Origin: Mesotoga prima MesG1.Ag.4.2
GTDB taxonomy: Bacteria > Thermotogota > Thermotogae > Petrotogales > Kosmotogaceae
Reading direction: 5' to 3'
NCBI RefSeq assembly: GCF_000147715.2
Contig: NC_017934.1
Location: forward strand, 2,232,001 to 2,296,000
DNA: 64,000 bases
The notes below the pieces were generated by a model, which was given only the letters and a program-made list of their open reading frames with translations, made no database searches and was not told the origin of the DNA. This document shows, piece after piece, positions 1 through 64,000 of this stretch. Numbering within the stretch: the first letter of the stretch is position 1; every line of letters begins with the position of its first letter. The position numbers were made by a program, and so were the translations under genes.

Positions 1-568
1 CGGTGTAATAATCAAAGGCGATTTCGGTGGGATGAACTTCAAGTGAGAATGTAATGCCTTCAGCATCGAACTTCTCAAAAATAGGTGTCCAGAGATCAAC
101 GATTTCCCGATAGGCGTCCTCAACCATCTTCTCCGTTGTTTGGGGGAACGAGTACCAGAACTTCCATACAGGAGAGCCTGTGAAGCCTGTTACAGTATAA
201 CAGCCCATGTTCTTTGCAGCTGTAGGAGCGTACATCATCTGCTCTATTCCCCATGCTCGAATCTTTTCGGGATTACCTTTACAGCTGGCAGGAGCAAATC
301 CATCGAGCCTTACGTCATAAAGATCTCCCACACACTGCCCCATAAGATGGGCACCGAGGGCCCAGCATTTCAGATTGTACTTTTCGAGAATCTCCTTCCT
401 TTTTTCGACATAATTTGGATCTTTAGCGGCCTTTTCGAGATCCATGTGATCTCCCCAACAGGCAATCTCAAGGCCATCATATCCCCACGAACTGGCTTTC
501 TTGCAGATTTCCTCAAAAGTGAGGTCGGCCCACTGCCCCGTAAACAATGTGACTGGTCTATTTCCCAT
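1..568 (-). CDS. Sugar phosphate isomerase/epimerase, 3' end outside window
   Basis: The frame is open from an ATG at 568 to the left edge, so only the first 189 residues are present. The start has a good site (AGGAGGTT about 5 bases upstream). The protein begins MGNRPVTLFTGQWADL and continues with WGYDGLEIACWGDH and an EVHPTEIAFDY stretch, which is typical of xylose-isomerase-like TIM barrels, where Glu and His residues bind a divalent metal. Family members isomerise or epimerise sugars, keto-sugars or inositol derivatives in the cytoplasm. It starts 15 bases after the stop of the Gfo/Idh/MocA oxidoreductase on the same strand, a pairing common in operons for inositol or uncommon sugars. The substrate cannot be told. 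Confidence 0.85.
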   Translation of the reverse strand, partial: MGNRPVTLFTGQWADLTFEEICKKASSWGYDGLEIACWGDHMDLEKAAKDPNYVEKRKEILEKYNLKCWALGAHLMGQCVGDLYDVRLDGFAPASCKGNPEKIRAWGIEQMMYAPTAAKNMGCYTVTGFTGSPVWKFWYSFPQTTEKMVEDAYREIVDLWTPIFEKFDAEGITFSLEVHPTEIAFDYYT

Positions 569-583
569 ATCATAACCTCCTGA

Positions 584-1747
584 CTAGATGTCTACCCAGA
601 TACTCCCCTTCTGAGAGCTTTCAACTGCCTTTCCGATAAACCTCACTCCTGCCAAGCCGTCTTCGACTGTTGGGAAATCGGCTCCAGACATGTCTTCTCC
701 ACTCTTCTTCTTTATAAGAGTTGTTGCGAAATTCCGGTAGATGTTTGCAAAGGCTTCATAATATCCTTCTGGATGTCCGGCCGGAATTCTAGAAACGCTT
801 GCAGCATTGGGCAGCATGTATCCACCACCCCTTGAGAGAATCTGGACCGGTTCCCCAACGTATGCTATCTTCAGGTAGTTTGGATTTTCCTGTTCCCACT
901 CTATTGATCCCTTGCTTCCGAATATTCTGACTTTAAGGCCATTGTCATGACCAACAGCAACCTGGGAAGCCCAGAAGACACCCCGTGCCCCATTGCTGAA
1001 TCTAACGAGGATTTCGGCGTTATCATCCAGGGTTCTGCCCGGGACGAACGAGTCGAGACTGGCACAAAGCGACTTGAGCTTGAGGCCCGTGATGTAGGAA
1101 ACTGTATTTTCAATGTGACTTCCAATATCGCCGACACAGTTCGATTTTCCGGTCTGTGAGGGATCCGTTCTCCATGCTGCCTGCATGTTGCCGGTATCTT
1201 CCAGTCTTGTAGCTAGCCAGTCCTGAGCGTACTCACCCATGACAACCCGAATTTCACCTATTGCTCCATTCTGTATCATTTCCCTTGCGTGTTTTACCAT
1301 TGCATAACCGGAATAAGCGTATGCAACGGCAAAAAGCAAATTCTTCTTTTTTGCCAAATCCGCAAGTTCCTGTGCTTCAGATTCGTCGATTGCAAGAGGC
1401 TTTTCACAAACGACGTTTATATTTGCTTCAAGAAATTCCTTGGCAATTGGGAAGTGAGTGACATTTGGAGTACAGATACTTACGAAGTCAATTCCATCTT
1501 CTCGCTCAGATTCTTTTCTCGCCATTTCTTTGTAGTCCTTGTATACTCTATCATCAGAAACTCCAAGCTTTTTGGCCGTTCTTACAGTGTCGTCATAGTA
1601 AATCGAAAAACATCCGGCTACAAGCTTTGCAAGGCCGTCGATTGCTATTGCCTTTCTATGAACGTCACCGATAAACGAACCCTCGCCGCCGCCTACCATT
1701 CCATATCTTAGCTGACCAGCAGAGGCGACTTCCTTGCCTTCAATCAT
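584..1747 (-). CDS. Gfo/Idh/MocA family oxidoreductase
   Basis: A 387-residue NAD(P)-dependent sugar or inositol dehydrogenase-like protein, cytoplasmic. The N-terminal Rossmann segment reads YGMVGGGEGSFIGDVHR, and the family motif CEKPLA (binding the nicotinamide and substrate) follows in NVVCEKPLAID. The C-terminal half has the alpha/beta substrate domain with GDIGSHIEN, where the His is the usual catalytic residue. I start at the ATG at 1747 because GAGAGGTGAGAG lies just upstream; a longer frame reaches 1786 with no better site. It is first in an operon with the TIM-barrel isomerase downstream. The substrate is unknown; oxidation/reduction of a sugar C2-C3 position is likely for this pair. 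Confidence 0.9.
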   Translation of the reverse strand: MIEGKEVASAGQLRYGMVGGGEGSFIGDVHRKAIAIDGLAKLVAGCFSIYYDDTVRTAKKLGVSDDRVYKDYKEMARKESEREDGIDFVSICTPNVTHFPIAKEFLEANINVVCEKPLAIDESEAQELADLAKKKNLLFAVAYAYSGYAMVKHAREMIQNGAIGEIRVVMGEYAQDWLATRLEDTGNMQAAWRTDPSQTGKSNCVGDIGSHIENTVSYITGLKLKSLCASLDSFVPGRTLDDNAEILVRFSNGARGVFWASQVAVGHDNGLKVRIFGSKGSIEWEQENPNYLKIAYVGEPVQILSRGGGYMLPNAASVSRIPAGHPEGYYEAFANIYRNFATTLIKKKSGEDMSGADFPTVEDGLAGVRFIGKAVESSQKGSIWVDI

Positions 1748-2044
1748 CTCTCTCACCTCTCGTATATGATGTTTTCTTACGAACAAAACACTAAGAAGAT
1801 AAGGAATTTCTCCTATTCTCTAAAATTATAGCTAAAACCAGACCTAATTCTTGCATTGCATCTGACCAAAAGAACGAGTGAAAAACGAAAGAATTTTGCG
1901 AGAAACTGCATTGACTTTTGCTGTTTTCATCAGATGAAGAATAATCATCTCAGATCGTTCCTGAAGCGCCTATAGGATGTTCAAGTGAATTCTCGCAGCA
2001 TCGATTTAATTTTTTGCCCCATAAAAATATTTATCAGTTTAAGA
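1748..2044. other. Intergenic region, candidate -10 only
   Basis: About 300 bases between two minus-strand operons. A TATAAT lies on the minus strand at 1825-1830, at a suitable distance for a promoter of the oxidoreductase gene, but no convincing -35 box is seen. Nothing else is recognised. Confidence 0.3.
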
Positions 2045-2067
2045 CTAAGGCGGGCTACCCGCCTTAG
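2045..2067 (-). terminator. Hairpin at end of the ABC exporter operon
   Basis: A perfect 10-bp inverted repeat, CTAAGGCGGG and CCCGCCTTAG with a 3-base loop, overlaps the stop codon of the last permease gene. The minus strand after it is T/A rich (TCTTAAACTGATAAATATTTTT) but lacks a clean U-tract directly after the stem, so termination is likely but not certain. Confidence 0.6.
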
Positions 2068-3074
2068 TTGAGGTAAGTCTGGAGCCCCTTCTTGATTCTG
2101 CTCATCATCAAGAGGAATAATATGGCAGTCGTTAGACATATCCAGAGAATCTGAATGGTGAAACTTGACCAGTTAATGCTGCGATTTACGATATCCTTGA
2201 GTACGACAAATGACCAGTATGTAGGTGACCAGAAGAATATGAAATGTAGTCTTTCGGGAAGTATGAAGCCAAGTATTACAGGCATCAGGAGTAACCAGCC
2301 GCTTATCTTCATGTTTGCAATCCCGCTCATCTGTGAAGACGAGATTACTCCGATGAGAAAACCGACGACAATACCGATAATTGAGCTAGAAATGGTAACT
2401 ATTATTAGTTTCAGATAATCCATAGTGGGCAAGTCGAGAATCAGAACGGCCAGAAATGAGTGAATCAAAGGAATGATAATCCCAAGGATGCTTCTTCCGA
2501 GAATGAGTTCGCTCTTTTTTATTGGTGTTACCATGAGAGCTCTCATTGCTCCTGATTCTTTTTCTTCGATGATATTAAACCCTATTACCATTCCTCCCAA
2601 AACAAAGGAGATGATTACAACGAAGGTGAATCCGAATACTGTTACCGGTGCGACAAATCTTCCTTGATCGCTTTCTTTAAAATCGATATATCTCGTCGTA
2701 TCAGATTGAAGTCCTGTGAGGATGATCTTTGCAATCTCTTCTATTTCTTCCGATTCGTTACCCTGAAGAAAGAGATTAAATGATTCGTCTTTCTTGTATA
2801 TAGCCACAGAGTCATCAGATCGTCCGACTCTTTCTTTCATTTCCGCTTCGGATGAGACGGGTTCGACGCTACCAAACTTCTCAAGAGCTTCCAAAGTGGC
2901 CTTCTGGTCTTTCAGAGAAACGAACGATAAAGAAAGACTCTGAAAATCAGGAGCTATGATTCTGAAAAAGAATGAGAAGATTATCGGGGCCACGAGTATG
3001 TATATCACCATCTTATCTCTAACACCGTTGATGGTGTCTATTCTGAAAACACTGAGTATCCTTTTCATTCTCAT
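2064..3074 (-). CDS. ABC-2 type transporter permease
   Basis: A 336-residue integral membrane protein with one N-terminal membrane segment (VIYILVAPIIFSFFFRII), a roughly 110-residue outer loop, then five hydrophobic segments, the usual ABC-2/DrrB/NatB plan. Family members form the membrane channel of exporters for drugs, lipids, bacteriocins or sodium. The second helix region contains NIIEEKESGAMRALMVTP, a typical cytoplasmic coupling motif. It is last of four genes (tetR, ATPase, permease, permease), starting 5 bases from the previous gene's stop. With its sister permease it probably makes a heterodimer. The exported substrate is unknown. Confidence 0.88.
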   Translation of the reverse strand: MRMKRILSVFRIDTINGVRDKMVIYILVAPIIFSFFFRIIAPDFQSLSLSFVSLKDQKATLEALEKFGSVEPVSSEAEMKERVGRSDDSVAIYKKDESFNLFLQGNESEEIEEIAKIILTGLQSDTTRYIDFKESDQGRFVAPVTVFGFTFVVIISFVLGGMVIGFNIIEEKESGAMRALMVTPIKKSELILGRSILGIIIPLIHSFLAVLILDLPTMDYLKLIIVTISSSIIGIVVGFLIGVISSSQMSGIANMKISGWLLLMPVILGFILPERLHFIFFWSPTYWSFVVLKDIVNRSINWSSFTIQILWICLTTAILFLLMMSRIKKGLQTYLN

Positions 3075-3078
3075 GATC

Positions 3079-4125
3079 TCACATCCGAACCCTTCGTATT
3101 CTGAGCTTATAGAGATTGACTGCTATCACAAAAGCCAACACCGCTTCGACCGCTACCAATATCAGGTAGGACATACCTGTTGAACCCTGATGAGGGAAAA
3201 CAGCTCCTTGCAACGAGAAGAGAATGGGAAAAGTAGGAAGTATTCTCAGATACCAGGGAGAAAATCCTTCCAGGTAATATGAAAGTATCGGTAATGAGAA
3301 AATTACCGTCAATGTCAGCATAGCCGCAATTGACTGAGATAGGTTCTCATAGAAACTTGCAGCTATTAGAGAAACGGATGTCGAGAGGAAGCTCCCAACT
3401 GAGACAATCAAAACAAACTGCAAGTACTCAGCTTGGAGGCCAACCGTGAGAGCCGTGAGAATGATCGCGAAAACTATCCCTAAAATCATGAGAAAGATCA
3501 CTTTGGCTCCCAGATATTCCCAGACTCTTCCCGGTGTCACCGCAAATGCGTCGAGGGTCTTCTGAGATTTTTCGCTGAAAACCATTGCAAAGACCATTAT
3601 CATACCCATCATTACGGCTTCAAACATCAGGAAGATCGGAAGAAAAGACTTGTTAAAGGGGATATCGAGTCCATCATCTTGTTTTCCCTGAAGGTACTGG
3701 ACACTGTTGCTGGAAATCGGCTGATTATCTGAACCATGTAGAAGATGGGCAACCACTAGTTTCACAAGCTCTCTGGTTTTCGTGTCTTCATGTCCCTGGA
3801 AAACCAGCTCAAATGATGGGGAAGCTGTATCGCCTCTCATAATTACGCCAACACTATTGAAACTTCTATTGAGTGATTCATAGAGCTCATCACGACTGTT
3901 GACAAATGAAAGTGACGATTCGGAACTACGATCACTGGCTTCGATCGCTCTCGCGATTTCCTCGTTTTCAGTTAGAAGAATTAGCTGTGTGCTGGTTGAA
4001 AGATCCTCGGGAATCAGAAATGTCATCAAAAGGAAGTAGGCCACAGCCAGCATTACGGTAAGCAGGAAGAAGTGACTCCTCCAACCTAGTATTATTTCCT
4101 TAGAGATGTTCGTGAAGAGTCTCAT
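3079..4125 (-). CDS. ABC-2 type transporter permease
   Basis: A 348-residue membrane protein with the same plan as its downstream neighbour: N-terminal membrane segment (FFLLTVMLAVAYFLLMTFLI), long extracytoplasmic loop, and a C-terminal block of five hydrophobic segments. The coupling motif reads FSEKSQKTLDAFAVTPG. Its ATG overlaps the stop of the ATPase gene by four bases, so translation is probably coupled. The two different permeases and a single ATPase gene suggest a heterodimeric exporter. Substrate unknown. Confidence 0.88.
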   Translation of the reverse strand: MRLFTNISKEIILGWRSHFFLLTVMLAVAYFLLMTFLIPEDLSTSTQLILLTENEEIARAIEASDRSSESSLSFVNSRDELYESLNRSFNSVGVIMRGDTASPSFELVFQGHEDTKTRELVKLVVAHLLHGSDNQPISSNSVQYLQGKQDDGLDIPFNKSFLPIFLMFEAVMMGMIMVFAMVFSEKSQKTLDAFAVTPGRVWEYLGAKVIFLMILGIVFAIILTALTVGLQAEYLQFVLIVSVGSFLSTSVSLIAASFYENLSQSIAAMLTLTVIFSLPILSYYLEGFSPWYLRILPTFPILFSLQGAVFPHQGSTGMSYLILVAVEAVLAFVIAVNLYKLRIRRVRM

Positions 4126-4979
4126 ATTTCTAACTTCTCTCCGGTCACTTTAATGAAGATCTCTTCAAGGGTAGCTTCTTTAGAATGAATCGTCTCAATC
4201 ACCTCATGGTCAAGAAGAGAATTGAGCTTCTGCCGATCAGCTTCGTAAACAAGAGAAAGGCTTTCCCTCTTCAGAGAACTATTTTTCCTGTATTCAATTT
4301 CCACCAGTTTCTTACCATGCTGTAGTTTTAGATTCCTCGGGGAGTCAATGAGCGAAATCTTTCCAGAAACAATGAATGCCACCCTATCACATAGTTCATC
4401 GGCGATGTGCATATTATGCGTCGTCAGAAAGATCGTTGTGCCCTTTTTCTTCTTCTCTTTGATTAATTCTTTTATTGCTGCGGAAGTTGATGGGTCTAGC
4501 CCGGAAACAGGTTCGTCCAGAAACAAGACTTTCGGATTGTTAATGAGAGAACGAGCAAAGACCAGTCTTTGTTGCATCCCTTTGGAGTATTCTCCTACCC
4601 TTTTTTTAGCAACGTCTTTCAAGCCGATCATGTCAAGCATATGGGCTGGATCTTCTGTTGGTACATCGTACAGACTGGCAAAATACTCAAGGTTCTCGAT
4701 ACCAGTCAGCTTGAGATAAAGATTAGGATTTTCAAAGGAGACGCCTATGTTGTTATAGAAGTCAGGGGTAGTTGCAGAAAAATCGACATCCATGACCCTT
4801 ACTTTTCCCTTTTGGACCGGTAAGAGGCCCGTTAATATTCTCTGAGTCGTCGACTTTCCTGCCCCGTTTGGACCGAGAAAACCGAAAATCTCTCCCTCCT
4901 TGACTTCGAAAGAGATGCCATTTACGGCGAACTCTTCGTCTTTCCCGTAAGAATAGTAAAGATCACATACCTGAATCAT
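4122..4979 (-). CDS. ABC transporter ATP-binding protein
   Basis: A 285-residue ATPase subunit on the cytoplasmic face. Walker A is GPNGAGKST (about residue 37), the signature is EYSKGMQQR and Walker B is VLFLDEP, followed by LTTHNMH with the switch His. The extra C-terminal 70 residues are typical of CcmA/NatA-type exporters. Translation starts at the ATG at 4979 with AAGGAGAG 7 bases upstream; the gene overlaps the end of the tetR gene by 17 bases. It powers the two ABC-2 permeases encoded next. Confidence 0.93.
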   Translation of the reverse strand: MIQVCDLYYSYGKDEEFAVNGISFEVKEGEIFGFLGPNGAGKSTTQRILTGLLPVQKGKVRVMDVDFSATTPDFYNNIGVSFENPNLYLKLTGIENLEYFASLYDVPTEDPAHMLDMIGLKDVAKKRVGEYSKGMQQRLVFARSLINNPKVLFLDEPVSGLDPSTSAAIKELIKEKKKKGTTIFLTTHNMHIADELCDRVAFIVSGKISLIDSPRNLKLQHGKKLVEIEYRKNSSLKRESLSLVYEADRQKLNSLLDHEVIETIHSKEATLEEIFIKVTGEKLEI

Positions 4980-5598
4980 AGTCTTCTCTCCTTTTCATAC
5001 CGTATTCAAGAAGATTAATTAGAGAGAGGTACTTCTTCCTCGTTTCGTCAGTAATCTTCCCATTGCTGCTGGATCTTATCATTTCACTCAGTGAGAGCAT
5101 GAAGGCAGTAATCAACTTCGCAGATAGCTCCGGATCCACCCAATCAGCTAATTCACCGTTATTCTTTCCTCGTCTAATCAAGGAAATAATAAAATCATCG
5201 CTTGATGGAGCATATTCTATCAGAACCTCATCCATCAAAGGTTTGTTTGCAACGAGACTGTCACTGATCTTCAAAAGCCGAGGATCTTCCTCGGCCATCT
5301 TAATTCCTGCTTCAACCATTACCCTTAATGTTTCAAATACACTCAGTTCTCTGTGTGAGATTTCGATGCCCGTCATAATCTCCATCTTTTTCTTGTAGAT
5401 AATGTCCAGAACATATCTGAACAAATCAGACTTGTTTTCGAAGTACTGGTAGAAGCTACCCTTCGGGATTGAAGATCTTCGGACTATCTCGTTGACTCTT
5501 GAATTTTCATATCCATTCTCTGCAAACTCATCTATGGCGGCTTCCAAAATTCGTTTTCGCTTCGTTTTCGGCAAGTTGTAGAAAGTCTCCTTTGGCAC
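4963..5598 (-). CDS. TetR family transcriptional regulator
   Basis: A 211-residue regulator. Residues 12-58 form the TetR helix-turn-helix (RILEAAIDEFAENGYENS through SIPKGSFYQYFENKSDLF); the rest is an all-alpha ligand-binding domain. The start is a GTG at 5598 with AAAGGAGATG upstream. It is the first gene of the exporter operon and lies just downstream of a 32-base near-palindrome over the promoter, so it most likely represses its own operon until an exported compound binds it. The inducer is unknown. Confidence 0.92.
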   Translation of the reverse strand: MPKETFYNLPKTKRKRILEAAIDEFAENGYENSRVNEIVRRSSIPKGSFYQYFENKSDLFRYVLDIIYKKKMEIMTGIEISHRELSVFETLRVMVEAGIKMAEEDPRLLKISDSLVANKPLMDEVLIEYAPSSDDFIISLIRRGKNNGELADWVDPELSAKLITAFMLSLSEMIRSSSNGKITDETRKKYLSLINLLEYGMKRREDYDSGM

Positions 5599-5613
5599 TC
5601 AAACATCTCCTTT

Positions 5614-5645
5614 GTGACCGACAAGTCATATGACTAATCAGTCAC
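5614..5645. promoter_or_regulatory. Probable TetR operator
   Basis: A 32-base imperfect palindrome with outer arms GTGAC/GTCAC and a perfect central GTCATATGAC; 26 of 32 positions are symmetric. It starts just after the -10 box at 5646-5651 and covers the predicted transcription start of the tetR-ABC operon, where a repressor would act. The four evenly spaced GAC/GTC half-sites fit two TetR dimers. Confidence 0.75.
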
Positions 5646-5675
5646 ATTATACTCCTTGTGGTATTCTGAAAGCAA
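5646..5675 (-). promoter_or_regulatory. Promoter of the tetR-ABC exporter operon
   Basis: The minus strand reads TTGCTT, 18 bases, TATAAT, with the -10 at 5646-5651. The predicted start site falls inside the operator-like palindrome. The -35 is a weak match, the -10 perfect. Confidence 0.6.
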
Positions 5676-5863
5676 AGATTCGATATAGCTGAACAGCATT
5701 GTTAACTTGAAATTAAGGAGGCCATTGTTCAAAAGTCGTTTCCTGGATTTCTATTGTTTTTTTAGTAGCGTGGAAACGAAATGGAAGAGTTTTGGATCAT
5801 CGCAAAGTTGAGTATTTTGAGAAATCAAATGAATGAACTCTTCTTTTTCTTCCTGATGCTTTC

Positions 5864-5898
5864 ACAAAAAAAGGAGAGCAGCATATGCCGCTCTCCTT
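5864..5898 (-). terminator. Terminator of the ribose operon
   Basis: Directly after the rbsB stop, a 9-bp stem AAGGAGAGC/GCTCTCCTT, extended by GCAT/ATGC inside, is followed on the minus strand by a run of T. This is a classic intrinsic terminator. Confidence 0.9.
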
Positions 5899-5911
5899 GT
5901 AGATCAGCTAA

Positions 5912-6802
5912 TTACTGGAGAACGTCGATAGTTATAAGTTTCAGTGGAATTATTACCTTAGGTTCCACAGTTGCGCCGTTGATGATTCTCTGTGCCGCGA
6001 TAACTGCCATCTGCATCTGTAGATAAGGCTGCTGTTGAACTGTAGCAACCATTTCACCGGCTTTTATGGCTGCAATTGCATCATCTGTGGCATCAATTCC
6101 GACAATCTTTATTTCGTCCAGTCTTCCCGCGGCAACCACTGCCCTAACCGCGCCGAGTGCCATCTCGTCATTGTGTGCGTAGATTCCGTCCAGCACCGGG
6201 TTACCTTGAAGAATGTCTTCCGTAACTCTTGCACCTTCTTCTCTTGAGTAATTGGCTGTCAGTGATGCTACTACTTCGATACCTGGGTACTTCTTAAGTT
6301 CGTCCATGAAACCTTTCTGTCTGTCAACTGCCGACGGTGCTCCGGGTATCCCCTCAAGGACGGCTACTTTTCCTTCTCCGCCAAGTGCTTCTGCCAATGC
6401 TACTGCGGCGAGCATACCTGCTTCCTTGTTATCGATGTCTAGATGCTGTTCCACTACTCCACCGTTTGAAGGTCTTGTCACAGTGATAACCGGAATTCCG
6501 GCTGCGTTTGCTTCAAGAACTGCCGAGACTATTGCGTCAGAGTCAACAGGGTTGATGATCAACACATCTACTCTTCTCGTTATGAGATCCTGAATCTGAG
6601 CAAACTGAGTTTCTGGCTTATCCTGAGCGTCCAAAACGATCATCTCCAAACCCAGTTCGCTTGCCTTTGCCTCTCCCCCTTCCTTCATAGTTACGAAAAA
6701 GGGATTTGCAAGTGTAGAGACTGAAAAACCGATGGTTTTTGCAGCAAAGCCTGTTAGCGCAAACAATCCGATCACAAGAACTACCAAAAGCATTCGTTTC
6801 AT
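5912..6802 (-). CDS. rbsB: Ribose-type ABC transporter substrate-binding protein
   Basis: A 296-residue secreted binding protein of the periplasmic sugar-binding family (Peripla_BP_4). It starts MKRMLLVVLVIGLFALTGFA, a signal peptide cleaved near FAA; the mature part opens KTIGFSVSTLANPFF. The ATG at 6802 is chosen because GGAGGGG sits just upstream and the longer frame adds a non-signal-like extension. Sugar-contact motifs NPFF, NPVDSDA, HNDEMALGA and GIDATDDA match ribose-binding proteins. It is the last gene of the operon, 28 bases after rbsC. Ribose is the best guess from the neighbours; a related pentose is possible. Confidence 0.9.
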   Translation of the reverse strand: MKRMLLVVLVIGLFALTGFAAKTIGFSVSTLANPFFVTMKEGGEAKASELGLEMIVLDAQDKPETQFAQIQDLITRRVDVLIINPVDSDAIVSAVLEANAAGIPVITVTRPSNGGVVEQHLDIDNKEAGMLAAVALAEALGGEGKVAVLEGIPGAPSAVDRQKGFMDELKKYPGIEVVASLTANYSREEGARVTEDILQGNPVLDGIYAHNDEMALGAVRAVVAAGRLDEIKIVGIDATDDAIAAIKAGEMVATVQQQPYLQMQMAVIAAQRIINGATVEPKVIIPLKLITIDVLQ

Positions 6803-6830
6803 GTTACCCCTCCTTTTTTGATAGAGAATC

Positions 6831-7796
6831 TTAATCACTACGTTTTGCCAGTACGGCAACGAGTATTATTACTCCTTTTACTATTTGTTGAAAGAACGAT
6901 GATACTCCTACGAGATTCATTCCATTATCGATAACTCCTATTACCATGGCGCCCAGGAGAGTGCCCAGAACTGTACCTACACCTCCGGAAAGAGATGCTC
7001 CCCCAAGTATTACAGCCGCTATTACATTCATCTCAAGTCCTTCGGCGGCAGTCGGCTGAGCGGAAAGCAATTTGGAAGTTATGAGAATGCCACCAAGCGC
7101 ACTCATGAGACCGGAAATGACGAAGGCAAGAACCCGGTATTTCCTCACTGGTATCGCTGATAGCCTAGCTGCTTCCCTGTTTGCTCCAATTGACTTCACA
7201 TACACTCCGTGTTTTGTTCTGTTCAGAACAAAGAAGGCGAGAATGAAGACTCCGGCAGCTATTATCGTTGAAACCGGTACTGGTCCGAGATAGCCAGCAC
7301 CCATTATCGCGAAATCTACAGGCAATCTGGATATCGGCTTTCCTCCGGTCCAAACCAGTGCGGCTCCCCTTGCAATCCCCATCATAGCAAGTGTCACTAT
7401 GAAGGATTGGACTCGACCGTAAACAGTCAGAACGCCATTCGCAAACCCGATTCCGACCCCAAGTATCAACCCCGCAATCAGGCCTAGGAAGATGGAGCCC
7501 GTTGCATTAAGAACCGCCGCAGTTGCAACTCCAACTAATGCTGCAGAAGAACCAACAGAAAGATCTATCTCACCTGTGAGGATTACAAAGGTCATTCCAA
7601 TAGCGACAATTAGAGTTATCGACACCTGCCTGGTAATGTTCAGCAGATTCCTAGAGGTGAAGAAATATGGTGACATCAATGAGAAAACCACCATTAATGC
7701 TACAAGGATTAAGATCAGCCCTAGTTCACCCTTTAGCAATCTCAAAAATTTGTTAACAAACGCCGATCTGTCATTTTTCTCAGTCTCATTTTCCAT
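6831..7796 (-). CDS. rbsC: Ribose-type ABC transporter permease
   Basis: A 321-residue membrane permease of the BPD_transp_2 family with about ten hydrophobic segments. The conserved family segments MTFVILTGEIDLSVGS and ANGVLTVYGRVQSFIVTLAMMG are present, as is GANREAARLSAIPV (the cytoplasmic loop docking on the ATPase). Two ATGs are possible, 7802 and 7796; GGAGG at 7806-7810 is better spaced for 7796. It overlaps or abuts the rbsA stop and is followed by rbsB. It forms the sugar channel as a homodimer. Confidence 0.93.
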   Translation of the reverse strand: MENETEKNDRSAFVNKFLRLLKGELGLILILVALMVVFSLMSPYFFTSRNLLNITRQVSITLIVAIGMTFVILTGEIDLSVGSSAALVGVATAAVLNATGSIFLGLIAGLILGVGIGFANGVLTVYGRVQSFIVTLAMMGIARGAALVWTGGKPISRLPVDFAIMGAGYLGPVPVSTIIAAGVFILAFFVLNRTKHGVYVKSIGANREAARLSAIPVRKYRVLAFVISGLMSALGGILITSKLLSAQPTAAEGLEMNVIAAVILGGASLSGGVGTVLGTLLGAMVIGVIDNGMNLVGVSSFFQQIVKGVIILVAVLAKRSD

Positions 7797-7801
7797 GTGC
7801 A

Positions 7802-9295
7802 TTAACCTCCAAGCGCCAGTGTCAATAACTGCTCTGTAGATGAATCTTTACCTTCAAGTTCGGCGACAATTGTTCCTTTTCTTATCACAAGGATTCGATC
7901 GCATATCGCACTCATCTCCCGGAATTCAGATGACAATATCAATATTCCTGTACCCCTATCGGCAAGGTAGTTGATCAGAGAATAGATCTCTGTCTTTGCA
8001 CCGATGTCAATTCCGCGAGTCGGCTCATCAAGTATCAAGATATCTGGTTCACCACAAAGCCATTTTCCAATAACAACTTTCTGCTGGTTTCCACCAGAGA
8101 GATTCTGGACTGCCATTTTTATGTCTAAAGGTCTTATTTTTAGTTTTTCTGACGTATCCGTTGCAATTTCTGATTTCTTTTTGCTCGAGATTATTCCGTT
8201 CTTAATGGCGAGATCGATGTTTGCAACACAGATGTTATGTTCTACGTTGAGCCTAAGAAATAAGCCCTGTTCCTTTCTATCCTCTGGAATGAAAGAGATA
8301 CCATGTCTCTTTGCATCATCGGGCGAGTTTAATCTCACTTCCTTGCCAGCAATTGAGAGCTTTCCCTTTATAGCCCTGTCTGCTCCGAACAAACCGAGGG
8401 CAAGTTCGCTTTTTCCAGAACCGATTATTCCCGTTATACCGAGGATCTCGCCTTTTTTCAAGCTAAAACTGACTGGAGCAAGCATCTTGTCGGTCTTGAA
8501 CTCTTCTATTTCCAACAGTGTATCTTCGGATGGTCTCCCCTCTCGTACCGGGAACTCTTCTTTCAAGGTTCTTCCAAGCATTGATTTTACCAGCGTCTTT
8601 AGATCCACCTTATCAATTTCGAAGGTTCCGGCGTTTTGACCGTCTCTCAGTACGGTGGCTCTGTCACACACTCTAAAGACTTCATCAAGATGATGGGAGA
8701 TGTAGATCATGTTCACTTTTTTTAGTTTCAGATCATCCATAATCTCAAACAGAGTATCGATTTCCACTCTGCTCATACCGGTTGTAGGTTCATCGAGAAG
8801 AAGGATATTGGCGTTTATCGATAGCGCTTTTATTATTTCCACTATCCTTTTCTGCCCAAGACCTAGGTCTCTGACAAGAGTGCTAGGATCTATTTCGATT
8901 CCGAAGGAAGATAGATACTCCGCTGCTCTTCGAATGAGCTCTTTCTTTCTTAAAGTTCCAAAGAAGGATGTGGTAGGTTCGTGACCCAGGAATATATTCT
9001 CGGCGACTGTTAGTGAGTCCACGAGACTTAGTTCTTGATATATTGCGCCTATTCCTTTGTGTCGTGCGTCTACGGGGTCTTCAATCGTTACTGTTTTTCC
9101 TTGGACCTGAATAGTCCCCGAATCCATTTTATGAACTCCGGTCAGGATCTTTATCAGTGTAGATTTTCCAGCTCCGTTTTCGCCAAGGAGCGCATGTACT
9201 TCACCTTCGCTCAGCTCGAAGCTTACATCCTTCAGAGCATGGATTCCACCAAAAGATTTATATATTCCTTCCAGTTTCAGCGCAATATCTGGCAC
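7802..9295 (-). CDS. rbsA: Ribose-type ABC transporter, double ATP-binding subunit
   Basis: A 497-residue protein with two fused ABC domains, as in RbsA/MglA/XylG. Domain 1 has Walker A GENGAGKST, a degenerate signature LGLGQKRIVEI, and Walker B LLLDEPTTGM. Domain 2 has a variant P-loop GIIGSGKSE, a proper signature LSGGNQQKV and Walker B LILDEPTRGID. It drives sugar import through RbsC at the inner membrane face. It begins three bases after the ribokinase stop in the reading direction and so belongs to the same transcript. Confidence 0.95.
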   Translation of the reverse strand: MPDIALKLEGIYKSFGGIHALKDVSFELSEGEVHALLGENGAGKSTLIKILTGVHKMDSGTIQVQGKTVTIEDPVDARHKGIGAIYQELSLVDSLTVAENIFLGHEPTTSFFGTLRKKELIRRAAEYLSSFGIEIDPSTLVRDLGLGQKRIVEIIKALSINANILLLDEPTTGMSRVEIDTLFEIMDDLKLKKVNMIYISHHLDEVFRVCDRATVLRDGQNAGTFEIDKVDLKTLVKSMLGRTLKEEFPVREGRPSEDTLLEIEEFKTDKMLAPVSFSLKKGEILGITGIIGSGKSELALGLFGADRAIKGKLSIAGKEVRLNSPDDAKRHGISFIPEDRKEQGLFLRLNVEHNICVANIDLAIKNGIISSKKKSEIATDTSEKLKIRPLDIKMAVQNLSGGNQQKVVIGKWLCGEPDILILDEPTRGIDIGAKTEIYSLINYLADRGTGILILSSEFREMSAICDRILVIRKGTIVAELEGKDSSTEQLLTLALGG

Positions 9296-9298
9296 CTG

Positions 9299-10243
9299 TT
9301 ACACCTGCCTTCTTAGTAACTTCTCGACGCTTTTCGGAGCAGGGATAGAAGTTTGAGCACCGGAGATTGTAGTGCTCAATGCTCCTGCTGCATTTGCCCA
9401 CTCTAGAGATTCCTTCAGATGCATACCCTTCGATAAAGCAGCTGCCAAAGCCCCTGAAAAGACATCTCCAGCCGCAGTTGTGTCCACACAGTGAACGTCA
9501 AAGGGCTTCAAGTCCATGAAGTCATTGCCATCAACTCCAACAACGCCTTTTTCGCCAAGAGTAATTATTGGTAGATTGAAGCCCATTGAACTTAGTCTTT
9601 GGAGGGCAATCCGCGCAGATTCTCTGTCGTGGACATCTATGCCTGTCAGAATCCTCGCTTCGGATTCATTAGGCTTTATTAAATTGATCAAAGGCGCGAT
9701 GGAATCGGGGAACCCATTTCTAGGAGCAGGCGCGGGATCGACTATCGTAAACATTCCATTTTCATGGGCCAGTTTGATTGCCCTGAAGATTGTCTCCTGT
9801 GCTATTTCCATTGTTAGCAAAAGAATACGCCCGCGTTTGAAGAGATCAGAGTTTTTCTCCACGTCTTCAGGAGAAAGCCGCGCATTACTACCCGGGGTAA
9901 AAGAAATCGAGTTTTGCCCATTTTTGTCAACTCTTATCATTGCAATACCCGCTGTGCTTTCGGGATCCCTAAGTATTCTGGAAGTGTCTACCCCTTTTTC
10001 CTTCATCATCTGGATCAGTTCTTCACTGAATCCGTCACCACCAAGTTTCGTAAACATCTGAACTCTCGCGCCACTGATTGCCGCCGCAACTGCTTGATTT
10101 CCTCCCTTTCCTCCCGGGTAGGTACTGAAGTTGTCTGTGAGAACAGTCTCTCCAGGCTCAGGAAGTCTATCCATTACCATCACTAGATCCATGTTCATGC
10201 TTCCCATGCAGAGAATCTCTCCGTTAAATGCGTAATCAATCAT
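9299..10243 (-). CDS. rbsK: Ribokinase (PfkB family)
   Basis: A 314-residue cytoplasmic kinase that phosphorylates ribose to ribose 5-phosphate with ATP. Family signatures are the N-terminal GSMNMDLVMVMDRLPEPGE, the GGKGGNQAVAAA substrate-binding loop, and the C-terminal DTTAAGDVFSGALA with the anion hole and catalytic Asp. The ATG at 10243 is preferred over an upstream frame because GAGGCGGG precedes it and the family starts here; it overlaps the upstream gene by 8 bases. Position in an rbs operon supports ribose, although PfkB kinases with this motif set may accept other sugars. Confidence 0.93.
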   Translation of the reverse strand: MIDYAFNGEILCMGSMNMDLVMVMDRLPEPGETVLTDNFSTYPGGKGGNQAVAAAISGARVQMFTKLGGDGFSEELIQMMKEKGVDTSRILRDPESTAGIAMIRVDKNGQNSISFTPGSNARLSPEDVEKNSDLFKRGRILLLTMEIAQETIFRAIKLAHENGMFTIVDPAPAPRNGFPDSIAPLINLIKPNESEARILTGIDVHDRESARIALQRLSSMGFNLPIITLGEKGVVGVDGNDFMDLKPFDVHCVDTTAAGDVFSGALAAALSKGMHLKESLEWANAAGALSTTISGAQTSIPAPKSVEKLLRRQV

Positions 10244-11084
10244 CGTAGCCCGCCTCTCTAAGGGATTCAACGGTTTTCATAAAGCTTCTGACGTTGTTTG
10301 GATCAACGGGATTCTTCCAGTTGTTGTCCCTCTTGAAGTAGCTTCCGACGATTGCTCCATCGGCAAACCTAAGAAGTTCACCTACGTTTTCTTTTGTCAA
10401 ACCACTTCCGATCATCACCGGAATGCTTACAGCTTCACTGAAACTCTTTACTTTTTCTGCGTTAGGTGCCTGCCCGGTCTCAAATCCCGTAACGATTAGA
10501 ATTTCTGCCCCTTCCGATTCGGCGTCATGAGCCTGTTCCTCAACACTTCTGTCAGAAATAATGAAATGACTCCCATGTTTCACATTCACATCACACATGA
10601 ACTTAATCTCTTCTGCGCCTATAAGTTTTCTGTATCTAGAAAGCTCTGCCCCGATGCCTTCCGTCAAACCCGCGTGAGAAACATACGCATTGACCCATTC
10701 GAAGATTCTTATCCATTTTGCGCCACCAGCAACTGCGGCGGCGAGTGCTGCCTTTCCTCCATTGAGATGGCAGTTCACACCTACAGGTATATTGACGGCT
10801 TCTCTCACACTTTGAGTCGCTACTGCCAGGGCAGCGGAAGTCTCGTGACCGATCCTTTCCCCTTTGAGATATGGAAAGTCCCAGATGTTTTCAATTTGAA
10901 GTCCATCAACACCACATCCCTCCATAATTCTCGCTTCTTCAATAGCGATCCTGAGAATCTCCTTCATGCCCAGTTTTTCGGGATCGTATCTCGGTGATCC
11001 TGGAAGGGGACGCAGATGTATCATTCCAATAATCGGTTTGCCTTTTTTGAATATGCTGCTTAGAACTTCCCTATCTCTTCTCAC
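10236..11084 (-). CDS. BtpA/SgcQ family TIM-barrel protein
   Basis: A 282-residue cytoplasmic protein of the BtpA family. The family name comes from a cyanobacterial photosystem I biogenesis factor, but most members, such as SgcQ, sit in carbohydrate operons of non-photosynthetic bacteria. Visible family features are GMIHLRPLPGSPRY at the N terminus, DGLQIENIWDFPY, VGVNCHLNGG, KFMCDVNVKHGSH and VMIGSGLTKENV, a phosphate-binding-like barrel end. The start is GTG at 11084 with AGAGGTGG upstream; the overlapping ATG would stop at once. It overlaps rbsK by 8 bases. Its reaction is not established; a sugar-phosphate or nucleoside lyase/aldolase role is only an inference from barrel and context. 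Confidence 0.85.
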   Translation of the reverse strand: MRRDREVLSSIFKKGKPIIGMIHLRPLPGSPRYDPEKLGMKEILRIAIEEARIMEGCGVDGLQIENIWDFPYLKGERIGHETSAALAVATQSVREAVNIPVGVNCHLNGGKAALAAAVAGGAKWIRIFEWVNAYVSHAGLTEGIGAELSRYRKLIGAEEIKFMCDVNVKHGSHFIISDRSVEEQAHDAESEGAEILIVTGFETGQAPNAEKVKSFSEAVSIPVMIGSGLTKENVGELLRFADGAIVGSYFKRDNNWKNPVDPNNVRSFMKTVESLREAGYDD

Positions 11085-11151
11085 ATAACCACCTCTTTTT
11101 CTTTTGGCGCAGATGAAATCGTGATACTTGAACTGAGCCTTTTGCCAAAAT

Positions 11152-11595
11152 CTAGAAATCGACTCCGGAAACCAGGATTATGTTTGCATATGGGGTGAAT
11201 TCCCCAGTCTTAACGAAGACTTTTACCTCTTTGCCCTGAAGACTTCCATTTAAAACGAGATCCTTGAACTCCGGATGAGGAATGTTCTCTTCAATAATGT
11301 CGTTGCCCTTGTTTTTCACTTTAGAGACTATCTCCTTTAGCTGAGAATAGATCTCGGGACTTACTGATCTGGTCTCGTCAGCAATGATTACCTTTTCAAT
11401 CTCGAGCTCTTCAAGAACGACTTTAACGACATCCACGAATCTTGGTAGATTTCTTCCGACTGACACGTCAATGCATACAGTGTTCCCATGCCTAGGAAAG
11501 GGAAAACCTCTATCCGTTATTACCAGCATGTCACCGTGCCCAAGCCTCGCGACTTCTCTCGAAAGATCGTTGTGAAGAATGCCTTTTGTTTTCAT
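11152..11595 (-). CDS. rbsD: D-ribose pyranase
   Basis: A 147-residue member of the RbsD/FucU family, which interconverts pyranose and furanose forms of ribose so that ribokinase receives the right form. The N terminus KTKGILHNDLSREVARLGHGD carries the conserved catalytic His, and LVITDRGFPFP the following strand. Two adjacent ATGs (11598, 11595) are available behind GGAGGTGA; the second aligns with the family and is slightly better spaced. It sits between lacI and the BtpA-like gene. Its presence is the main argument that the transported sugar is ribose. Confidence 0.93.
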   Translation of the reverse strand: MKTKGILHNDLSREVARLGHGDMLVITDRGFPFPRHGNTVCIDVSVGRNLPRFVDVVKVVLEELEIEKVIIADETRSVSPEIYSQLKEIVSKVKNKGNDIIEENIPHPEFKDLVLNGSLQGKEVKVFVKTGEFTPYANIILVSGVDF

Positions 11596-11616
11596 CATTT
11601 CACCTCCAAAGATTTG

Positions 11617-12630
11617 TCAAACTTGCGTTGATTCTCTTACAATAAGATGTGAATCGAGTTCAATCTTTCTTGTGTCGACGTATTCTCCATGTTGCTTCTT
11701 AATAATCTTTTCTAGAAGCAGTTTCATCGCTGTCCGTCCAGCTTCGTACTTAGGTTGATCGACAGTGGTCATTGACGGAATCACCAGCGATGAATACAGA
11801 ACGTTGTCGAAGCCGGCTATGGCGATATCTTCGGGGATTTTCAAACCATTTTGTTTTGCCGCCTCGATCGCTCCCCACGCCATCATGTCGTTTCCAGCAA
11901 AAACGGCTGTAGGCCTTATCTTAAGCTTCAAAATGTATTGCTTCATTATCTTGAAACCATCTTCGTACTTGAAACCACCAAAATAGATCTTCAGGTTTTC
12001 GCCTTTAATACCGTCCTTTTCTAATTCGCTACAAAAGCCTTGAAGCCTCCTGACTGCGCTTGGAACATCTTTAGGACCAGATATACAAGCGAATCTCTTG
12101 TGGCCTTTGTCCAGCAAGTGCCTTGCCAGTTGAGCGGAACCCTTGAAGTTATTCGTGTATACTACATCAATTAACGGGTTTTCTATTTTGAGGTGCCTAT
12201 CGAGGATTACCATAGGCATTCCATTGGAGAGATCGGCTAGAAGCTCCTCATCCATTCTCGGTGCCACATTTATGACACCATCTACTCCATGTCCAAGAAA
12301 AGAAATCAAGGTTTCTTCTTCTCTGTAACTTCTTCCATCACTATTACAAAGAAACATCTGGTAGTCGTGCTCGAGAGCTATGCTCTCTACCCCCCTGGCA
12401 ATCTCGGCGAAGTAGGGGTTTGTTATATCTGGAACCAAGAGACCAACGAGAAAGGACTTTCTGATTTTGAGGCTTCTCGCTATTTTGCTCGGTCTGTACT
12501 GTAAAGCGTCTATAGATTCCAGAACAACTCTCTTTAGCTCCGGGCTGACGTATTTTTTGCCAGACATAACATTTGACACTGTGGCAACCGATACCCCTGC
12601 ACGCTTAGCAACATCTTTCATGTTCGCCAT
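11617..12630 (-). CDS. LacI family transcriptional regulator of the ribose operon
   Basis: A 337-residue repressor. Residues 4-25 are the helix-turn-helix (MKDVAKRAGVSVATVSNVMS), followed by the hinge helix segment YRPSKIARSLK, and then a periplasmic-binding-protein-like effector domain (VGLLVPDITNPYFAEIARG). It is the first gene of the operon, 19 bases ahead of rbsD, and two LacI-type palindromes lie between its start and its promoter. Autorepression of the whole operon, relieved by ribose or a derivative, is expected. RbsR-like in role; the effector is inferred from context. Confidence 0.93.
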   Translation of the reverse strand: MANMKDVAKRAGVSVATVSNVMSGKKYVSPELKRVVLESIDALQYRPSKIARSLKIRKSFLVGLLVPDITNPYFAEIARGVESIALEHDYQMFLCNSDGRSYREEETLISFLGHGVDGVINVAPRMDEELLADLSNGMPMVILDRHLKIENPLIDVVYTNNFKGSAQLARHLLDKGHKRFACISGPKDVPSAVRRLQGFCSELEKDGIKGENLKIYFGGFKYEDGFKIMKQYILKLKIRPTAVFAGNDMMAWGAIEAAKQNGLKIPEDIAIAGFDNVLYSSLVIPSMTTVDQPKYEAGRTAMKLLLEKIIKKQHGEYVDTRKIELDSHLIVRESTQV

Positions 12631-12656
12631 TTAAATCTATCCCCTCTGACCTGCCA

Positions 12657-12682
12657 GTTAAACGTTTAGTTAATCGTTTAAC
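12657..12682. promoter_or_regulatory. Tandem LacI-type operators
   Basis: Two overlapping palindromes centred on CG: TTAAACGTTTA type at 12657-12670 (core TAAACGTTTA is perfect) and GTTAATCGTTTAAC at 12669-12682 (one mismatched pair). Their centres are 12 bp apart. They follow the predicted -10 of the lacI-rbs promoter, so bound repressor would block transcription. Confidence 0.8.
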
Positions 12683-12685
12683 TAC

Positions 12686-12713
12686 AGTGTATCATCATTC
12701 TTTTATTTGCCAA
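12686..12713 (-). promoter_or_regulatory. Promoter of the lacI-rbs operon
   Basis: On the minus strand TTGGCA, 16 bases, TACACT; the tandem operators start four bases downstream of the -10. Moderate matches to the housekeeping consensus. Confidence 0.55.
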
Positions 12714-12995
12714 AACTCGATTTTCTTCGAATGAAGCTGATCATTTTTGCTGAAAGGCAATTAAGTGCTTTTATCTCATCCAATCGCATCCATTTCTGCA
12801 GTCGCGCAGTTCACTTAACGGGCAAATCCATAAGGATAACGGCGAGACGTTTTGGAACAAGTGAGTGCTAATTCCCTTTTCTGTTAAAGATTAGTGAATG
12901 ATCTAGCCGGTTATGCTAGAAAAATATCGATCGTACTATAATGGATGAGATCAAGTTATGCGGTTACTTACTTAAGCATTAACGGAGGTGGTTAT
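12714..12995. other. Intergenic region between the rbs operon and pspC
   Basis: A divergent spacer. A TATAAT on the plus strand at 12937-12942 is a possible -10 for the pspC pair, about 50 bases ahead of the GTG start, but no good -35 is seen. No other structure is recognised. Confidence 0.35.
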
Positions 12996-13439
12996 GTGAG
13001 TGATACGAAGAGGTTATACAAGTCTAGAAAGGACAAAGTAATAGATGGTCTCGCAGGTGGAATAGCAGAGTATCTGGGGGTAGATCCGGTGATTGTAAGG
13101 CTGGTGTTTGTTGCTCTGATCTTCGCAGGTGGTGCCGGATTGATTATATACATAATTGGTATGTTTATAGTACCCAGGGCACCTATCAATAGCGAGAACA
13201 ACGTCGTGATAATGGATGAAGAGGGGAAGCCGATAGAAGAGGGAAAAAAGGAAGAATTCTCTGATAGCAAGAGTAAACTGATCATCGCGGCGCTTCTCAT
13301 AGTATTTGGGATAGCCCTTCTTTTAGGATCGTTTACTCCCTGGAACATTTTCAGCGGTATCTTCTGGAAAACCGTTATAGGTGTTGTATTGATTGCAGGT
13401 GGAGGATTTGTGATCTATAAATCAATAAATAGGGGATGA
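12996..13439 (+). CDS. PspC domain membrane protein
   Basis: A 147-residue protein with an N-terminal PspC domain: KRLYKSRKDKVIDGLAGG, then IAEYLGVDPVIVRLVFVAL and a membrane helix ending in GMFIVPRAP. A charged linker (about residues 65-90) is followed by two further hydrophobic segments (IIAALLIVFGIALLLGSF, VIGVVLIAGGGFVIYK). PspC proteins sense envelope stress in Proteobacteria and act in related phage-shock or Lia-type systems elsewhere. The start is GTG at 12996 behind GGAGGTGG; a longer ATG frame at 12945 lacks a site. The next gene, a LiaF-like protein, follows after four bases. Confidence 0.88.
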   Translation: MSDTKRLYKSRKDKVIDGLAGGIAEYLGVDPVIVRLVFVALIFAGGAGLIIYIIGMFIVPRAPINSENNVVIMDEEGKPIEEGKKEEFSDSKSKLIIAALLIVFGIALLLGSFTPWNIFSGIFWKTVIGVVLIAGGGFVIYKSINRG

Positions 13440-13443
13440 TCCT

Positions 13444-14316
13444 ATGAAGATCGCATTGGGATTGATCTTTGTCCTGGTTGGTGTTTTGCTGATCTTCGGT
13501 CTATTTACGGGAGACACTCTTCTAAATGCTTTGGTCAATTTGGCGAATTTCTGGCCGATCATTCTTGTTCTGGTAGGAATGAGCATACTTGCTAGCATTA
13601 GGGGACTCAGGTGGATCAGATACTTGAATACAATACTTATTGTAGCTTTTGTGCTGTTCGTTTTCTTCTGGCCCTCTCCATTTCTTGCCGGTAAGAAGGC
13701 CGTTAGCGATACCGTAGTATTGGAGAGTTCCGATTCTGCAGCGAGCATCGAAATTCAAGTCGACCTCGCAATGTCGAACATAAGTTTAGAACCCTTAAGA
13801 GATGAAGTAGCATCTTCTACGGTTGCCGTGGTCGATTATGCCGTACGTGGTTCAGGTCTTAAAATTGAACAGGATATAACTCAGCTGTCGCAGAGGTTCA
13901 TAATGAAACCGGAATCGAACGTTTCATGGTTGGGAACAAGTACAGTCGTTATGAAACTTAATCCCGCTTATGACTATGTTCTAAAGTTTAACGGGGCTGT
14001 CATGAACTGCAATTTTAGTCTAGGGGAGCTTAGAGTTGATGAACTTAGAATTAACGGAGCGATCGTCAAGGCAATTGTTTCTATGTCAGCAGCGGGCTTT
14101 ACGAATATGAAGGTCAATGCCGCGATAATCAATTCAGAGATCCACATACCGGAGAATATTCGGGCGATTCTTAAACCTAGCGCTGCAATAAAGAACGTAA
14201 AAACGGATTTACCTTATACAGGCAATGAAGAATATGTATTCGAAAGTGTTTCATTTGATTTCAGTTCTTACATTACTTTGGAAAGCGCAATAATGAATTT
14301 GAAGGTCTTACGCTGA
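13444..14316 (+). CDS. LiaF-like membrane protein
   Basis: A 290-residue protein. The first 80 residues hold three or four membrane segments (GLIFVLVGVLLIFGLF, FWPIILVLVGMSILASI, ILIVAFVLFVFFWP), matching the LiaI/LiaF-like transmembrane region. The remaining 200 residues form a beta-rich domain with repeated hydrophobic turns (NISLEPLRDEV, VMNCNFSLGELRVDELRING, AAIINSEIHIPENI) resembling the toast-rack/LiaF C-terminal fold. It is coupled to pspC (4-base gap), suggesting a two-protein envelope-stress module. No kinase or response regulator is nearby. It ends 9 bases inside the convergent lipid kinase gene. Confidence 0.7.
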   Translation: MKIALGLIFVLVGVLLIFGLFTGDTLLNALVNLANFWPIILVLVGMSILASIRGLRWIRYLNTILIVAFVLFVFFWPSPFLAGKKAVSDTVVLESSDSAASIEIQVDLAMSNISLEPLRDEVASSTVAVVDYAVRGSGLKIEQDITQLSQRFIMKPESNVSWLGTSTVVMKLNPAYDYVLKFNGAVMNCNFSLGELRVDELRINGAIVKAIVSMSAAGFTNMKVNAAIINSEIHIPENIRAILKPSAAIKNVKTDLPYTGNEEYVFESVSFDFSSYITLESAIMNLKVLR

Positions 14317-15210
14317 AGCTATCTTCAAAGCCTTTTCACAAATCGAGATTTCCATAGGTAGGCTTCCTACGACTTCTCCGTCCATCTGAATAATTACATC
14401 TCTGTCGCTTTTCAAAGAGATGTTTTTGGCGGTTCGATAGCTTACTGTATTAACTACCAAATGCTCCCCTCGATAGATCTTCGGAAAGTGATAAAGCAGA
14501 CGCAATTTCGACATCTTTGAAACACCCACAACGTCAAAATATCCGTCATCCACCAGGGCTTTGGGTGCTATCCTCATTCCACCGCCAAAGTAATTTCCGT
14601 TGGCCATGGTCAAGAAGAAGTAGCTGCCTGAAGTTTCTTCTCCGTCGACAATGAAAGTTAAAGGATAAGTTTTCGAAGTGAAGAATTCGATCAGAAAAGA
14701 AAGCAGGTACGCCATCTTGCCGCTTGTCTTGAATCTTGATTTAATCATTCTAACTGTAATTGCTGCGTCAAATCCGGCTCCAACTACATTAACAGCGTAC
14801 CGTGAAGCTTTCACGCCGTTCATGTCTACATAGGACACCTTAAGCAGATCGATTTTTCGAACGTTTTCACCCGCAGCTATCTTGACCATTTCTCGATAAT
14901 TGTGCTTTAGATTGATCGTTCTAGCGAGATCATTACCGGAGCCCAGAGCGATGATGCCTACCGAAGCATTCGATTTTCCCTTTATCATCCCATTTACGAT
15001 CTCGTTTAGTGTGCCATCTCCCCCCACACTGATTATTCGATCGTAGTTCGGGTTTTTTGTCACAAAACTTAGAGCATCTTCAGGACCAGTAGTAATGTGG
15101 ATGTCGTAGTCAGCTATTTCCTCTCGGAGCAATGAGGAAATGCTTTTTTCAAAGTCCCTGCCGGCTTCACCGTGACTAGCATTTGGGTTAACTACTACGA
15201 GGGTCTTCAA
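14308..15210 (-). CDS. Diacylglycerol/lipid kinase family protein
   Basis: A 300-residue kinase of the DAGK catalytic family (YegS/DgkB-like), which phosphorylates diacylglycerol or related lipids with ATP. The nucleotide motif SVGGDGTLNEIVNG and the following GSGNDLART are complete. The N terminus LVVVNPNASHG fits the family. The start is TTG at 15210 with GGAGGTAAC upstream. It follows kamE by 48 bases on the same strand without a clear terminator, so it may be cotranscribed with the lysine operon, though a functional link is not apparent. Convergent with the LiaF-like gene (9-base overlap). Confidence 0.9.
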   Translation of the reverse strand: MKTLVVVNPNASHGEAGRDFEKSISSLLREEIADYDIHITTGPEDALSFVTKNPNYDRIISVGGDGTLNEIVNGMIKGKSNASVGIIALGSGNDLARTINLKHNYREMVKIAAGENVRKIDLLKVSYVDMNGVKASRYAVNVVGAGFDAAITVRMIKSRFKTSGKMAYLLSFLIEFFTSKTYPLTFIVDGEETSGSYFFLTMANGNYFGGGMRIAPKALVDDGYFDVVGVSKMSKLRLLYHFPKIYRGEHLVVNTVSYRTAKNISLKSDRDVIIQMDGEVVGSLPMEISICEKALKIASA

Positions 15211-15258
15211 TCGTGTTACCTCCGCCTATGCCGCGATGGTTGATTTTAACACAACTTT

Positions 15259-16035
15259 TCAGATCATGGATTCCAGTTTGTGAACTATAAAGGCTGCAAC
15301 ATCTTCAGCGAAAGTTCCGGGCCCGAATCCGGCGTCGTATCCAAGTTCTTTGGCCAATTCATGAGTAATTCTCGCTCCACCGGCTATCAGAATGATCTTT
15401 TTTCTTATGTTTTCAGCTTCGAGAAGCTCGACGAGCGAAGTCATGTTTCTAAGATGGACGTTTTTGGCCGTAACAGTTTGAGACACGAGAATTGCGTCCG
15501 CATCAAGTTCTATTGCCTTTGAGACTAACTCCTCATTTTGAACCTGACTGCCGAGGTTATAGGCATCGATATTTCTGTAACGTTCGAGGCCATAGTGCCC
15601 CGCAAAACCCTTCATATTCATAATTGCGTCAATACCAACTGTATGAGCGTCGGTACCTGTGCTAGCACCAACAACAACGATTCTTCTCTTTATTCTCTCT
15701 TCAATAAATCTGTCGATCTCCTCCATCGACATCTTTTCAAGCGTAATTTTTGGCACTCGAATTGCTGTGTAGTCAATAGCGTGAGAAAATTCTCCGTAGG
15801 CGACAAAGAATGTGAATCCGATTGTTATTTCCTTTGAAAAGACGATTTGCGGGTTTTTCAACCCCATCTTGTGTATCATTTGCTTAGCTGCTTCATCGGC
15901 CTCGGGCCCTCCAGGCACTGGCAAAGTAAAGCTGAGCTGGACTTTGCCGTCATTCAGCGTGTCTCCGTATGGAATTACTCTTGTTAAGTCTATTTCAGAG
16001 GGAAATTGATTCTTCTTTTCAGAGCAGTTATCCAT
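15259..16035 (-). CDS. kamE: Lysine 5,6-aminomutase, beta subunit
   Basis: A 258-residue cobalamin-binding subunit of D-lysine/beta-lysine 5,6-aminomutase, which moves the terminal amino group to carbon 5 giving 3,5-diaminohexanoate. The B12 base-off motif is GTDAHTVG, with the cobalt-ligand His at about residue 131. Eleven residues later, in NMKGFAGHYGLERY, lies the Lys (about 142) expected to bind PLP; this spacing equals that in the Clostridium sticklandii enzyme (His133, Lys144). The ATG at 16035 with GGGGGG upstream is used; a longer TTG frame is less likely. It overlaps kamD by 8 bases. Confidence 0.95.
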   Translation of the reverse strand: MDNCSEKKNQFPSEIDLTRVIPYGDTLNDGKVQLSFTLPVPGGPEADEAAKQMIHKMGLKNPQIVFSKEITIGFTFFVAYGEFSHAIDYTAIRVPKITLEKMSMEEIDRFIEERIKRRIVVVGASTGTDAHTVGIDAIMNMKGFAGHYGLERYRNIDAYNLGSQVQNEELVSKAIELDADAILVSQTVTAKNVHLRNMTSLVELLEAENIRKKIILIAGGARITHELAKELGYDAGFGPGTFAEDVAAFIVHKLESMI

Positions 16036-17590
16036 GATTGCGCCCCCCAAGCATTTTCTCGATAAATGGATTTCTGTATTTCGACCCCTTTCTTACTACC
16101 CCATCCAAACCTTTTCCTCCATGTGGGGATCTCTTGACGTTTGCAAAAGTGCCTCTTTCGAGCGTTTCAAAAAGACCTATCGATTCGATTTCCCTTAGCA
16201 GTTGAAGAGCTTCCTCAAGAACCGTCGCTGCTCTAGTCTGAATTACTCCGTTGTCTTTGAAGGTTATCTCATCGCCTAGATCGCGCAGATTGTTGAAAAC
16301 ATATCTTGCGTTTTCGATCGCAAGGTACCTATCGCTCATAAAAGGAGTGTGAATTGCCTCGGTAAGCATTCCCAGAAGCTGAATCCCTTGATTTGTCATT
16401 ATAGATATCACATTGAATAAGGTGTCCTGGGCGTAGCCCATAAAGATATTTCCAGTCATGAACTTTGTAGGGGGCATGTACTTCAAAGGTGCCTTCGGGA
16501 AGATCTCTCGACTCATTTGTGCTTGAGCAAGTTCATACAGAAAACCGTTTTCAATTGATGGATCCATTTCGAAGGCATGACCGAGCCCCATCTGCTCTTC
16601 GGGTATACCTGCCATGAGAGCCAGGCTTTCATTTATTAACTGAGAAGCGAGTACTGTGTGCGCTTCTTCAAAAGCATCTGCCGTCGTGAGGTAATTGTCT
16701 TCTCCTGTATTTATTATGACGCCCGCAAATCCATTTATTACTCTCGAAAAATACTGATCTATCAAAGTTCTCTTCATGTTTATGTCTCTGAATAGAATTC
16801 CGTAGAGAGCATCGTTCAACATTACATCCAGTCTTTCGATGGCTCCCACTGCAGCTATTTCCGGCATGCACAGACCGGAGCAGTAATTGCAAAGCCTTAT
16901 GTACCTACCGACCTCTTTTCCGGTGTCGTCGAGAGCCGACCTCATTATTCTGAAGTTCTCCTGTGTAGCGTATGTGCCTCCAAATCCTTCAGTTGTTGGC
17001 CCGTAAGGCACATAATCAAGGAGACTCTGGCCCGTAGACCTGATTACAGCAACTATGTCCGCTCCTTGTCTTGCGGCTGCTCTTGCCTGAATAACATCTT
17101 CGTAAATGTTTCCCGTCGCGACTATCACATACAGGTAGGGCTTTTTTCCCTCACCCAGTTCACCGATCAAAGACTCACGTTTTTCTCGATTCAACTGGAC
17201 TTTTCCTACAGCATCATTCACGAGTCGGTCGATGCGATCGAAAACTTCATCTTGAGATCTGTAACTCAGACTTCTGAGATCGAGTCTTCCAAATGAGATT
17301 TCTTCTGCAATCTTTTGCGGCGAAAGTCCCGTTTCGAGAATCGCATTTCCGATCACATAGGCAGCACCATCATTAATTAGGTTTGATGATTTAAGGTGAT
17401 CTACTACGACATTTGGGATTGGAATTCCATAATCGTCAACACCATCTATACCAAAAAACCTGCAGATCGCCCTCTCGATACTTACTGTCGTGTGCTCTTC
17501 AACAAAGTTATGAACTTCACTGGCAATCCTTTGGGCATAATCTCTTGCTTCTTTGACTTTGTTCATGTTCAGATTCAGCTTTCCATTCAT
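16028..17590 (-). CDS. kamD: Lysine 5,6-aminomutase, alpha subunit
   Basis: A 520-residue catalytic TIM-barrel subunit of the adenosylcobalamin- and PLP-dependent lysine 5,6-aminomutase. Family stretches include IDGVDDYGIPIPNVVVDHL, IRSTGQSLLDYVPYGPTTEGFGGT, YCSGLCMPEIAA and MGLGHAFEMDPSIENGFLYE. The length matches the family (about 515-520). The ATG at 17590 with GGAGAG 7 bases upstream overlaps the kamC stop as ATGA. It works with KamE in step two of lysine fermentation, after KamA. Confidence 0.96.
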   Translation of the reverse strand: MNGKLNLNMNKVKEARDYAQRIASEVHNFVEEHTTVSIERAICRFFGIDGVDDYGIPIPNVVVDHLKSSNLINDGAAYVIGNAILETGLSPQKIAEEISFGRLDLRSLSYRSQDEVFDRIDRLVNDAVGKVQLNREKRESLIGELGEGKKPYLYVIVATGNIYEDVIQARAAARQGADIVAVIRSTGQSLLDYVPYGPTTEGFGGTYATQENFRIMRSALDDTGKEVGRYIRLCNYCSGLCMPEIAAVGAIERLDVMLNDALYGILFRDINMKRTLIDQYFSRVINGFAGVIINTGEDNYLTTADAFEEAHTVLASQLINESLALMAGIPEEQMGLGHAFEMDPSIENGFLYELAQAQMSREIFPKAPLKYMPPTKFMTGNIFMGYAQDTLFNVISIMTNQGIQLLGMLTEAIHTPFMSDRYLAIENARYVFNNLRDLGDEITFKDNGVIQTRAATVLEEALQLLREIESIGLFETLERGTFANVKRSPHGGKGLDGVVRKGSKYRNPFIEKMLGGRNHG

Positions 17591-18963
17591 TCGCAACTCT
17601 CCTTCAGCTTTCTTATTATCAGTTCAACGAACTCTCTGTCTAATCCCATAAGACGCGCTATTGTTACTGCCTCCCTAGGAAAGGCCGCATTGCTTTCTAT
17701 TTCTACAAGTGAATGATCCACATAATAAGAGATTTCCCTTCCGATTTCATTTCTCATTCTTTCACGGTCAAGCCCTTTAATAATAAACAGCTTCGCTCCT
17801 TCAATCTCCAGGGCTTCTTCATAGTGGGATGTAAGGATGGTTCGACATCTCTGATTTCGACTAAGATACTCTGCCGAAGCCATAAGAAATGCCGGACCTT
17901 CTACGGGGTTTGTATTCCTTCCTATTTCATCAAACAAAAACAGGCCTCTGATATCCATATGGATTATCTCTAGAGCCTTCTTCAGATGGTCTACTTCTCC
18001 GGCGAACGATGACAGCCCATCCAAAAAAGACTGTTTGTCGCCACTGTAGTAGACAATCGCATCATATACAGGAATAAAGGCTCTCTTCGCTGGCACGAAA
18101 AGTCCATGCTGAAACATTGTCTGAAGGAGAGCAACAGTTCTGAGAAGAACCGATTTGCCGGTCATGTTGCCTCCGATAATAACGGATCTTCTGTCAAAAC
18201 TGGCGCTAAATGGTTGAAAACTCCTGCCGCTTTTGTTAAGGGATGCAGCTAATTCAGGATTGACCAGTTCTTCAAATTCATATTCTCCCGAACTGATTTC
18301 CGGTTTACTGAGACCGAGTTTCCTATTGAACTCTACTAGCGCTACGATCAGGTCAATCTTCCCGATTGTTGTTGCAGAGCTTTGAAGGTCTTCTCGATAA
18401 GTGATGAGCTTGCCGGAAAGATCAGCTCTTACTTTCTCTTCGATTTCAAAATTCAGACGGATAAGTTCATTGAGACTCGCTTCGTCATACTCTTCTCTAT
18501 TTCTCTGAAGTCTATAAAGCTTTTTTCTTACAACCGCGAGAGCATTATCTAACTTGTCAGAAATGTAGAAACTCTCTGTTCCAACATCGTCGGGATCTAG
18601 AAAAGAAAACACAACTGACAGGTCGGGAAGCTGCATCCACGAACTGCACTCTCCAATCTCACTTCTCAGTCTTTCTGACCAATAGGCGAAGCTCTTTATC
18701 TCAAACAGTTCAATATCGTCGAGAATCTTCCCAGGGGAGAGATTTGAAATAGTTCCCCTAATGTCCCGTACCCTCGCTAGAATAGACTTGAGGGACTCTA
18801 CTTGTGATTTTCTCTCGTTCACCTCAAGCTGTCTCTTGTGAAAAGCCTCTATATCCTCATCCCTTTTCAAGAAGGTCATAGCGCGCAATTCCTCTCTGCC
18901 CATAGGAGTAACGGGATCAATGAGAGAGAGGATGTACTCAAATCCACAATCCAAATACTTCAA
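17587..18963 (-). CDS. kamC: Lysine 5,6-aminomutase reactivase ATPase, MutS-like
   Basis: A 458-residue protein related to the C-terminal ATPase of MutS. Walker A is GGNMTGKSVLLRT, and GLFLFDEIGRNTNPVEG plus LTSHYEEALE supply Walker B and the His loop, as in MutS. The mismatch-recognition domain of MutS is absent. In lysine-fermenting bacteria such proteins occur in kam clusters and are annotated as the ATPase of a reactivase for the B12 enzyme. A TTG start at 18963 behind GGAGGAGAG overlaps the kamB stop as TTGA. Without its context it would be mistaken for a DNA-repair protein. Confidence 0.9.
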   Translation of the reverse strand: MKYLDCGFEYILSLIDPVTPMGREELRAMTFLKRDEDIEAFHKRQLEVNERKSQVESLKSILARVRDIRGTISNLSPGKILDDIELFEIKSFAYWSERLRSEIGECSSWMQLPDLSVVFSFLDPDDVGTESFYISDKLDNALAVVRKKLYRLQRNREEYDEASLNELIRLNFEIEEKVRADLSGKLITYREDLQSSATTIGKIDLIVALVEFNRKLGLSKPEISSGEYEFEELVNPELAASLNKSGRSFQPFSASFDRRSVIIGGNMTGKSVLLRTVALLQTMFQHGLFVPAKRAFIPVYDAIVYYSGDKQSFLDGLSSFAGEVDHLKKALEIIHMDIRGLFLFDEIGRNTNPVEGPAFLMASAEYLSRNQRCRTILTSHYEEALEIEGAKLFIIKGLDRERMRNEIGREISYYVDHSLVEIESNAAFPREAVTIARLMGLDREFVELIIRKLKESCE

Positions 18964-19964
18964 TTTGAACTCTCCTCCAAAACGTCTAGTACTGGCACAT
19001 CAATCTTGCTTTCAAGTGACTTTATAAGTTTATCTGATTGAATCTTGAACCCGTTCGGTGCTAACGGATTCACTGTGACTGCGATCAGGTGCGTCGGATG
19101 CAAGACTTCTAGGTGGCCTCCCGCTCTTTCATACTTTGCGAGAGTTAACTCGTCAAAGAAAACTTGTGAAAAATCCTTCAAGATGATTCTAGTATTCTTT
19201 TCTGCTAAGGCAAGAAGAACTGAACATGTAAGCGAACCATTAATGTAAATCGTTCTCCCGGCAAGTTCATGCTTCAAGGATTTTGCTGTTAATGGAGAAG
19301 GGCTTAATCTTTCGAAAACTCCGTCTTTCTCTACCCACAAACCGGTTCCTAGCGGAGCAATTCTTTTGTGGAGCTCGAGTTCTGTGCCTGGAAGAGAAAG
19401 CAATCTCACTACAAAACTGGTCTTCCTACACAGTTCCTCCAAATTCATCGATAATGCCGCACCGGTGGCGAGAATAACTCCGTCCGAAACTAGAGGCGTA
19501 CCCGGACTCATTCTTGAAGTTGAGCCGTCGATCAGTATCTTTTCACAACCGTAGGATCTCATTGTGTTTACAGCTTCACTCAGATATTCAAGAATAGATG
19601 GCCCCGATATTATGACTTTCCCATCGGCTTCCGCCCGCGCAAAAACCGTTCTTCCTAGAGGAGATCTGTAGTCTCTCAAATCTATTACGGTAGCAGAAAA
19701 ACTTCGATGACGGAAATCCCTCTCAGATGTGACGAAATAAGTCCCTCTGCTTAGAGTTATCTCCGGCTTCTCATTAAGGTAAACTTGGTCTCTCTTTTCA
19801 CCCTCTAGGCCGGTAGATGTTACTCCTGCAGTTGTGCCCTTTTCTCGAAATTCTTTTAGCATTTGGTTCAAAACAACAGTCTTTCCTGTATTCTTCTCAA
19901 GACCGATCACCGATATTACTTCAATTCCCTCGGCCAAATCTGATATTCTGATCCGACGCTTCAT
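18960..19964 (-). CDS. kamB: Lysine 5,6-aminomutase reactivase subunit KamB
   Basis: A 334-residue protein with an N-terminal P-loop (VIGLEKNTGKTVVLNQM, residues 19-35) and ILIDGSTSRMSPGTP further on, so a nucleotide-binding fold is likely. It matches KamB of lysine-fermentation clusters by position and composition; KamB and KamC are thought to exchange damaged cobalamin on aminomutase in an ATP-dependent way. Its ATG overlaps the maoC stop (ATGA) and its stop overlaps kamC. No other known domain is visible. Confidence 0.85.
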   Translation of the reverse strand: MKRRIRISDLAEGIEVISVIGLEKNTGKTVVLNQMLKEFREKGTTAGVTSTGLEGEKRDQVYLNEKPEITLSRGTYFVTSERDFRHRSFSATVIDLRDYRSPLGRTVFARAEADGKVIISGPSILEYLSEAVNTMRSYGCEKILIDGSTSRMSPGTPLVSDGVILATGAALSMNLEELCRKTSFVVRLLSLPGTELELHKRIAPLGTGLWVEKDGVFERLSPSPLTAKSLKHELAGRTIYINGSLTCSVLLALAEKNTRIILKDFSQVFFDELTLAKYERAGGHLEVLHPTHLIAVTVNPLAPNGFKIQSDKLIKSLESKIDVPVLDVLEESSN

Positions 19965-20371
19965 TCTCCCTCGAATAGTAGAAGCGCCTCTCCGTCAACT
20001 GCCATCTCTCCGTTGTTTTTTTCTACGGTTGTTCTTACAGATAATCTCTTTTTCTCAACTTTGATTTCGAGGATTTCTATAGTAATTAACACTTCTTCTT
20101 CAAGAAATATTGGTTTGAGGAATCTTACCTCCTGTTTCATGTATATGGAGCCGGGTCCAGGGAATTCATTTCCTAGAATCGCGGAAATTATCCCCACAGA
20201 CAGCATTCCATGAGCGATTCTTCTGCCAAAACGCGACTTTCTTGCGAATTCCTCATCTGTGTGAACGGGATTCCTGTCTCCGGTCAAGTTCGCAAAGGAG
20301 TCAACCATTTCGGCTGTAATTTTTCTTCTGGTTGAGAAACTCTGGCCCACGAAGAAGTCTTCGAATTTCAT
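19961..20371 (-). CDS. MaoC-like (R)-enoyl-CoA hydratase
   Basis: A 136-residue hot-dog-fold protein with the hydratase-2 motif [15 protein letters not shown], in which Asp and His are the catalytic pair, followed by [13 protein letters not shown]. PhaJ-type members hydrate crotonyl-CoA to (R)-3-hydroxybutyryl-CoA. The ATG at 20371 is chosen for the family start and AAGGTGAG upstream. It overlaps kamA (ATGA) and kamB (ATGA). Kal produces crotonyl-CoA, so this enzyme could act directly on the pathway product; standard kam clusters do not need it. Substrate inferred. Confidence 0.85.
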
Positions 20372-21636
20372 TTTCTCACCTTCTTCTCCTTCCACTTCTT
20401 TATCCTGTCTCTTCTTTGAAGTGTCGTAGGCTCGAAACTCATCGAATTTCCGTAAAGAAGATCTGATACTCCTGTGAACTCGTATTTCTCTCTGTACACT
20501 CTGTCATCAACATCGCTAGAAGTGTCATCTGGCTCATGATATGTGGTGATTACTCCTTCGTAGTTTCTCAGAACGACGACTCTGTCTGATTCGGAAATAT
20601 TGTACTGAGGCATTACTCGAATCTTACCGCCCCCACCTGGAGCGTCAACGACGAATGTTGGAACGCATAATCCCGACGTGTTGCCGATCAATGATTCCAT
20701 GATTCCAATACCTTTTCTAATTGAGGTTCTGAAATGACCGATTCCCTGAGAGAGATCACACTGATATATGTAATACGGTCTCACTCTGATCTTGACTAAC
20801 TGATGCACTAGTTCCATCATTATATATGGAGAATCGTTAACTCCTCTGAGGAGTACCGACTGGTTTCCCAGTGGTATACCTCCATCTGCGAGCATTTCGC
20901 ATGCCCTGGTTGAATCGGGAGTGATTTCGAGAGGATGATTGAAGTGAGTATTTATCCATACGGGATGATATTTTCTGATCATCTTCACGAGTTCTGGAGT
21001 AACTCTCTGTGGGAGAACGACGGGCGTCCTAGTTCCAATTCTAATAATCTCAACATGGGGGATCTCCCTGAGTTCGTTGAGAATGTACTCCAGATAATCG
21101 TCTCCAACAAGTAATGCGTCTCCCCCGGAAAGCAAGACATCTCTTACTTCAGGAGTTTCCCGGATATATTCAATAGCATCATCGATTTCCTTCCGGGTTC
21201 TCGCCCTGTCGAGCTGTCCAGCGAATCTTCTTCTAGTACAATGCCTGCAGTACATCGAACACTGGTCGGTTATAAGGAAGAGGACACGATCGGGGTATCT
21301 GTGAGTTAGTCCTGGTACAGGAGAGTCCTCATCTTCGTGAAGCGGATCTATCATATCCCATTTGTCGATTTTTAGCTCTTTGTCGGTTGGAACGGCCTGC
21401 CTTCGTATAGGGCATCTTTGATTATTGGGGTCCATCAGCGTTGCGTAGTAAGGTGTTATTGACATTCGTAGCGTTCTGAGACATTCGGCGACTCCATGAG
21501 CTTCTTCTTCGGTGATGTCGATAATCTGCCTTAACGCATCAACGGTCTTGACTCTGTTGGCTACCTGCCACCGCCAGTCACTCCACTGAGCAGGTGTTAC
21601 ATCTCTCCACATTGGTATTTCTCTGTAGTCACGCAT
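20368..21636 (-). CDS. kamA: Lysine 2,3-aminomutase
   Basis: A 422-residue radical-SAM, PLP-dependent enzyme that converts L-lysine to L-beta-lysine, the first step of lysine fermentation. The iron-sulfur motif is CSMYCRHC (Cys126, 130, 133), followed by [16 protein letters not shown] is the SAM-binding GGD segment, and [15 protein letters not shown] contains the PLP lysine. Length and the N-terminal [15 protein letters not shown] fit family members (416-425). Preceded by GAGGTGG; starts 10 bases after kdd. Its product feeds KamDE. Confidence 0.97.
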
Positions 21637-21646
21637 TTACGCCACC

Positions 21647-22678
21647 TCAAATGTATAGCTTTTGAAAAAGCCTTCTAATTTCACTAGATTCCCTTAAGAT
21701 TCCTAGCGCAAACTCAGCATGGCCCTTAGTATATCCATTCCCTATCATCATTGTAATATCCTTTCCAACACCTTCAGCGCCCAGCGCGGCTCTGGTAAAA
21801 GATGTAGCCATGCTGAAGAAATATACAATTCCGTTGTCTTTTGCACATAGAATAGACCCCATCTCTGTTCCGGGAACATTGACATTATTAATCACCACAT
21901 CACAGAGATCGCCTTGTGTAAACTCAGTGATTTTTTCATAGACTTCGAGAGGTTTTGTTGCATCGGCAATGATAACTTCGTGGGCAAGGCCAAGCTTTCG
22001 AATTCTCTCTGCATTCTCCACTGAATATTCTACTACAACAACCTTCCCCGAATCGCGACACTTCTTCATAGCTGCATAACAACAGAGTAAGCCGGATTTT
22101 CCGCCGCCTCCAAGAATTGCTACATTCATACCCTTTTTTACTAGTTTGTCAACCTGTGCCGGTGCACCAGCAACATCAAGTACCGCCAGGGCCATTTTAG
22201 GGGGGATATCTGACGGTAGCCGTGCGTAAATTCCGCTTTCAAATAACACTGCCTTTCCTTCAATATCTATCTGGTCCTTTTCGAGATGTACTTGAACAAT
22301 CCTTTCGATATTTAAAGGTGTCAGCGATAGCGAAACAAGAGACGCAATAGTATCGCCTATCTCTAAATCTCGTCTCAAAAGGTCTTTCCCGATCTTTGAC
22401 ACTTTTCCGATAAACATCCCCCCTGAACCCGTAACTGGATTCTGCAGCTTACCTCTCTCCCTTACTATATCCATAATCATGGACGAGATTTTTGTCACAT
22501 CATCTTCACAGGCTTCTCTTATCTGAGTAAAACTTGCCGAGTCCACGTTTAAAGTTGTGACGTCCACCAGGATTTCATTATCGTATAGGTCCAAAGAGTT
22601 GTCGATCCTTAACGCTGCCTGCGGAAGGAATCCCGCGGGCTCGATCACTCTGTGACTTCCATAAGGGCATCCTTTCAC
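21647..22678 (-). CDS. kdd: L-erythro-3,5-diaminohexanoate dehydrogenase
   Basis: A 343-residue NAD(P)-dependent enzyme that oxidatively deaminates 3,5-diaminohexanoate to 3-keto-5-aminohexanoate. The N terminus [19 protein letters not shown] is characteristic of Kdd, and the Rossmann motif is NVAILGGGGKSGLL. The start is GTG at 22678 (GTGA overlap with the kce stop) behind GGAGGAAG. Third dedicated step of lysine fermentation, between the aminomutases and the cleavage enzyme. Confidence 0.95.
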   Translation of the reverse strand: MKGCPYGSHRVIEPAGFLPQAALRIDNSLDLYDNEILVDVTTLNVDSASFTQIREACEDDVTKISSMIMDIVRERGKLQNPVTGSGGMFIGKVSKIGKDLLRRDLEIGDTIASLVSLSLTPLNIERIVQVHLEKDQIDIEGKAVLFESGIYARLPSDIPPKMALAVLDVAGAPAQVDKLVKKGMNVAILGGGGKSGLLCCYAAMKKCRDSGKVVVVEYSVENAERIRKLGLAHEVIIADATKPLEVYEKITEFTQGDLCDVVINNVNVPGTEMGSILCAKDNGIVYFFSMATSFTRAALGAEGVGKDITMMIGNGYTKGHAEFALGILRESSEIRRLFQKLYI

Positions 22679-23499
22679 TGATTCTTCCTCCTGATTCCAA
22701 GGATTTCTCTTGCTTCTTCGGGGCTGGCTACGTCCCTACCCAGTTCATTCGAAATTCTTACAACCCTCTCGACTAGTTGAGCGTTCGAAATTGCCAGCTC
22801 ACCTTTCTTGTAGTAGATATTGTCTTCGAAACCAACTCTAACATGCCCTCCAAGGAGAATAGCGGCAGTTGCCAGAACAAGCTCGTTCCTTCCAATTCCG
22901 GCCACCGTCCACGTGCTTCCTTGAGGAATTGCTCTCACCATGTGAATCAGATCTTCAATATTCCCGGGGCAAGCTCCAGGAACACCGAGGACAAAATCAA
23001 AATGTATGGGGCTATCTATCAAACCCTTCTTAAGCAATTTCAAAGCGTTTTCAATCATTCCCCTCTCGAAAACTTCAATCTCAGGTTTAATTCCTCTTGC
23101 TTTCATCTCCTGTGCGAAAGTTTCCATAGTATCCTGTGAATTGAAAAAAACATCTTCACCAAAGTTACAAGTACCTGCCGAAAGAGTCGCCATCTCAGGA
23201 TTGAGCTCTAGAGGCTGAGCCCTCTCTCTTACTTTGTGCCACACTGCTCCGCCAGTTGAAGGCTGAAAGATCAAATCGCATTTCTCTGCGATTCTCTCCT
23301 TGATTTCTCGGTAAACTTCTAAATTCTGCGTAGGTTTCCCCGAAGAATCCCTAGCGTGAATATGAACAATACTTGCTCCTGACAGAAAGCAGTCATACGC
23401 TGCATCAGCGATCTCTTCAGGAGAAATCGGAAGAGCGGGTTGCTGATCCTTCATTACTTCTGCGCCCGTTAATGCAGCAGTAATTATGAGTTTATTCAT
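22675..23499 (-). CDS. kce: 3-keto-5-aminohexanoate cleavage enzyme
   Basis: A 274-residue zinc-dependent BKACE-family enzyme. It combines 3-keto-5-aminohexanoate with acetyl-CoA to give acetoacetate and 3-aminobutyryl-CoA. Zinc ligands are seen in SIVHIHARD (two His) and the downstream Glu in [26 protein letters not shown] and [15 protein letters not shown] are family signatures. The ATG at 23499 with GAGGAAG upstream gives the family-standard [14 protein letters not shown] start; the longer frame runs into the kal gene. It overlaps kal by 8 bases. Confidence 0.96.
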
Positions 23500-23887
23500 A
23501 GCGCTTCCTCTGTCTGCTTTTCGGGACAACGCATGTCCCACTTGCCCTGCATACCAGTACTGGTTCTGACAGTAACTCTGCGGCAGAATCGTTTATTTCA
23601 GGCCTGGTCTGTACAACCTTGAATGCCTGAAACAACATTTTTCTGGATGTATTTCCGGACGAAATAATCTCTCCTGTGGCTTCAATGTAATCTCCCGCAT
23701 AAACCGGCGCGATAAATTCGATATTATCATAGGCCTTGAATAAGCCCTCGTCTCCATCGTTTCTTATAAGAAGTTCTGTGGCGACATCGCCAAACATCTG
23801 AAGGATTCTTGCCCCGTCAACTAGGTTGCCTCCATAGTGAGCATCGTTAAGACTCATTCGCAACCTGATCATGACTTTTGTCATCAT
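23492..23887 (-). CDS. kal: 3-aminobutyryl-CoA ammonia-lyase
   Basis: A 131-residue hot-dog-fold enzyme that removes ammonia from L-3-aminobutyryl-CoA to give crotonyl-CoA. The sequence [20 protein letters not shown] with a conserved Glu/Asp region, then [17 protein letters not shown], matches Kal proteins in kam clusters. Length is usual for the family. Two ATGs (23887, 23884) follow GAGGGGG. It is the first gene of the nine-gene operon; the 195-base spacer to the divergent nucleotidyltransferase must hold the promoter, though I see no good consensus match. Confidence 0.93.
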
Positions 23888-24106
23888 ATTCGCCCCCTCA
23901 TTTAATTGTGCCTCTAAATTGTGACGGTCGCAAAGCTTGAGGCCGGTGATTAAAGGCTTGTAGAGTCGAACATTCGTCTCTAAGTCTTTCTTCCTATTCT
24001 GTTATACACGATTTTTCCGAAAATAGCCTCCCGAACTTCACGGGGTAAAGGTCTGGCTTTCTGGTATGCTATAGATAACGGGATGCGGCGGGAAGGAGAG
24101 ATGTAT

Positions 24107-25111
24107 GTGGTAAGGACCTTGATAATGGCAGGCGGCATAGGTGAGAGGCTTTGGCCTGTAAGTGTTAAGAAAAGGCCAAAGCAGTTTCACAAGTTTGGTT
24201 CATCGAAGACAATGATTGAAGAGACTATTGAAAGAATGGAAAAGGTAACAGATGAGATAATCATTATAACAACAAGGGAGCAGTTTCCTTTGATGCAGTA
24301 CTATCTACCGCTCTTCCCGGGAGAGAACGTAATCTTTGAGCCCATGAGAAGAAATACAGCTCCCGCAATAGCATTGGGCAGTACCAGATTTAGCCCTGAT
24401 GACATCATGGTTGTCGTTCCCGCTGACCATGTTATAAGAGATGAAGAGAGTTTCCTCAAGACTCTGAATAAGGCAATCAAGTACGCCGAATCAAATGATT
24501 CGCTAGTTACGATAGGGATTACCCCCACTTATCCTTACACTGGTTATGGTTATATCGAGCGGGGGAATGCTGTTGATGATAATGAAGAAGTATATTCGGT
24601 AAAGAAGTTTCATGAAAAACCAGACTATGAAACTGCTCAGCATTATGTCCAATCCGGCAGATTTCTATGGAATTCCGGCATCTTTGTTTGGAAGAAGAGC
24701 GTTTTCGATTTGGAGCTCTCGAAGAACTTCCCGGATCTGTTTTCTGCAATTTCGGAGATTAGTAAGAGACCAGAAGACATAGAAAAGATCTACGAAAGGC
24801 TTCCAAAGATCTCAATTGATTATGGTTTGATGGAGAGGTCCTCAAAAGTAGCAACTGTACCGGCAAGTTTCTACTGGAACGATATTGGCTCGTGGGATGC
24901 AGTTTATGATTTGCTGATCAAAGACAAGAACGGGAATGCAGTCGAGGGGGAGTTTTCTCTAAAGGACGTGAAGAACTGCCTTTTGATAAATCATACCCAG
25001 AAGAAACTAGCCGTATCGGGAATTGAAGGCTTCATATTGGTAGCAACCAGTGAGGGAACGTTGGTTTGCAGACGAGGAGAGTCACAAGATATAAAGGAGA
25101 TAATAAAGTAA
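24107..25111 (+). CDS. Mannose-1-phosphate guanylyltransferase
   Basis: A 334-residue nucleotidyltransferase that makes GDP-mannose from GTP and mannose 1-phosphate for polysaccharide or glycan synthesis. The signature LIMAGGIGERLWPVS with KRPKQF holds the pyrophosphorylase motif, and FHEKPDYETA and DIGSWDAVYDL are conserved. The start is ambiguous: ATG at 24101 sits only 2 bases after GGAG, whereas the GTG at 24107 has 8-base spacing and gives a family-like start, so I use the GTG. Shorter than bifunctional ManC, with no isomerase domain. The next gene follows after 12 bases. Confidence 0.9.
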   Translation: MVRTLIMAGGIGERLWPVSVKKRPKQFHKFGSSKTMIEETIERMEKVTDEIIIITTREQFPLMQYYLPLFPGENVIFEPMRRNTAPAIALGSTRFSPDDIMVVVPADHVIRDEESFLKTLNKAIKYAESNDSLVTIGITPTYPYTGYGYIERGNAVDDNEEVYSVKKFHEKPDYETAQHYVQSGRFLWNSGIFVWKKSVFDLELSKNFPDLFSAISEISKRPEDIEKIYERLPKISIDYGLMERSSKVATVPASFYWNDIGSWDAVYDLLIKDKNGNAVEGEFSLKDVKNCLLINHTQKKLAVSGIEGFILVATSEGTLVCRRGESQDIKEIIK

Positions 25112-25123
25112 GGAGGAGAAAAA

Positions 25124-26509
25124 GTGGATAGGAAACTTGACGAAATGGTGATCGCCCTTAAAGATGAGCTGGTAAGTGCTGTGTCTGATTCAGTTAGGGT
25201 CAAGTCAGTTCAGGACACACCTGTTGATGGCGGCCCCTTTGGTAAAGGTGTTAAGGAATCTCTTGAAAAGACAGTGAAGTTGGCAAAGGATCTCGGTTTT
25301 GAAGCCAGAAACGCTGATGGATACGTTGGGATAGTTGATTACGGATCTGGAGAGACGTTCGGCGTTTTAGGACATCTCGATGTAGTTCCAGAAGGAGAAG
25401 GCTGGGAAGTTCCACCATACAGCGGACTTGTAAAGGACGGGGAAATCTGGGGAAGAGGGACCCAGGATGACAAAGGCCCTATGATAGCAGCCCTTTACGC
25501 TCTGAAGGCTGTAAAAGAGTACGTGAAGAAGCCTTCGAAGAGGATAAGACTGATTTTTGGCACGAACGAAGAATCTGGGTGGGAGTGCATGAAATACTAC
25601 GTCAAACACGAGGAGATCCCGGACATGTCAGTGACTCCAGATGCTGATTTTCCTGTTATATTTGCAGAGAAAGGTATCGTTAATTACGGGATATCAGCAC
25701 CCGCGCACAACGGAGGGGAAGGAATATCAGTAGAGGTTCTTTCTGCCGGTGAGGCTCCGAACATGGTTGCATCTTCGGCCAGGGCAGTACTTCGGGGTGT
25801 GGATGCCGAGAGTTATGAGAAGATTGAAGCCTTTTCGCCCAAAAATGATACAAAATTGAAGTTAACCCGATCGGAGGATAAAGTCGAAATCTTGATTACA
25901 GGTTCTTCCGCTCATGGGTCGACTCCTTACAAAGGGCAAAGTGCTATAGCTGCTATTGTAGATCTTCTGGCCGATCTTAGACTGGGAGACTCTGAAATCA
26001 AAAACTTTCTTACTGCTATAAAGTCCAAGATCGGTTATGAGTTCTATGGTGAATCTCTAGGAATTTCTGGAAAGGATTCTATGTCTGGTGAACTGACTTT
26101 GAATGCAGGTACACTAAGACTTCAAGCAGGTGTATTGAAGCTAGTTATCAATATAAGGTATCCGGTTTTCTTCAACGAATCGATGATTAGATCACAAATA
26201 GAAGAGGCCTTCAAAGGATTTCGCGTCGAGACTTTTCATCACCAGAAGCCGCTTTACATCTCTCCAGACTCTGAACTCGTTAAGATGTGCAGAGAGGTGT
26301 ACAAGGAAGTAACGGGACATGATGAAGAACCAATAGCTATCGGCGGTGGCACTTATGCGCGTGCCGTACCAAACGCAGTGGCTTTCGGAGCGCTTTTTCC
26401 TGGAAATGTTGAGATGGCACACCAGCCAAATGAAAGAGTATCGATCGAAGATCTCCTTCTTGTTTCGAGAATATACGCTCAGCTGTTCCTGAGATTCCTT
26501 CAGTCATAA
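25124..26509 (+). CDS. M20 family dipeptidase (PepV-like)
   Basis: A 461-residue dizinc peptidase expected to cleave dipeptides in the cytoplasm. Zinc ligands and catalytic residues appear as LGHLDVVPEG (His), GRGTQDDKGP (bridging Asp), GTNEESGWE (catalytic Glu and zinc Glu), and TPDADFP (Asp); the C-terminal His lies in EMAHQPNE. The lid/dimerisation domain sits in the middle with GSSAHGSTPYKG. The start is GTG at 25124 behind GGAGGAG. Length matches PepV (about 465). Confidence 0.92.
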   Translation: MDRKLDEMVIALKDELVSAVSDSVRVKSVQDTPVDGGPFGKGVKESLEKTVKLAKDLGFEARNADGYVGIVDYGSGETFGVLGHLDVVPEGEGWEVPPYSGLVKDGEIWGRGTQDDKGPMIAALYALKAVKEYVKKPSKRIRLIFGTNEESGWECMKYYVKHEEIPDMSVTPDADFPVIFAEKGIVNYGISAPAHNGGEGISVEVLSAGEAPNMVASSARAVLRGVDAESYEKIEAFSPKNDTKLKLTRSEDKVEILITGSSAHGSTPYKGQSAIAAIVDLLADLRLGDSEIKNFLTAIKSKIGYEFYGESLGISGKDSMSGELTLNAGTLRLQAGVLKLVINIRYPVFFNESMIRSQIEEAFKGFRVETFHHQKPLYISPDSELVKMCREVYKEVTGHDEEPIAIGGGTYARAVPNAVAFGALFPGNVEMAHQPNERVSIEDLLLVSRIYAQLFLRFLQS

Positions 26510-26537
26510 TCGTTTTAATTTTTTAGATATGACAATC

Positions 26538-26568
26538 AAGGGATCGAAGAATTCTTTTCGGTCCCTTT
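26538..26568 (+). terminator. Terminator between convergent pepV and MATE genes
   Basis: Stem AAGGGA/TCCCTT continued by CGAA/TTCG with a short AT loop; followed on the plus strand by TGTTATTT. It could serve both convergent genes. Confidence 0.6.
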
Positions 26569-26583
26569 GTTATTTGCATGCGT

Positions 26584-27915
26584 TCAATCAACTACGTTTT
26601 TCAACCACTTCCAGGTTAATGTTCTCCTAATCCCCAGGATTGATTTGAAAAGCTCTTCGACCATCATTGCAATATAAACTAGAGTAAGCGGCCATTTAAG
26701 AACGAGACCTGTTATCGCGACAAGGGGAATTCCAACTCCCCATAGTGAGACAATTTCAATTATCATTGCTGCCCTGGAATCACCTCCGCTTCTAAGAACC
26801 CCTACTATATTTACCGCATTGAACATCTTGATCGGCTGTGAAAGACCAATAATAATTAGTACAGTGAGAACAGTGTTCTTAAGTGATTGATCTATATTGT
26901 AGAGATTCACTATAAATCTCGATAGAAGGATGATAATAAAGCCCGTGGCCACTGCGGTGATGACGGTAAGCTGAAGCAATTTTCTCGCATTGTATTTTGC
27001 CTGAGAAAAATTGTTCCTTCCAAGTTCTGCTCCCACCATTACAACTGTCGCCGAGGAAAGTCCACCAAAGATAACAAAACCAAAATTCTCAATTGTACTG
27101 GAAATGTTCCTGGCAGCTATGAATTCTGTGCCCATTCTTGCCATAACCAGAGAATACATTGTAATACCAAGGCTCCACAAGAATTCATTGATGATTACTG
27201 GAGTAGCATATTTCATAAGCCTTCTGAAAAATGGAATTTCGAATTTTAAGGCTGATCTAGAAAGCCTTATTGGAGTTTTCTTGCGGTAAACAATACTGAC
27301 GAATATTACGAATTCCACAAGTCTAGAGAGAAGCGTTGCAAAAGACGCTCCAAAAACGCCTAAAGGTTCAATCGGGCCAAGACCGAAAATTAGAATGTAA
27401 TTTGCCACCGTATTGATCGAAAGAGCGACAAGACTAACATACATTGGAATTCTAGCCTTTTCCACAGTCCTCAAGGCCATTGCAATAATGAAGGAAAAGG
27501 ATGTTAGGAATGTGGAGAAAGCGACAGGCCTTGCATATTCTGCCCCTGTCTTGACCACTTCGACATCTGTCGTGAAGATCATGAGAATTCTCTCAGGCAA
27601 GAAGAAGAGCAGGACAAAGAATAAGGCAGAGGCTCCTATGGTTATATATAGCATGTGTCCAATGGTCTTCTCAATGCTCTTCTCGTCTCTCTTGCCCCAA
27701 AACTGAGCGACAAATATCCCGGCTCCGCTGGACACACCAAATGTAAGTATGTTGAGAATGAATACTACTTGATTGACCAAACCCACTGAAGCTATGGCAG
27801 TTGTACCCAGCTGCCCGATCATCAAATTGTCAACGAGATTAAGGCCGGTAGATATAAGGTTCTGAAGAGTAATTGGTACGGCAATGGAGAGCATACGCTT
27901 CGTGAAATCCTTCAT
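26584..27915 (-). CDS. MATE family efflux transporter
   Basis: A 443-residue protein with twelve hydrophobic segments, a cation-coupled multidrug/organic-cation exporter. The N terminus MLSIAVPITLQNLISTGLNLVDNLMIGQLG is the typical MATE helix 1, with the repeat in the second half at KYATPVIINEFLWSLGITMY. The start ATG follows GGAGGTAG. Single gene, convergent with pepV and divergent from the CGGC protein. Substrate not predictable. Confidence 0.93.
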   Translation of the reverse strand: MKDFTKRMLSIAVPITLQNLISTGLNLVDNLMIGQLGTTAIASVGLVNQVVFILNILTFGVSSGAGIFVAQFWGKRDEKSIEKTIGHMLYITIGASALFFVLLFFLPERILMIFTTDVEVVKTGAEYARPVAFSTFLTSFSFIIAMALRTVEKARIPMYVSLVALSINTVANYILIFGLGPIEPLGVFGASFATLLSRLVEFVIFVSIVYRKKTPIRLSRSALKFEIPFFRRLMKYATPVIINEFLWSLGITMYSLVMARMGTEFIAARNISSTIENFGFVIFGGLSSATVVMVGAELGRNNFSQAKYNARKLLQLTVITAVATGFIIILLSRFIVNLYNIDQSLKNTVLTVLIIIGLSQPIKMFNAVNIVGVLRSGGDSRAAMIIEIVSLWGVGIPLVAITGLVLKWPLTLVYIAMMVEELFKSILGIRRTLTWKWLKNVVD

Positions 27916-28055
27916 AACTACCTCCGATGAAATTAACGCCGTAAAATTATACAGCTATTTCTGAAGATAGGCAATGATGCATGTTGAAGGATTATCGTTG
28001 CTAATACTTGCTATAATGAGAATGATAGATACTCGAGAGTGGAAGGGGTGTTCAT

Positions 28056-28499
28056 GTGAAGAAGATAGGGATAATTATCTGTGGGCGTTATCAGAATTGC
28101 GGTGGTGGTAAGTGTCTCAGGGCCATGAGAGAACATGTCGGGGGTTTTGCATTATATCCGAAAGATGAAGAACTGCAGCTTGTTGGTTATTCCTACTGTG
28201 GAGGATGTCCCGGTGGAAATGTAGAATACGTACCGCAGGAAATGATAAAAAACGGTGCAGAAGTCATACACCTGGCGACGGGAATGGTAGTGGGATATCC
28301 ACCATGTCCGAGACTGAGTCATTTCAAGGAGTTCATCGAAAGCTATTATGAAGTACCGGTTGTAATCGGCACTCATCCAATTCCCATGAAATATCTCATT
28401 GCTCATCAGAAGCTTTCATTCTGGGAAAAAACCGATATGTTTTCTATCGCAGAACACTTGATGAAAGAAGACCCGGCGATAATGAAAGCATATGATTGA
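28056..28499 (+). CDS. CGGC domain protein
   Basis: A 147-residue small cytoplasmic protein of the CGGC family, defined by conserved cysteines suspected to bind metal. Visible are ICGRYQNCGGGKC near the N terminus, SYCGGCPGGN around residue 47 and VGYPPCPR around residue 82, with HP in GTHPIPMKY. The start is GTG at 28056 behind GGAAGGGG; the ATG two bases earlier stops immediately. No function is established for the family. Monocistronic by appearance. Confidence 0.88.
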   Translation: MKKIGIIICGRYQNCGGGKCLRAMREHVGGFALYPKDEELQLVGYSYCGGCPGGNVEYVPQEMIKNGAEVIHLATGMVVGYPPCPRLSHFKEFIESYYEVPVVIGTHPIPMKYLIAHQKLSFWEKTDMFSIAEHLMKEDPAIMKAYD

Positions 28500-28806
28500 G
28501 TGTGAGAGCTGGGTTCTGTAGTATGGGACACCGGTGAGTGGAATGATCAACGAGAAGAGGGCTTCTCAGTACTTGACTTGCGGATCTCTTTGAGCTCGAA
28601 TTCTATTTTTAGAATCTCCAAAAAAGACCTGAGAAGAGAGATGTGTTACGATATCCAAAACAGAGTTTTCGACAGTGGCATGGATAATTCTTTCAAGGTG
28701 TAAACCTCCCCCAATGAGTGTGCAAGGAGGTTTTTGGAAGAAAGGAAGCCGCTTTATCCAAAGGCATACTCAAGAGCTACGGTTACTGGTCGTAAGCGAA
28801 GTCTCT
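28500..28806. other. Intergenic region with small hairpins
   Basis: Contains a short hairpin GAGAAG/CTTCTC (28552-28567), an AT hairpin ATTCTA/TAGAAT (28600-28615), and the stronger terminator at 28702-28735. No coding frame is convincing. Confidence 0.4.
28702..28735 (+). terminator. Intrinsic terminator
   Basis: An 8-bp stem AAACCTCC/GGAGGTTT with a 16-base loop, followed by TTTTT (the stem's last T residues included). It would end transcripts from the CGGC gene about 200 bases after its stop. Confidence 0.65.
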
Positions 28807-29198
28807 ATGGATATGAGTGTGTTTCAAAGAGTGCCACTGCCGGACACTCGATTGTTCATATTAATACCAGCCCCTTTGGTATTGCTAAGGGGAGTCATCG
28901 CAATTGAAAACATTGCAGTAGGTGTACTCTTCACTGGCGGTATCTCATTCAGTCTATTCAGCTTTGGCGGATTAGCGTTTTCCATTTTGCTTTCCCTAGG
29001 AGGAGTATCATCAAGTCTGATATTTACACTTGGTGGTCTTGCTTTCTCTTTGTGTTTTGCGGCTGGAGGTCTCGTTGCTTCCTATGATCTTGCCCTCGGT
29101 GGAATGGCTATCGCCAGAAACTACGCGACTGAGGTTTTTCAATGGCAAATGTTGCCATTGGAGAAGACGCCAGAAGAGCTATAACCATCTGTTGGTAG
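28807..29198 (+). pseudogene. Decayed glycine-repeat membrane protein
   Basis: The frame from ATG 28807 reads five copies of a 10-11-residue hydrophobic repeat starting GG (GGISFSLFSF, GGLAFSILLSL, GGVSSSLIFTL, GGLAFSLCFAA, GGLVASYDLAL, then GGMAIA), as in poorly known membrane proteins with stacked GG-repeats. After ARNYAT the frame ends in a non-repeat tail, but another frame from 29133 continues the pattern as GFSMANVAIGEDARRA up to a TAG at 29196. This implies a frameshift near 29130. No ribosome binding site precedes any candidate start, so the 5' end is also doubtful. A sequencing error or a real intact short protein cannot be excluded. Confidence 0.5.
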
Positions 29199-29501
29199 AC
29201 AGGGACTGGTGATTATCTGCTTAGATTAACGAAGATAGCCGATCAGACAATAGACTTTGTGACATCTAGAAAGGTAGAGATAAGCACTCTCTTTGAATGG
29301 ATAATCAGAACAATCTATTGACATTTCATTCTCCTGGAGAATTTTCAGTCTTCGATTTGATCGTGTGAATAGTCTCTTCAGCTAATTACGCATACTTCTT
29401 GTGACGTGCAAAAGCGTCGCTATGTGTTGCGAGTTTTCGCTTTCTTGGTTCAACGGTCGGGCCGAAGGATCTTTTGAAATGGATGACGTTTCCGAAAGAC
29501 A
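29199..29501. other. Intergenic region upstream of purB
   Basis: About 300 bases without a convincing gene. No purine riboswitch-like or PurR-like structure was recognised; the purB promoter lies at its right end. Confidence 0.4.
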
Positions 29502-29530
29502 TTGATGTTAGCTTTGATGTAAACTATTAT
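29502..29530 (+). promoter_or_regulatory. Promoter of purB-purA-cysS
   Basis: TTGATG, 17 bases, TATTAT, ending 22 bases ahead of the purB ATG, with GGAGGTGG between. Good match and spacing. Confidence 0.65.
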
Positions 29531-29552
29531 TTGTTGGTCATGGAGGTGGGTC

Positions 29553-30854
29553 ATGATAGAAAGATATGCGCTTTCACCCCTGAAAGACCTCTGGGAGCTT
29601 AGAGCCCAATACGAAAGATGGCTTGAAGTGGAGCTGGCTGTAGTTGCGGCGTACGAGAAGACAGGGTTAGTTCCTCAGGGTACGCATGATAAGATTGCAT
29701 CGTCAGCAAGAGTGGATCTAGACTCAATACTGAAGATTGAAAGCGAAGTTGATCATGATGTAATAGCCTTTATCAAATCAGTGACACAAAATATGGGGGA
29801 CGAGGCGAGATACTTCCATCTCGGACTTACTTCTTCCGATGTTGTAGACACAGCGCTTTCACTTGCAATTACGGAGTCGGGAAAGCTCATAATCCATGCT
29901 TTGGAAAAGCTCTCAGAGGCGTTGAAAGAAAGAGCGGTCGCTTATAAAGATGTCGTTTGCATGGGAAGGACACACGGCGTTCATGCAGAGCCGACTTCGT
30001 TTGGTTTAAAGCTTCTATCTTTTTACGTGGAGATAAAGAGGGCAATAGATCGTCTGAAGAAGGCCACGGAGAATTGCGCGGTTGGGAAACTAAGTGGTGC
30101 CGTTGGGAACTACGCCAACATTTCACTCGAGATTGAGAAAATTGCTCTTGCGGAACTTGGCTTGAAACCCACTGTAGTTTCGACTCAGGTAATACCGAGA
30201 GATGTTCACGCAGAATTTTTTACGGGGTTGGCAATAGCCGCCTCATCGATAGAGAGAATGGCAACCGAATTCAGGCATCTTCAGAAGACCGAGGTCCTGG
30301 AGGTTCAGGAGCCTTTCAGAGAGGGTCAAAGAGGTTCTTCCGCAATGCCTCACAAGAAGAATCCCATTATTTGTGAAAGACTTACAGGTATGGCAAGAAT
30401 AGTCAGGAGTTATGTGCTAGCGTCATTAGAGAATATCTCTCTCTGGCATGAAAGAGACATCTCGCATTCCAGTGTAGAGAGGATAATCTTTCCGGACGCC
30501 ACTATGCTTCTCTATTACATGGCAGAAAGGTCAGCCTATTTGGTTAGCAATCTTGTTGTATATCCTGACAGGATGAGGGAGAACTTCAAGGCCTCTAGAA
30601 ATCTTGTCTTCTCACAGAGGGTTATGTTGTCACTTGTTGACAGGGGTATGTCCAGGGAAGACGCCTATCAATTGGTTCAAAGACTCTCTATGAATTGTTG
30701 GAATAATGGGCTGGATTTCAAGGAGGTCGTCTTATCAAACGAAGAAATTGCTCAGTATCTTGATTCAGAAGAAGCAATACGGCTTTTTGAACCTGAGTAT
30801 TATTTGAGAAACGTCGGCCAAATATTCGAAAGAGCTTTTGATGGAGGTAACTAA
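29553..30854 (+). CDS. purB: Adenylosuccinate lyase
   Basis: A 433-residue enzyme of purine synthesis that splits SAICAR and adenylosuccinate, releasing fumarate. The fumarase/aspartase signature GQRGSSAMPHKKNP holds the flexible catalytic loop with the base Ser; MGRTHGVHAEPTSFG carries the catalytic His. N terminus MIERYALSPLKDLWE is standard. ATG behind GGAGGTGG. It abuts purA with no gap, giving AMP-branch coupling. Confidence 0.97.
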   Translation: MIERYALSPLKDLWELRAQYERWLEVELAVVAAYEKTGLVPQGTHDKIASSARVDLDSILKIESEVDHDVIAFIKSVTQNMGDEARYFHLGLTSSDVVDTALSLAITESGKLIIHALEKLSEALKERAVAYKDVVCMGRTHGVHAEPTSFGLKLLSFYVEIKRAIDRLKKATENCAVGKLSGAVGNYANISLEIEKIALAELGLKPTVVSTQVIPRDVHAEFFTGLAIAASSIERMATEFRHLQKTEVLEVQEPFREGQRGSSAMPHKKNPIICERLTGMARIVRSYVLASLENISLWHERDISHSSVERIIFPDATMLLYYMAERSAYLVSNLVVYPDRMRENFKASRNLVFSQRVMLSLVDRGMSREDAYQLVQRLSMNCWNNGLDFKEVVLSNEEIAQYLDSEEAIRLFEPEYYLRNVGQIFERAFDGGN

Positions 30855-32108
30855 GTGAGGAAACTTGCCGTTGTCGGTGCCCAATGGGGCGATGAAGGGA
30901 AAGGGAAAGTGGTCAATTACTTTTCCGAAAATTTCGAGTGGATAGTCAGATTTTCTGGTGGTGCAAACGCCGGTCATACAATTTTCGTTGAGGACAAGAA
31001 ATACGTGAACCATCTTTTGCCTTCGATCAATCCTCGTAGTTGTTCAAAGGGTTTTCTTGGTGCCGGGATGGTGATAGATGTAGAACAACTGATCGATGAA
31101 CTGGAAACACTGGAAGCGGACTTTCCAGGTATTTCAAGTAGATTCTATCTTGATCCTGAAGCCTTTATAGTTCTTCCATGGCACAAAGAAGAGGACTTGT
31201 TCATAGAAGAGATGCGAGAGGTGCCAATAGGGACTACAGGAAAAGGAATAGGTCCTTCCTACACCGACAAGGTCTCCCGGGAAGGGTTGAAGCTCTACGT
31301 TCTCTTCGATGAATCACTGTTGAAAGAAAGACTTGAAGCTCTCTATCACATGAAAAGAATGAAATACAACAGGGATTTCACACTTTCATTTGGCGAAATG
31401 ACGACCTATTTGAATGGGCTCAAGACTAAGCTCGAAAGGCTCAGCGTCAATTTCACCAGCGCAGTAGACATGTTCAGGGTCTTCAGGAGTACTTCCATAC
31501 TCTTTGAGGGAGCTCAAGGTGTCCTTCTCGATCTTGATTTCGGGACATACCCGTTTGTCACTTCTGGAGCATGTATGGCTCACGGTGTATCATCGGTGGG
31601 TTTTTCGACCTTCGAACTTGACAACGTGTATGGGGTTCTGAAAGCCTACACGACTCGAGTAGGTTCAGGCCCCTTCCCGACCGAAGAGTTCTCTGAAGTG
31701 GGGAATCTCGTTCGCGAAAGAGGCAAGGAATACGGTGCAACAACGGGGAGGGCTCGAAGAGTGGGCTGGCTTGACCTTCCGGCACTCAGGTACGCAAGGA
31801 TAAGATCAGGCCTGACAGGTTTCGTCATCACTAAGGGCGATGTGTTAAATGGGTTGGATGAAGTCAAGGTTTGTGTGGCTTATGATGTTGAGGGTGCGGT
31901 TAAGGAAATGCCTTCAACTTCATATGATTTCTTCAAGGCAAGACCGATTTATGAAACTATTAGCGGCTGGCCTTCCACGGATCATATTAACTTTCTGAAG
32001 TACATGACGTTCATTGAAAGAGAAACCGGTGTGGAGATAGACTACATATCGTACGGTCCTAGAACAGAGGAAATGAAGACTAGAAACGACCTTATAATGA
32101 ATATTTAG
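30855..32108 (+). CDS. purA: Adenylosuccinate synthetase
   Basis: A 417-residue GTP-dependent ligase joining IMP and aspartate. The P-loop VVGAQWGDEGKGK is at the N terminus; GTTGKGIGPSYTDK binds IMP, TTGRARRVGWLD is the GTP/aspartate region and TKGDVLNGLDEV the guanine motif. GTG start immediately after the purB stop, with GGAGG inside the end of purB. It supplies the substrate of PurB. Confidence 0.97.
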   Translation: MRKLAVVGAQWGDEGKGKVVNYFSENFEWIVRFSGGANAGHTIFVEDKKYVNHLLPSINPRSCSKGFLGAGMVIDVEQLIDELETLEADFPGISSRFYLDPEAFIVLPWHKEEDLFIEEMREVPIGTTGKGIGPSYTDKVSREGLKLYVLFDESLLKERLEALYHMKRMKYNRDFTLSFGEMTTYLNGLKTKLERLSVNFTSAVDMFRVFRSTSILFEGAQGVLLDLDFGTYPFVTSGACMAHGVSSVGFSTFELDNVYGVLKAYTTRVGSGPFPTEEFSEVGNLVRERGKEYGATTGRARRVGWLDLPALRYARIRSGLTGFVITKGDVLNGLDEVKVCVAYDVEGAVKEMPSTSYDFFKARPIYETISGWPSTDHINFLKYMTFIERETGVEIDYISYGPRTEEMKTRNDLIMNI

Positions 32109-32138
32109 AAGGTAACTGGGAATGAGGTGAGGCAGAGT

Positions 32139-33527
32139 ATGGAAATAAGACTGACGAACACCATGTCAAGAAGGAAAGAGATCTTCAAACCTTTGAAGAT
32201 AGGCGAGGTGGGAATATATACGTGTGGACTGACAGTATATAATTTTGCCCATATTGGCAATCTTAGAGCTTACGTCTTTGCCGATACCCTCAAAAGGATG
32301 TTTCTTTTCAATGGCTATAAAGTAAGACACGTAATGAACATAACTGATGTTGGCCATCTTACGGGAGACGAAGACGAAGGCGAAGACAAGATGGAAGCCG
32401 GTGCGAGACGTGAGGGAAAGACAGTGTGGGAAATCGTTGATTTCTATACGAAGGCTTTCTTCAAAGATCTAGAAAGATTGAGGATCATTCTTCCAACTGT
32501 TACGTGCAGGGCGACCGAGCACGTGCAAGATATGATAGACATGATCCAAAAAATTGAAGCCAACGGCTACACCTACATAGCCGGCGGTAATGTCTACTTC
32601 GATACTTCAAAGGTTCCCGACTATGGAAAACTGGCAAGGCTCCAACTTGATGAAGAGAAAATTCGTTCAAGGGTTGAGAACGACCCCTTCAAGAAAAACC
32701 CCTTTGATTTCGTTTTGTGGTTCACTCGATATAAATATGAAAACCACGCAATGCAGTGGGATTCACCATGGGGTAGGGGCTTTCCCGGATGGCACATTGA
32801 ATGTTCCGCGATGGCTTCAAAGTATCTTGGAGAGAGATTTGACATACACACAGGCGGTATAGATCACATTCCGGTTCATCATACGAATGAAATCGCTCAG
32901 AGCGAGGCGGCTTTCGGACATGAATGGGTGAACTTCTGGTTGCATTCGGAGTTTCTCGTCATTGGGGAAGGGGAAAAAATGTCTAAATCGCTTGGAAACT
33001 TCATTACTCTTCAGACTCTTATTGACAGGGGGTACGAGCCTGCAGATTATCGCTACTATCTTCTCGGCGCCCATTACAAGAAGCAGCTGACCTTTACAAT
33101 GGAAGCTCTTGATGGCGCGAAGAGCGCCATGAAGAAACTCATCACTAGAATTGAGGAGCTAAAGGAATTAAATGAATCAGAAACCAGGCCCAATGATGAT
33201 CTTATGAATGAATTTCATGAGGCTATAAATGATGATCTGAATACACCAAAAGCCCTCGCCGTTCTTTGGAAAGTAGTAGACAGCGAAGATCTTCGACCTG
33301 GTGAAAAGCTTTCCCTAATCGACAGATTTGACGAAGTTCTTGGTCTTGGCCTCTCTGAGGTTGAAAGCAAGACCATTCCAGAAGAAGTTATCGAATTGGC
33401 CAATCAGAGAGATGCTGCTCGAAAGGAACGGAATTGGGAGAAGGCCGATGAGCTTAGACAGTTGATCTCAGAAAAGGGATATGAAGTACTCGATGAGAGA
33501 GATGGGTATAAGATAAGAAGAAGGTAA
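32139..33527 (+). CDS. cysS: Cysteinyl-tRNA synthetase
   Basis: A 462-residue class I synthetase. The HIGH-type motif is CGLTVYNFAHIGN, with the Cys that binds zinc; GWHIECSAMA and HTGGIDHIPVHH complete the zinc/cysteine site; KMSKS appears as GEKMSKSLGN. The C-terminal DALR-like and anticodon region ends RDGYKIRRR. The ATG at 32139 (site GAGG 6 bases upstream) gives MEIRLTNTMSRRKE; a GTG 12 bases upstream is less likely. Follows purA by 30 bases. Confidence 0.97.
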   Translation: MEIRLTNTMSRRKEIFKPLKIGEVGIYTCGLTVYNFAHIGNLRAYVFADTLKRMFLFNGYKVRHVMNITDVGHLTGDEDEGEDKMEAGARREGKTVWEIVDFYTKAFFKDLERLRIILPTVTCRATEHVQDMIDMIQKIEANGYTYIAGGNVYFDTSKVPDYGKLARLQLDEEKIRSRVENDPFKKNPFDFVLWFTRYKYENHAMQWDSPWGRGFPGWHIECSAMASKYLGERFDIHTGGIDHIPVHHTNEIAQSEAAFGHEWVNFWLHSEFLVIGEGEKMSKSLGNFITLQTLIDRGYEPADYRYYLLGAHYKKQLTFTMEALDGAKSAMKKLITRIEELKELNESETRPNDDLMNEFHEAINDDLNTPKALAVLWKVVDSEDLRPGEKLSLIDRFDEVLGLGLSEVESKTIPEEVIELANQRDAARKERNWEKADELRQLISEKGYEVLDERDGYKIRRR

Positions 33528-33855
33528 TCAAAGACTACTTTCTCCCGCTACGAGCGTTGAATTATCTGGATATTTCCTGAAATTGGGATTTCCCGATTTG
33601 TTCTCTATGTAAGAAGGATAACCCCATTACTTGAATCTAAACAGAAGAAATCCTTTCCGAAAATTCGAAGGTCTTTCTTCATTGAGTTTCGTTCTGCAAA
33701 AATATCTAAATTCAAAACCGAAGAGTTCCTTGAAGCCTAAGAAAAAGCGTGCGGAGAAAAAACGCAGAGTGGAAGGCTGTTTAATCAAACAACGAGTGAT
33801 AGTTGCCTTATTTACGGATAATTTATCTCGGCTTAACTCTTTGAGAGCCCTTGGT
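33528..33855. other. Intergenic region upstream of osmC
   Basis: AT-rich spacer. A possible 85-codon frame (33631-33888) is strongly basic, lacks a binding site and resembles no family, so I do not count it. The osmC promoter lies at the right end. Confidence 0.4.
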
Positions 33856-33864
33856 TGTTATAAT
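33856..33864 (+). promoter_or_regulatory. Extended -10 promoter of osmC
   Basis: TGTTATAAT forms an extended -10 (TGnTATAAT) 37 bases before the ATG, with AGGAGG in between. No good -35 is present, as is usual for extended -10 promoters. Confidence 0.55.
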
Positions 33865-33900
33865 TATTGTGAAATAAGTAACAAATAAGGAGGAAATAGA

Positions 33901-34341
33901 ATGCCAGATGCAAGTTTCAGAGTAAAGGCAATTTCAGAAAGTGCAGCCAGAGTATCCGTAAAGGCAAGAAACTTCACTATGATCGTTGACGAGCCACCCA
34001 ATCTTGGTGGAGAAGATAAAGGTGCCAATCCAGTGGAATACGTTCTCGCCGCACTGGCCGGTTGTCTAAATGTAGTAGGGCATCTCGTTGCAGATGAGAT
34101 GGGTTTCAATATAAGAAGATTGGAGATAGACGTCTATGGTCCGTTGAATCCAGCAAGGCTTTATGGGAAGTCCTACGAAGACAGGGCCGGTTATAAGGAA
34201 ATTATTGCCGAAATGAAAGTCGATACGGATGCCGAAGAAGAAACCCTGGAAAAGTGGGTAAAGTCTGTAGAGGATCGATGTCCGGTTTCCGACAATCTTA
34301 GTAATCCAACACCAGTTAAGGTCATTGCTAAGGAACTCTAA
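33901..34341 (+). CDS. OsmC family protein
   Basis: A 146-residue OsmC/Ohr-fold protein, a cysteine-based thiol peroxidase family acting on organic hydroperoxides. Family landmarks are NPVEYVLAALAGCLNVVGH (the first redox Cys) and EDRCPVSDNLSNPTPV (the second Cys), about 50 residues apart, consistent with the YhfA-like branch. ATG behind AGGAGGAAAT. Monocistronic with its own promoter and terminator; likely an oxidative-stress gene in an anaerobe. Confidence 0.92.
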   Translation: MPDASFRVKAISESAARVSVKARNFTMIVDEPPNLGGEDKGANPVEYVLAALAGCLNVVGHLVADEMGFNIRRLEIDVYGPLNPARLYGKSYEDRAGYKEIIAEMKVDTDAEEETLEKWVKSVEDRCPVSDNLSNPTPVKVIAKEL

Positions 34342-34353
34342 GCGACTTAGTTT

Positions 34354-34384
34354 AAAAAAGGGCTCCCTGAAGGGAGCCCTTTTA
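34354..34384. terminator. Bidirectional terminator
   Basis: A 12-bp stem AAAAGGGCTCCC/GGGAGCCCTTTT with a loop TGAA, A-run on one side and T-run on the other. It serves osmC and the convergent subtilase. Confidence 0.93.
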
Positions 34385-34391
34385 ATTAGTC

Positions 34392-36026
34392 TTATTCCGA
34401 AAATTCTATTATTGGGAAAAAGTGTAAGGGATTAGTGAGTTCGTAACTACCGCTGCTGAGATAAGATAAAGTTTCCGCGTTATCAAGAGAGGGGTTCCAG
34501 ACGAGATAATGGTCGGATTCCTGATACCCGTAATAACCAATCAGGTCTCCCTTGTCTATCTCCTCGTTTCCGTTGAAATCTCTCCATACCCTTATCTTTA
34601 TGTAGTTTTCGGTGAGTCCATTGAATTGAAAGGATCCGTCCGGATTGACTTCAGTCTCCCTAATGACTTCGCCCGAGGTGGACAAGATCTGAACCAATAG
34701 TGGCCTGCGTTCTTCCTCGTAGGTAAGAGAATCGTATGCCTGAACTAGTCCGAAGCCATAGTACTCATCCCAGCCACTTTCTCCCAGATCAAGAGCCGTT
34801 TCTCTCAGGATCTTCCTTATTATCTCCTCACCCGAGTCGTCCTTGCCGGCGTATCCTTTTGCCATAAGAAGTGCTGCAAGCCCTGTAACATGTGGCGCCG
34901 CCATGGATGTTCCTTGCATATATGAGTATGTGTTTCCTTCGTCTGTCGAGTATCCGGTACTTAGTATCTGAGCGCTGCTTGAGCCACCAGGGGCGACAAG
35001 GTCGAGATAAACTCCGTAATTCGAGTAGCTTGCCCATCGCATATCATTGTCGACCGCGCCAACTGATATCACTTCATCATATAAAGCCGGATAACGTTGA
35101 TATGGTTTGTTTCCTGAAGCTGCAATCATTAGGACTTCATTTTCTTTAGCATATTTTACAGCTGCAGCAACTACGTCATCATCCCCACCCGCCAGGCTCA
35201 TGTTTATTATCTTTGCGCCGTGCTCAACTGCGAAGATAATGCTGCTAGCGAGTATTCCTGCCGTCGTTTCCCCAGCTTCGAAAATCTTTATTGGCATGAT
35301 AGTGCAATACTCTCCCCATGTCATCCCTGAAACCCCCAGAGAATTATTCGTTTTCGCGGCAATCGTACCTGTAACATGGGTTCCATGGGATTTAACGGGA
35401 TCATAATCTGTAGGGTCATCATCATCGTTTATTAGATCGTATCCCGGAAGAAAGATACCTTCCAAATCTGGATGATCCAGTCTAGCACCAGAGTCTATTA
35501 CTGCGACAACGACAGTGGAAGAACCCTTAGCAATAGTCCAGGCTTGAGGCATCTGGATCATCGGATAGTTCCATTGACCGGAATACAGCGGGTCGTTGGG
35601 GACACTCTCCTCGGATTGAAGAGTGAAGATCTTCTCAGGCTCGACTGACTTGACTCCTTCAATTCCAGACAGCGAAGATGGATCGTTTGTCTTCACAACG
35701 GCATAACCAACAGAACCGTCTCTTGAAAAGAACTCATCGAGGATCTCTACTCCAGAAACGCCCGATATTATTGTTGAATCAAACCCTCTATCGAAGAGGA
35801 CAATAAATTGATTACTCATGAAACCCTGCTCTATGTCTTTACTGGAAAATATGGGAGTGTATGCTGCAGTTCTTTGAAAACTATCGTGAGCTGAGGTTTC
35901 TGGAAAGTAAGGAACGACCTGGCCTGAAAGAGAGTAGTAAACCTCGGGTTTAATGCATCCAGTGAGAGAGAAACAAAGAACAACAAAAAGAGCTGTTATA
36001 AGCGTTAAGACTTTAATAAGCCGCAT
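34392..36026 (-). CDS. Subtilisin-like serine protease, lipoprotein
   Basis: A 544-residue secreted S8 protease. Residues 1-24 form a lipoprotein signal ending in the lipobox LTGC (Cys24). The catalytic triad is Asp178 (VVAVIDSG), His214 (SHGTHVTGTIA) and Ser374 (GTSMAAPHVTGLAAL), with the oxyanion Asn306 in ASGN. Residues 60-140 look like an inhibitor-like propeptide and 440-544 a beta-rich C-terminal domain with DFNGNEEIDKGD, a possible calcium-binding loop. Probably anchored in the envelope and supplying peptides. ATG behind GGAGG. Monocistronic, sharing the terminator with osmC. Confidence 0.95.
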   Translation of the reverse strand: MRLIKVLTLITALFVVLCFSLTGCIKPEVYYSLSGQVVPYFPETSAHDSFQRTAAYTPIFSSKDIEQGFMSNQFIVLFDRGFDSTIISGVSGVEILDEFFSRDGSVGYAVVKTNDPSSLSGIEGVKSVEPEKIFTLQSEESVPNDPLYSGQWNYPMIQMPQAWTIAKGSSTVVVAVIDSGARLDHPDLEGIFLPGYDLINDDDDPTDYDPVKSHGTHVTGTIAAKTNNSLGVSGMTWGEYCTIMPIKIFEAGETTAGILASSIIFAVEHGAKIINMSLAGGDDDVVAAAVKYAKENEVLMIAASGNKPYQRYPALYDEVISVGAVDNDMRWASYSNYGVYLDLVAPGGSSSAQILSTGYSTDEGNTYSYMQGTSMAAPHVTGLAALLMAKGYAGKDDSGEEIIRKILRETALDLGESGWDEYYGFGLVQAYDSLTYEEERRPLLVQILSTSGEVIRETEVNPDGSFQFNGLTENYIKIRVWRDFNGNEEIDKGDLIGYYGYQESDHYLVWNPSLDNAETLSYLSSGSYELTNPLHFFPIIEFSE

Positions 36027-36152
36027 CTTGAACCTCCGGATCTAGATGGAATGATTGTACCATCATCGCAAGAGTTTTCGTGTTATCCATTTTTAATGAA
36101 ATGGGTCCGGTCTGTAAATCGGTACGGACAAGAGCGACGAATGGAAATATCC

Positions 36153-36180
36153 AAAAACAAGAGCGACCCGTAGGTCGCTC
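36153..36180 (-). terminator. Terminator of mscL
   Basis: After the mscL stop on the minus strand, the stem GAGCGACC/GGTCGCTC (loop CGTA) is followed by TTGTTTTTGG. Confidence 0.85.
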
Positions 36181-36195
36181 TCTTCGAAAAGGGTC

Positions 36196-36648
36196 TCAAG
36201 CCTTCTTTTCAAGTTCAGACGTACAGTTGGGACACCTTATTGCATCGATCGGAATCGAAGTGTGACAGAAAGGACAGATCTTCGTCGTTGGCGCTGCCGC
36301 AGCCTCTTCCTTCTTCTGCCTTTCCCGTATCTTGTTAATGAGCCTCACAATCATAAAGATGACAAACGCAAGGATCAGGAAATTTATGACTGCGTTGATG
36401 AAAAGGCCGATGTTCAGAGTTGCGGCACCTGCTTCTTTTGCTTCTGCGAGAGTTGCGTAGGTTCCTCCGGAGAGACTGATGAATATGTTTGAAAAGTCAA
36501 TCCCACCAAGAAATAGGCTGATAAAAGGCATGATAATGTCTTCGACCAGCGATTTGACAATGACCTGAAACGCACCGCCGATAATGATTCCGACCGCAAG
36601 ATCAATCACATTACCACGACTAATGAATTTCTTGAATTCCTTCCACAC
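36196..36648 (-). CDS. mscL: Large-conductance mechanosensitive channel with C-terminal zinc ribbon
   Basis: A 150-residue inner-membrane pressure valve. It begins WKEFKKFISRGNVIDLAVG, the family start, with the first membrane helix, then INAVINFLILAFVIFMIVRL as the second. After a charged linker the C terminus has two CxxC knuckles (CPFCHTSIPIDAIRCPNC), a zinc-ribbon tail found in some MscL. A GTG at 36648 is chosen, 8 bases after GGGG, as it gives the family N terminus; an upstream GTG (36657) overlaps the site. Confidence 0.93.
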   Translation of the reverse strand: MWKEFKKFISRGNVIDLAVGIIIGGAFQVIVKSLVEDIIMPFISLFLGGIDFSNIFISLSGGTYATLAEAKEAGAATLNIGLFINAVINFLILAFVIFMIVRLINKIRERQKKEEAAAAPTTKICPFCHTSIPIDAIRCPNCTSELEKKA

Positions 36649-36823
36649 ACCGCTCACCCCTTTACAATACGCACGTTATGAAGAGATTATGATCATGTAT
36701 CGTTCTATAATCAAGGATTTGAAACACAATCAAAGAGCGATTACCGATTTGATTACTGAGTTTCATCCTTAAAAAAGAAAAGATCGTTGCTTTGTTTTCG
36801 AAGAGGTGATCTTCTGTGCTACA

Positions 36824-38506
36824 TCAGAACGCAACAGCCTGTCCATCTCTTCTGGGATCGGCTCCGCCAAAAAGAATGCCTATATCTCTGTTGAAAAGCA
36901 CTGCATGAACCCCTCCAAAATAAGGATCATAATCATTCCTTATTGATATCTCATGACCCATTTGGATCAGTTTGTTGTAAGCATTTATTGAGATGCGGCC
37001 TTCTATGTAAAATGGCCCAGACTGAGATCTGAAGACTCTAGGGGCCAGAATCGCTTGTTGAACAGTCATCCCGTGATCAATGATATTGCTAATTGTCTGG
37101 GCCACAGTGGTAATAATTCTTGTGGCACCCGGAGCGCCAATCGTCATATATGGTCTTCCCTCAGGGTCCAAAACCAGAGTGGGGCTCATGCTGCTGAGAG
37201 GTCGTTTGCCTGGTTCAACTGAATTGACGGAACCTGGGGTTTTAACGAAATCGTCCATGTGATTGTTTAGCAGAATGCCGGTTCCAGGAACAACGACACC
37301 TGACCCGAAGAAGTAGTTAATCGATTTGGTTATTGCAACCATGTTTCCTTCTTTGTCCATTACGGAAAGATGCGTGGTGCTGCCGCTCTCAAACTGCCAG
37401 GGGTCTCCGGCCTCCACCGATTCGATTGGTCTGTTCATATCAATCTTGTCGGCCAGGAGTTTCGCATAATCTTTTGAAGTTAGGCCCTCAAGGGGTACTT
37501 CTGCAAAGTCGGTATCGGCCATGTATTTAGCCCTGTCGGCAAATACCAGCTTCATTGCTTCAGACCAAATGTGCAGAGTCTCAGCGGTATTGTCTCCGAG
37601 TGATTCAAGATCGAAGTTCTCCATAATGTTTAGCAGTTCAATAACGTGAGTTCCACCCGAACTGGCGGGAGGCACCGAAAGAATTGTATAGTCGCGATAA
37701 CTTCCGCAAACTGGTTTCCGGATCTTCACTTCGTAATTTGAAAGGTCTTCTAGAGTCATGACTCCGCCACGTTTTTGAACCTCGGCGACGATCTTTTCGG
37801 CAATTTCGCCGGTGTAGAATGCATCTTTTCCTTTCTCTGCGATTAGCTCGAGAGTGTTGGCCAAATCATTCAGAACAATAGTCTCACCTATTTCATAGGG
37901 TATGCCGCCATACTTAAGGTAGATATCGGCACCGTTTTCCATCATCATTATCTTTTCGTAGTTGTCATTGATAATCGAGAACAAGTTGGTTGTCACCGGA
38001 ATTCCCTTCTTCGCCCAGTCTATAGCCGGTTTTATAACTTGCTCGCGGGAGAGTGTTCCATAGTGCTCAAGCGCATATAGAAGCCCGGCTACTTCACCGG
38101 GTACTCCTATGGCTTTTCCACCAACAGTACTTTCATAGTTGATGGGACGATTGTTCTCGTCGAGATTGAAGAATGAAGGACTCGTCGCTCCTGGTGCAGT
38201 TTCTCTGAAGTCTATGACGACAGCATCATCCATGTCAGCCAACCTGATGATCATGAATCCGCCGCCCCCTATTCCTGATGCGTTAGGTTCAAGTACACCC
38301 AGCGCAAATGCAGTGGCGATCGCTGCATCAACCGCATTCCCACCCATTTCTAGAATTGCAACGCCCACCTGTGAAGCCTCAGGCTTTGCTGCCGCCACAA
38401 CTCCGTTTCTGCCCTCTGCATCTCTTCCATAAAGGTTGATTGGATTCGAAGCCATGAGAGTTCCGGCAGTTACTATGATGGTAAGTACAAACAGAATTTT
38501 CTTCAT
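36824..38506 (-). CDS. ggt: Gamma-glutamyltransferase
   Basis: A 560-residue secreted enzyme that cleaves glutathione and other gamma-glutamyl compounds or transfers the gamma-glutamyl group. A signal peptide covers residues 1-19. It autoprocesses before the catalytic Thr in GSTTHLSVMDKEGN. RETAPG (substrate Arg), GVPGEVAGL, and GKRPLSSMSPTLV are family landmarks. ATG behind AGGAGGACG. Monocistronic. Together with the secreted protease it points to extracytoplasmic amino-acid scavenging. Confidence 0.96.
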   Translation of the reverse strand: MKKILFVLTIIVTAGTLMASNPINLYGRDAEGRNGVVAAAKPEASQVGVAILEMGGNAVDAAIATAFALGVLEPNASGIGGGGFMIIRLADMDDAVVIDFRETAPGATSPSFFNLDENNRPINYESTVGGKAIGVPGEVAGLLYALEHYGTLSREQVIKPAIDWAKKGIPVTTNLFSIINDNYEKIMMMENGADIYLKYGGIPYEIGETIVLNDLANTLELIAEKGKDAFYTGEIAEKIVAEVQKRGGVMTLEDLSNYEVKIRKPVCGSYRDYTILSVPPASSGGTHVIELLNIMENFDLESLGDNTAETLHIWSEAMKLVFADRAKYMADTDFAEVPLEGLTSKDYAKLLADKIDMNRPIESVEAGDPWQFESGSTTHLSVMDKEGNMVAITKSINYFFGSGVVVPGTGILLNNHMDDFVKTPGSVNSVEPGKRPLSSMSPTLVLDPEGRPYMTIGAPGATRIITTVAQTISNIIDHGMTVQQAILAPRVFRSQSGPFYIEGRISINAYNKLIQMGHEISIRNDYDPYFGGVHAVLFNRDIGILFGGADPRRDGQAVAF

Positions 38507-38669
38507 TATCGTCCTCCTAATTTGAGCTTAAGAGCTTCATAATTACAAGTTTAGCATTTTCATCCAACGTAACATTCCCTGTCAAAGAGTCTGATTACTT
38601 ACTGCGAAATGGCTATGACTTTTCAAGGGAAAAGATCATTCATCTAGTATAATTTCCTAGGTGAACATT

Positions 38670-39509
38670 ATGGATGAGATTATTGGTTTCATAAGAGATT
38701 CTATTATGAAATATGGTTATAAGGGAGCTGTGATAGGTATTAGCGGAGGAATCGATTCTGCCGTTGTTGGAAAACTCGCCGTCGAAGCTCTTGGAAAGGA
38801 GAAGATATTCGGACTACTCATGCCAGAGCGCGACTCTTCAAGAGATACGATTAGGGATTCGAAGCTCGTCGCGAAGTTTCTTGGGATAGACTTCAAAGTC
38901 AAAAACATAAGCTCTGCTCTTAGAGCAATTGGTACCTATAAGCTTCAGCCTCCCGCATTCTTAATCCCTCAGACAATTAAGGAGAAGTATGTTAAACACA
39001 AGTGGGAGGAGCTGTCTTCTGACCCATTTCTTGACGATCTTTGTAATGAAGGAAACGATGAATTCAGAAGGGGACTGGCCTATTATAGATCGAAGCACAG
39101 AGTAAGGATGATCTCCCTTTACCTTGAAGCTGAAAAACGAGGATACGCGGTGCTGGGAACCACCAACAAGACCGAGCTGTTATGTGGGCTTTATGTGAAA
39201 TGGGGAGACGATTCAAGCGATATTGAGCCAATAAGGCATTTGTTTAAAACCGAAGTAATCGAACTAGCAGGGCAATTGCAAATTCCAAGCAGGATAATAG
39301 AAAAACCTCCAAGTCCAGATCTCATACCTGGTGTTACTGACGAAAATGTTTTTGGAGTGACGATTGACGATCTGGACAAATCTCTTCGGCGTATTGAAGG
39401 AGGAGAAGTTCTAGACCCCCATGATACGAAATCCATGAGGGTCCTGAGAATACTTGAATCAGCCAGGTATCGAGAACTAAGAAATCTAGCTATTTCTAGG
39501 AATCACTAA
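38670..39509 (+). CDS. nadE: NH3-dependent NAD+ synthetase
   Basis: A 279-residue enzyme amidating deamido-NAD with ammonia and ATP, the last step of NAD synthesis. The P-loop GISGGIDSAVVGKLA (SGGxDS) is complete, and GTTNKTELLCGL and KWGDDSSDIEPI follow. No glutaminase domain, so ammonia-dependent. ATG at 38670 preferred over the GTG at 38661, as AGGTGA lies in between. It converges with the next gene, overlapping by 14 bases. Confidence 0.95.
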   Translation: MDEIIGFIRDSIMKYGYKGAVIGISGGIDSAVVGKLAVEALGKEKIFGLLMPERDSSRDTIRDSKLVAKFLGIDFKVKNISSALRAIGTYKLQPPAFLIPQTIKEKYVKHKWEELSSDPFLDDLCNEGNDEFRRGLAYYRSKHRVRMISLYLEAEKRGYAVLGTTNKTELLCGLYVKWGDDSSDIEPIRHLFKTEVIELAGQLQIPSRIIEKPPSPDLIPGVTDENVFGVTIDDLDKSLRRIEGGEVLDPHDTKSMRVLRILESARYRELRNLAISRNH

Positions 39510-40572
39510 GCGTCTTTAGACCGTTGCTCCACGAAATACTCATGAGATTCACAACTACTCGTTCCAGTTGCTGGTCGGCAAATTCCGGAAAGTCTGTGAA
39601 CACTTGTTTTTTTGCCTCTCCCGGTCCGACACTCAATCCCTCAAGTTCTTTTTCTGCAACGTAAAGCTCTTTACCCATAGGATCTATGAGCCTGAACGAT
39701 ATATGAATTCCCTTGATCGTTCCGAGGTCGGAATTGTTCATAATCCGTAGGACAACCGCTTTCTTTTTGCTGAAAGTTCCCACCTTTTCTATGCTCGATT
39801 GAATAACTACTTCGCGATGAAGAGAGTCGGTTGTCTTTCTGTCCTTTGAAAGGTAAAGGTCGGCAGCCTGAGGTATAGAGTCTTCAAGGTCTAGATCCGA
39901 AACAGTGATTTCTTCTCCCAGTGGTTCGGGAAGAGACTCGTTTTTCGTTTCAAAGCTCTCCAATGATTTGTACAGTTGATACAGGTCCCAAAGGTTGTCG
40001 GTGAAGACCCTGTGTTTTCTAAGTTCTTCCACAACTATTCCTGTACTAAGAGAATCTAAGTCGATCTTTGCGTTTTCCCTGCGGATTTTCGCGCCATCCT
40101 GGCCAAAATATACACTGGAAAGAACAAACCATTCATCTGGCAACGGAAAGATCAATCTCCCAGTATGCGCTTCCTTCGAGGAGAACTCTATTGTATTCAC
40201 AATAATTGGAACAACGAAATTCGTATCCCTTTTTGCAGGTATCTTTGACGCTTCTCCATCTGACACAATTCTCAGAGTTTTGCCGAGTGTTCTCGACTCG
40301 AAGGCCCAAAGAGCAACCGAATCTTCAAATAACTTGTCTTCAACTATCTTGACGCCATGAAGCTTAACCCCGCTAAGGTCAAGCTTGCTCTTTGTGAGAG
40401 AGAACTTTGATGATTCCATTTTGACTTCGATAACAGCCATGAGACGGCCCCTGTACTTCGCAAATACTGGATCGGAAGGAAATGTGAGCGTTATTCCGTC
40501 ATGTTTTGATTCCTCAATAATCACTGAACCGGCATCGCTTATAAGAAAAGCCGAGTACCCCATTGTCTTCAT
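39496..40572 (-). CDS. Hypothetical protein, 358 residues
   Basis: No family recognised. No signal peptide or membrane segment is visible. N-terminal 170 residues are beta-rich (SAFLISDAGSVIIEESKHDG, LSLGGV-like strands, FPLPDEWFVLSSVYFGQDGAKI), the centre is acidic (EEITVSDLDLEDSIPQAADL), and the C-terminal 100 residues form another beta-rich unit (AVVLRIMNNSDLGTIKGIHIS) reminiscent of immunoglobulin-like sandwich edges. ATG behind GGGGGAATC. Monocistronic. Cytoplasmic by prediction; real gene because of length, site and base composition. Confidence 0.75.
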   Translation of the reverse strand: MKTMGYSAFLISDAGSVIIEESKHDGITLTFPSDPVFAKYRGRLMAVIEVKMESSKFSLTKSKLDLSGVKLHGVKIVEDKLFEDSVALWAFESRTLGKTLRIVSDGEASKIPAKRDTNFVVPIIVNTIEFSSKEAHTGRLIFPLPDEWFVLSSVYFGQDGAKIRRENAKIDLDSLSTGIVVEELRKHRVFTDNLWDLYQLYKSLESFETKNESLPEPLGEEITVSDLDLEDSIPQAADLYLSKDRKTTDSLHREVVIQSSIEKVGTFSKKKAVVLRIMNNSDLGTIKGIHISFRLIDPMGKELYVAEKELEGLSVGPGEAKKQVFTDFPEFADQQLERVVVNLMSISWSNGLKTLSDS

Positions 40573-41006
40573 GTTGATTCCCCCTTTCTTTTTGCTATCT
40601 CCGATAAAAGCATTATACCTTATACATTCGTCATGTCTTAAGCAAAGTTAACTAAAGGGCAGCTACCGAGTTTTCTCTAGTGAACGCCCTTCCGCCGTGG
40701 TCAAAACTAGGAGAAAACTCGGAAATATAACTGAAAACGGACCTAAATCAGATTTCATCGAAACCAATTGATAATGAGAAAATCACATGAAATGATCTCG
40801 ACGGATTTCTCTTATTGGAACCTGAAAAGAATAAGCTCTTTTCGGCTCCCGAAGCTCTTTTATCTGTAAGTGTTTTGATGAATTGAGAGCCTTCCTCTTA
40901 ACCTCCAGATGTAGCTTTTGAATCGTTGAAGAAAGATAAAGAAAAGGGTTTCCCCCTTTCTTTCGTAGTTTTTCACCTGGATCGTTATAAAAAGTCAGGT
41001 CTTATA
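40573..41006. other. Long intergenic region with a large inverted repeat
   Basis: 434 bases without a convincing gene. It holds the 12-bp inverted repeat at 40666-40722 and a smaller hairpin GAAAAGA/TCTTTTC at 40824-40843. A plus-strand frame here only continues as the antisense of the next gene. Confidence 0.5.
40666..40722. repeat. Inverted repeat with 33-base loop
   Basis: Perfect 12-base arms CCGAGTTTTCTC (40666-40677) and GAGAAAACTCGG (40711-40722), extendable by CTAG with one bulge. The loop contains GC-rich sequence (CGCCCTTCCGCCGTGG). No T-run follows on either strand, so a plain terminator is unlikely. Confidence 0.75.
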
Positions 41007-43457
41007 TCAAGGTTTAGCATCCAACTCGAAATAGAACCCAAAACCAGAGTCGCTGTGCTGAATTCCTATCTTCGGGAAAACATCTCCCAAGCCCAGGGTA
41101 GAACCTACGTTCACAAACATGTACAGCGCAGAGTGATCAAGGCTGGTATTGGTTCCACTAACTTCGACCCCGATCCCAATCTCTTTCAGGAAGAACATGG
41201 GACTCCATCCCCAGTCGATTCGATACAGGAGCTGAGCGCCGTTTGCATACCAGTAAAAATCGTCGAAGAAACCCACACCAAGATTGACAGAAGTCCCCAA
41301 AGTCGGGGCAAAACCGGCATCAAGAGAGAGCAGTGGAGTGATCTCCCCATCAGAGAGTTTTATGCCGGGTTCCAGAGAGATCGCGAAGAGATTTCCTTTC
41401 AAACTCAAAGGAACTGAAGTTGTCATTCCCCCTGATGTGTCAAATCCAATGTGCGCGTATGATCTAAATCTCGTGGAGGGGTTCAAAGGCATCTGGAAGA
41501 GTTCAGAAGATAGCCCTGCAGTTGCCACAGGAACGTTGGGAGTGCCTAAGTTTACTTTCAGAGAGACATTTACTCCTTCCAAGAACTGCCCGGTATACTC
41601 CCCCTGGAAGGAAAGCTTGTTGGTACCAAAAGTGAATAGAGGCTTCAGCTCCATAGAGTGCTTCGAATCATGTGAAAGGTGAACGGTAAGTAATCCTAGG
41701 GAAATGTTTTCGCCATCATATGATACAAACGGCGCTCTTAGGACGGGATTCAAAAAATGAAGGAAGGACTTCTTCAGGTAGTCCCCAACCGTGTACTCTA
41801 CTTGTAAAGGCTCAAAGTCATCAGACTCGACTGCTGTCACGACATATGGGGTACTCTCAAAATCGAAAGCAAAAACAGACATACCCTTTTCTCTACGAGA
41901 GTGTCCGAACCCGTAGACTTTGGAGTCTAAAACGACTGCTTTTTCAAGATTTGCACCGTGAGTAAGCCTAGAGATCTGCAAAGACTCTAAATCTACTGCG
42001 AAGGCATCCATGAACCCTTCCTCATAGGCAGCAGTGAAGACCACTTTGCCTTCATAATAGTCAATCCCTCTTCCTTTTAGGTATGGATCATCGAGAATTA
42101 CTCTGAACTCACCTTCTTTGAAAGTTGCTATGGCTCCATTAATACCGCTGCTGGATAGCATCATTATCAGACTTCCATCTTCAAGGATGAGCATATCTTT
42201 GACAACCCATGGGATTCTGATAAGTTGCATTTCATCAAAAAAGATCGTTGAAATCTCTGTCTTTGCATCATAAACTGCTTTGATCAGTCTTCCGTTGTAG
42301 ATTTCAAATGCGGTAATCATACCTTTGTCGAGAAGTCTAACAGATAGAGGCAGCTTGTGAGACCATATCTCTCTTGACGTTGTGTTTCTTTCAGTAACAG
42401 ACGTCATCAAGTAGATGTTTCCTTCGTGCCATTTCAAAGTCAGTGCTCCAAAATCGGAAAGCCTTCGGGAAAAGCCCCCATCGACGTACTCTTCGATCCC
42501 GCGCTCCACAGAGCCGTTCCAGGAAGTAGCTTCCCCAAAAATCGAATAAGAGAAGATTACACCATTTGCCGTCTTTGCAATATCATAGATCTGCCCGTTC
42601 TCAATTGTCCTGACTTCCGTAAGAGTGGCATACTTTGTTGCTCTCAACTCGGTCTCTTCTTTCCAGTCTAAATAGAGATCGTCGAGAGTTTCACCAAATG
42701 CAATCCTTGAGGCGTTTATGGGACCGATAATGGGAAATCTTCCGGAAACTTCTTTGTGAAATTGCTTAACGGATTCTATTCCAAATCTTTTCACAAGATA
42801 ATCATAGAAAGTGGCCAAATAATTGTAATAAAGCGCCCCTCCTCGGTAATCTTCGCCAGATACGGATAGCGCATAATCAAGACCGGGAAAAGAGTTTGAT
42901 TTCGAATTCTGATAAGTCATTTCCCTTCCCCACATTGGATTGTTCAATCTGCCTTCGGAGAAGAAGTTAGACGATTCTGCAAAAAGCGTCACTCCTTCTA
43001 CGAATGGTGAAAGCTGCTGAGGTGAAAGCATTTCCGTTCCAAAAATCACCCTGGAGACAAAGGCTGGAAAACCCGTTGTGTAGGTCAGGTGAGCAATATG
43101 TGTGAACTCATGCATAAGAAGCAGCCTGTAATGGTTCGATTCATTCATTCTAGTCGAAAGCATTGTATCGGCAGGCCACACGAAGATCTGAATAGTCTTG
43201 TGATTGTGAGGTTGAGCCAGACCGTTTGTGTTCGCTCCGAAGTCGGCTAGAACAATGTTTATCCTGCCAGGATCGTTGCCGATTAGTTCAATGGCTTTTG
43301 ATCTTATCGATTCGAATGTATTACCTACATTAACGGCAACTTCCTCATATCCCTCGGGATAGTAAATGTCAGCATTTGGGAATTCAAGAACACAATTAGC
43401 CATTAAGGTGGCCGTGATAAGAGTGATAATTGCAAAGAATGGTAAAGATTTCCTCAT
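41007..43457 (-). CDS. Secreted HExxH protein with probable propeller and C-terminal barrel
   Basis: An 816-residue protein, exported by a signal peptide at residues 1-21. Residues 100-165 hold a gluzincin-like site: HEFTHIAHL (His116, His120) and 34 residues later PFVEG (Glu154), so a zinc protease of the M1/M61-like or MA-like group. Residues 280-560 contain repeated beta motifs (KTANGVIFSYSIFG, LEDGSLIMMLSSSGING, YYEGKVVFTAAYEEGFMDAF) suggestive of a beta-propeller. Residues 570-816 are alternating short amphipathic strands (LSFQGEYTGQFLEGVNVSLKV, FDTSGGMTTSVPLSLKG, IGIQHSDSGFGFYFELDAKP), like an outer-membrane barrel. ATG behind GGGAGG. Monocistronic. Barrel and protease functions are inferred from pattern only. 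Confidence 0.8.
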   Translation of the reverse strand: MRKSLPFFAIITLITATLMANCVLEFPNADIYYPEGYEEVAVNVGNTFESIRSKAIELIGNDPGRINIVLADFGANTNGLAQPHNHKTIQIFVWPADTMLSTRMNESNHYRLLLMHEFTHIAHLTYTTGFPAFVSRVIFGTEMLSPQQLSPFVEGVTLFAESSNFFSEGRLNNPMWGREMTYQNSKSNSFPGLDYALSVSGEDYRGGALYYNYLATFYDYLVKRFGIESVKQFHKEVSGRFPIIGPINASRIAFGETLDDLYLDWKEETELRATKYATLTEVRTIENGQIYDIAKTANGVIFSYSIFGEATSWNGSVERGIEEYVDGGFSRRLSDFGALTLKWHEGNIYLMTSVTERNTTSREIWSHKLPLSVRLLDKGMITAFEIYNGRLIKAVYDAKTEISTIFFDEMQLIRIPWVVKDMLILEDGSLIMMLSSSGINGAIATFKEGEFRVILDDPYLKGRGIDYYEGKVVFTAAYEEGFMDAFAVDLESLQISRLTHGANLEKAVVLDSKVYGFGHSRREKGMSVFAFDFESTPYVVTAVESDDFEPLQVEYTVGDYLKKSFLHFLNPVLRAPFVSYDGENISLGLLTVHLSHDSKHSMELKPLFTFGTNKLSFQGEYTGQFLEGVNVSLKVNLGTPNVPVATAGLSSELFQMPLNPSTRFRSYAHIGFDTSGGMTTSVPLSLKGNLFAISLEPGIKLSDGEITPLLSLDAGFAPTLGTSVNLGVGFFDDFYWYANGAQLLYRIDWGWSPMFFLKEIGIGVEVSGTNTSLDHSALYMFVNVGSTLGLGDVFPKIGIQHSDSGFGFYFELDAKP

Positions 43458-43510
43458 TTTATACCTCCCGCCTCAGACCATCGATGAAGGGACTATTCCC
43501 CAAGATGAAG

Positions 43511-43972
43511 CTACAAACCAAACGTCTCCTCAAAAACGCGTTTAACCTTTCTTTCATTCAAATCCGTTCTGAAAGTCAGCTTAATCTTGCCTTCATTCCA
43601 TACGATTTTGATTACTGTGCTATCGGAAGAAGTTCCCTGAGAAGAATTCGTATTGCTGGAGACCTTGATTTTTCTGAGTGATTCTTTTGGAATAAAGAGA
43701 TTACCAGGTGTTTCATTCAAGATCTCCTCTTTTGTCTTCTCGTTGTATCTGTCAAGCAGGGAATAGCCTGACGACATCACAGATGCCATCTTCTTAAAGA
43801 ACCCTTCCTTCCGCTCTTCAGAGGCATCCTTTGCTTTTTTAATGGCTTCATTCGTTAGTTCTCTGGTCAACTGCACCAACATGATTCCCTCTGGAATTAA
43901 AACAACATCGTACACCTTACTTCCAAAGAGTCCTGTAGAGCCCCCGGGAAAAAGCGCCAAAACGTTGTCCAT
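43511..43972 (-). CDS. Hypothetical protein, 153 residues
   Basis: A cytoplasmic protein with no recognised family. It starts MDNVLALFPGGSTGLFGSKV, has an alpha-helical charged middle (AIKKAKDASEERKEGFFKK) and a C-terminal beta part (STVIKIVWNEGKIKLTFRTD), resembling a small PH-like unit. The ATG at 43972 has GGAGGG upstream; the longer frame to 43987 is not used. Single gene between the HExxH protein and dat. Confidence 0.7.
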   Translation of the reverse strand: MDNVLALFPGGSTGLFGSKVYDVVLIPEGIMLVQLTRELTNEAIKKAKDASEERKEGFFKKMASVMSSGYSLLDRYNEKTKEEILNETPGNLFIPKESLRKIKVSSNTNSSQGTSSDSTVIKIVWNEGKIKLTFRTDLNERKVKRVFEETFGL

Positions 43973-44107
43973 AAAGAAACCCTCCAAATGAAAAGTCTGC
44001 TTACAGTTACGTTATATTCTAACACTGATGAGCTGTCTTACCGCAAATCGATAGCCAGTTTGATGCATAATATTGTTGCAGAGACTCAAAAACCCAAGGA
44101 GGTTTCT

Positions 44108-44959
44108 ATGTGGGCATTTCTTGATGGTGAATTTGTTCAGGAAAAGGAAAGGCTTGTTCAGCTGGAGAACCGCGGACTGACTTTTGCAGACGGTCTCTTT
44201 GAGGTTATTAGAACACTGGAAGGGAGAATACTGTTCTTTGAGGATCATTATTCAAGGATGAAAAAAAGTGCCGAATTCTTCAATATTGAAATGCGATTCC
44301 CTTCTGAAGAGGCAAGGAGGATTGCAGTTGAGTTAGTCAAAAGAAATGGTATAGAAGACGGGGAATTATATATCGAACTCACTAGGGGCACCGACCCTCA
44401 CAGAGATCACAGATACCCGCCGAAAGAAACCAGGAGCACGTTTTTCATGCTTGCACTTCCTCTAAGAAAGATAGATTCTACTAGCTGGAGAGATGGAGTC
44501 AAGCTTCTTACATATCCCGACTTGCGCCACGGACTCTGTGAACACAAAACGATAAACTTATTACCAAATGTTCTTGCCAAGAATTTTGCGTACGCCAGAG
44601 GAGGTTATGAAGCTCTGATGTTCAGAGAGTCAAACGGAAAAAAGTACGCTACCGAAGGTGGAAGCTCAAATTACTTCTTTGTGAAAGACGGCGTCTTCTA
44701 CACTCCCGAGGTTGACAATATTCTTTCCGGCATCACAAGAGGGAAGGTGATCTCTCTTGTCGAGGATCTTGGTTATGAGGTCGTTGAAAAGCGCATCGCC
44801 TTGGAAGAGTTCTTCAATGCAGAGGAAGTCTTCCTTGCCAGCACAGTTTCTCGTGTTATGCCCGTTAGGGCTATAGATGATGTCTCCTTCGAAGTATGCG
44901 GCAAGCATACTGCTAAGGTCATGAGAGCTTATGAGGATCTCTTTTTCTCTGCCAGATGA
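44108..44959 (+). CDS. dat: D-amino-acid transaminase (PLP fold type IV)
   Basis: A 283-residue cytoplasmic aminotransferase that makes D-amino acids, chiefly D-alanine and D-glutamate, for peptidoglycan, or branched-chain amino acids. The PLP Lys lies in EHKTINLLPNVLAKNFA, close to the DIKSLNLL motif of D-amino-acid transaminases and unlike BCAT. ATEGGSSNYFFVKDG and VSRVMPVRAID are fold IV signatures. The ATG at 44108 is chosen because AAGGAGG sits 5 bases upstream; a frame from 43988 lacks a site and the family N terminus begins FLDGEFV. Confidence 0.85.
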   Translation: MWAFLDGEFVQEKERLVQLENRGLTFADGLFEVIRTLEGRILFFEDHYSRMKKSAEFFNIEMRFPSEEARRIAVELVKRNGIEDGELYIELTRGTDPHRDHRYPPKETRSTFFMLALPLRKIDSTSWRDGVKLLTYPDLRHGLCEHKTINLLPNVLAKNFAYARGGYEALMFRESNGKKYATEGGSSNYFFVKDGVFYTPEVDNILSGITRGKVISLVEDLGYEVVEKRIALEEFFNAEEVFLASTVSRVMPVRAIDDVSFEVCGKHTAKVMRAYEDLFFSAR

Positions 44960-45011
44960 ACGATTCGGTTCGAATTTTCGATTAAAGTAAACAATAGGTG
45001 TAAATTCCGCT

Positions 45012-45045
45012 TACTGGCCTTTCGTAAGCTAAGCCAGTATATAAT
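45012..45045 (+). promoter_or_regulatory. Candidate promoter and palindrome upstream of the peptide transporter operon
   Basis: A TATAAT (45040-45045) precedes the ATG at 45095, with TTGGAGGTG as the binding site. Overlapping its -35 region is TACTGGC/GCCAGTA, a 7-bp inverted repeat with 14 bases between the arms (45012-45039), which may be an operator. No clear -35 box. Confidence 0.5.
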
Positions 45046-45094
45046 TGCATAAATCTGTCATGTTCCACATCATCTTTCTTGGAGGTGTCACGCG

Positions 45095-47182
45095 ATGAAG
45101 AAACTCTTTGTCTGTATGCTCGTTCTTTTTTTCTCGGGTCTGTCTTTGGCGCAGATTTCCGCAGAAGAAGCGATACCAGTAATTGAATCTAGAGGGATTT
45201 TGACTTCAGTTGACGAGTCACCACTAACTTTCACAGAGTTTAAGGCGGCTATTGAAAAGGCCTTCCCTGGTAAGGAAGAAATCATTAAGGGGAAGGGTGA
45301 AGTTTCAAGAGCGGATTTTGCAGTTGCAATGGTTGAAGTTCTTGGACTGCAGTCCGAAGCAGAGGCATTTGACGAGATTTGTACGACTGCTCTCGATGAG
45401 TGGGAAGCTCCGGAGGAAGCTTGGGGAGCGCTTACCGTTGCTTACAGAAGCAACCGCCAGCTTCTTGACTTCAGGTACGGCCATGTGATCGAGGCCAGTT
45501 CGCCAATCACTAGGAAAGAGGCGGCAATATCCATTTATATGGCAATAAATCCACCCGCGAAGGGTGGTACGGCCACTACAGCTGTTACTGCAGATGCGCC
45601 CGGTTTCAACACGCTGTTTACTTCTGCGGGTTTGACATGGACAATCTGTAATATCATCGGCGATGGAGTCACCGGCACAGATAAGGATGGGTTCTATTTC
45701 CCCAGGATGATAAAGAGAATGCCGTCTCTTGAGAACGGTCTAATGGTAATAAATGAAGATGGTTCTCTCACCATAACTTATGAACTGAGAAAGGGTATGA
45801 AGTGGCATGATGGAGAACCCGTTACTGCTCACGATGCGAAATTCCAGTGGGAAGTAATGAACAGTGGTGCTCCTGTTACGACGAACTACTTCGAAAGTTC
45901 CGTTTCGGAAGTAGAAGTTATCGACGATTACACATACTCTATCACTCTTCCAGAACCTCTGAGTAATGCAGAGCTAGGTTCTTCTGTTTACGCTTACTAC
46001 TTTGGATGGTTCCAACTCCCCGAACACGTTTTCAGAGATAGTTACGAGGAAGCGAAGCATTCTGGAAGCTGGGACAGTTTCGTGGAAAATGCGACAAAGA
46101 ATCCGATTATGACAGGACCGTACAAGCTAAAAGAATACGTGGAAGGCCAGTATGTGATAATGGAAGCTTTTGATGAGTACTACATGGATAGACCGAACAT
46201 CGACCAGTTGGTTATGAGAATTATTCCAGACATGGATGTCGTATTCGCATCCACACTTAATGGGGAAATCGATTTCGGAAGATACACTCTAACTCTAAAA
46301 CAATCAGTGCAGCTTGAGAATGAACGAGCAGATATGTTCAACGTTTTCTACACACCAAACATTGCTTATGATAACCTGAATCTGAATTTGAGAGATCCAG
46401 AGGATACATCTAAGCCACATCCGATCTTTGGAGACAAGAGAGTAAGGCAGGCCGTTCTCTATGGTCTAAATAGAGAACAGATAAGCAATGTAGTCTACGC
46501 AGGCCTTGCCGAAGTCGTAGATACCTGGATAACCGATCTGCACCAGATGAGAGATGCTCTCAAGAGCCCGGAGGTTAAGCACTACGAGTACAACCCCGCG
46601 AAAGCCAAAGCTCTTCTCGAAGAGGCAGGCTGGAAGCTTAACAGTAAAGGCATATACGAAAAGGACGGAACGCCTCTGAAGTTTAGCCTTTCTCTCGCCT
46701 CTGGCAGCGGCGATTACCAGATGATGGCCCAGATGATCCAGGGAATGTTGAAGCAAATTGGAATGGAAGTAGAAATTGAGGTGATGCCAGCGCTGGTAAT
46801 CTGGACCGAGATATTCCCCTATGGGGATTTTGATGCACATATCTCAGGCTGGGGGTATGGAGTCAGCGACGAAGCGGCGAATTATTGGACCACTGATCAG
46901 ATACCCTCTGAAGAGAATTATTGGGGAGGAATGAACTTCACCGGCTGGGCAAATGCGGAAAACGATGAAATAGTCAACGCAGCCGCCAGGGAGCTCGATC
47001 CGGAAAAGAAGCTGGCACTCTATGAAAAGCACTTCGCGCTTTGGACCGAGGAACTCCCTGTTCTGCCCCTGGTTGTTGCGCCGACACCCCATTTTGCAAA
47101 GAAATACATTAAGAGCTTCAATTCCGGCTACGACAACGGTTTGGGCTGGATAATTCAGAACTGGTACATTGACGAGCAATAA
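45095..47182 (+). CDS. Oligopeptide ABC transporter substrate-binding protein with N-terminal SLH-like region
   Basis: A 695-residue secreted protein. Signal peptide 1-19. Residues 20-150 resemble S-layer homology (SLH) repeats: VSRADFAVAMVEVLGL, then EAWGALTVAYRSNRQLLDF, then ITRKEAAISIYMAINP. Residues 155-695 are a family 5 (OppA/DppA) binding protein: PSLENGLMVINEDGSLTITY, YELRKGMKWHDGEPVTAHD and PIMTGPYKLKEYVEGQ are family stretches, and RVRQAVLYGLNREQI as well. SLH domains bind cell-wall polymers, so the receptor may be anchored to the wall or the toga. ATG behind TTGGAGGTG. First gene of a six-gene peptide-uptake operon. Confidence 0.9.
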   Translation: MKKLFVCMLVLFFSGLSLAQISAEEAIPVIESRGILTSVDESPLTFTEFKAAIEKAFPGKEEIIKGKGEVSRADFAVAMVEVLGLQSEAEAFDEICTTALDEWEAPEEAWGALTVAYRSNRQLLDFRYGHVIEASSPITRKEAAISIYMAINPPAKGGTATTAVTADAPGFNTLFTSAGLTWTICNIIGDGVTGTDKDGFYFPRMIKRMPSLENGLMVINEDGSLTITYELRKGMKWHDGEPVTAHDAKFQWEVMNSGAPVTTNYFESSVSEVEVIDDYTYSITLPEPLSNAELGSSVYAYYFGWFQLPEHVFRDSYEEAKHSGSWDSFVENATKNPIMTGPYKLKEYVEGQYVIMEAFDEYYMDRPNIDQLVMRIIPDMDVVFASTLNGEIDFGRYTLTLKQSVQLENERADMFNVFYTPNIAYDNLNLNLRDPEDTSKPHPIFGDKRVRQAVLYGLNREQISNVVYAGLAEVVDTWITDLHQMRDALKSPEVKHYEYNPAKAKALLEEAGWKLNSKGIYEKDGTPLKFSLSLASGSGDYQMMAQMIQGMLKQIGMEVEIEVMPALVIWTEIFPYGDFDAHISGWGYGVSDEAANYWTTDQIPSEENYWGGMNFTGWANAENDEIVNAAARELDPEKKLALYEKHFALWTEELPVLPLVVAPTPHFAKKYIKSFNSGYDNGLGWIIQNWYIDEQ

Positions 47183-47189
47183 GAATCTT

Positions 47190-47216
47190 TGGGGGAGAAG
47201 AGGATCTTCTCCCCCA
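47190..47216 (+). terminator. Attenuator-like hairpin after the binding protein gene
   Basis: Stem TGGGGGAGAAGA/TCTTCTCCCCCA directly after the stop, followed by T-rich sequence (TCTTCAATTTCATAATTT). Partial termination here would lower downstream expression relative to the binding protein. Confidence 0.8.
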
Positions 47217-47247
47217 TCTTCAATTTCATAATTTCGGAGGTTTAGAT

Positions 47248-48615
47248 ATGAAGTTCATCGAGCTTATCGATTCTGTTCCCGATTATAAGGAGTTTTTCAC
47301 CGTTGAGGAGATGGATCGGCGATCTCTAGAGCTGGCAAAGAGATATCCTGGAAAAGTCAAAGTTTACGAAGCAGGAAAATCACGCGGAGAAAATCCAATC
47401 TACGTACTTGAAATTGGCAGCGGAAAGAAGAATGCTCTTCTCTTTGGCTGTCCGCACCCTAACGAACCGATTGGCGCAATGATGCTGGACTTCCTAAGTG
47501 AAAGACTTGCCAACGACGATACCTTTCGGGATCAGTTTGACTACACCTGGCATTTGATTAAGGTAATAGATGTTGACGGTACTAAATTGAATGAAGGTTG
47601 GTTCAAGGATTCTTCATCCATAAGAAAATACGCAGCCAACTTCTACAGACCGCCCGGTCATGAGCAAGTTGAATGGACCTTCCCGGTCGACTATGAAACG
47701 CTTCACTTTCACTCGCCTTTACCAGAGACGCAAGTGCTTATGAAACTTATCGAGGAGAAGAAACCCGAGTTCATGTATTCTCTTCACAATTCTGGTTTTG
47801 GAGGCGTCTATTATTATGTGAGTGACGCAGTTCCAGAACTCTACGAGACTTTCAGCAAACTTCCCGGTTTGTTTGATTTACCGCTTTCTCTTGGAGAGCC
47901 CGAAGCACCTTTTTTGGAGCAGCTTGAACCAGCCGTTTTCAAGCTTTTCGGAATGGCTCAAGAGTACGATTATCTGAAGAAGAATCTTGGTCCCGACAAG
48001 GACCCGGCAGACGTCATCAAGGCCGGGACTAGTTCTGATGATTTTGCTTCATCCGTAGCCGATACGTTTTCCTTAGTTTGTGAGATGCCATATTACTATG
48101 ATTCAAGGGTAGAAGACATGTCTGAAGCCGATATTACGAGGAAGGAAGCGCAGAGATTCAATTATCAAAGGTCCGTTGAGAATTTTGAGTTCGTCAGCGA
48201 AGTGATGAAAGCAGTTGAACCATATGTTATTGACAGAAATTCCCCGTTCTACAGGGTCTTCAAGAATGTTCTTGAAACCTATCCCGATCAACTGCAGGCG
48301 CAGAAGAACTGGATTGAAAACGATCCGTCTCTGGAGAGAAAGGCAAGTGTGGCAGAGGTCTTTGATAATAAGATAGTCAGCCAGTTCTATCAATCATTGA
48401 TGCTCGGGATGCTAAGAAGGCTATTAAGAGAAAACGACAATGGATCTAAGGAGCTAGCGGCGATCTCCAAGATGGCAGATGAGGCATTTGAGAGAAAAAT
48501 GGAGTATCTTGAAAACAATCTGAACTACACTGCAGTCCCCATAAAGAGCCTTGTCAGTGTTCAGTTGATTGCAGGTTTGAACGTCGCCGACTATATTCAG
48601 AGAAGGGAAAGCTAG
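47248..48615 (+). CDS. M14 family zinc carboxypeptidase-like protein
   Basis: A 455-residue protein with no signal peptide. Zinc ligands are His70 and Glu73 (GCPHPNEPIGA) and His180 (EFMYSLHNSGFGG); the catalytic Glu is Glu279 in VCEMPYY. The C-terminal 170 residues are helical and unusual for the family. ATG at 47248 with GGAGG upstream. It lies between the binding protein and the permeases of a peptide importer, so it could trim imported peptides in the cytoplasm. Confidence 0.88.
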   Translation: MKFIELIDSVPDYKEFFTVEEMDRRSLELAKRYPGKVKVYEAGKSRGENPIYVLEIGSGKKNALLFGCPHPNEPIGAMMLDFLSERLANDDTFRDQFDYTWHLIKVIDVDGTKLNEGWFKDSSSIRKYAANFYRPPGHEQVEWTFPVDYETLHFHSPLPETQVLMKLIEEKKPEFMYSLHNSGFGGVYYYVSDAVPELYETFSKLPGLFDLPLSLGEPEAPFLEQLEPAVFKLFGMAQEYDYLKKNLGPDKDPADVIKAGTSSDDFASSVADTFSLVCEMPYYYDSRVEDMSEADITRKEAQRFNYQRSVENFEFVSEVMKAVEPYVIDRNSPFYRVFKNVLETYPDQLQAQKNWIENDPSLERKASVAEVFDNKIVSQFYQSLMLGMLRRLLRENDNGSKELAAISKMADEAFERKMEYLENNLNYTAVPIKSLVSVQLIAGLNVADYIQRRES

Positions 48616-48620
48616 AAGTC

Positions 48621-49607
48621 GTGAAGGTGTATTTTCTAAAGAGGTTTCTTGAACTTATCCCGATTTTCTTCGCAATCTCAATAATAATATTCGTCATAAT
48701 GAACTCAATGCCAGGTGACCCACTACTGCAAATGAGAATGCAAAACCCTCGTGCAATGACCAATGACCCCGAAAGAATGAAGGAACTCAGAGAGTACTAT
48801 CATCTTGATGACCCTCTTCCGGTTAAGTACTTTACCTGGTTGAAGAGTGTTCTAACCGGTGACCTGGGTTATTCAAGTATGTACAAGTCTCCTGTAATAG
48901 ATCTGATTGCTTCACGTTTGCCCAACACGCTAGTGCTCACGATCACTGCCTGGCTAATCGGGCTTGTATTTGCACTTCCAATAGGCATTATTTCAGCCGT
49001 TAAAAAGTATTCGACCTTCGACTACGCAACCACCATATTTGCTTTTATCGGCATTTCATTGCCGGGCTTCTGGTTTGCTTTGATCGCAATCATTATCTTC
49101 AGTGTTAATTTAGGCTGGTTCCCCGTTTCGGGTATGGCAACCTATGGAATAACCGGTTTTTGGAATATCTTTGCAGACAGAGTGAGACACCTTGTGCTGC
49201 CTGCCTTTGTATTGGGATTGGTTCAGGTGGCATCATGGGTAAGATACATCAGGACGTCGCTGCTCGAAGTTCTCGATCAAGACTATGTAAGAACTGCTTA
49301 CGCTAAGGGAGTGCCCGACAGAAAAGTAATCATTAAACATGCGCTGAAAAATGCGATGATACCGATAATCACTATAATTGCACTTGATATTCCGTATTTC
49401 TTCGGTGGAGCGTTGATCATTGAAACTGTCTTTTCATGGCCCGGAATGGGAAGGCTTATGTACAATGCAGTTATTTCCAGCGACTATAATCTTGCGATCA
49501 GCTGTCTAATGTTTCTGGCAATAATAACGTTGATTTCGAATCTTGTTGCCGACTTCCTGTACGTGATGGTCGATCCCAGAATCAGAATGGGAAGAAAGGG
49601 AGCTTAG
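48621..49607 (+). CDS. Peptide ABC transporter permease (DppB type)
   Basis: A 328-residue inner-membrane permease with six segments. The N terminus KVYFLKRFLELIPIFFAIS and MNSMPGDPLL are typical of DppB/OppB, and the cytoplasmic EAA loop reads YVRTAYAKGVPDRKVIIKHALKNA. GTG start; gap to the carboxypeptidase 5 bases. Forms the channel with the next permease. Confidence 0.95.
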   Translation: MKVYFLKRFLELIPIFFAISIIIFVIMNSMPGDPLLQMRMQNPRAMTNDPERMKELREYYHLDDPLPVKYFTWLKSVLTGDLGYSSMYKSPVIDLIASRLPNTLVLTITAWLIGLVFALPIGIISAVKKYSTFDYATTIFAFIGISLPGFWFALIAIIIFSVNLGWFPVSGMATYGITGFWNIFADRVRHLVLPAFVLGLVQVASWVRYIRTSLLEVLDQDYVRTAYAKGVPDRKVIIKHALKNAMIPIITIIALDIPYFFGGALIIETVFSWPGMGRLMYNAVISSDYNLAISCLMFLAIITLISNLVADFLYVMVDPRIRMGRKGA

Positions 49608-49609
49608 TT

Positions 49610-50542
49610 ATGGCAAAGTTTTTTTACAAGAGAAAACTGGATGAGATAGAGGAGAAAGCGCGACCTGTTCACATAAACAGCTACAAACAACTCGTGTGGA
49701 CGAAATTCAAGAGCCACAAACTTGCCCTTTTTGGTGCCGTCGTGTTGATTGGTGTAGCGTTTTTCACTCTGCTTGGCCCCCTCTTCGTTGAGGTAGGGTA
49801 CGAAGATATGGATTTTTCAAATCTCTTTTCTCCACCGTTGACTGAGGGTCATCCCTTTGGTACCGATGAACTTGGACATGATGTACTCGTGAGAGTTATG
49901 TATGGCGGAAGGATATCGTTATTTGTGGGTTTTGCTTCAGCAGTCATTACGACTCTAATAGGAACGCTCGTGGGATTGTTTTCGGGTTTTTACGGTGGAA
50001 TCGTTGATAGGTTGTTGATGAGATTCGTAGACGTAATGCTTTCTATACCGATGTTCCCAATTTTGATAACCCTTACTCTTGTTTTTGGTTCGGGAATTAT
50101 GAATATCATTCTTGTACTTACTGTGTTTGGCTGGATGGGAGTTTCAAGATTGGTTAGAGGACTGGTTCTTTCGATAAGAGAGACTGAGTACGTAATGTCA
50201 GCAAGGGCTATGGGTGTGAGAAATGGAAGAATCATATTGAGGCATGTTCTGCCCAACGTTATACCGATAGTTATTGTCTCTGCCACCTTGAACATGTCTT
50301 ACGCAATTCTTGCCGAATCATCGCTGAGTTACCTGGGACTTGGCATTCAACCTCCGATGCCTTCATGGGGAAATATGCTTCAGAGGGCAATGAATTACAT
50401 ATTGGGAACCACTGCTGGTACTAATCCCTGGTGGCTTACCGTCTTTCCAGGGTTCTTTATTTTCATAACCGTGTTGAACGTAAACTTCCTGGGAGATGGG
50501 CTTAGAGACGCTTTAGATCCCAAATTTGTGAGTGAGAGTTGA
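49610..50542 (+). CDS. Peptide ABC transporter permease (DppC type)
   Basis: A 310-residue permease, partner of the previous one. N-terminal VWTKFKSHKLALFGAVVL, the conserved HPFGTDELGHDVLVRVMYGGR and the EAA loop YVMSARAMGVRNGRIILRHV are visible. ATG at 49610 with GGGAG upstream, two bases after the previous stop. Confidence 0.95.
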   Translation: MAKFFYKRKLDEIEEKARPVHINSYKQLVWTKFKSHKLALFGAVVLIGVAFFTLLGPLFVEVGYEDMDFSNLFSPPLTEGHPFGTDELGHDVLVRVMYGGRISLFVGFASAVITTLIGTLVGLFSGFYGGIVDRLLMRFVDVMLSIPMFPILITLTLVFGSGIMNIILVLTVFGWMGVSRLVRGLVLSIRETEYVMSARAMGVRNGRIILRHVLPNVIPIVIVSATLNMSYAILAESSLSYLGLGIQPPMPSWGNMLQRAMNYILGTTAGTNPWWLTVFPGFFIFITVLNVNFLGDGLRDALDPKFVSES

Positions 50543-50547
50543 AGTTC

Positions 50548-51534
50548 ATGGAGAGAATACTAGAAGTTGATGACCTGAAAATCTCTTTCAGGACACAGCT
50601 CGGAAAGATAACACCGGTCGATGGCGTTTCTTTTGGATTGTCAAAAGGCGAAACTCTAGGAATCGTGGGAGAGTCCGGGTGTGGGAAGACGATCACAGCC
50701 TTTTCAATTGTTAGACTACTTCCCAAAAACGCATTCCTGGGCGACAAAACTAAGATCTCTTTCAGGGGAAGGGACATTTCTACGCTGAGTAAACAAGAGC
50801 TACAGAAAATCAGGGGAAAGTCAATATCCATGGTATTTCAAGAGCCCATGACTTCTTTGAATCCTCTTTATACAATTGGATGGCAAATCTCGGAAGTGTA
50901 CAGACTGCACGAAGGTCTTGATGAAGATGATGCGATGAAGAGAAGCATTGAAATGCTGCGACTTGTAGGAATTCCAGAACCCCAGAAGAGAGTGAAGGAA
51001 TTTCCTCATCAATTATCCGGGGGGATGAGGCAGAGGGTAATGATTGCCATGGCTCTTGCTTGCAGTCCTGAGCTACTGATAGCTGACGAGCCGACTACTG
51101 CACTGGATGTCACGATACAGGCCCAGGTGCTTGAACTTATGAACGAGTTGAAGAGCAAGTTTGACACCGCAACTATAATAATTACTCACGACTTGGGCGT
51201 AATCGCTGAAATGTGCGACAGGGTTGTTGTGATGTACGCCGGCCAGATTGTTGAAAGCGGAGGAGTATTCGATATCTTTGACAAACCAGTTCATCCCTAC
51301 ACAAAAGGTCTCATAAGTTCTATACCTAAGATAGATGTTGCAAAAAAGGATCAAAAGAAGCTCAATGTAATAAACGGTTACGTACCACATCCATCGAATT
51401 TTCCGGAAGGATGCAGATTCAGGCCCCGATGTCCTGTAGCGTTCGAAAAGTGCACACAGCAGCCGCCAGTAGTTCAGATTGAGAGACAGCACTCCGTTCG
51501 ATGTTGGCTTTTCGAAGGGCGTGATGTATTATGA
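50548..51534 (+). CDS. Peptide ABC transporter ATP-binding protein (DppD type)
   Basis: A 328-residue ATPase. Walker A is GESGCGKTI, signature LSGGMRQRV and Walker [13 protein letters not shown], with ITHDLG switch. The C-terminal oligopeptide-transporter zone has the [14 protein letters not shown] cysteines, a probable iron-sulfur cluster. The ATG at 50548 is used; the TTG at 50539 gives a small extension. It pairs with the next ATPase, whose gene overlaps by four bases. Confidence 0.95.
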
Positions 51535-52526
51535 AAGCCTCTCCGATGGTAGAGATTAGGGATCTCAGAAAATGGTTTCCCGTGAAGAGTGGGTTTAAAG
51601 TGAAGTCTCATTTGAAGGCCGTGGATGGTGTTGACCTAGAAATAGTAAAGGGAGAGACTCTTGGATTGGTTGGAGAATCGGGTTGCGGTAAGACAACGAT
51701 AGGAAGGACTTTGATAAAGATTTACCAGCCTACTGGAGGTGAGTTTCTCTATAGAGGAGAAGGCTCCCCCGAAGGTGGCATTGATATCTTTTCCCTCTCT
51801 GAATCCAAAATGAGGCCATTCAGAAGAGAGATACAGATGGTGTTCCAGGATCCGTACGCTTCTCTGAATCCACGCATGACTGTATTCGATATAATTGCAG
51901 AAGGTTTGAGAGTCCATTCAGTTGGTAGGAGCAAAGAAGAGCGCAAGGCAATGATAGCCGAGATACTTGAAAAGGTCGGTCTTAGACCGGAGTACATGTT
52001 CCGCTATCCTCACGAGTTCTCTGGTGGTCAGAGACAGAGAATTGGAATAGCAAGGTCAATAATTCTTAACCCGAGTCTGGTCATTTGTGATGAGCCGGTT
52101 TCGGCTCTCGATGTCTCAGTTCAGGCTCAGGTGATAAATCTTCTCGAGGATCTGAAACATGATTTTGGCCTCACATATCTCTTCATTGCTCACGATCTGG
52201 CAGTCGTAAAACACATCTGTGACAGGATTTCTGTGATGTATCTTGGAAAGATTGTTGAAACGGCAGAAACCGATTCCCTTTTTAACGATCCTCTGCACCC
52301 TTACACAAGGGGATTGTTATCCTCGATTCCTATCCCGAATCCCCACTTAAGAAGTGCCAGAAATAGAGAGATAGTGAAAGGGGATATTCCCTCACCTGTT
52401 GATCCACCAGAAACGTGCAGATTCGTTAAGAGATGCCCGAGGGCATTCGATAGATGCTGGAAAGAAAGCCCTTCATTGAAGGAAGTGAGTGATGGTCACT
52501 TTGTTTCGTGCTTTCTTTATGATTAA
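51531..52526 (+). CDS. Peptide ABC transporter ATP-binding protein (DppF type)
   Basis: A 331-residue ATPase, partner of the previous one. Walker [10 protein letters not shown], signature [13 protein letters not shown], Walker [13 protein letters not shown], and the C-terminal [14 protein letters not shown] motif. ATG start overlaps the previous stop (ATGA). The operon ends here. Confidence 0.96.
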
Positions 52527-52587
52527 TAGATTGTTCTGAAGAAGTTCTTGACCCGTCTTGAATTGCGAACCGCTGTGAGCAAGTCTC

Positions 52588-53868
52588 TCAATCGAAAATA
52601 TAGATCCATGAAAATAGGGTATCTATGAGACGACCATCGACATGTCGGAACTCATAGTAGTTGTCAGGCGTTGATATCTCACCCTCTACAGGCATGAAGT
52701 AATGATCGAGGCCGGGCAACAACTGGAAATAGACATTGATTTTTGTCCAGAGTGCGTTCATGAACATTATGTAATCCTGGACGGTCGACTCAAAGTCGGC
52801 GTCACCCTGCACTATCAACACAGGTATTTCCAGCTCCCTTATTGTTTCTATTGGGCTCATCTTGTCGAGTTCATAATAGTAACCGGCTGTCGCTGCAAGC
52901 ACGGGAGCTCCTGGAGGTAGCTTCCCTTCCAAAGCGATCTGCAGATAATCTGTTAGGAGCTGAGTCTGTTGTCCAATCTCCCCCTTGTTGAGCGAGGAAA
53001 TGTACTTCTGTTTGTCAATTATTACCTGGAGCTCTCTTCTAGAGGGAGTAGCCATCAGAATTATTCCATCGACTCTTGAATCTCTCATTGCTATGGTGGG
53101 GGCAACCCTTCCCCCAAGTCCGTGACCGGCAAGGAAGATCGAAGAAACCGAAGGAATTCTTGAAGCGGCAGTTATAGCCTTGATTACATCTTCTATTACT
53201 TCCGTCTCGATACTTGGAGAAGTCTGAGATAAGCGCTCTCCGAACACGAATGTTCTCTTGTCATAACGAAGAACGGCCACGCCCTGGGTCGCAAGGCCCC
53301 ATGCAATCTGTCTGAAGGGTTTGTTGGGACCTATTGTCGAATCTCTGTCAAGAGCTCCGGAATCGTGAATCAGAATGACAAGCGGGTACCTGTCTATCTC
53401 CTTGGGGACCGTTATTACTGCTGGGAGACGGTATCTTCCCTCACCTATAGTGATCTCAAATTCATCGAACTTGCTAGTATCTATATATTCAGCTATTGCA
53501 CCCGGCTGTGACGTCGGTTGGACCACAAATGTATCGATTTTGCCCTGATCATCTACCACCACGTTGAAGTCAATGAATCCTCTCTCAAACTGAGCGTGGA
53601 AGATATATACCGTGTAGCCTCTCAATACACTTGTTTCGGTGGAGAAGATGAACAGATAACTGCCATACTCCTCTTCTAACTGCTGAAACTCCTGCACCAT
53701 GTTATCGACGCTATAGAGAGCTCTGGCTCTAACGCTTTGCATCTCGTAAGCGAGATGGTAATTGCCTCGCAATAAAAGCTGAAGGTACCTGTCAGCAAGT
53801 ACCTCAGATCCAAAAAGCGTAGCAATAATCAGAAATATAAAAGCGCCAATCGAAAAGATTCTCTTCAA
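52588..53868 (-). CDS. Secreted alpha/beta hydrolase-like protein lacking the nucleophile Ser
   Basis: A 426-residue protein. A TTG at 53868 behind GGGAG gives a signal peptide KRIFSIGAFIFLIIATLFG; the ATG at 53883 has no site. Residues 30-120 are a DUF3887-like helical domain, and 135-426 an alpha/beta hydrolase domain with LVILIHDSGALDRD and VAVLRYDKR. The nucleophile elbow, normally GHSxGG, reads GHGLGG: the codon at 53119-53121 is GGA (Gly). The later acid (VQGDAD) and His (GLDHYF) are present. Other family members cleave esters. Either it is inactive, or the Gly form has another chemistry. Confidence 0.85.
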   Translation of the reverse strand: MKRIFSIGAFIFLIIATLFGSEVLADRYLQLLLRGNYHLAYEMQSVRARALYSVDNMVQEFQQLEEEYGSYLFIFSTETSVLRGYTVYIFHAQFERGFIDFNVVVDDQGKIDTFVVQPTSQPGAIAEYIDTSKFDEFEITIGEGRYRLPAVITVPKEIDRYPLVILIHDSGALDRDSTIGPNKPFRQIAWGLATQGVAVLRYDKRTFVFGERLSQTSPSIETEVIEDVIKAITAASRIPSVSSIFLAGHGLGGRVAPTIAMRDSRVDGIILMATPSRRELQVIIDKQKYISSLNKGEIGQQTQLLTDYLQIALEGKLPPGAPVLAATAGYYYELDKMSPIETIRELEIPVLIVQGDADFESTVQDYIMFMNALWTKINVYFQLLPGLDHYFMPVEGEISTPDNYYEFRHVDGRLIDTLFSWIYIFD

Positions 53869-53941
53869 CCGGATTTCTCCCATTACAATTATTAACGTTC
53901 TATCTCAATGATAACTCACTTTGCCTTGAATGGAGAAAGTG

Positions 53942-53963
53942 TTGGAGAGCCTCGGCTCTCCAA
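53942..53963. repeat. Inverted repeat between two minus-strand genes
   Basis: Perfect 10-bp arms TTGGAGAGCC/GGCTCTCCAA with a two-base loop, no T-run on either strand. Termination of the NatAB operon is possible but not typical. Confidence 0.5.
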
Positions 53964-53994
53964 TGGCATTACACTCGAGTTTATCTTGAACCTT

Positions 53995-55182
53995 TCATGA
54001 TCCGGAACTATCCATTATCCTTTCACTGTTGAAAACCCTTGTAAGAAAGTAAATGAAAATCGAAACGTATGCCAGATTACTGATTAGCATAAGCAGAAAT
54101 CTAGCAATTACGAAATTGACGGTGATAATATCCTTCATTACGAAGATTGAATTTACCAGAGGGATAAGATAAAGCAGCGGATTATCTGGCGATTCCATCT
54201 GCATCGTTGCTATTCCGAGGACAATAGCCATGATATATATCGGCATCACGTATCCGCTTCCTTCCTTTACGTTTCTTGCAATGGAACCCAGAAGAACGAT
54301 CAGAGCGGCGGCAACTCCCGACATGGTAAGCAGTGTAATGAAAAGACCCACAAGAGTCGAGGCCGAAAGAGATGATAAATTTAGATTCTCTGCCCCAAAT
54401 GCCGGGCCTCCTAATTTGAAGGCAATTATCAATCCTATGAAAGTGAAAATGCTGTTCAGAATCGCTATGGTCATTACGTAGAGAATCTTGCCCGTTGCGA
54501 TCGATGATCTAGAAACCTGATTCACCAAGAGCACAGGCATGCTTCCTCTTTCCTTTTCGCCAGCGGTTGTATCTAGCCCAATGTTCATTGCTCCGGCAAA
54601 GATATAGATAAGTAGAAAATATGGGATCAGTGTCGCGAGCATTTCCGTTCCCTGAGATTCCTCGGGAGCAACATCCATTTTCTCTACATTAACAGGGTTG
54701 AGGTCTTCGATGGTTAAACCGTGTTCCAAGAGCTTCTCCGATAAGAGAAACGAAGAATAAGAAGCCAGAGCGTTCTGAACCATTTGTGCTCCATACGCCG
54801 ATCCTCTCGAAGTAGAGTTGTAAAAGACGAGGGCATCAATTCTTTCTCCGTTTTCAATTCTCTCAGCTGAATTTGGAGGAAACTCAACCACTATCGAGTT
54901 TTCGAAGTCCTTTACCGTCTCTTCGTTAAGTTCATCGACGATCTCGAAGGAGATCATCCCTTCGAGAATCTTCAAGAACCTTTCGTCGGGCAGGTTGGTC
55001 ACCTTCAGACTGTAAACGGCGTTTTCATAAGTTTTTGCCTGTGATTGAGATACGGCGTTCATAACCAGGAAGATGACAGGCATAATCAACATCGGCAGTA
55101 TTAGTACCGCGAATATTGTTCTCGGATCTTTGAATACATTCTTTAATTCTTTCCGGAAGATTATTAGGGCGTCTCTAAACAC
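53995..55182 (-). CDS. ABC-2 type transporter permease (NatB-like)
   Basis: A 395-residue permease with an N-terminal helix (TIFAVLILPMLIMPVIFLVMNAV), a 140-residue outer region and a C-terminal block of six segments. DTTAGEKERGSMPVLLVNQVSR is the coupling motif seen in sodium/drug exporters of the NatB group. Starts 8 bases into the end of the ATPase gene. Substrate unknown. Confidence 0.88.
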   Translation of the reverse strand: MFRDALIIFRKELKNVFKDPRTIFAVLILPMLIMPVIFLVMNAVSQSQAKTYENAVYSLKVTNLPDERFLKILEGMISFEIVDELNEETVKDFENSIVVEFPPNSAERIENGERIDALVFYNSTSRGSAYGAQMVQNALASYSSFLLSEKLLEHGLTIEDLNPVNVEKMDVAPEESQGTEMLATLIPYFLLIYIFAGAMNIGLDTTAGEKERGSMPVLLVNQVSRSSIATGKILYVMTIAILNSIFTFIGLIIAFKLGGPAFGAENLNLSSLSASTLVGLFITLLTMSGVAAALIVLLGSIARNVKEGSGYVMPIYIMAIVLGIATMQMESPDNPLLYLIPLVNSIFVMKDIITVNFVIARFLLMLISNLAYVSIFIYFLTRVFNSERIMDSSGS

Positions 55183-55924
55183 TCTCAGTCACCCCTTCCA
55201 AATCGGCGATCTTGAAGAAGACATCCTCCAGACTGGACTCATCGAATCTTCTGTAAAGTCCCCCAAGAGTGTCATCGGCGACCAGTTTGCCTTTGAAGAT
55301 TATCCCTACTCTATTGCAAAGCTTCTCGGCCACGGACATGATATGTGTGGAGATAATTATTGTCTTTCCCTTCTTGCGATAGTCCTTTAGAAATTCGGTC
55401 ACGGTTCTTGCTGTAATAATATCTAGACCATTGGTCGGCTCATCAAACACGATTACCTCGGGATCATGGATCAGGCTGACTGCAATAGCAGCCTTTTGCT
55501 TCATTCCCGATGATAGCTTCCCGATTCTTTTGTCGAGAAAATCATTCATGTTCAGATAGTCAGAAAGAAATTTCGTCCGCTCAGAAATATCAGATTCTCG
55601 CATATGGCTTAGTTCTCCATAGAATCGAAGAAGCTCTCTTGGGGTGAGATTACCCGATAGCTTCATGTCGCTCGTCAGGAATCCAATTCTCCTCCTCACT
55701 TCTGTGGGGGCATCTACAGAATCAAACCCCATAACGGTTGCTCTTCCGCTATCGGGCTTAAGGAGAGTGGAAATGATTCTTAGTGTTGTGGTCTTTCCCG
55801 CTCCATTGGGACCCAGTAGACCGTATATGCTGCCTGGTTCTGCGACAAAACTGAGCGAATCTACAGCGGTCACTTTTTTCCTTCGATTCTCGAAGGTCTT
55901 CGTGACTCTCTCAACCTTTACCAT
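55175..55924 (-). CDS. ABC transporter ATP-binding protein (NatA-like)
   Basis: A 249-residue ATPase with Walker A GPNGAGKTT, signature KLSSGMKQKA and Walker B VIVFDEPTNGLD. ATG at 55924 behind GGAGGTTAG; a longer frame to 55969 has an unlikely extension. Overlaps the permease by 8 bases, so the two form an exporter unit. Confidence 0.93.
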   Translation of the reverse strand: MVKVERVTKTFENRRKKVTAVDSLSFVAEPGSIYGLLGPNGAGKTTTLRIISTLLKPDSGRATVMGFDSVDAPTEVRRRIGFLTSDMKLSGNLTPRELLRFYGELSHMRESDISERTKFLSDYLNMNDFLDKRIGKLSSGMKQKAAIAVSLIHDPEVIVFDEPTNGLDIITARTVTEFLKDYRKKGKTIIISTHIMSVAEKLCNRVGIIFKGKLVADDTLGGLYRRFDESSLEDVFFKIADLEGVTESV

Positions 55925-56087
55925 TTCTACTAACCTCCAGTTATCTATCTTAGTGAAGAATAACACCATTATGTTACATTGAAGTTTAGTGGTGAAGATA
56001 TCAGAAAAATTATTTCATAATTGAAGGAATAATTATCAATTTTATTGAGTGTTAGATTCATTTATTTCATTTTAAGATAAATTATAG

Positions 56088-56093
56088 TATAAT
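56088..56093 (+). promoter_or_regulatory. Candidate -10 for tldD-tldE
   Basis: TATAAT in an AT-rich stretch 90 bases ahead of the tldD ATG; the -35 region (TTTCAT) is a poor match. Confidence 0.3.
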
Positions 56094-56183
56094 ATTGGAA
56101 GTCAAGGGTATCGATTTGCTTCCATGCGATGCTACAGTAGTTTTTAGTATGAAAAATAACCCTTTGATAATGGGAGGTTCTAA

Positions 56184-57614
56184 ATGAAGGTAGCCAGTTC
56201 AAAGTATCTAGACGATAGACGTGACTTGTTGCGGAATCTTGTTTCAATTTTGGAGAATGATTTCCCCTACGTTTCTATTCTGGGTACCGATGTGAAGGGA
56301 AAGTTATTCCAGGTAACTACTACTGGGATAAGCGTCAACGATTCCAGATGGTCAGAAAGGGGCTTTGTTCTGAGAGTTCATGATGGAACAGGCTATTTTG
56401 AATTTTCTTTCAATGAAATAGATAGTGAATCTCTTAATGGAATTGTTGAGCTTGTGAAGAAGAGAGTCGCCGTTTTCAGAAAGGCCATGGTTAAGAACAA
56501 TCTTGAGGCGGCAAAGACACCGATTCCAGAGGAGAAGGAATGGAAACTCAGTTTCAACGACGAAGTTAAGATCCTGCCTGGTATGCTGTCGGCCGAAGAG
56601 ATCTTGGGCAGATTATCCAACCTAAAAGGTAAGGCTCATTCATTATCTGAGGAAGTAATAAACGTAATGACTTTAATGGAGAACGTACAGGTGAGCAAGC
56701 TCTTCATATCAAGTAAGAAAGACCTCTTTCAATCTTACATATGGTCGCAGGGATACTTGTATGTTGTTACGAGAAGGGGAAAGATGACAAAGTACAGCAT
56801 GAAGGGATTTTCAGGTCTCAAGGGAGCAGAGATTCTAGATGAAATGGATGAGTATGTGGAGAAAGTTGTAGAAAACGCAAGAATGCTGCTCTCTGCGGAA
56901 CGAATAAATCCCGGTACTTACGACGTTATATGCTCCCCCGACGTAGCTGGACTCATTGCTCACGAAGCTTTTGGCCATGGAGTGGAAATGGATATGTTTG
57001 TGAAGGAACGCGCAAAGGCTGTCGAGTATTTGGGGAAACAGGTTGCGTCTGAGTTAGTTACTATGCATGATGGCGCGGCTGGTGTAAGAGAAGTGTCTTC
57101 CTACGCTTTTGACGATGAGGGATGCGAAGCAAAAGATACTGTGATAATTGATAGGGGGATTCTTTTAACGGGAATATCTGATGTGATCTCAGCATCCATT
57201 CTTGGAACTGAGCCAACGGGAAACGGAAAGAGGCAGTCCTTTGAGAGGAAGGCGTATGCTCGAATGACCAATACTTACTTCTCGCCAGGGAAGGATGATC
57301 TGGAGGAAATGATAACTTCGATAGATTATGGATTTCTTCTCGAAGATTATTATAGTGGAATGGAAGATCCCAAGAACTGGGGTATCCAATGTGTCATAGC
57401 TTATGGTAGAGAAATCGTAAAGGGAAAGCTGACAGGAAGAATCGTATCACCGGTTATGATGACGGGATATGTTCCAACTCTGCTTAAGTCGATTTCAATG
57501 GTGTCAAAGGATTTCAGACTTTCTGGCACCGGAGCCTGTGGCAAGGGACACAAAGAGTTCGTTAAAGTCTCTGCTGGTGGTCCATACATAAAAGCGAAAG
57601 CGAGGTTGGGATAA
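56184..57614 (+). CDS. tldD: TldD metalloprotease
   Basis: A 476-residue subunit of the TldD/TldE zinc protease, known to degrade modified or unfolded peptides. The zinc site HEAFGHGVEMD (HExxxH) and the following region lead to the beta-strand dimer face. Length fits. ATG behind GGGAGG. Overlaps tldE by one base. Catalytic half of the heterodimer. Confidence 0.95.
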   Translation: MKVASSKYLDDRRDLLRNLVSILENDFPYVSILGTDVKGKLFQVTTTGISVNDSRWSERGFVLRVHDGTGYFEFSFNEIDSESLNGIVELVKKRVAVFRKAMVKNNLEAAKTPIPEEKEWKLSFNDEVKILPGMLSAEEILGRLSNLKGKAHSLSEEVINVMTLMENVQVSKLFISSKKDLFQSYIWSQGYLYVVTRRGKMTKYSMKGFSGLKGAEILDEMDEYVEKVVENARMLLSAERINPGTYDVICSPDVAGLIAHEAFGHGVEMDMFVKERAKAVEYLGKQVASELVTMHDGAAGVREVSSYAFDDEGCEAKDTVIIDRGILLTGISDVISASILGTEPTGNGKRQSFERKAYARMTNTYFSPGKDDLEEMITSIDYGFLLEDYYSGMEDPKNWGIQCVIAYGREIVKGKLTGRIVSPVMMTGYVPTLLKSISMVSKDFRLSGTGACGKGHKEFVKVSAGGPYIKAKARLG

Positions 57615-58888
57615 TGATAGATAAGATTTCTAGACAGCTTAAGTCGGTTGCGATAAGTGGATGGAAGATCAAGGAAGAAAACGTCGAAAGTGAGGAATAC
57701 TTTTTTGTTAAGGACAAGGTTGACCTCGGAAGATCCAAGAAGGTAAGCAAGTACGAGGTTACCCTGTATAAGGATTTCGAAGATAAGAACGAGAAATACA
57801 GGGGTAGTTCTGTATTTTACATTAGCCCGGGGATGGAAGATGCTGAAATCAGTGAAGCAATTGAAGAGGCATTCTTCGCTGCCGGGTTTGTCAAGAATCC
57901 CTGGTATCCATTAGCTCCAGCCCTTTCGAGAAAATTTTGTTCAGAGGAGTATGAGTTATCCGAACTGGCAAGCGAGGCAGTTGGGGCAGTGTTCTCTCAA
58001 TCGAAACCCGTAAATTCCTGGTTGAACTCCGTCGAGATTTTCGTCATAAAAAACAGGGACAGAATTCTCAGTTCCGAGGGAGTAGATGTCTCACTTTCGA
58101 AATACAGAACCTATATAGAAAGCATAGTGAGCTCATCAGGTAGAGAAGAAGTGGAGCTTTATGATCAACTTCTCCTATCAGTTCCTGATCACGAGCGGAT
58201 TAGTATGAGAATTTCAAGACTGCTGGAAATGGTCCGTGAGAGAGCTAATGCTACTGCCACTCCCGCAGTTAAAGGAGTTCCGGTAATACTTACAGGAGAA
58301 CCTGCTAAAGAGGCATTGAGGTATTACTTGATGCAGTCTAATGCCCATCTCAAGTACGACAAAATTTCTGAAGCCGAGCTTGGTAACTCTGTTCAGTCTG
58401 AGGAAGCAGGGGACAGAATAACACTAGAGGTTGTACCTGAACTGGAGGGTTCATACTACAGCCTTCCATTCGATAATGATGGTCTTCTTATGAAGAAAAG
58501 GAAGGTAATTGAGAACGGTATCTTGAATAGTTTCTGGGGTGACATAAGATACTCTTATTACATAGGAATCGAACCTACTGGCGCTGCAATGAACTTCTCT
58601 GTCGGAGAAGGAAGTCTCAGTGTTGAAGAGATGAGAAAAGAATCTCATTTAGAAGTCACACATTTTTCTGCAGTGGATGTCGATGAGACGACAGGAGATT
58701 TCGGTGGAGAAATCCGACTCGGATGGTATTTCGATGGTTCAAAGAGAATTCCCGTTACTGGGGGTTCTGTGACAGGAAATTTGAAGAGTCTTGATTCTCT
58801 TTATCTCTCTAGAGAGACAGAGCTAAATGGAGACTACTACGGGCCTGTTTCGCTGATGATGAAAGGAATGAAGATCTCGGGAGAATAG
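57614..58888 (+). CDS. pmbA: TldE/PmbA protein
   Basis: A 424-residue non-catalytic partner of TldD, without an HExxxH motif. It shares the fold and shows ANATATPAVKGVPVILTGEPA and GGEIRLGWYFDGSKRIPVTGGSVTGN, a conserved PmbA end. ATG at 57614 overlaps the tldD stop. A nitroreductase gene follows after 17 bases. Confidence 0.94.
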   Translation: MIDKISRQLKSVAISGWKIKEENVESEEYFFVKDKVDLGRSKKVSKYEVTLYKDFEDKNEKYRGSSVFYISPGMEDAEISEAIEEAFFAAGFVKNPWYPLAPALSRKFCSEEYELSELASEAVGAVFSQSKPVNSWLNSVEIFVIKNRDRILSSEGVDVSLSKYRTYIESIVSSSGREEVELYDQLLLSVPDHERISMRISRLLEMVRERANATATPAVKGVPVILTGEPAKEALRYYLMQSNAHLKYDKISEAELGNSVQSEEAGDRITLEVVPELEGSYYSLPFDNDGLLMKKRKVIENGILNSFWGDIRYSYYIGIEPTGAAMNFSVGEGSLSVEEMRKESHLEVTHFSAVDVDETTGDFGGEIRLGWYFDGSKRIPVTGGSVTGNLKSLDSLYLSRETELNGDYYGPVSLMMKGMKISGE

Positions 58889-58905
58889 GGTTTCTGGAGG
58901 TTCAT

Positions 58906-59571
58906 ATGATAATCGAGACAATAAAGATGAGACATTCGACTAGAAAGTTTCTTCCATATGGACTCTCTTCTGAGGAGCGGGAAAGGCTTGTCGATTTTTT
59001 TGAAGTTATTCCCACTCTCCATTCCTTGCGTCTGAAATGGGCCTTGAAGGATCTAAATAAAGGATCATCCGCGATCTATGCACCTTGTACCAATAAGCCA
59101 AACTGTCTCGTGGAGTATGGCTTTCAGGGAGAGATTATTGTCCTGGAAGTGACGAAAATGGGCTTTGGTAGTTGCTGGAATGCCGGTATCAGAGAGGCGG
59201 GATCGCCGGCAGGTATAATTATCGGTAAGGAAGACCAGGGGAAAGTTAGTATCAACGACATTCTTACGGGTATGGGTAGGAGAAAGGAACTTCGAGCTCT
59301 GATTGATGGACCAGTTCCCGAAGACGAGAGACTGCTTCAGATACTTGAATCGTGTAGACTAGCCCCTTCGTCCATGAACAGGCAGCCGTGGAGATTCAGT
59401 GTTCTTGAAGGCGATCTTTACATCTGGACAAAGGCAAACATGATTGGAGGAGGTCACTGGTTAGATCTTGGAATTGTTCTTTCACATGCATACATAACTG
59501 CTTTAGAGTTCTTTAAGAATGTCTCTATAGAAAAGGCTGCCGGGGATCGTTACAGAGTGATAATGAAGTAG
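58906..59571 (+). CDS. Nitroreductase-fold protein, TM1586-like
   Basis: A 221-residue FMN-binding nitroreductase-like protein of the Thermotoga-type TM1586 family. RHSTRKFLPYGLSSEER is the usual FMN phosphate segment and the second half has SCRLAPSSMNRQPWRFS, the flavin-binding motif, then GIVLSHAYITALEF. The two half-domains are fused in one chain. ATG behind GGAGG. Cotranscribed with tldDE, though substrates are unknown. Confidence 0.85.
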   Translation: MIIETIKMRHSTRKFLPYGLSSEERERLVDFFEVIPTLHSLRLKWALKDLNKGSSAIYAPCTNKPNCLVEYGFQGEIIVLEVTKMGFGSCWNAGIREAGSPAGIIIGKEDQGKVSINDILTGMGRRKELRALIDGPVPEDERLLQILESCRLAPSSMNRQPWRFSVLEGDLYIWTKANMIGGGHWLDLGIVLSHAYITALEFFKNVSIEKAAGDRYRVIMK

Positions 59572-59682
59572 TCCCTAATGCCAGACCAGATCCTCTACAT
59601 TTGGAGTGACTTGATGTGCACATTGATATGGTAGCATCCCCGAGAGGTTTATGCGGGAAGAGCTTTGAAGACTCACAGTGCC

Positions 59683-61731
59683 TCATTTGTTCAACATTCT
59701 GAGTGAGTTCAGAACTGCAAGCAAAGTTACCCCAACATCGGCAAATACTGCCCCCCACATGTTCATTAAGCCAAACGCGCCTAGAGCGATAAATGCCATT
59801 TTCACTCCGAGGGCTGCTGTAATATTCTGGATGGCATTTCTGTTCGTAGATCTCGATATCTCTATAGCTCTTGCGACTTTAGATAGAGACTCGCCTGAAA
59901 GAACAACATCGGCCGTCTCTATAGCTGCGTCGGCTCCAGAGAAGCCCATAGCGATTCCAACATCGGCCCTTGCAATTACCGGTGCATCATTAATACCATC
60001 ACCGACGAATGCAGTACGCTTCCCGCTTTTGATAGCGTCTTCTACTGCTCTCATCTTATCTTCAGGAATTGCTTCGGAAATCAGACCGTCAAGGTTCAGT
60101 TTGGACGATATAGAACCAGCAATATCATGACTATCACCCGTGAGCATAACTATCTCATGAATTCCGAGTTCTCTAAGCTTGATGATGGCATCGGCAGAAT
60201 CAACCTTCAGAACGTCGGACAGAGTGAATACTCCCTCTACTCTGCCATCGATGGAAAGAAATATCTTTCCTGATTCGCCTCGCTCTTTATAATCAACTCC
60301 GAGATCTTTTAGCAGAGAGGAGTTGCCAATGCCCATTTTCTTGTCGTTGATTTCTGCTGTGATACCTTTCCCGGCGATTTCTGAGTGGTGAGAGATTTTC
60401 ATGTCTTCGGGAATCTCTGGGATAAAACTTCTAAACGAACTTGCCACTGGATGGGTGGAGTAGCTTTCCATCAGGGCCGCGTATTCCAATAATTCTCTCT
60501 TGTCATATCGGCCAGAAGTCTCTATTTGAGAGATCTCTAGCTTTCCCTTGGTCAATGTTCCCGTTTTGTCTATGAAAATCGAATCAATCTTGCCAAGAGA
60601 TTCCAGATAATTACTCCCCTTGAATAATATTCCCTCTCTTGAGGCCTTTCCAATGCCGACGAAATAGCTTAAGGGAACAGAGATGACTAATGCGCAAGGG
60701 CAGGAAATGACAAGAAGGATCAAGGCCTTATGAACCCAATCTGAGAATCCCCCTCCGAACAGCAAAGGGGGAAATACCGCTATTGCGGTAGCAATGGAGA
60801 CCACAGTGGGAGTGTACAGCTTCGAGAACCTGGTAATGAACCGCTCCCTATTAGATTTTCTAGAAGTTCCCTCTTCAACTAACTCCAGCATTCTGCTAGT
60901 GTAAGATTTCTGAAGATTTGTGGATGCAGTGACTTCTATTACACCTGATTTGTTTATGGTTCCGGCAAGAACTATATCGCCTTCTTTTACAGGTACGGGA
61001 CTACTTTCTCCTGTGAGAAGTGATTTATCTATCCAGGTGCTTCCAGAGTTGACAAGACCGTCTATGGGAATTCTCTCTCCTGGTTTGACAACAAATCTGT
61101 CACCCGGCTGGATCTGACTTGCCGGTACAGTCCGAAGTTGTCCGTCAATGATCTGATTTACTTCTTCAGCCCTTAAATCTATCAGTTCCTTCACCGATCT
61201 TCTCGATTTTCTCAAGGCGATTGCCTCCAGAAGCTCTCCTAAACTGTAAAAGATCATCACGGCAACAGCTTCAGGCAATTCGTGGATTGCAAATGCACCC
61301 ATAGTAGCGACGGTCATAAGAAAACTCTCGTCGAACAAGTCCCCCTTGAAGAGATTTCTGAAAGCCTTTAAAACGGTGTTTCCCCCAGCGACAAGATACG
61401 CAGTTACAAATAAGCCGTATTCAAGCAACTCATTATTCCCATGAATAAAGGGAGAAAAGACCAAAGCAATGAAAAAAAGGACTCCTGAGAAGAGCAGTTT
61501 CACAAGTTCTTTGATGGGTAAATCCTTCTCAACGTCCGGAGATTCCAACAGCGTTATCTCCGGTGAGTGTTTGTGAATAACTTCTTCTACTTCTTTGAAA
61601 GTTTGACCATCGATTATTAGTGTCGAAGAAGAGAAATCTATTCTTGCATCAACTCCCGATCTCTTTAGCTGGTCCTCCAGTTTGGCTGCACATTTAGGAC
61701 AATCAAGTCCTTCTATTCTGTATTTCTTCAT
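59683..61731 (-). CDS. Heavy-metal P1B-type ATPase (CadA/ZntA-like)
   Basis: A 682-residue export pump for Cd2+, Zn2+ or Pb2+. It has one N-terminal metal-binding domain (GLDCPKCAAKLE, CxxC), eight membrane segments, the translocation motif SCPCALVIS (CPC), the phosphorylation site DKTGTLT, the SHP-like THPVAS motif, and GDGINDAPVIA. ATG at 61731 with GGAGGG upstream; a frame to 61773 lies inside the regulator gene. It starts one base after the ArsR gene's stop, so the pair form an operon. Divalent soft metals by motif, rather than copper. Confidence 0.95.
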   Translation of the reverse strand: MKKYRIEGLDCPKCAAKLEDQLKRSGVDARIDFSSSTLIIDGQTFKEVEEVIHKHSPEITLLESPDVEKDLPIKELVKLLFSGVLFFIALVFSPFIHGNNELLEYGLFVTAYLVAGGNTVLKAFRNLFKGDLFDESFLMTVATMGAFAIHELPEAVAVMIFYSLGELLEAIALRKSRRSVKELIDLRAEEVNQIIDGQLRTVPASQIQPGDRFVVKPGERIPIDGLVNSGSTWIDKSLLTGESSPVPVKEGDIVLAGTINKSGVIEVTASTNLQKSYTSRMLELVEEGTSRKSNRERFITRFSKLYTPTVVSIATAIAVFPPLLFGGGFSDWVHKALILLVISCPCALVISVPLSYFVGIGKASREGILFKGSNYLESLGKIDSIFIDKTGTLTKGKLEISQIETSGRYDKRELLEYAALMESYSTHPVASSFRSFIPEIPEDMKISHHSEIAGKGITAEINDKKMGIGNSSLLKDLGVDYKERGESGKIFLSIDGRVEGVFTLSDVLKVDSADAIIKLRELGIHEIVMLTGDSHDIAGSISSKLNLDGLISEAIPEDKMRAVEDAIKSGKRTAFVGDGINDAPVIARADVGIAMGFSGADAAIETADVVLSGESLSKVARAIEISRSTNRNAIQNITAALGVKMAFIALGAFGLMNMWGAVFADVGVTLLAVLNSLRMLNK

Positions 61732-61732
61732 T

Positions 61733-62083
61733 CTAATCGCCCTCCGACAGTTCCTGGAAATGTTCTCTGGCAAGTTTTATGAGCTCAACAACGTGAAAGT
61801 CTTCTAAGGAGTAGAAAACAGACTTACCTTCCCTACGGCTTTTCACGAGTCTGTAAGACTTCAGTTGCTTTAGGTGATGGGAAATCGTTGGCAGTGATAG
61901 CCGGAGAATCTCTGCAAGATCACATGTACACAGTTCCGTTTCAGACAGAAGAAATACTATTTTCGTTCGCGTCTCGTCGGCGATAACCTTAAAAAGATCC
62001 GAGAGACCCGAAACTTCCTTAGCTATCAGTCTATATTTATCTACGTCGACGTGAATTTCTCTACTCGGGCAAAGTTCACTCAT
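61733..62083 (-). CDS. ArsR/SmtB family metal-sensing repressor (CadC-like)
   Basis: A 116-residue winged-helix repressor. DETRTKIVFLLSETELCTCDLAEI shows the metal-binding ELCxCDLA helix of CadC, plus an N-terminal Cys (ELCPSREIHVD), and LSLPTISHHLKQLKSYRLV the recognition helix. ATG at 62083 with GGAGA upstream; a TTG extension to 62101 is less likely. First gene of the operon, directly downstream of its operator, so it should release when Cd, Zn or Pb bind. Confidence 0.93.
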   Translation of the reverse strand: MSELCPSREIHVDVDKYRLIAKEVSGLSDLFKVIADETRTKIVFLLSETELCTCDLAEILRLSLPTISHHLKQLKSYRLVKSRREGKSVFYSLEDFHVVELIKLAREHFQELSEGD

Positions 62084-62095
62084 AGGATGTCTCCA

Positions 62096-62123
62096 AATCA
62101 ATTAGACGGTCATCTAATTGATT
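62096..62123. promoter_or_regulatory. ArsR/CadC operator
   Basis: A 28-base palindrome with perfect 11-base arms AATCAATTAGA/TCTAATTGATT around a 6-base centre. It overlaps the -10 of the arsR promoter on the minus strand and ends 2 bases before the binding site. Confidence 0.88.
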
Positions 62124-62149
62124 GTAACTGCATTCTCTTCTCAAGTCAA
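62121..62149 (-). promoter_or_regulatory. Promoter of arsR-cadA
   Basis: TTGACT, 17 bases, TACAAT on the minus strand; the -10 overlaps the operator. Confidence 0.75.
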
Positions 62150-62182
62150 GTCATCTGCCCATAACTCTCGCGGATGTCGATA

Positions 62183-63418
62183 TCAAGAGCTCCTTTCCAC
62201 CAAAGTTGAAAACGCCTTCGAAATAAAACGCGGTTGAGCTTTGAGAGTCAGTTCTTTTGAACTGCATTCTTTGACATGGATCGATTCGAATCTTGTCTTT
62301 CGAAAATCTCCATCCGGGGAAGACGATCTGAATAGCCTCAGTTCCTTTAGATTCGCATTTTCTTTTTCCATCAAGGTTCTAACCTTCAACGTTCCTTCTG
62401 GTTGCTCTTCTACATAACTCATTGAAGAAAGAGGCTTACCTGTGTTCAGGTGATGAATCATTGAACTTATCGCCTGAGAAACTCTGAAGACTTCGGCCCC
62501 ATGTCCTGCCTTTGGAGCATAGACCATTGATGAACAGCCGGGCAGTTCTTCTATGTATTAGTTAGCTGAGTCTATGGGCCATATGGATCATTCGTTCCGA
62601 CAGCAATTTGCTTTGGAATTACGAGTTGAGATCGATATGTGAAAGATCTGTGTACTCTGGCAAATCTAGTTATGCCGGGCTATTTAGATCATCAAGGATT
62701 CATCTCTGTACATATTCCTCAATGGAGTGACAAAAGCCTCCCCAGAAGTCAAGCTTGTGTTCCATCTGTACAGCAATATTGAGGTTGTCAAAGGCTGTGG
62801 GAACGATTTCTTTGACTCTCTTGTGCATCGGGGCAGTTAGCCATGTAGTCCAACCTCGCTTGGAGCCCCCCCGATAAAGTGAAGCCTTCAACTCCGTCCC
62901 CCTTGTTCCCTATGAAGTCATTCATGATGTTCATTGAAGCAATAGTGGCTTGAACCATGGGCAATAAGGCGGGTCATGTGTAATCACAACTCTTAAGACA
63001 TCTTACAAGAGAATAGCTAAGTAACCAGTCCTCTTTGGGACCGCCAAAAAGTGGTTGATTTGGGATGTTGAATAGGACGGCAACGTAAGCTCTATTTGCA
63101 AAGCCAGCAGTCCGAATAATGCCAGCTCTTCCTACGAGTATCCGTGGTCACCAGTTATGAACATCACTGCAACTTTTGACTCTATCCTTGGTGGTTTTAT
63201 GATCATCGGATCGTTTAGCCACTTAATCCTCTGCAATACAACCGAGTCGAAGTTTAACGTATCTATTTCGATAAGCCCCTCTGAAGGCGACTCCACAATC
63301 TTGACATTTGCATTATCCATAGTTGATGGAATTGAGTGGAGTTCAGAAAACTATCCACTGTTACCGATGAAAGAGAGGCCGCAACAATCAAGAGCAAGAA
63401 AACTGGAATTGCTCTCAT
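62183..63418 (-). pseudogene. Pseudogene of the PhoPQ-activated (PqaA) family
   Basis: Minus-strand fragments in several frames together match the secreted PqaA/PhoPQ-related family. It begins MRAIPVFLLLIVAAS (signal-like) at 63418. Then come IDTLNFDSVVLQRIKW, NIPNQPLFGGPKEDW, LPMVQATIASMN, GGSKRGWTTWLTAP, LVIPKQIAVGTNDP and MVYAPKAGHG. Lesions: a TGA where the family has Trp before PALLPMV, an extra G in a run of seven (62866-62872) just before GSKRGW, and stops after YVQR (62700) and DPYGP. It starts right after the WYL regulator stop. Confidence 0.85.
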
Positions 63419-63419
63419 C

Positions 63420-64000
63420 TCAGTCAGCTATTGTCTTCAGAAGATTTTCGGCAACTTTTCTGAGTTCGTCAATGATCTCCTGCGGCCCAATAACCTTGAA
63501 GGAGTTCTCAGAAGCCAGGAACATCACCAAATCTCCTATCTCGAAGAAATGGTATTTATGGCGATCGCCACCAAAATCTAGGTCTACTTCGTGGAATTCA
63601 GCTTCTCGCGGGAATATTCGGTTCCAGAGCATTGGTTCTTCCAAATACCTCTTGTTCGAAAAGATGACCTTATCAATCTCGTCTGACCTGACAAATCGGA
63701 CGTTACCATCCTCTTGAAGACCACAAAATAACTCGCGTCTTTCATCGAAACAGGCGGGATAGAAAATGAACTCTTTGCCCCCTCTTTGAAAAATCTTCAC
63801 AGCTTTCTTACTAGCTATCGCGTTCAGAAAGACTGAGCTTATTCGATATTCTGTTCTTAGTTGAAATTTCATGCTGTCTTCGAAAAGAGAAGGCAAATGA
63901 TAGGGTTCGGAATAGAAGTACTCGCCTCTTTTCCTAGAGTATTTCATGGGCGCTCCAAGATTTGCTCTCAGATACTTGAAATCTCTATGGGCCTGTCGGA
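63420..64000 (-). CDS. WYL-domain transcriptional regulator, 5' end outside window
   Basis: The frame is open from the right edge to a TGA at 63420, so the N terminus is missing. The visible part opens RDFKYLRANLGAPMKYSRKR, the linker after a DeoR-type winged helix-turn-helix in YafY-like regulators, then the body with FQLRTEYRISSVFLNAIAS, FIFYPACFDERRELFCGL (WYL core position), and a C-terminal HFFEIGDLVMFLASENSFKV. WYL regulators bind small nucleotides or DNA ends. The ATG at 63947 is internal and not the real start. It ends two bases before the pseudogene and may once have regulated it. Confidence 0.8.
   Translation of the reverse strand, partial: RQAHRDFKYLRANLGAPMKYSRKRGEYFYSEPYHLPSLFEDSMKFQLRTEYRISSVFLNAIASKKAVKIFQRGGKEFIFYPACFDERRELFCGLQEDGNVRFVRSDEIDKVIFSNKRYLEEPMLWNRIFPREAEFHEVDLDFGGDRHKYHFFEIGDLVMFLASENSFKVIGPQEIIDELRKVAENLLKTIAD

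Follow-up and report, generated by a model that had tools for sequence, protein, structure and literature searches.

The toga is a hallmark of the Thermotogota. Elsewhere, outer-membrane proteins such as TamA, BamA, PelB and BcsC hold their extra N-terminal domains in the periplasm, and a C-terminal barrel with an even number of strands normally has both of its ends there; proteins of a similar make-up, with peptidase, propeller and barrel in one chain, may be annotated in other phyla. In the toga itself, OmpB, which is the barrel-forming toga porin, and OmpA1 are integral proteins (Thermotoga maritima TM0476, TM0477); in the literature consulted these are the only toga structural proteins that have been characterised, and a few enzymes have been assigned to the structure (PMC3387000), in agreement with a first-pass annotation of the present locus, which remarked on how few integral proteins of the outer sheath are known.

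Here we describe an 816-residue ORF that runs from ATG to stop at positions 41007–43457, on the minus strand (43457–41007), of a 64,000-nucleotide stretch of the Mesotoga genome (hereafter the window). A limited literature search found no description of the family to which it belongs, or of its combination of peptidase, propeller and barrel; both are described here from a survey of 103 Thermotogota genomes.

Architecture of the 816-residue chain

The first-pass annotation had placed this ORF correctly, whilst giving no strand, and had read it as an exported three-part chain with a gluzincin site, a beta-propeller-like middle and a probable outer-membrane barrel, for which it proposed structure prediction. 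Modelled at full length with 26 homologues (AlphaFold2; mean pLDDT 86.2, pTM 0.87), the chain forms an HExxH metallopeptidase, then a six-bladed propeller and then a C-terminal barrel of ~16 strands, and all three of the named parts thus appear. Together with homologues of similar length across the phylum, the model confirms the three-part ORF, and because such homologues occur throughout the Thermotogota the reading frame is conserved rather than due to chance. The features of the gene and its product are as follows.

43464–43469, minus strand: Shine–Dalgarno-like GGGAGG, 6 nt 5' of the ATG (sequence)
43398–43457, minus strand: predicted signal peptide, residues 1 to ~20 (MRKSLPFFAIITLITATLMA; sequence, putative cleavage site)
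42633–43397, minus strand: predicted metallopeptidase domain, residues 21–275 (AlphaFold2; Foldseek matches to M1 aminopeptidases; weak Peptidase_MA_2 matches in homologues)
43098–43112, minus strand: HEFTH, residues 116–120 (H116, E117 and H120 invariant in both alignments, of 26 and 30 homologues)
42996–42998, minus strand: E154 (in FVEGVTLFAES), putative third zinc ligand (invariant in 26 and 30 homologues)
42825–42827, minus strand: Y211, putative transition-state tyrosine (invariant in 30 homologues)
41838–42632, minus strand: predicted beta-propeller, residues 276–540, 24 strands, read as six blades (AlphaFold2; Foldseek; profile)
41751–41780, minus strand: predicted linker helix, residues 560–569, directly before the barrel (AlphaFold2)
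41013–41747, minus strand: predicted outer-membrane beta-barrel, residues 571–815, ~16 strands (AlphaFold2, both at full length and for the isolated domain; Foldseek; amphipathicity)
40938–40963, minus strand: terminator-like hairpin 3' of the stop (hairpin scan, with 8 hairpins in the region against 3.6 expected in shuffles)

Within the signal peptide the model places a helix at residues 5–18, with low confidence, and the N-termini of the homologues are likewise hydrophobic. When the full model was compared with the PDB by Foldseek, matches were obtained to the puromycin hydrolase propeller, to M1 aminopeptidases (e.g. ERAP2) and to membrane barrels (ushers, LptD and porins); TM-scores were low, as is to be expected for a three-part query set against single-domain or differently arranged chains, and the matches serve as leads to domain types only. 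Each of the three domains is of a known fold class. At the sequence level, the 816-residue protein had no match in Pfam, NCBIfam, PHROGs or the PDB sequences, nor did a 26-row family profile match any PDB sequence; a broader 30-row profile matched TolB and PH0594.

Residues 21–275 are mostly helical in the model and contain the HEFTH motif, and an HExxH was found in all homologues examined. By comparison with Peptidase_MA_2 relatives, E154 would provide the third zinc ligand, and by analogy to M1 enzymes Y211 would act as the catalytic (transition-state) tyrosine. The 816-residue protein did not reach the cut-off for Peptidase_MA_2 (PF13485) and gave no match; a second family member in the same genome scored 24.6 bits, below the cut-off of 32.4, and 6 of 30 homologues matched at E ≤ 0.01 (best 3e-7). 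The gluzincin site of the first-pass annotation, HEFTH with E154 as its distant Glu, is therefore supported by conservation and by structure prediction, and from the sequence we infer that the protein binds zinc and has peptidase activity.

Across the 30 divergent homologues, the invariant residues are H116, E117, H120, E154, R170 and Y211, as well as N78 and P576; H123 is invariant among the closer homologues only. This conservation bears on a different account, according to which the protein would be an outer-membrane channel or transporter whose peptidase-like domain is inactive and serves for binding only. The likeness of the barrel to porins and export channels would fit such a role; however, had the domain lost its activity, the first six of these residues should have been free to change, and we regard this account as improbable.

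The 24 strands of the propeller lie at residues 280–532 of the model, and their assignment to six blades was made by counting strands, not from coordinates. Foldseek matched this part to puromycin hydrolase and to the YWTD propellers of LDLR, and fold matches and model together bear out the propeller-like middle. No PD40 repeat was recognised in the 816-residue protein, whilst 4 of the 30 homologues match PD40 and the 30-row profile, as stated, matches TolB.

The predicted C-terminal barrel and its probable orientation

Folded alone, the C-terminal 265 residues yielded the same strands as the full chain (pLDDT 81.5). Among the matches listed by Foldseek for this domain against the PDB, 50 of 50 were membrane barrels, including PelB, the R. 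blastica porin (TM 0.50), TamA, MOMP, OprD, AlgE, KdgM, VDAC, BamA and BcsC, with modest E-values (~1e-3 to 3e-2) and TM-scores of ~0.5; closure of the barrel is predicted from these fold matches. Moreover, hydrophobic and polar residues alternate along the barrel strands (z 6.7 versus shuffled order, with 0 of 5000 shuffles as high), whereas the strands of its propeller gave a z of −0.7 in the same test. Charged residues make up 2 % of the hydrophobic face of the barrel strands and 22 % of the other face. The C-terminal part is as such predicted to comprise ~16 amphipathic strands, in line with its first reading as a probable outer-membrane barrel, and not a non-barrel domain.

It could be argued that the beta-structure of this part is soluble and that the protein is a protease of the usual kind, secreted or periplasmic, given that sequence profiles recognise no barrel family. 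Against this stand the fold matches, membrane barrels without exception among those listed, and the near lack of charge on the hydrophobic face, which together make a soluble C-terminal part very improbable. Many outer-membrane proteins end in Phe; the present chain ends in FYFELDAKP, the last residue of which is not aromatic, and among 30 homologues 11 end in F and three in Y. Omp85 and POTRA matches in the same genome represent the barrel assembly machinery.

With ~16 strands at the C-terminus, and with the N-terminal domains of the nearest structural matches lying in the periplasm, we favour by analogy a periplasmic position for the N-terminal domains, such that the protease would face the space under the toga rather than the surface. 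As strand 678–687 is broken in the model, which leaves 15 or 16 strands, a 15-stranded barrel with the opposite orientation is possible. Length differences fell at both odd and even barrel loops in the raw alignment, and loop lengths in a restricted profile alignment (9.4 for odd and 5.1 for even loops, against as much as 19.8 for shifted controls) do not separate the cases; the orientation favoured here does not draw on them.

The first-pass annotation had envisaged a self-anchored surface protease. Its barrel anchor is upheld by prediction; its surface location is not, since ~16 strands predict periplasmic N-terminal domains and no export through the barrel is indicated. For the peptidase to feed on external protein, the N-terminal domains would have to cross the membrane by way of the barrel or next to it, in the manner of autotransporters, or the number of strands would have to be odd. 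The broken strand would allow the latter, autotransporter-type secretion offers precedents for N-terminal enzymes, and in Mesotoga the gene adjoins an operon for peptide uptake that includes an M14 carboxypeptidase. However, no autotransporter domain was found in Pfam, the barrel is not of the 12-strand kind, and the family occurs in nearly all Thermotogota whilst its linkage to the uptake genes is confined to Mesotoga. We consider a surface protease rather unlikely, and favour the periplasmic arrangement.

Distribution and genomic setting

A search with the single sequence gave matches in 49 of the 103 Thermotogota genomes, a 26-row profile in 77 and a 30-row profile in 100; in 98 of these last the match was stronger than 1e-50, and the remaining two look propeller-only. 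The protein, held to be unusual in the first-pass annotation, is thus no oddity of one genome, but belongs to a family that is near-universal in the phylum (98 of 103 genomes). Most genomes carry one copy, of ~800–900 residues, and this near-universal, mostly single-copy presence accords with a housekeeping role and suggests envelope processing or quality control. A single-sequence scan of contigs returned only close relatives (the nearest named ones being a Kosmotogaceae MAG at 92 % and a Mesotoga MAG at 83 %), and the closest of the other genomes likewise belong to Mesotoga.

The family tree, which was midpoint-rooted for drawing only and does not separate duplication from transfer, contains two well-supported clades, and Mesotoga has one copy from each. 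The clade of the 816-residue protein comprises sequences from Mesotoga, from a second genus of the same family and from members of families f5, f9, f10 and f11; its own-genome paralogue of 833 aa (G000:C1:1629159-1631615; L045:1127-3628) falls in the other clade with families f2, f7 and f8 and one f10 genome. This paralogue carries HELTH and ends in PYLDFELIY.

Several further copies were observed during the survey. One genome (G070) holds two in near-tandem (L082:5217-7847 and 10450-13128), and another retains a longer copy beside a short one of ~200 aa with an internal TAG (G059:C9:85186-85812), which is apparently decayed. A contig filed as a Bacteroidales MAG (L003) is probably misbinned: the family member on it shares 97 % identity with the Mesotoga protein. 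Apart from these copies, the genome that carries the 816-residue ORF also encodes a lipoprotein-like chain of 1442 residues (L090:801-5129), which has HEFQHMVNYNR near its C-terminal end and is a further possible metallopeptidase.

In Mesotoga, the neighbourhood of the 816-residue gene includes a subtilase, a gamma-glutamyltranspeptidase, an M14 peptidase and a peptide transporter. The subtilase (PF00082; window positions 34392–36026) has a lipoprotein-like signal (LTGC) and is a second exported protease nearby. At 45095–47182, adjoining the M14 peptidase and peptide transporter genes, lies a family 5 solute-binding protein, extended at its N-terminus by ~220 residues of S-layer-homology-like appearance. 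The flanking proteins at 39496–40572 (358 aa) and 43511–43987 (158 aa) have no Pfam match, and among the loci compared their relatives were found only in another Mesotoga. A search of the family loci for a conserved neighbour or operon partner found none beyond Mesotoga, and nothing thus points to an operon devoted to a particular substrate; the peptidase and transporter neighbours in Mesotoga leave room for a feeding role.

A putative toga protease and its known counterparts

An exported three-part chain with a conserved site, a barrel fold and phylum-wide presence is supported by prediction and conservation. On balance, we interpret the protein as a toga outer-membrane protein that brings its own protease, most likely periplasmic and likely to serve envelope-protein processing or quality control. 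According to this model, Sec would export the chain and the cell's BamA-type machinery would fold the C-terminal barrel into the outer membrane, leaving both soluble parts, the N-terminal zinc peptidase and the propeller, tethered at the barrel mouth, most likely on its periplasmic face. The HExxH and E154 would hold a zinc ion, the peptidase would cleave peptides or unfolded proteins, and the propeller might form a docking surface or a gate; the likely task would be to process envelope proteins under the toga or to control their quality. The zinc, the activity, the orientation and the substrate in this model are those that we infer for the 816-residue protein.

A bolder suggestion, which we advance tentatively, is that the protease belongs to the core apparatus by which the toga is made or maintained, where it might, for instance, trim envelope proteins at the inner face of the toga, and that alongside OmpA and OmpB it is a toga protein that defines the phylum. 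The family in any case offers a candidate, near-universal in the phylum, for an integral protein of the toga with a predicted enzymatic site, and raises the question of whether proteins are processed at the outer membrane as part of toga building or of feeding.

Compared with known systems, OmpB and OmpA1 have no enzyme domain and were characterised in toga fractions, whereas the present family is a predicted toga family. With Peptidase_MA_2 (PF13485) and the M1 gluzincins, the 816-residue protein shares a helical fold and an HExxH followed by a Glu 34 residues downstream in a conserved EG..ES stretch, and the M1 enzymes ERAP2, ERAP1 and IRAP were among the Foldseek matches; unlike them, it lacks a family match and continues into a propeller and a barrel. 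Its propeller resembles those of TolB and the S9 peptidases (PD40, DPPIV_N) by 30-row profile (TolB, PH0594) and by fold (puromycin hydrolase), but has no recognisable PD40 repeat and joins a metallopeptidase to a barrel. Like the autotransporter proteases (type V), it combines an enzyme and a C-terminal barrel in one chain, although with a predicted zinc rather than a serine site, ~16 rather than 12 strands and no PF03797 match. Finally, whilst it has no Omp85 match, it resembles TamA, BamA, PelB and BcsC in setting a C-terminal barrel of ~16 strands behind soluble N-terminal domains, with a peptidase and a propeller in the place of their POTRA or TPR domains.
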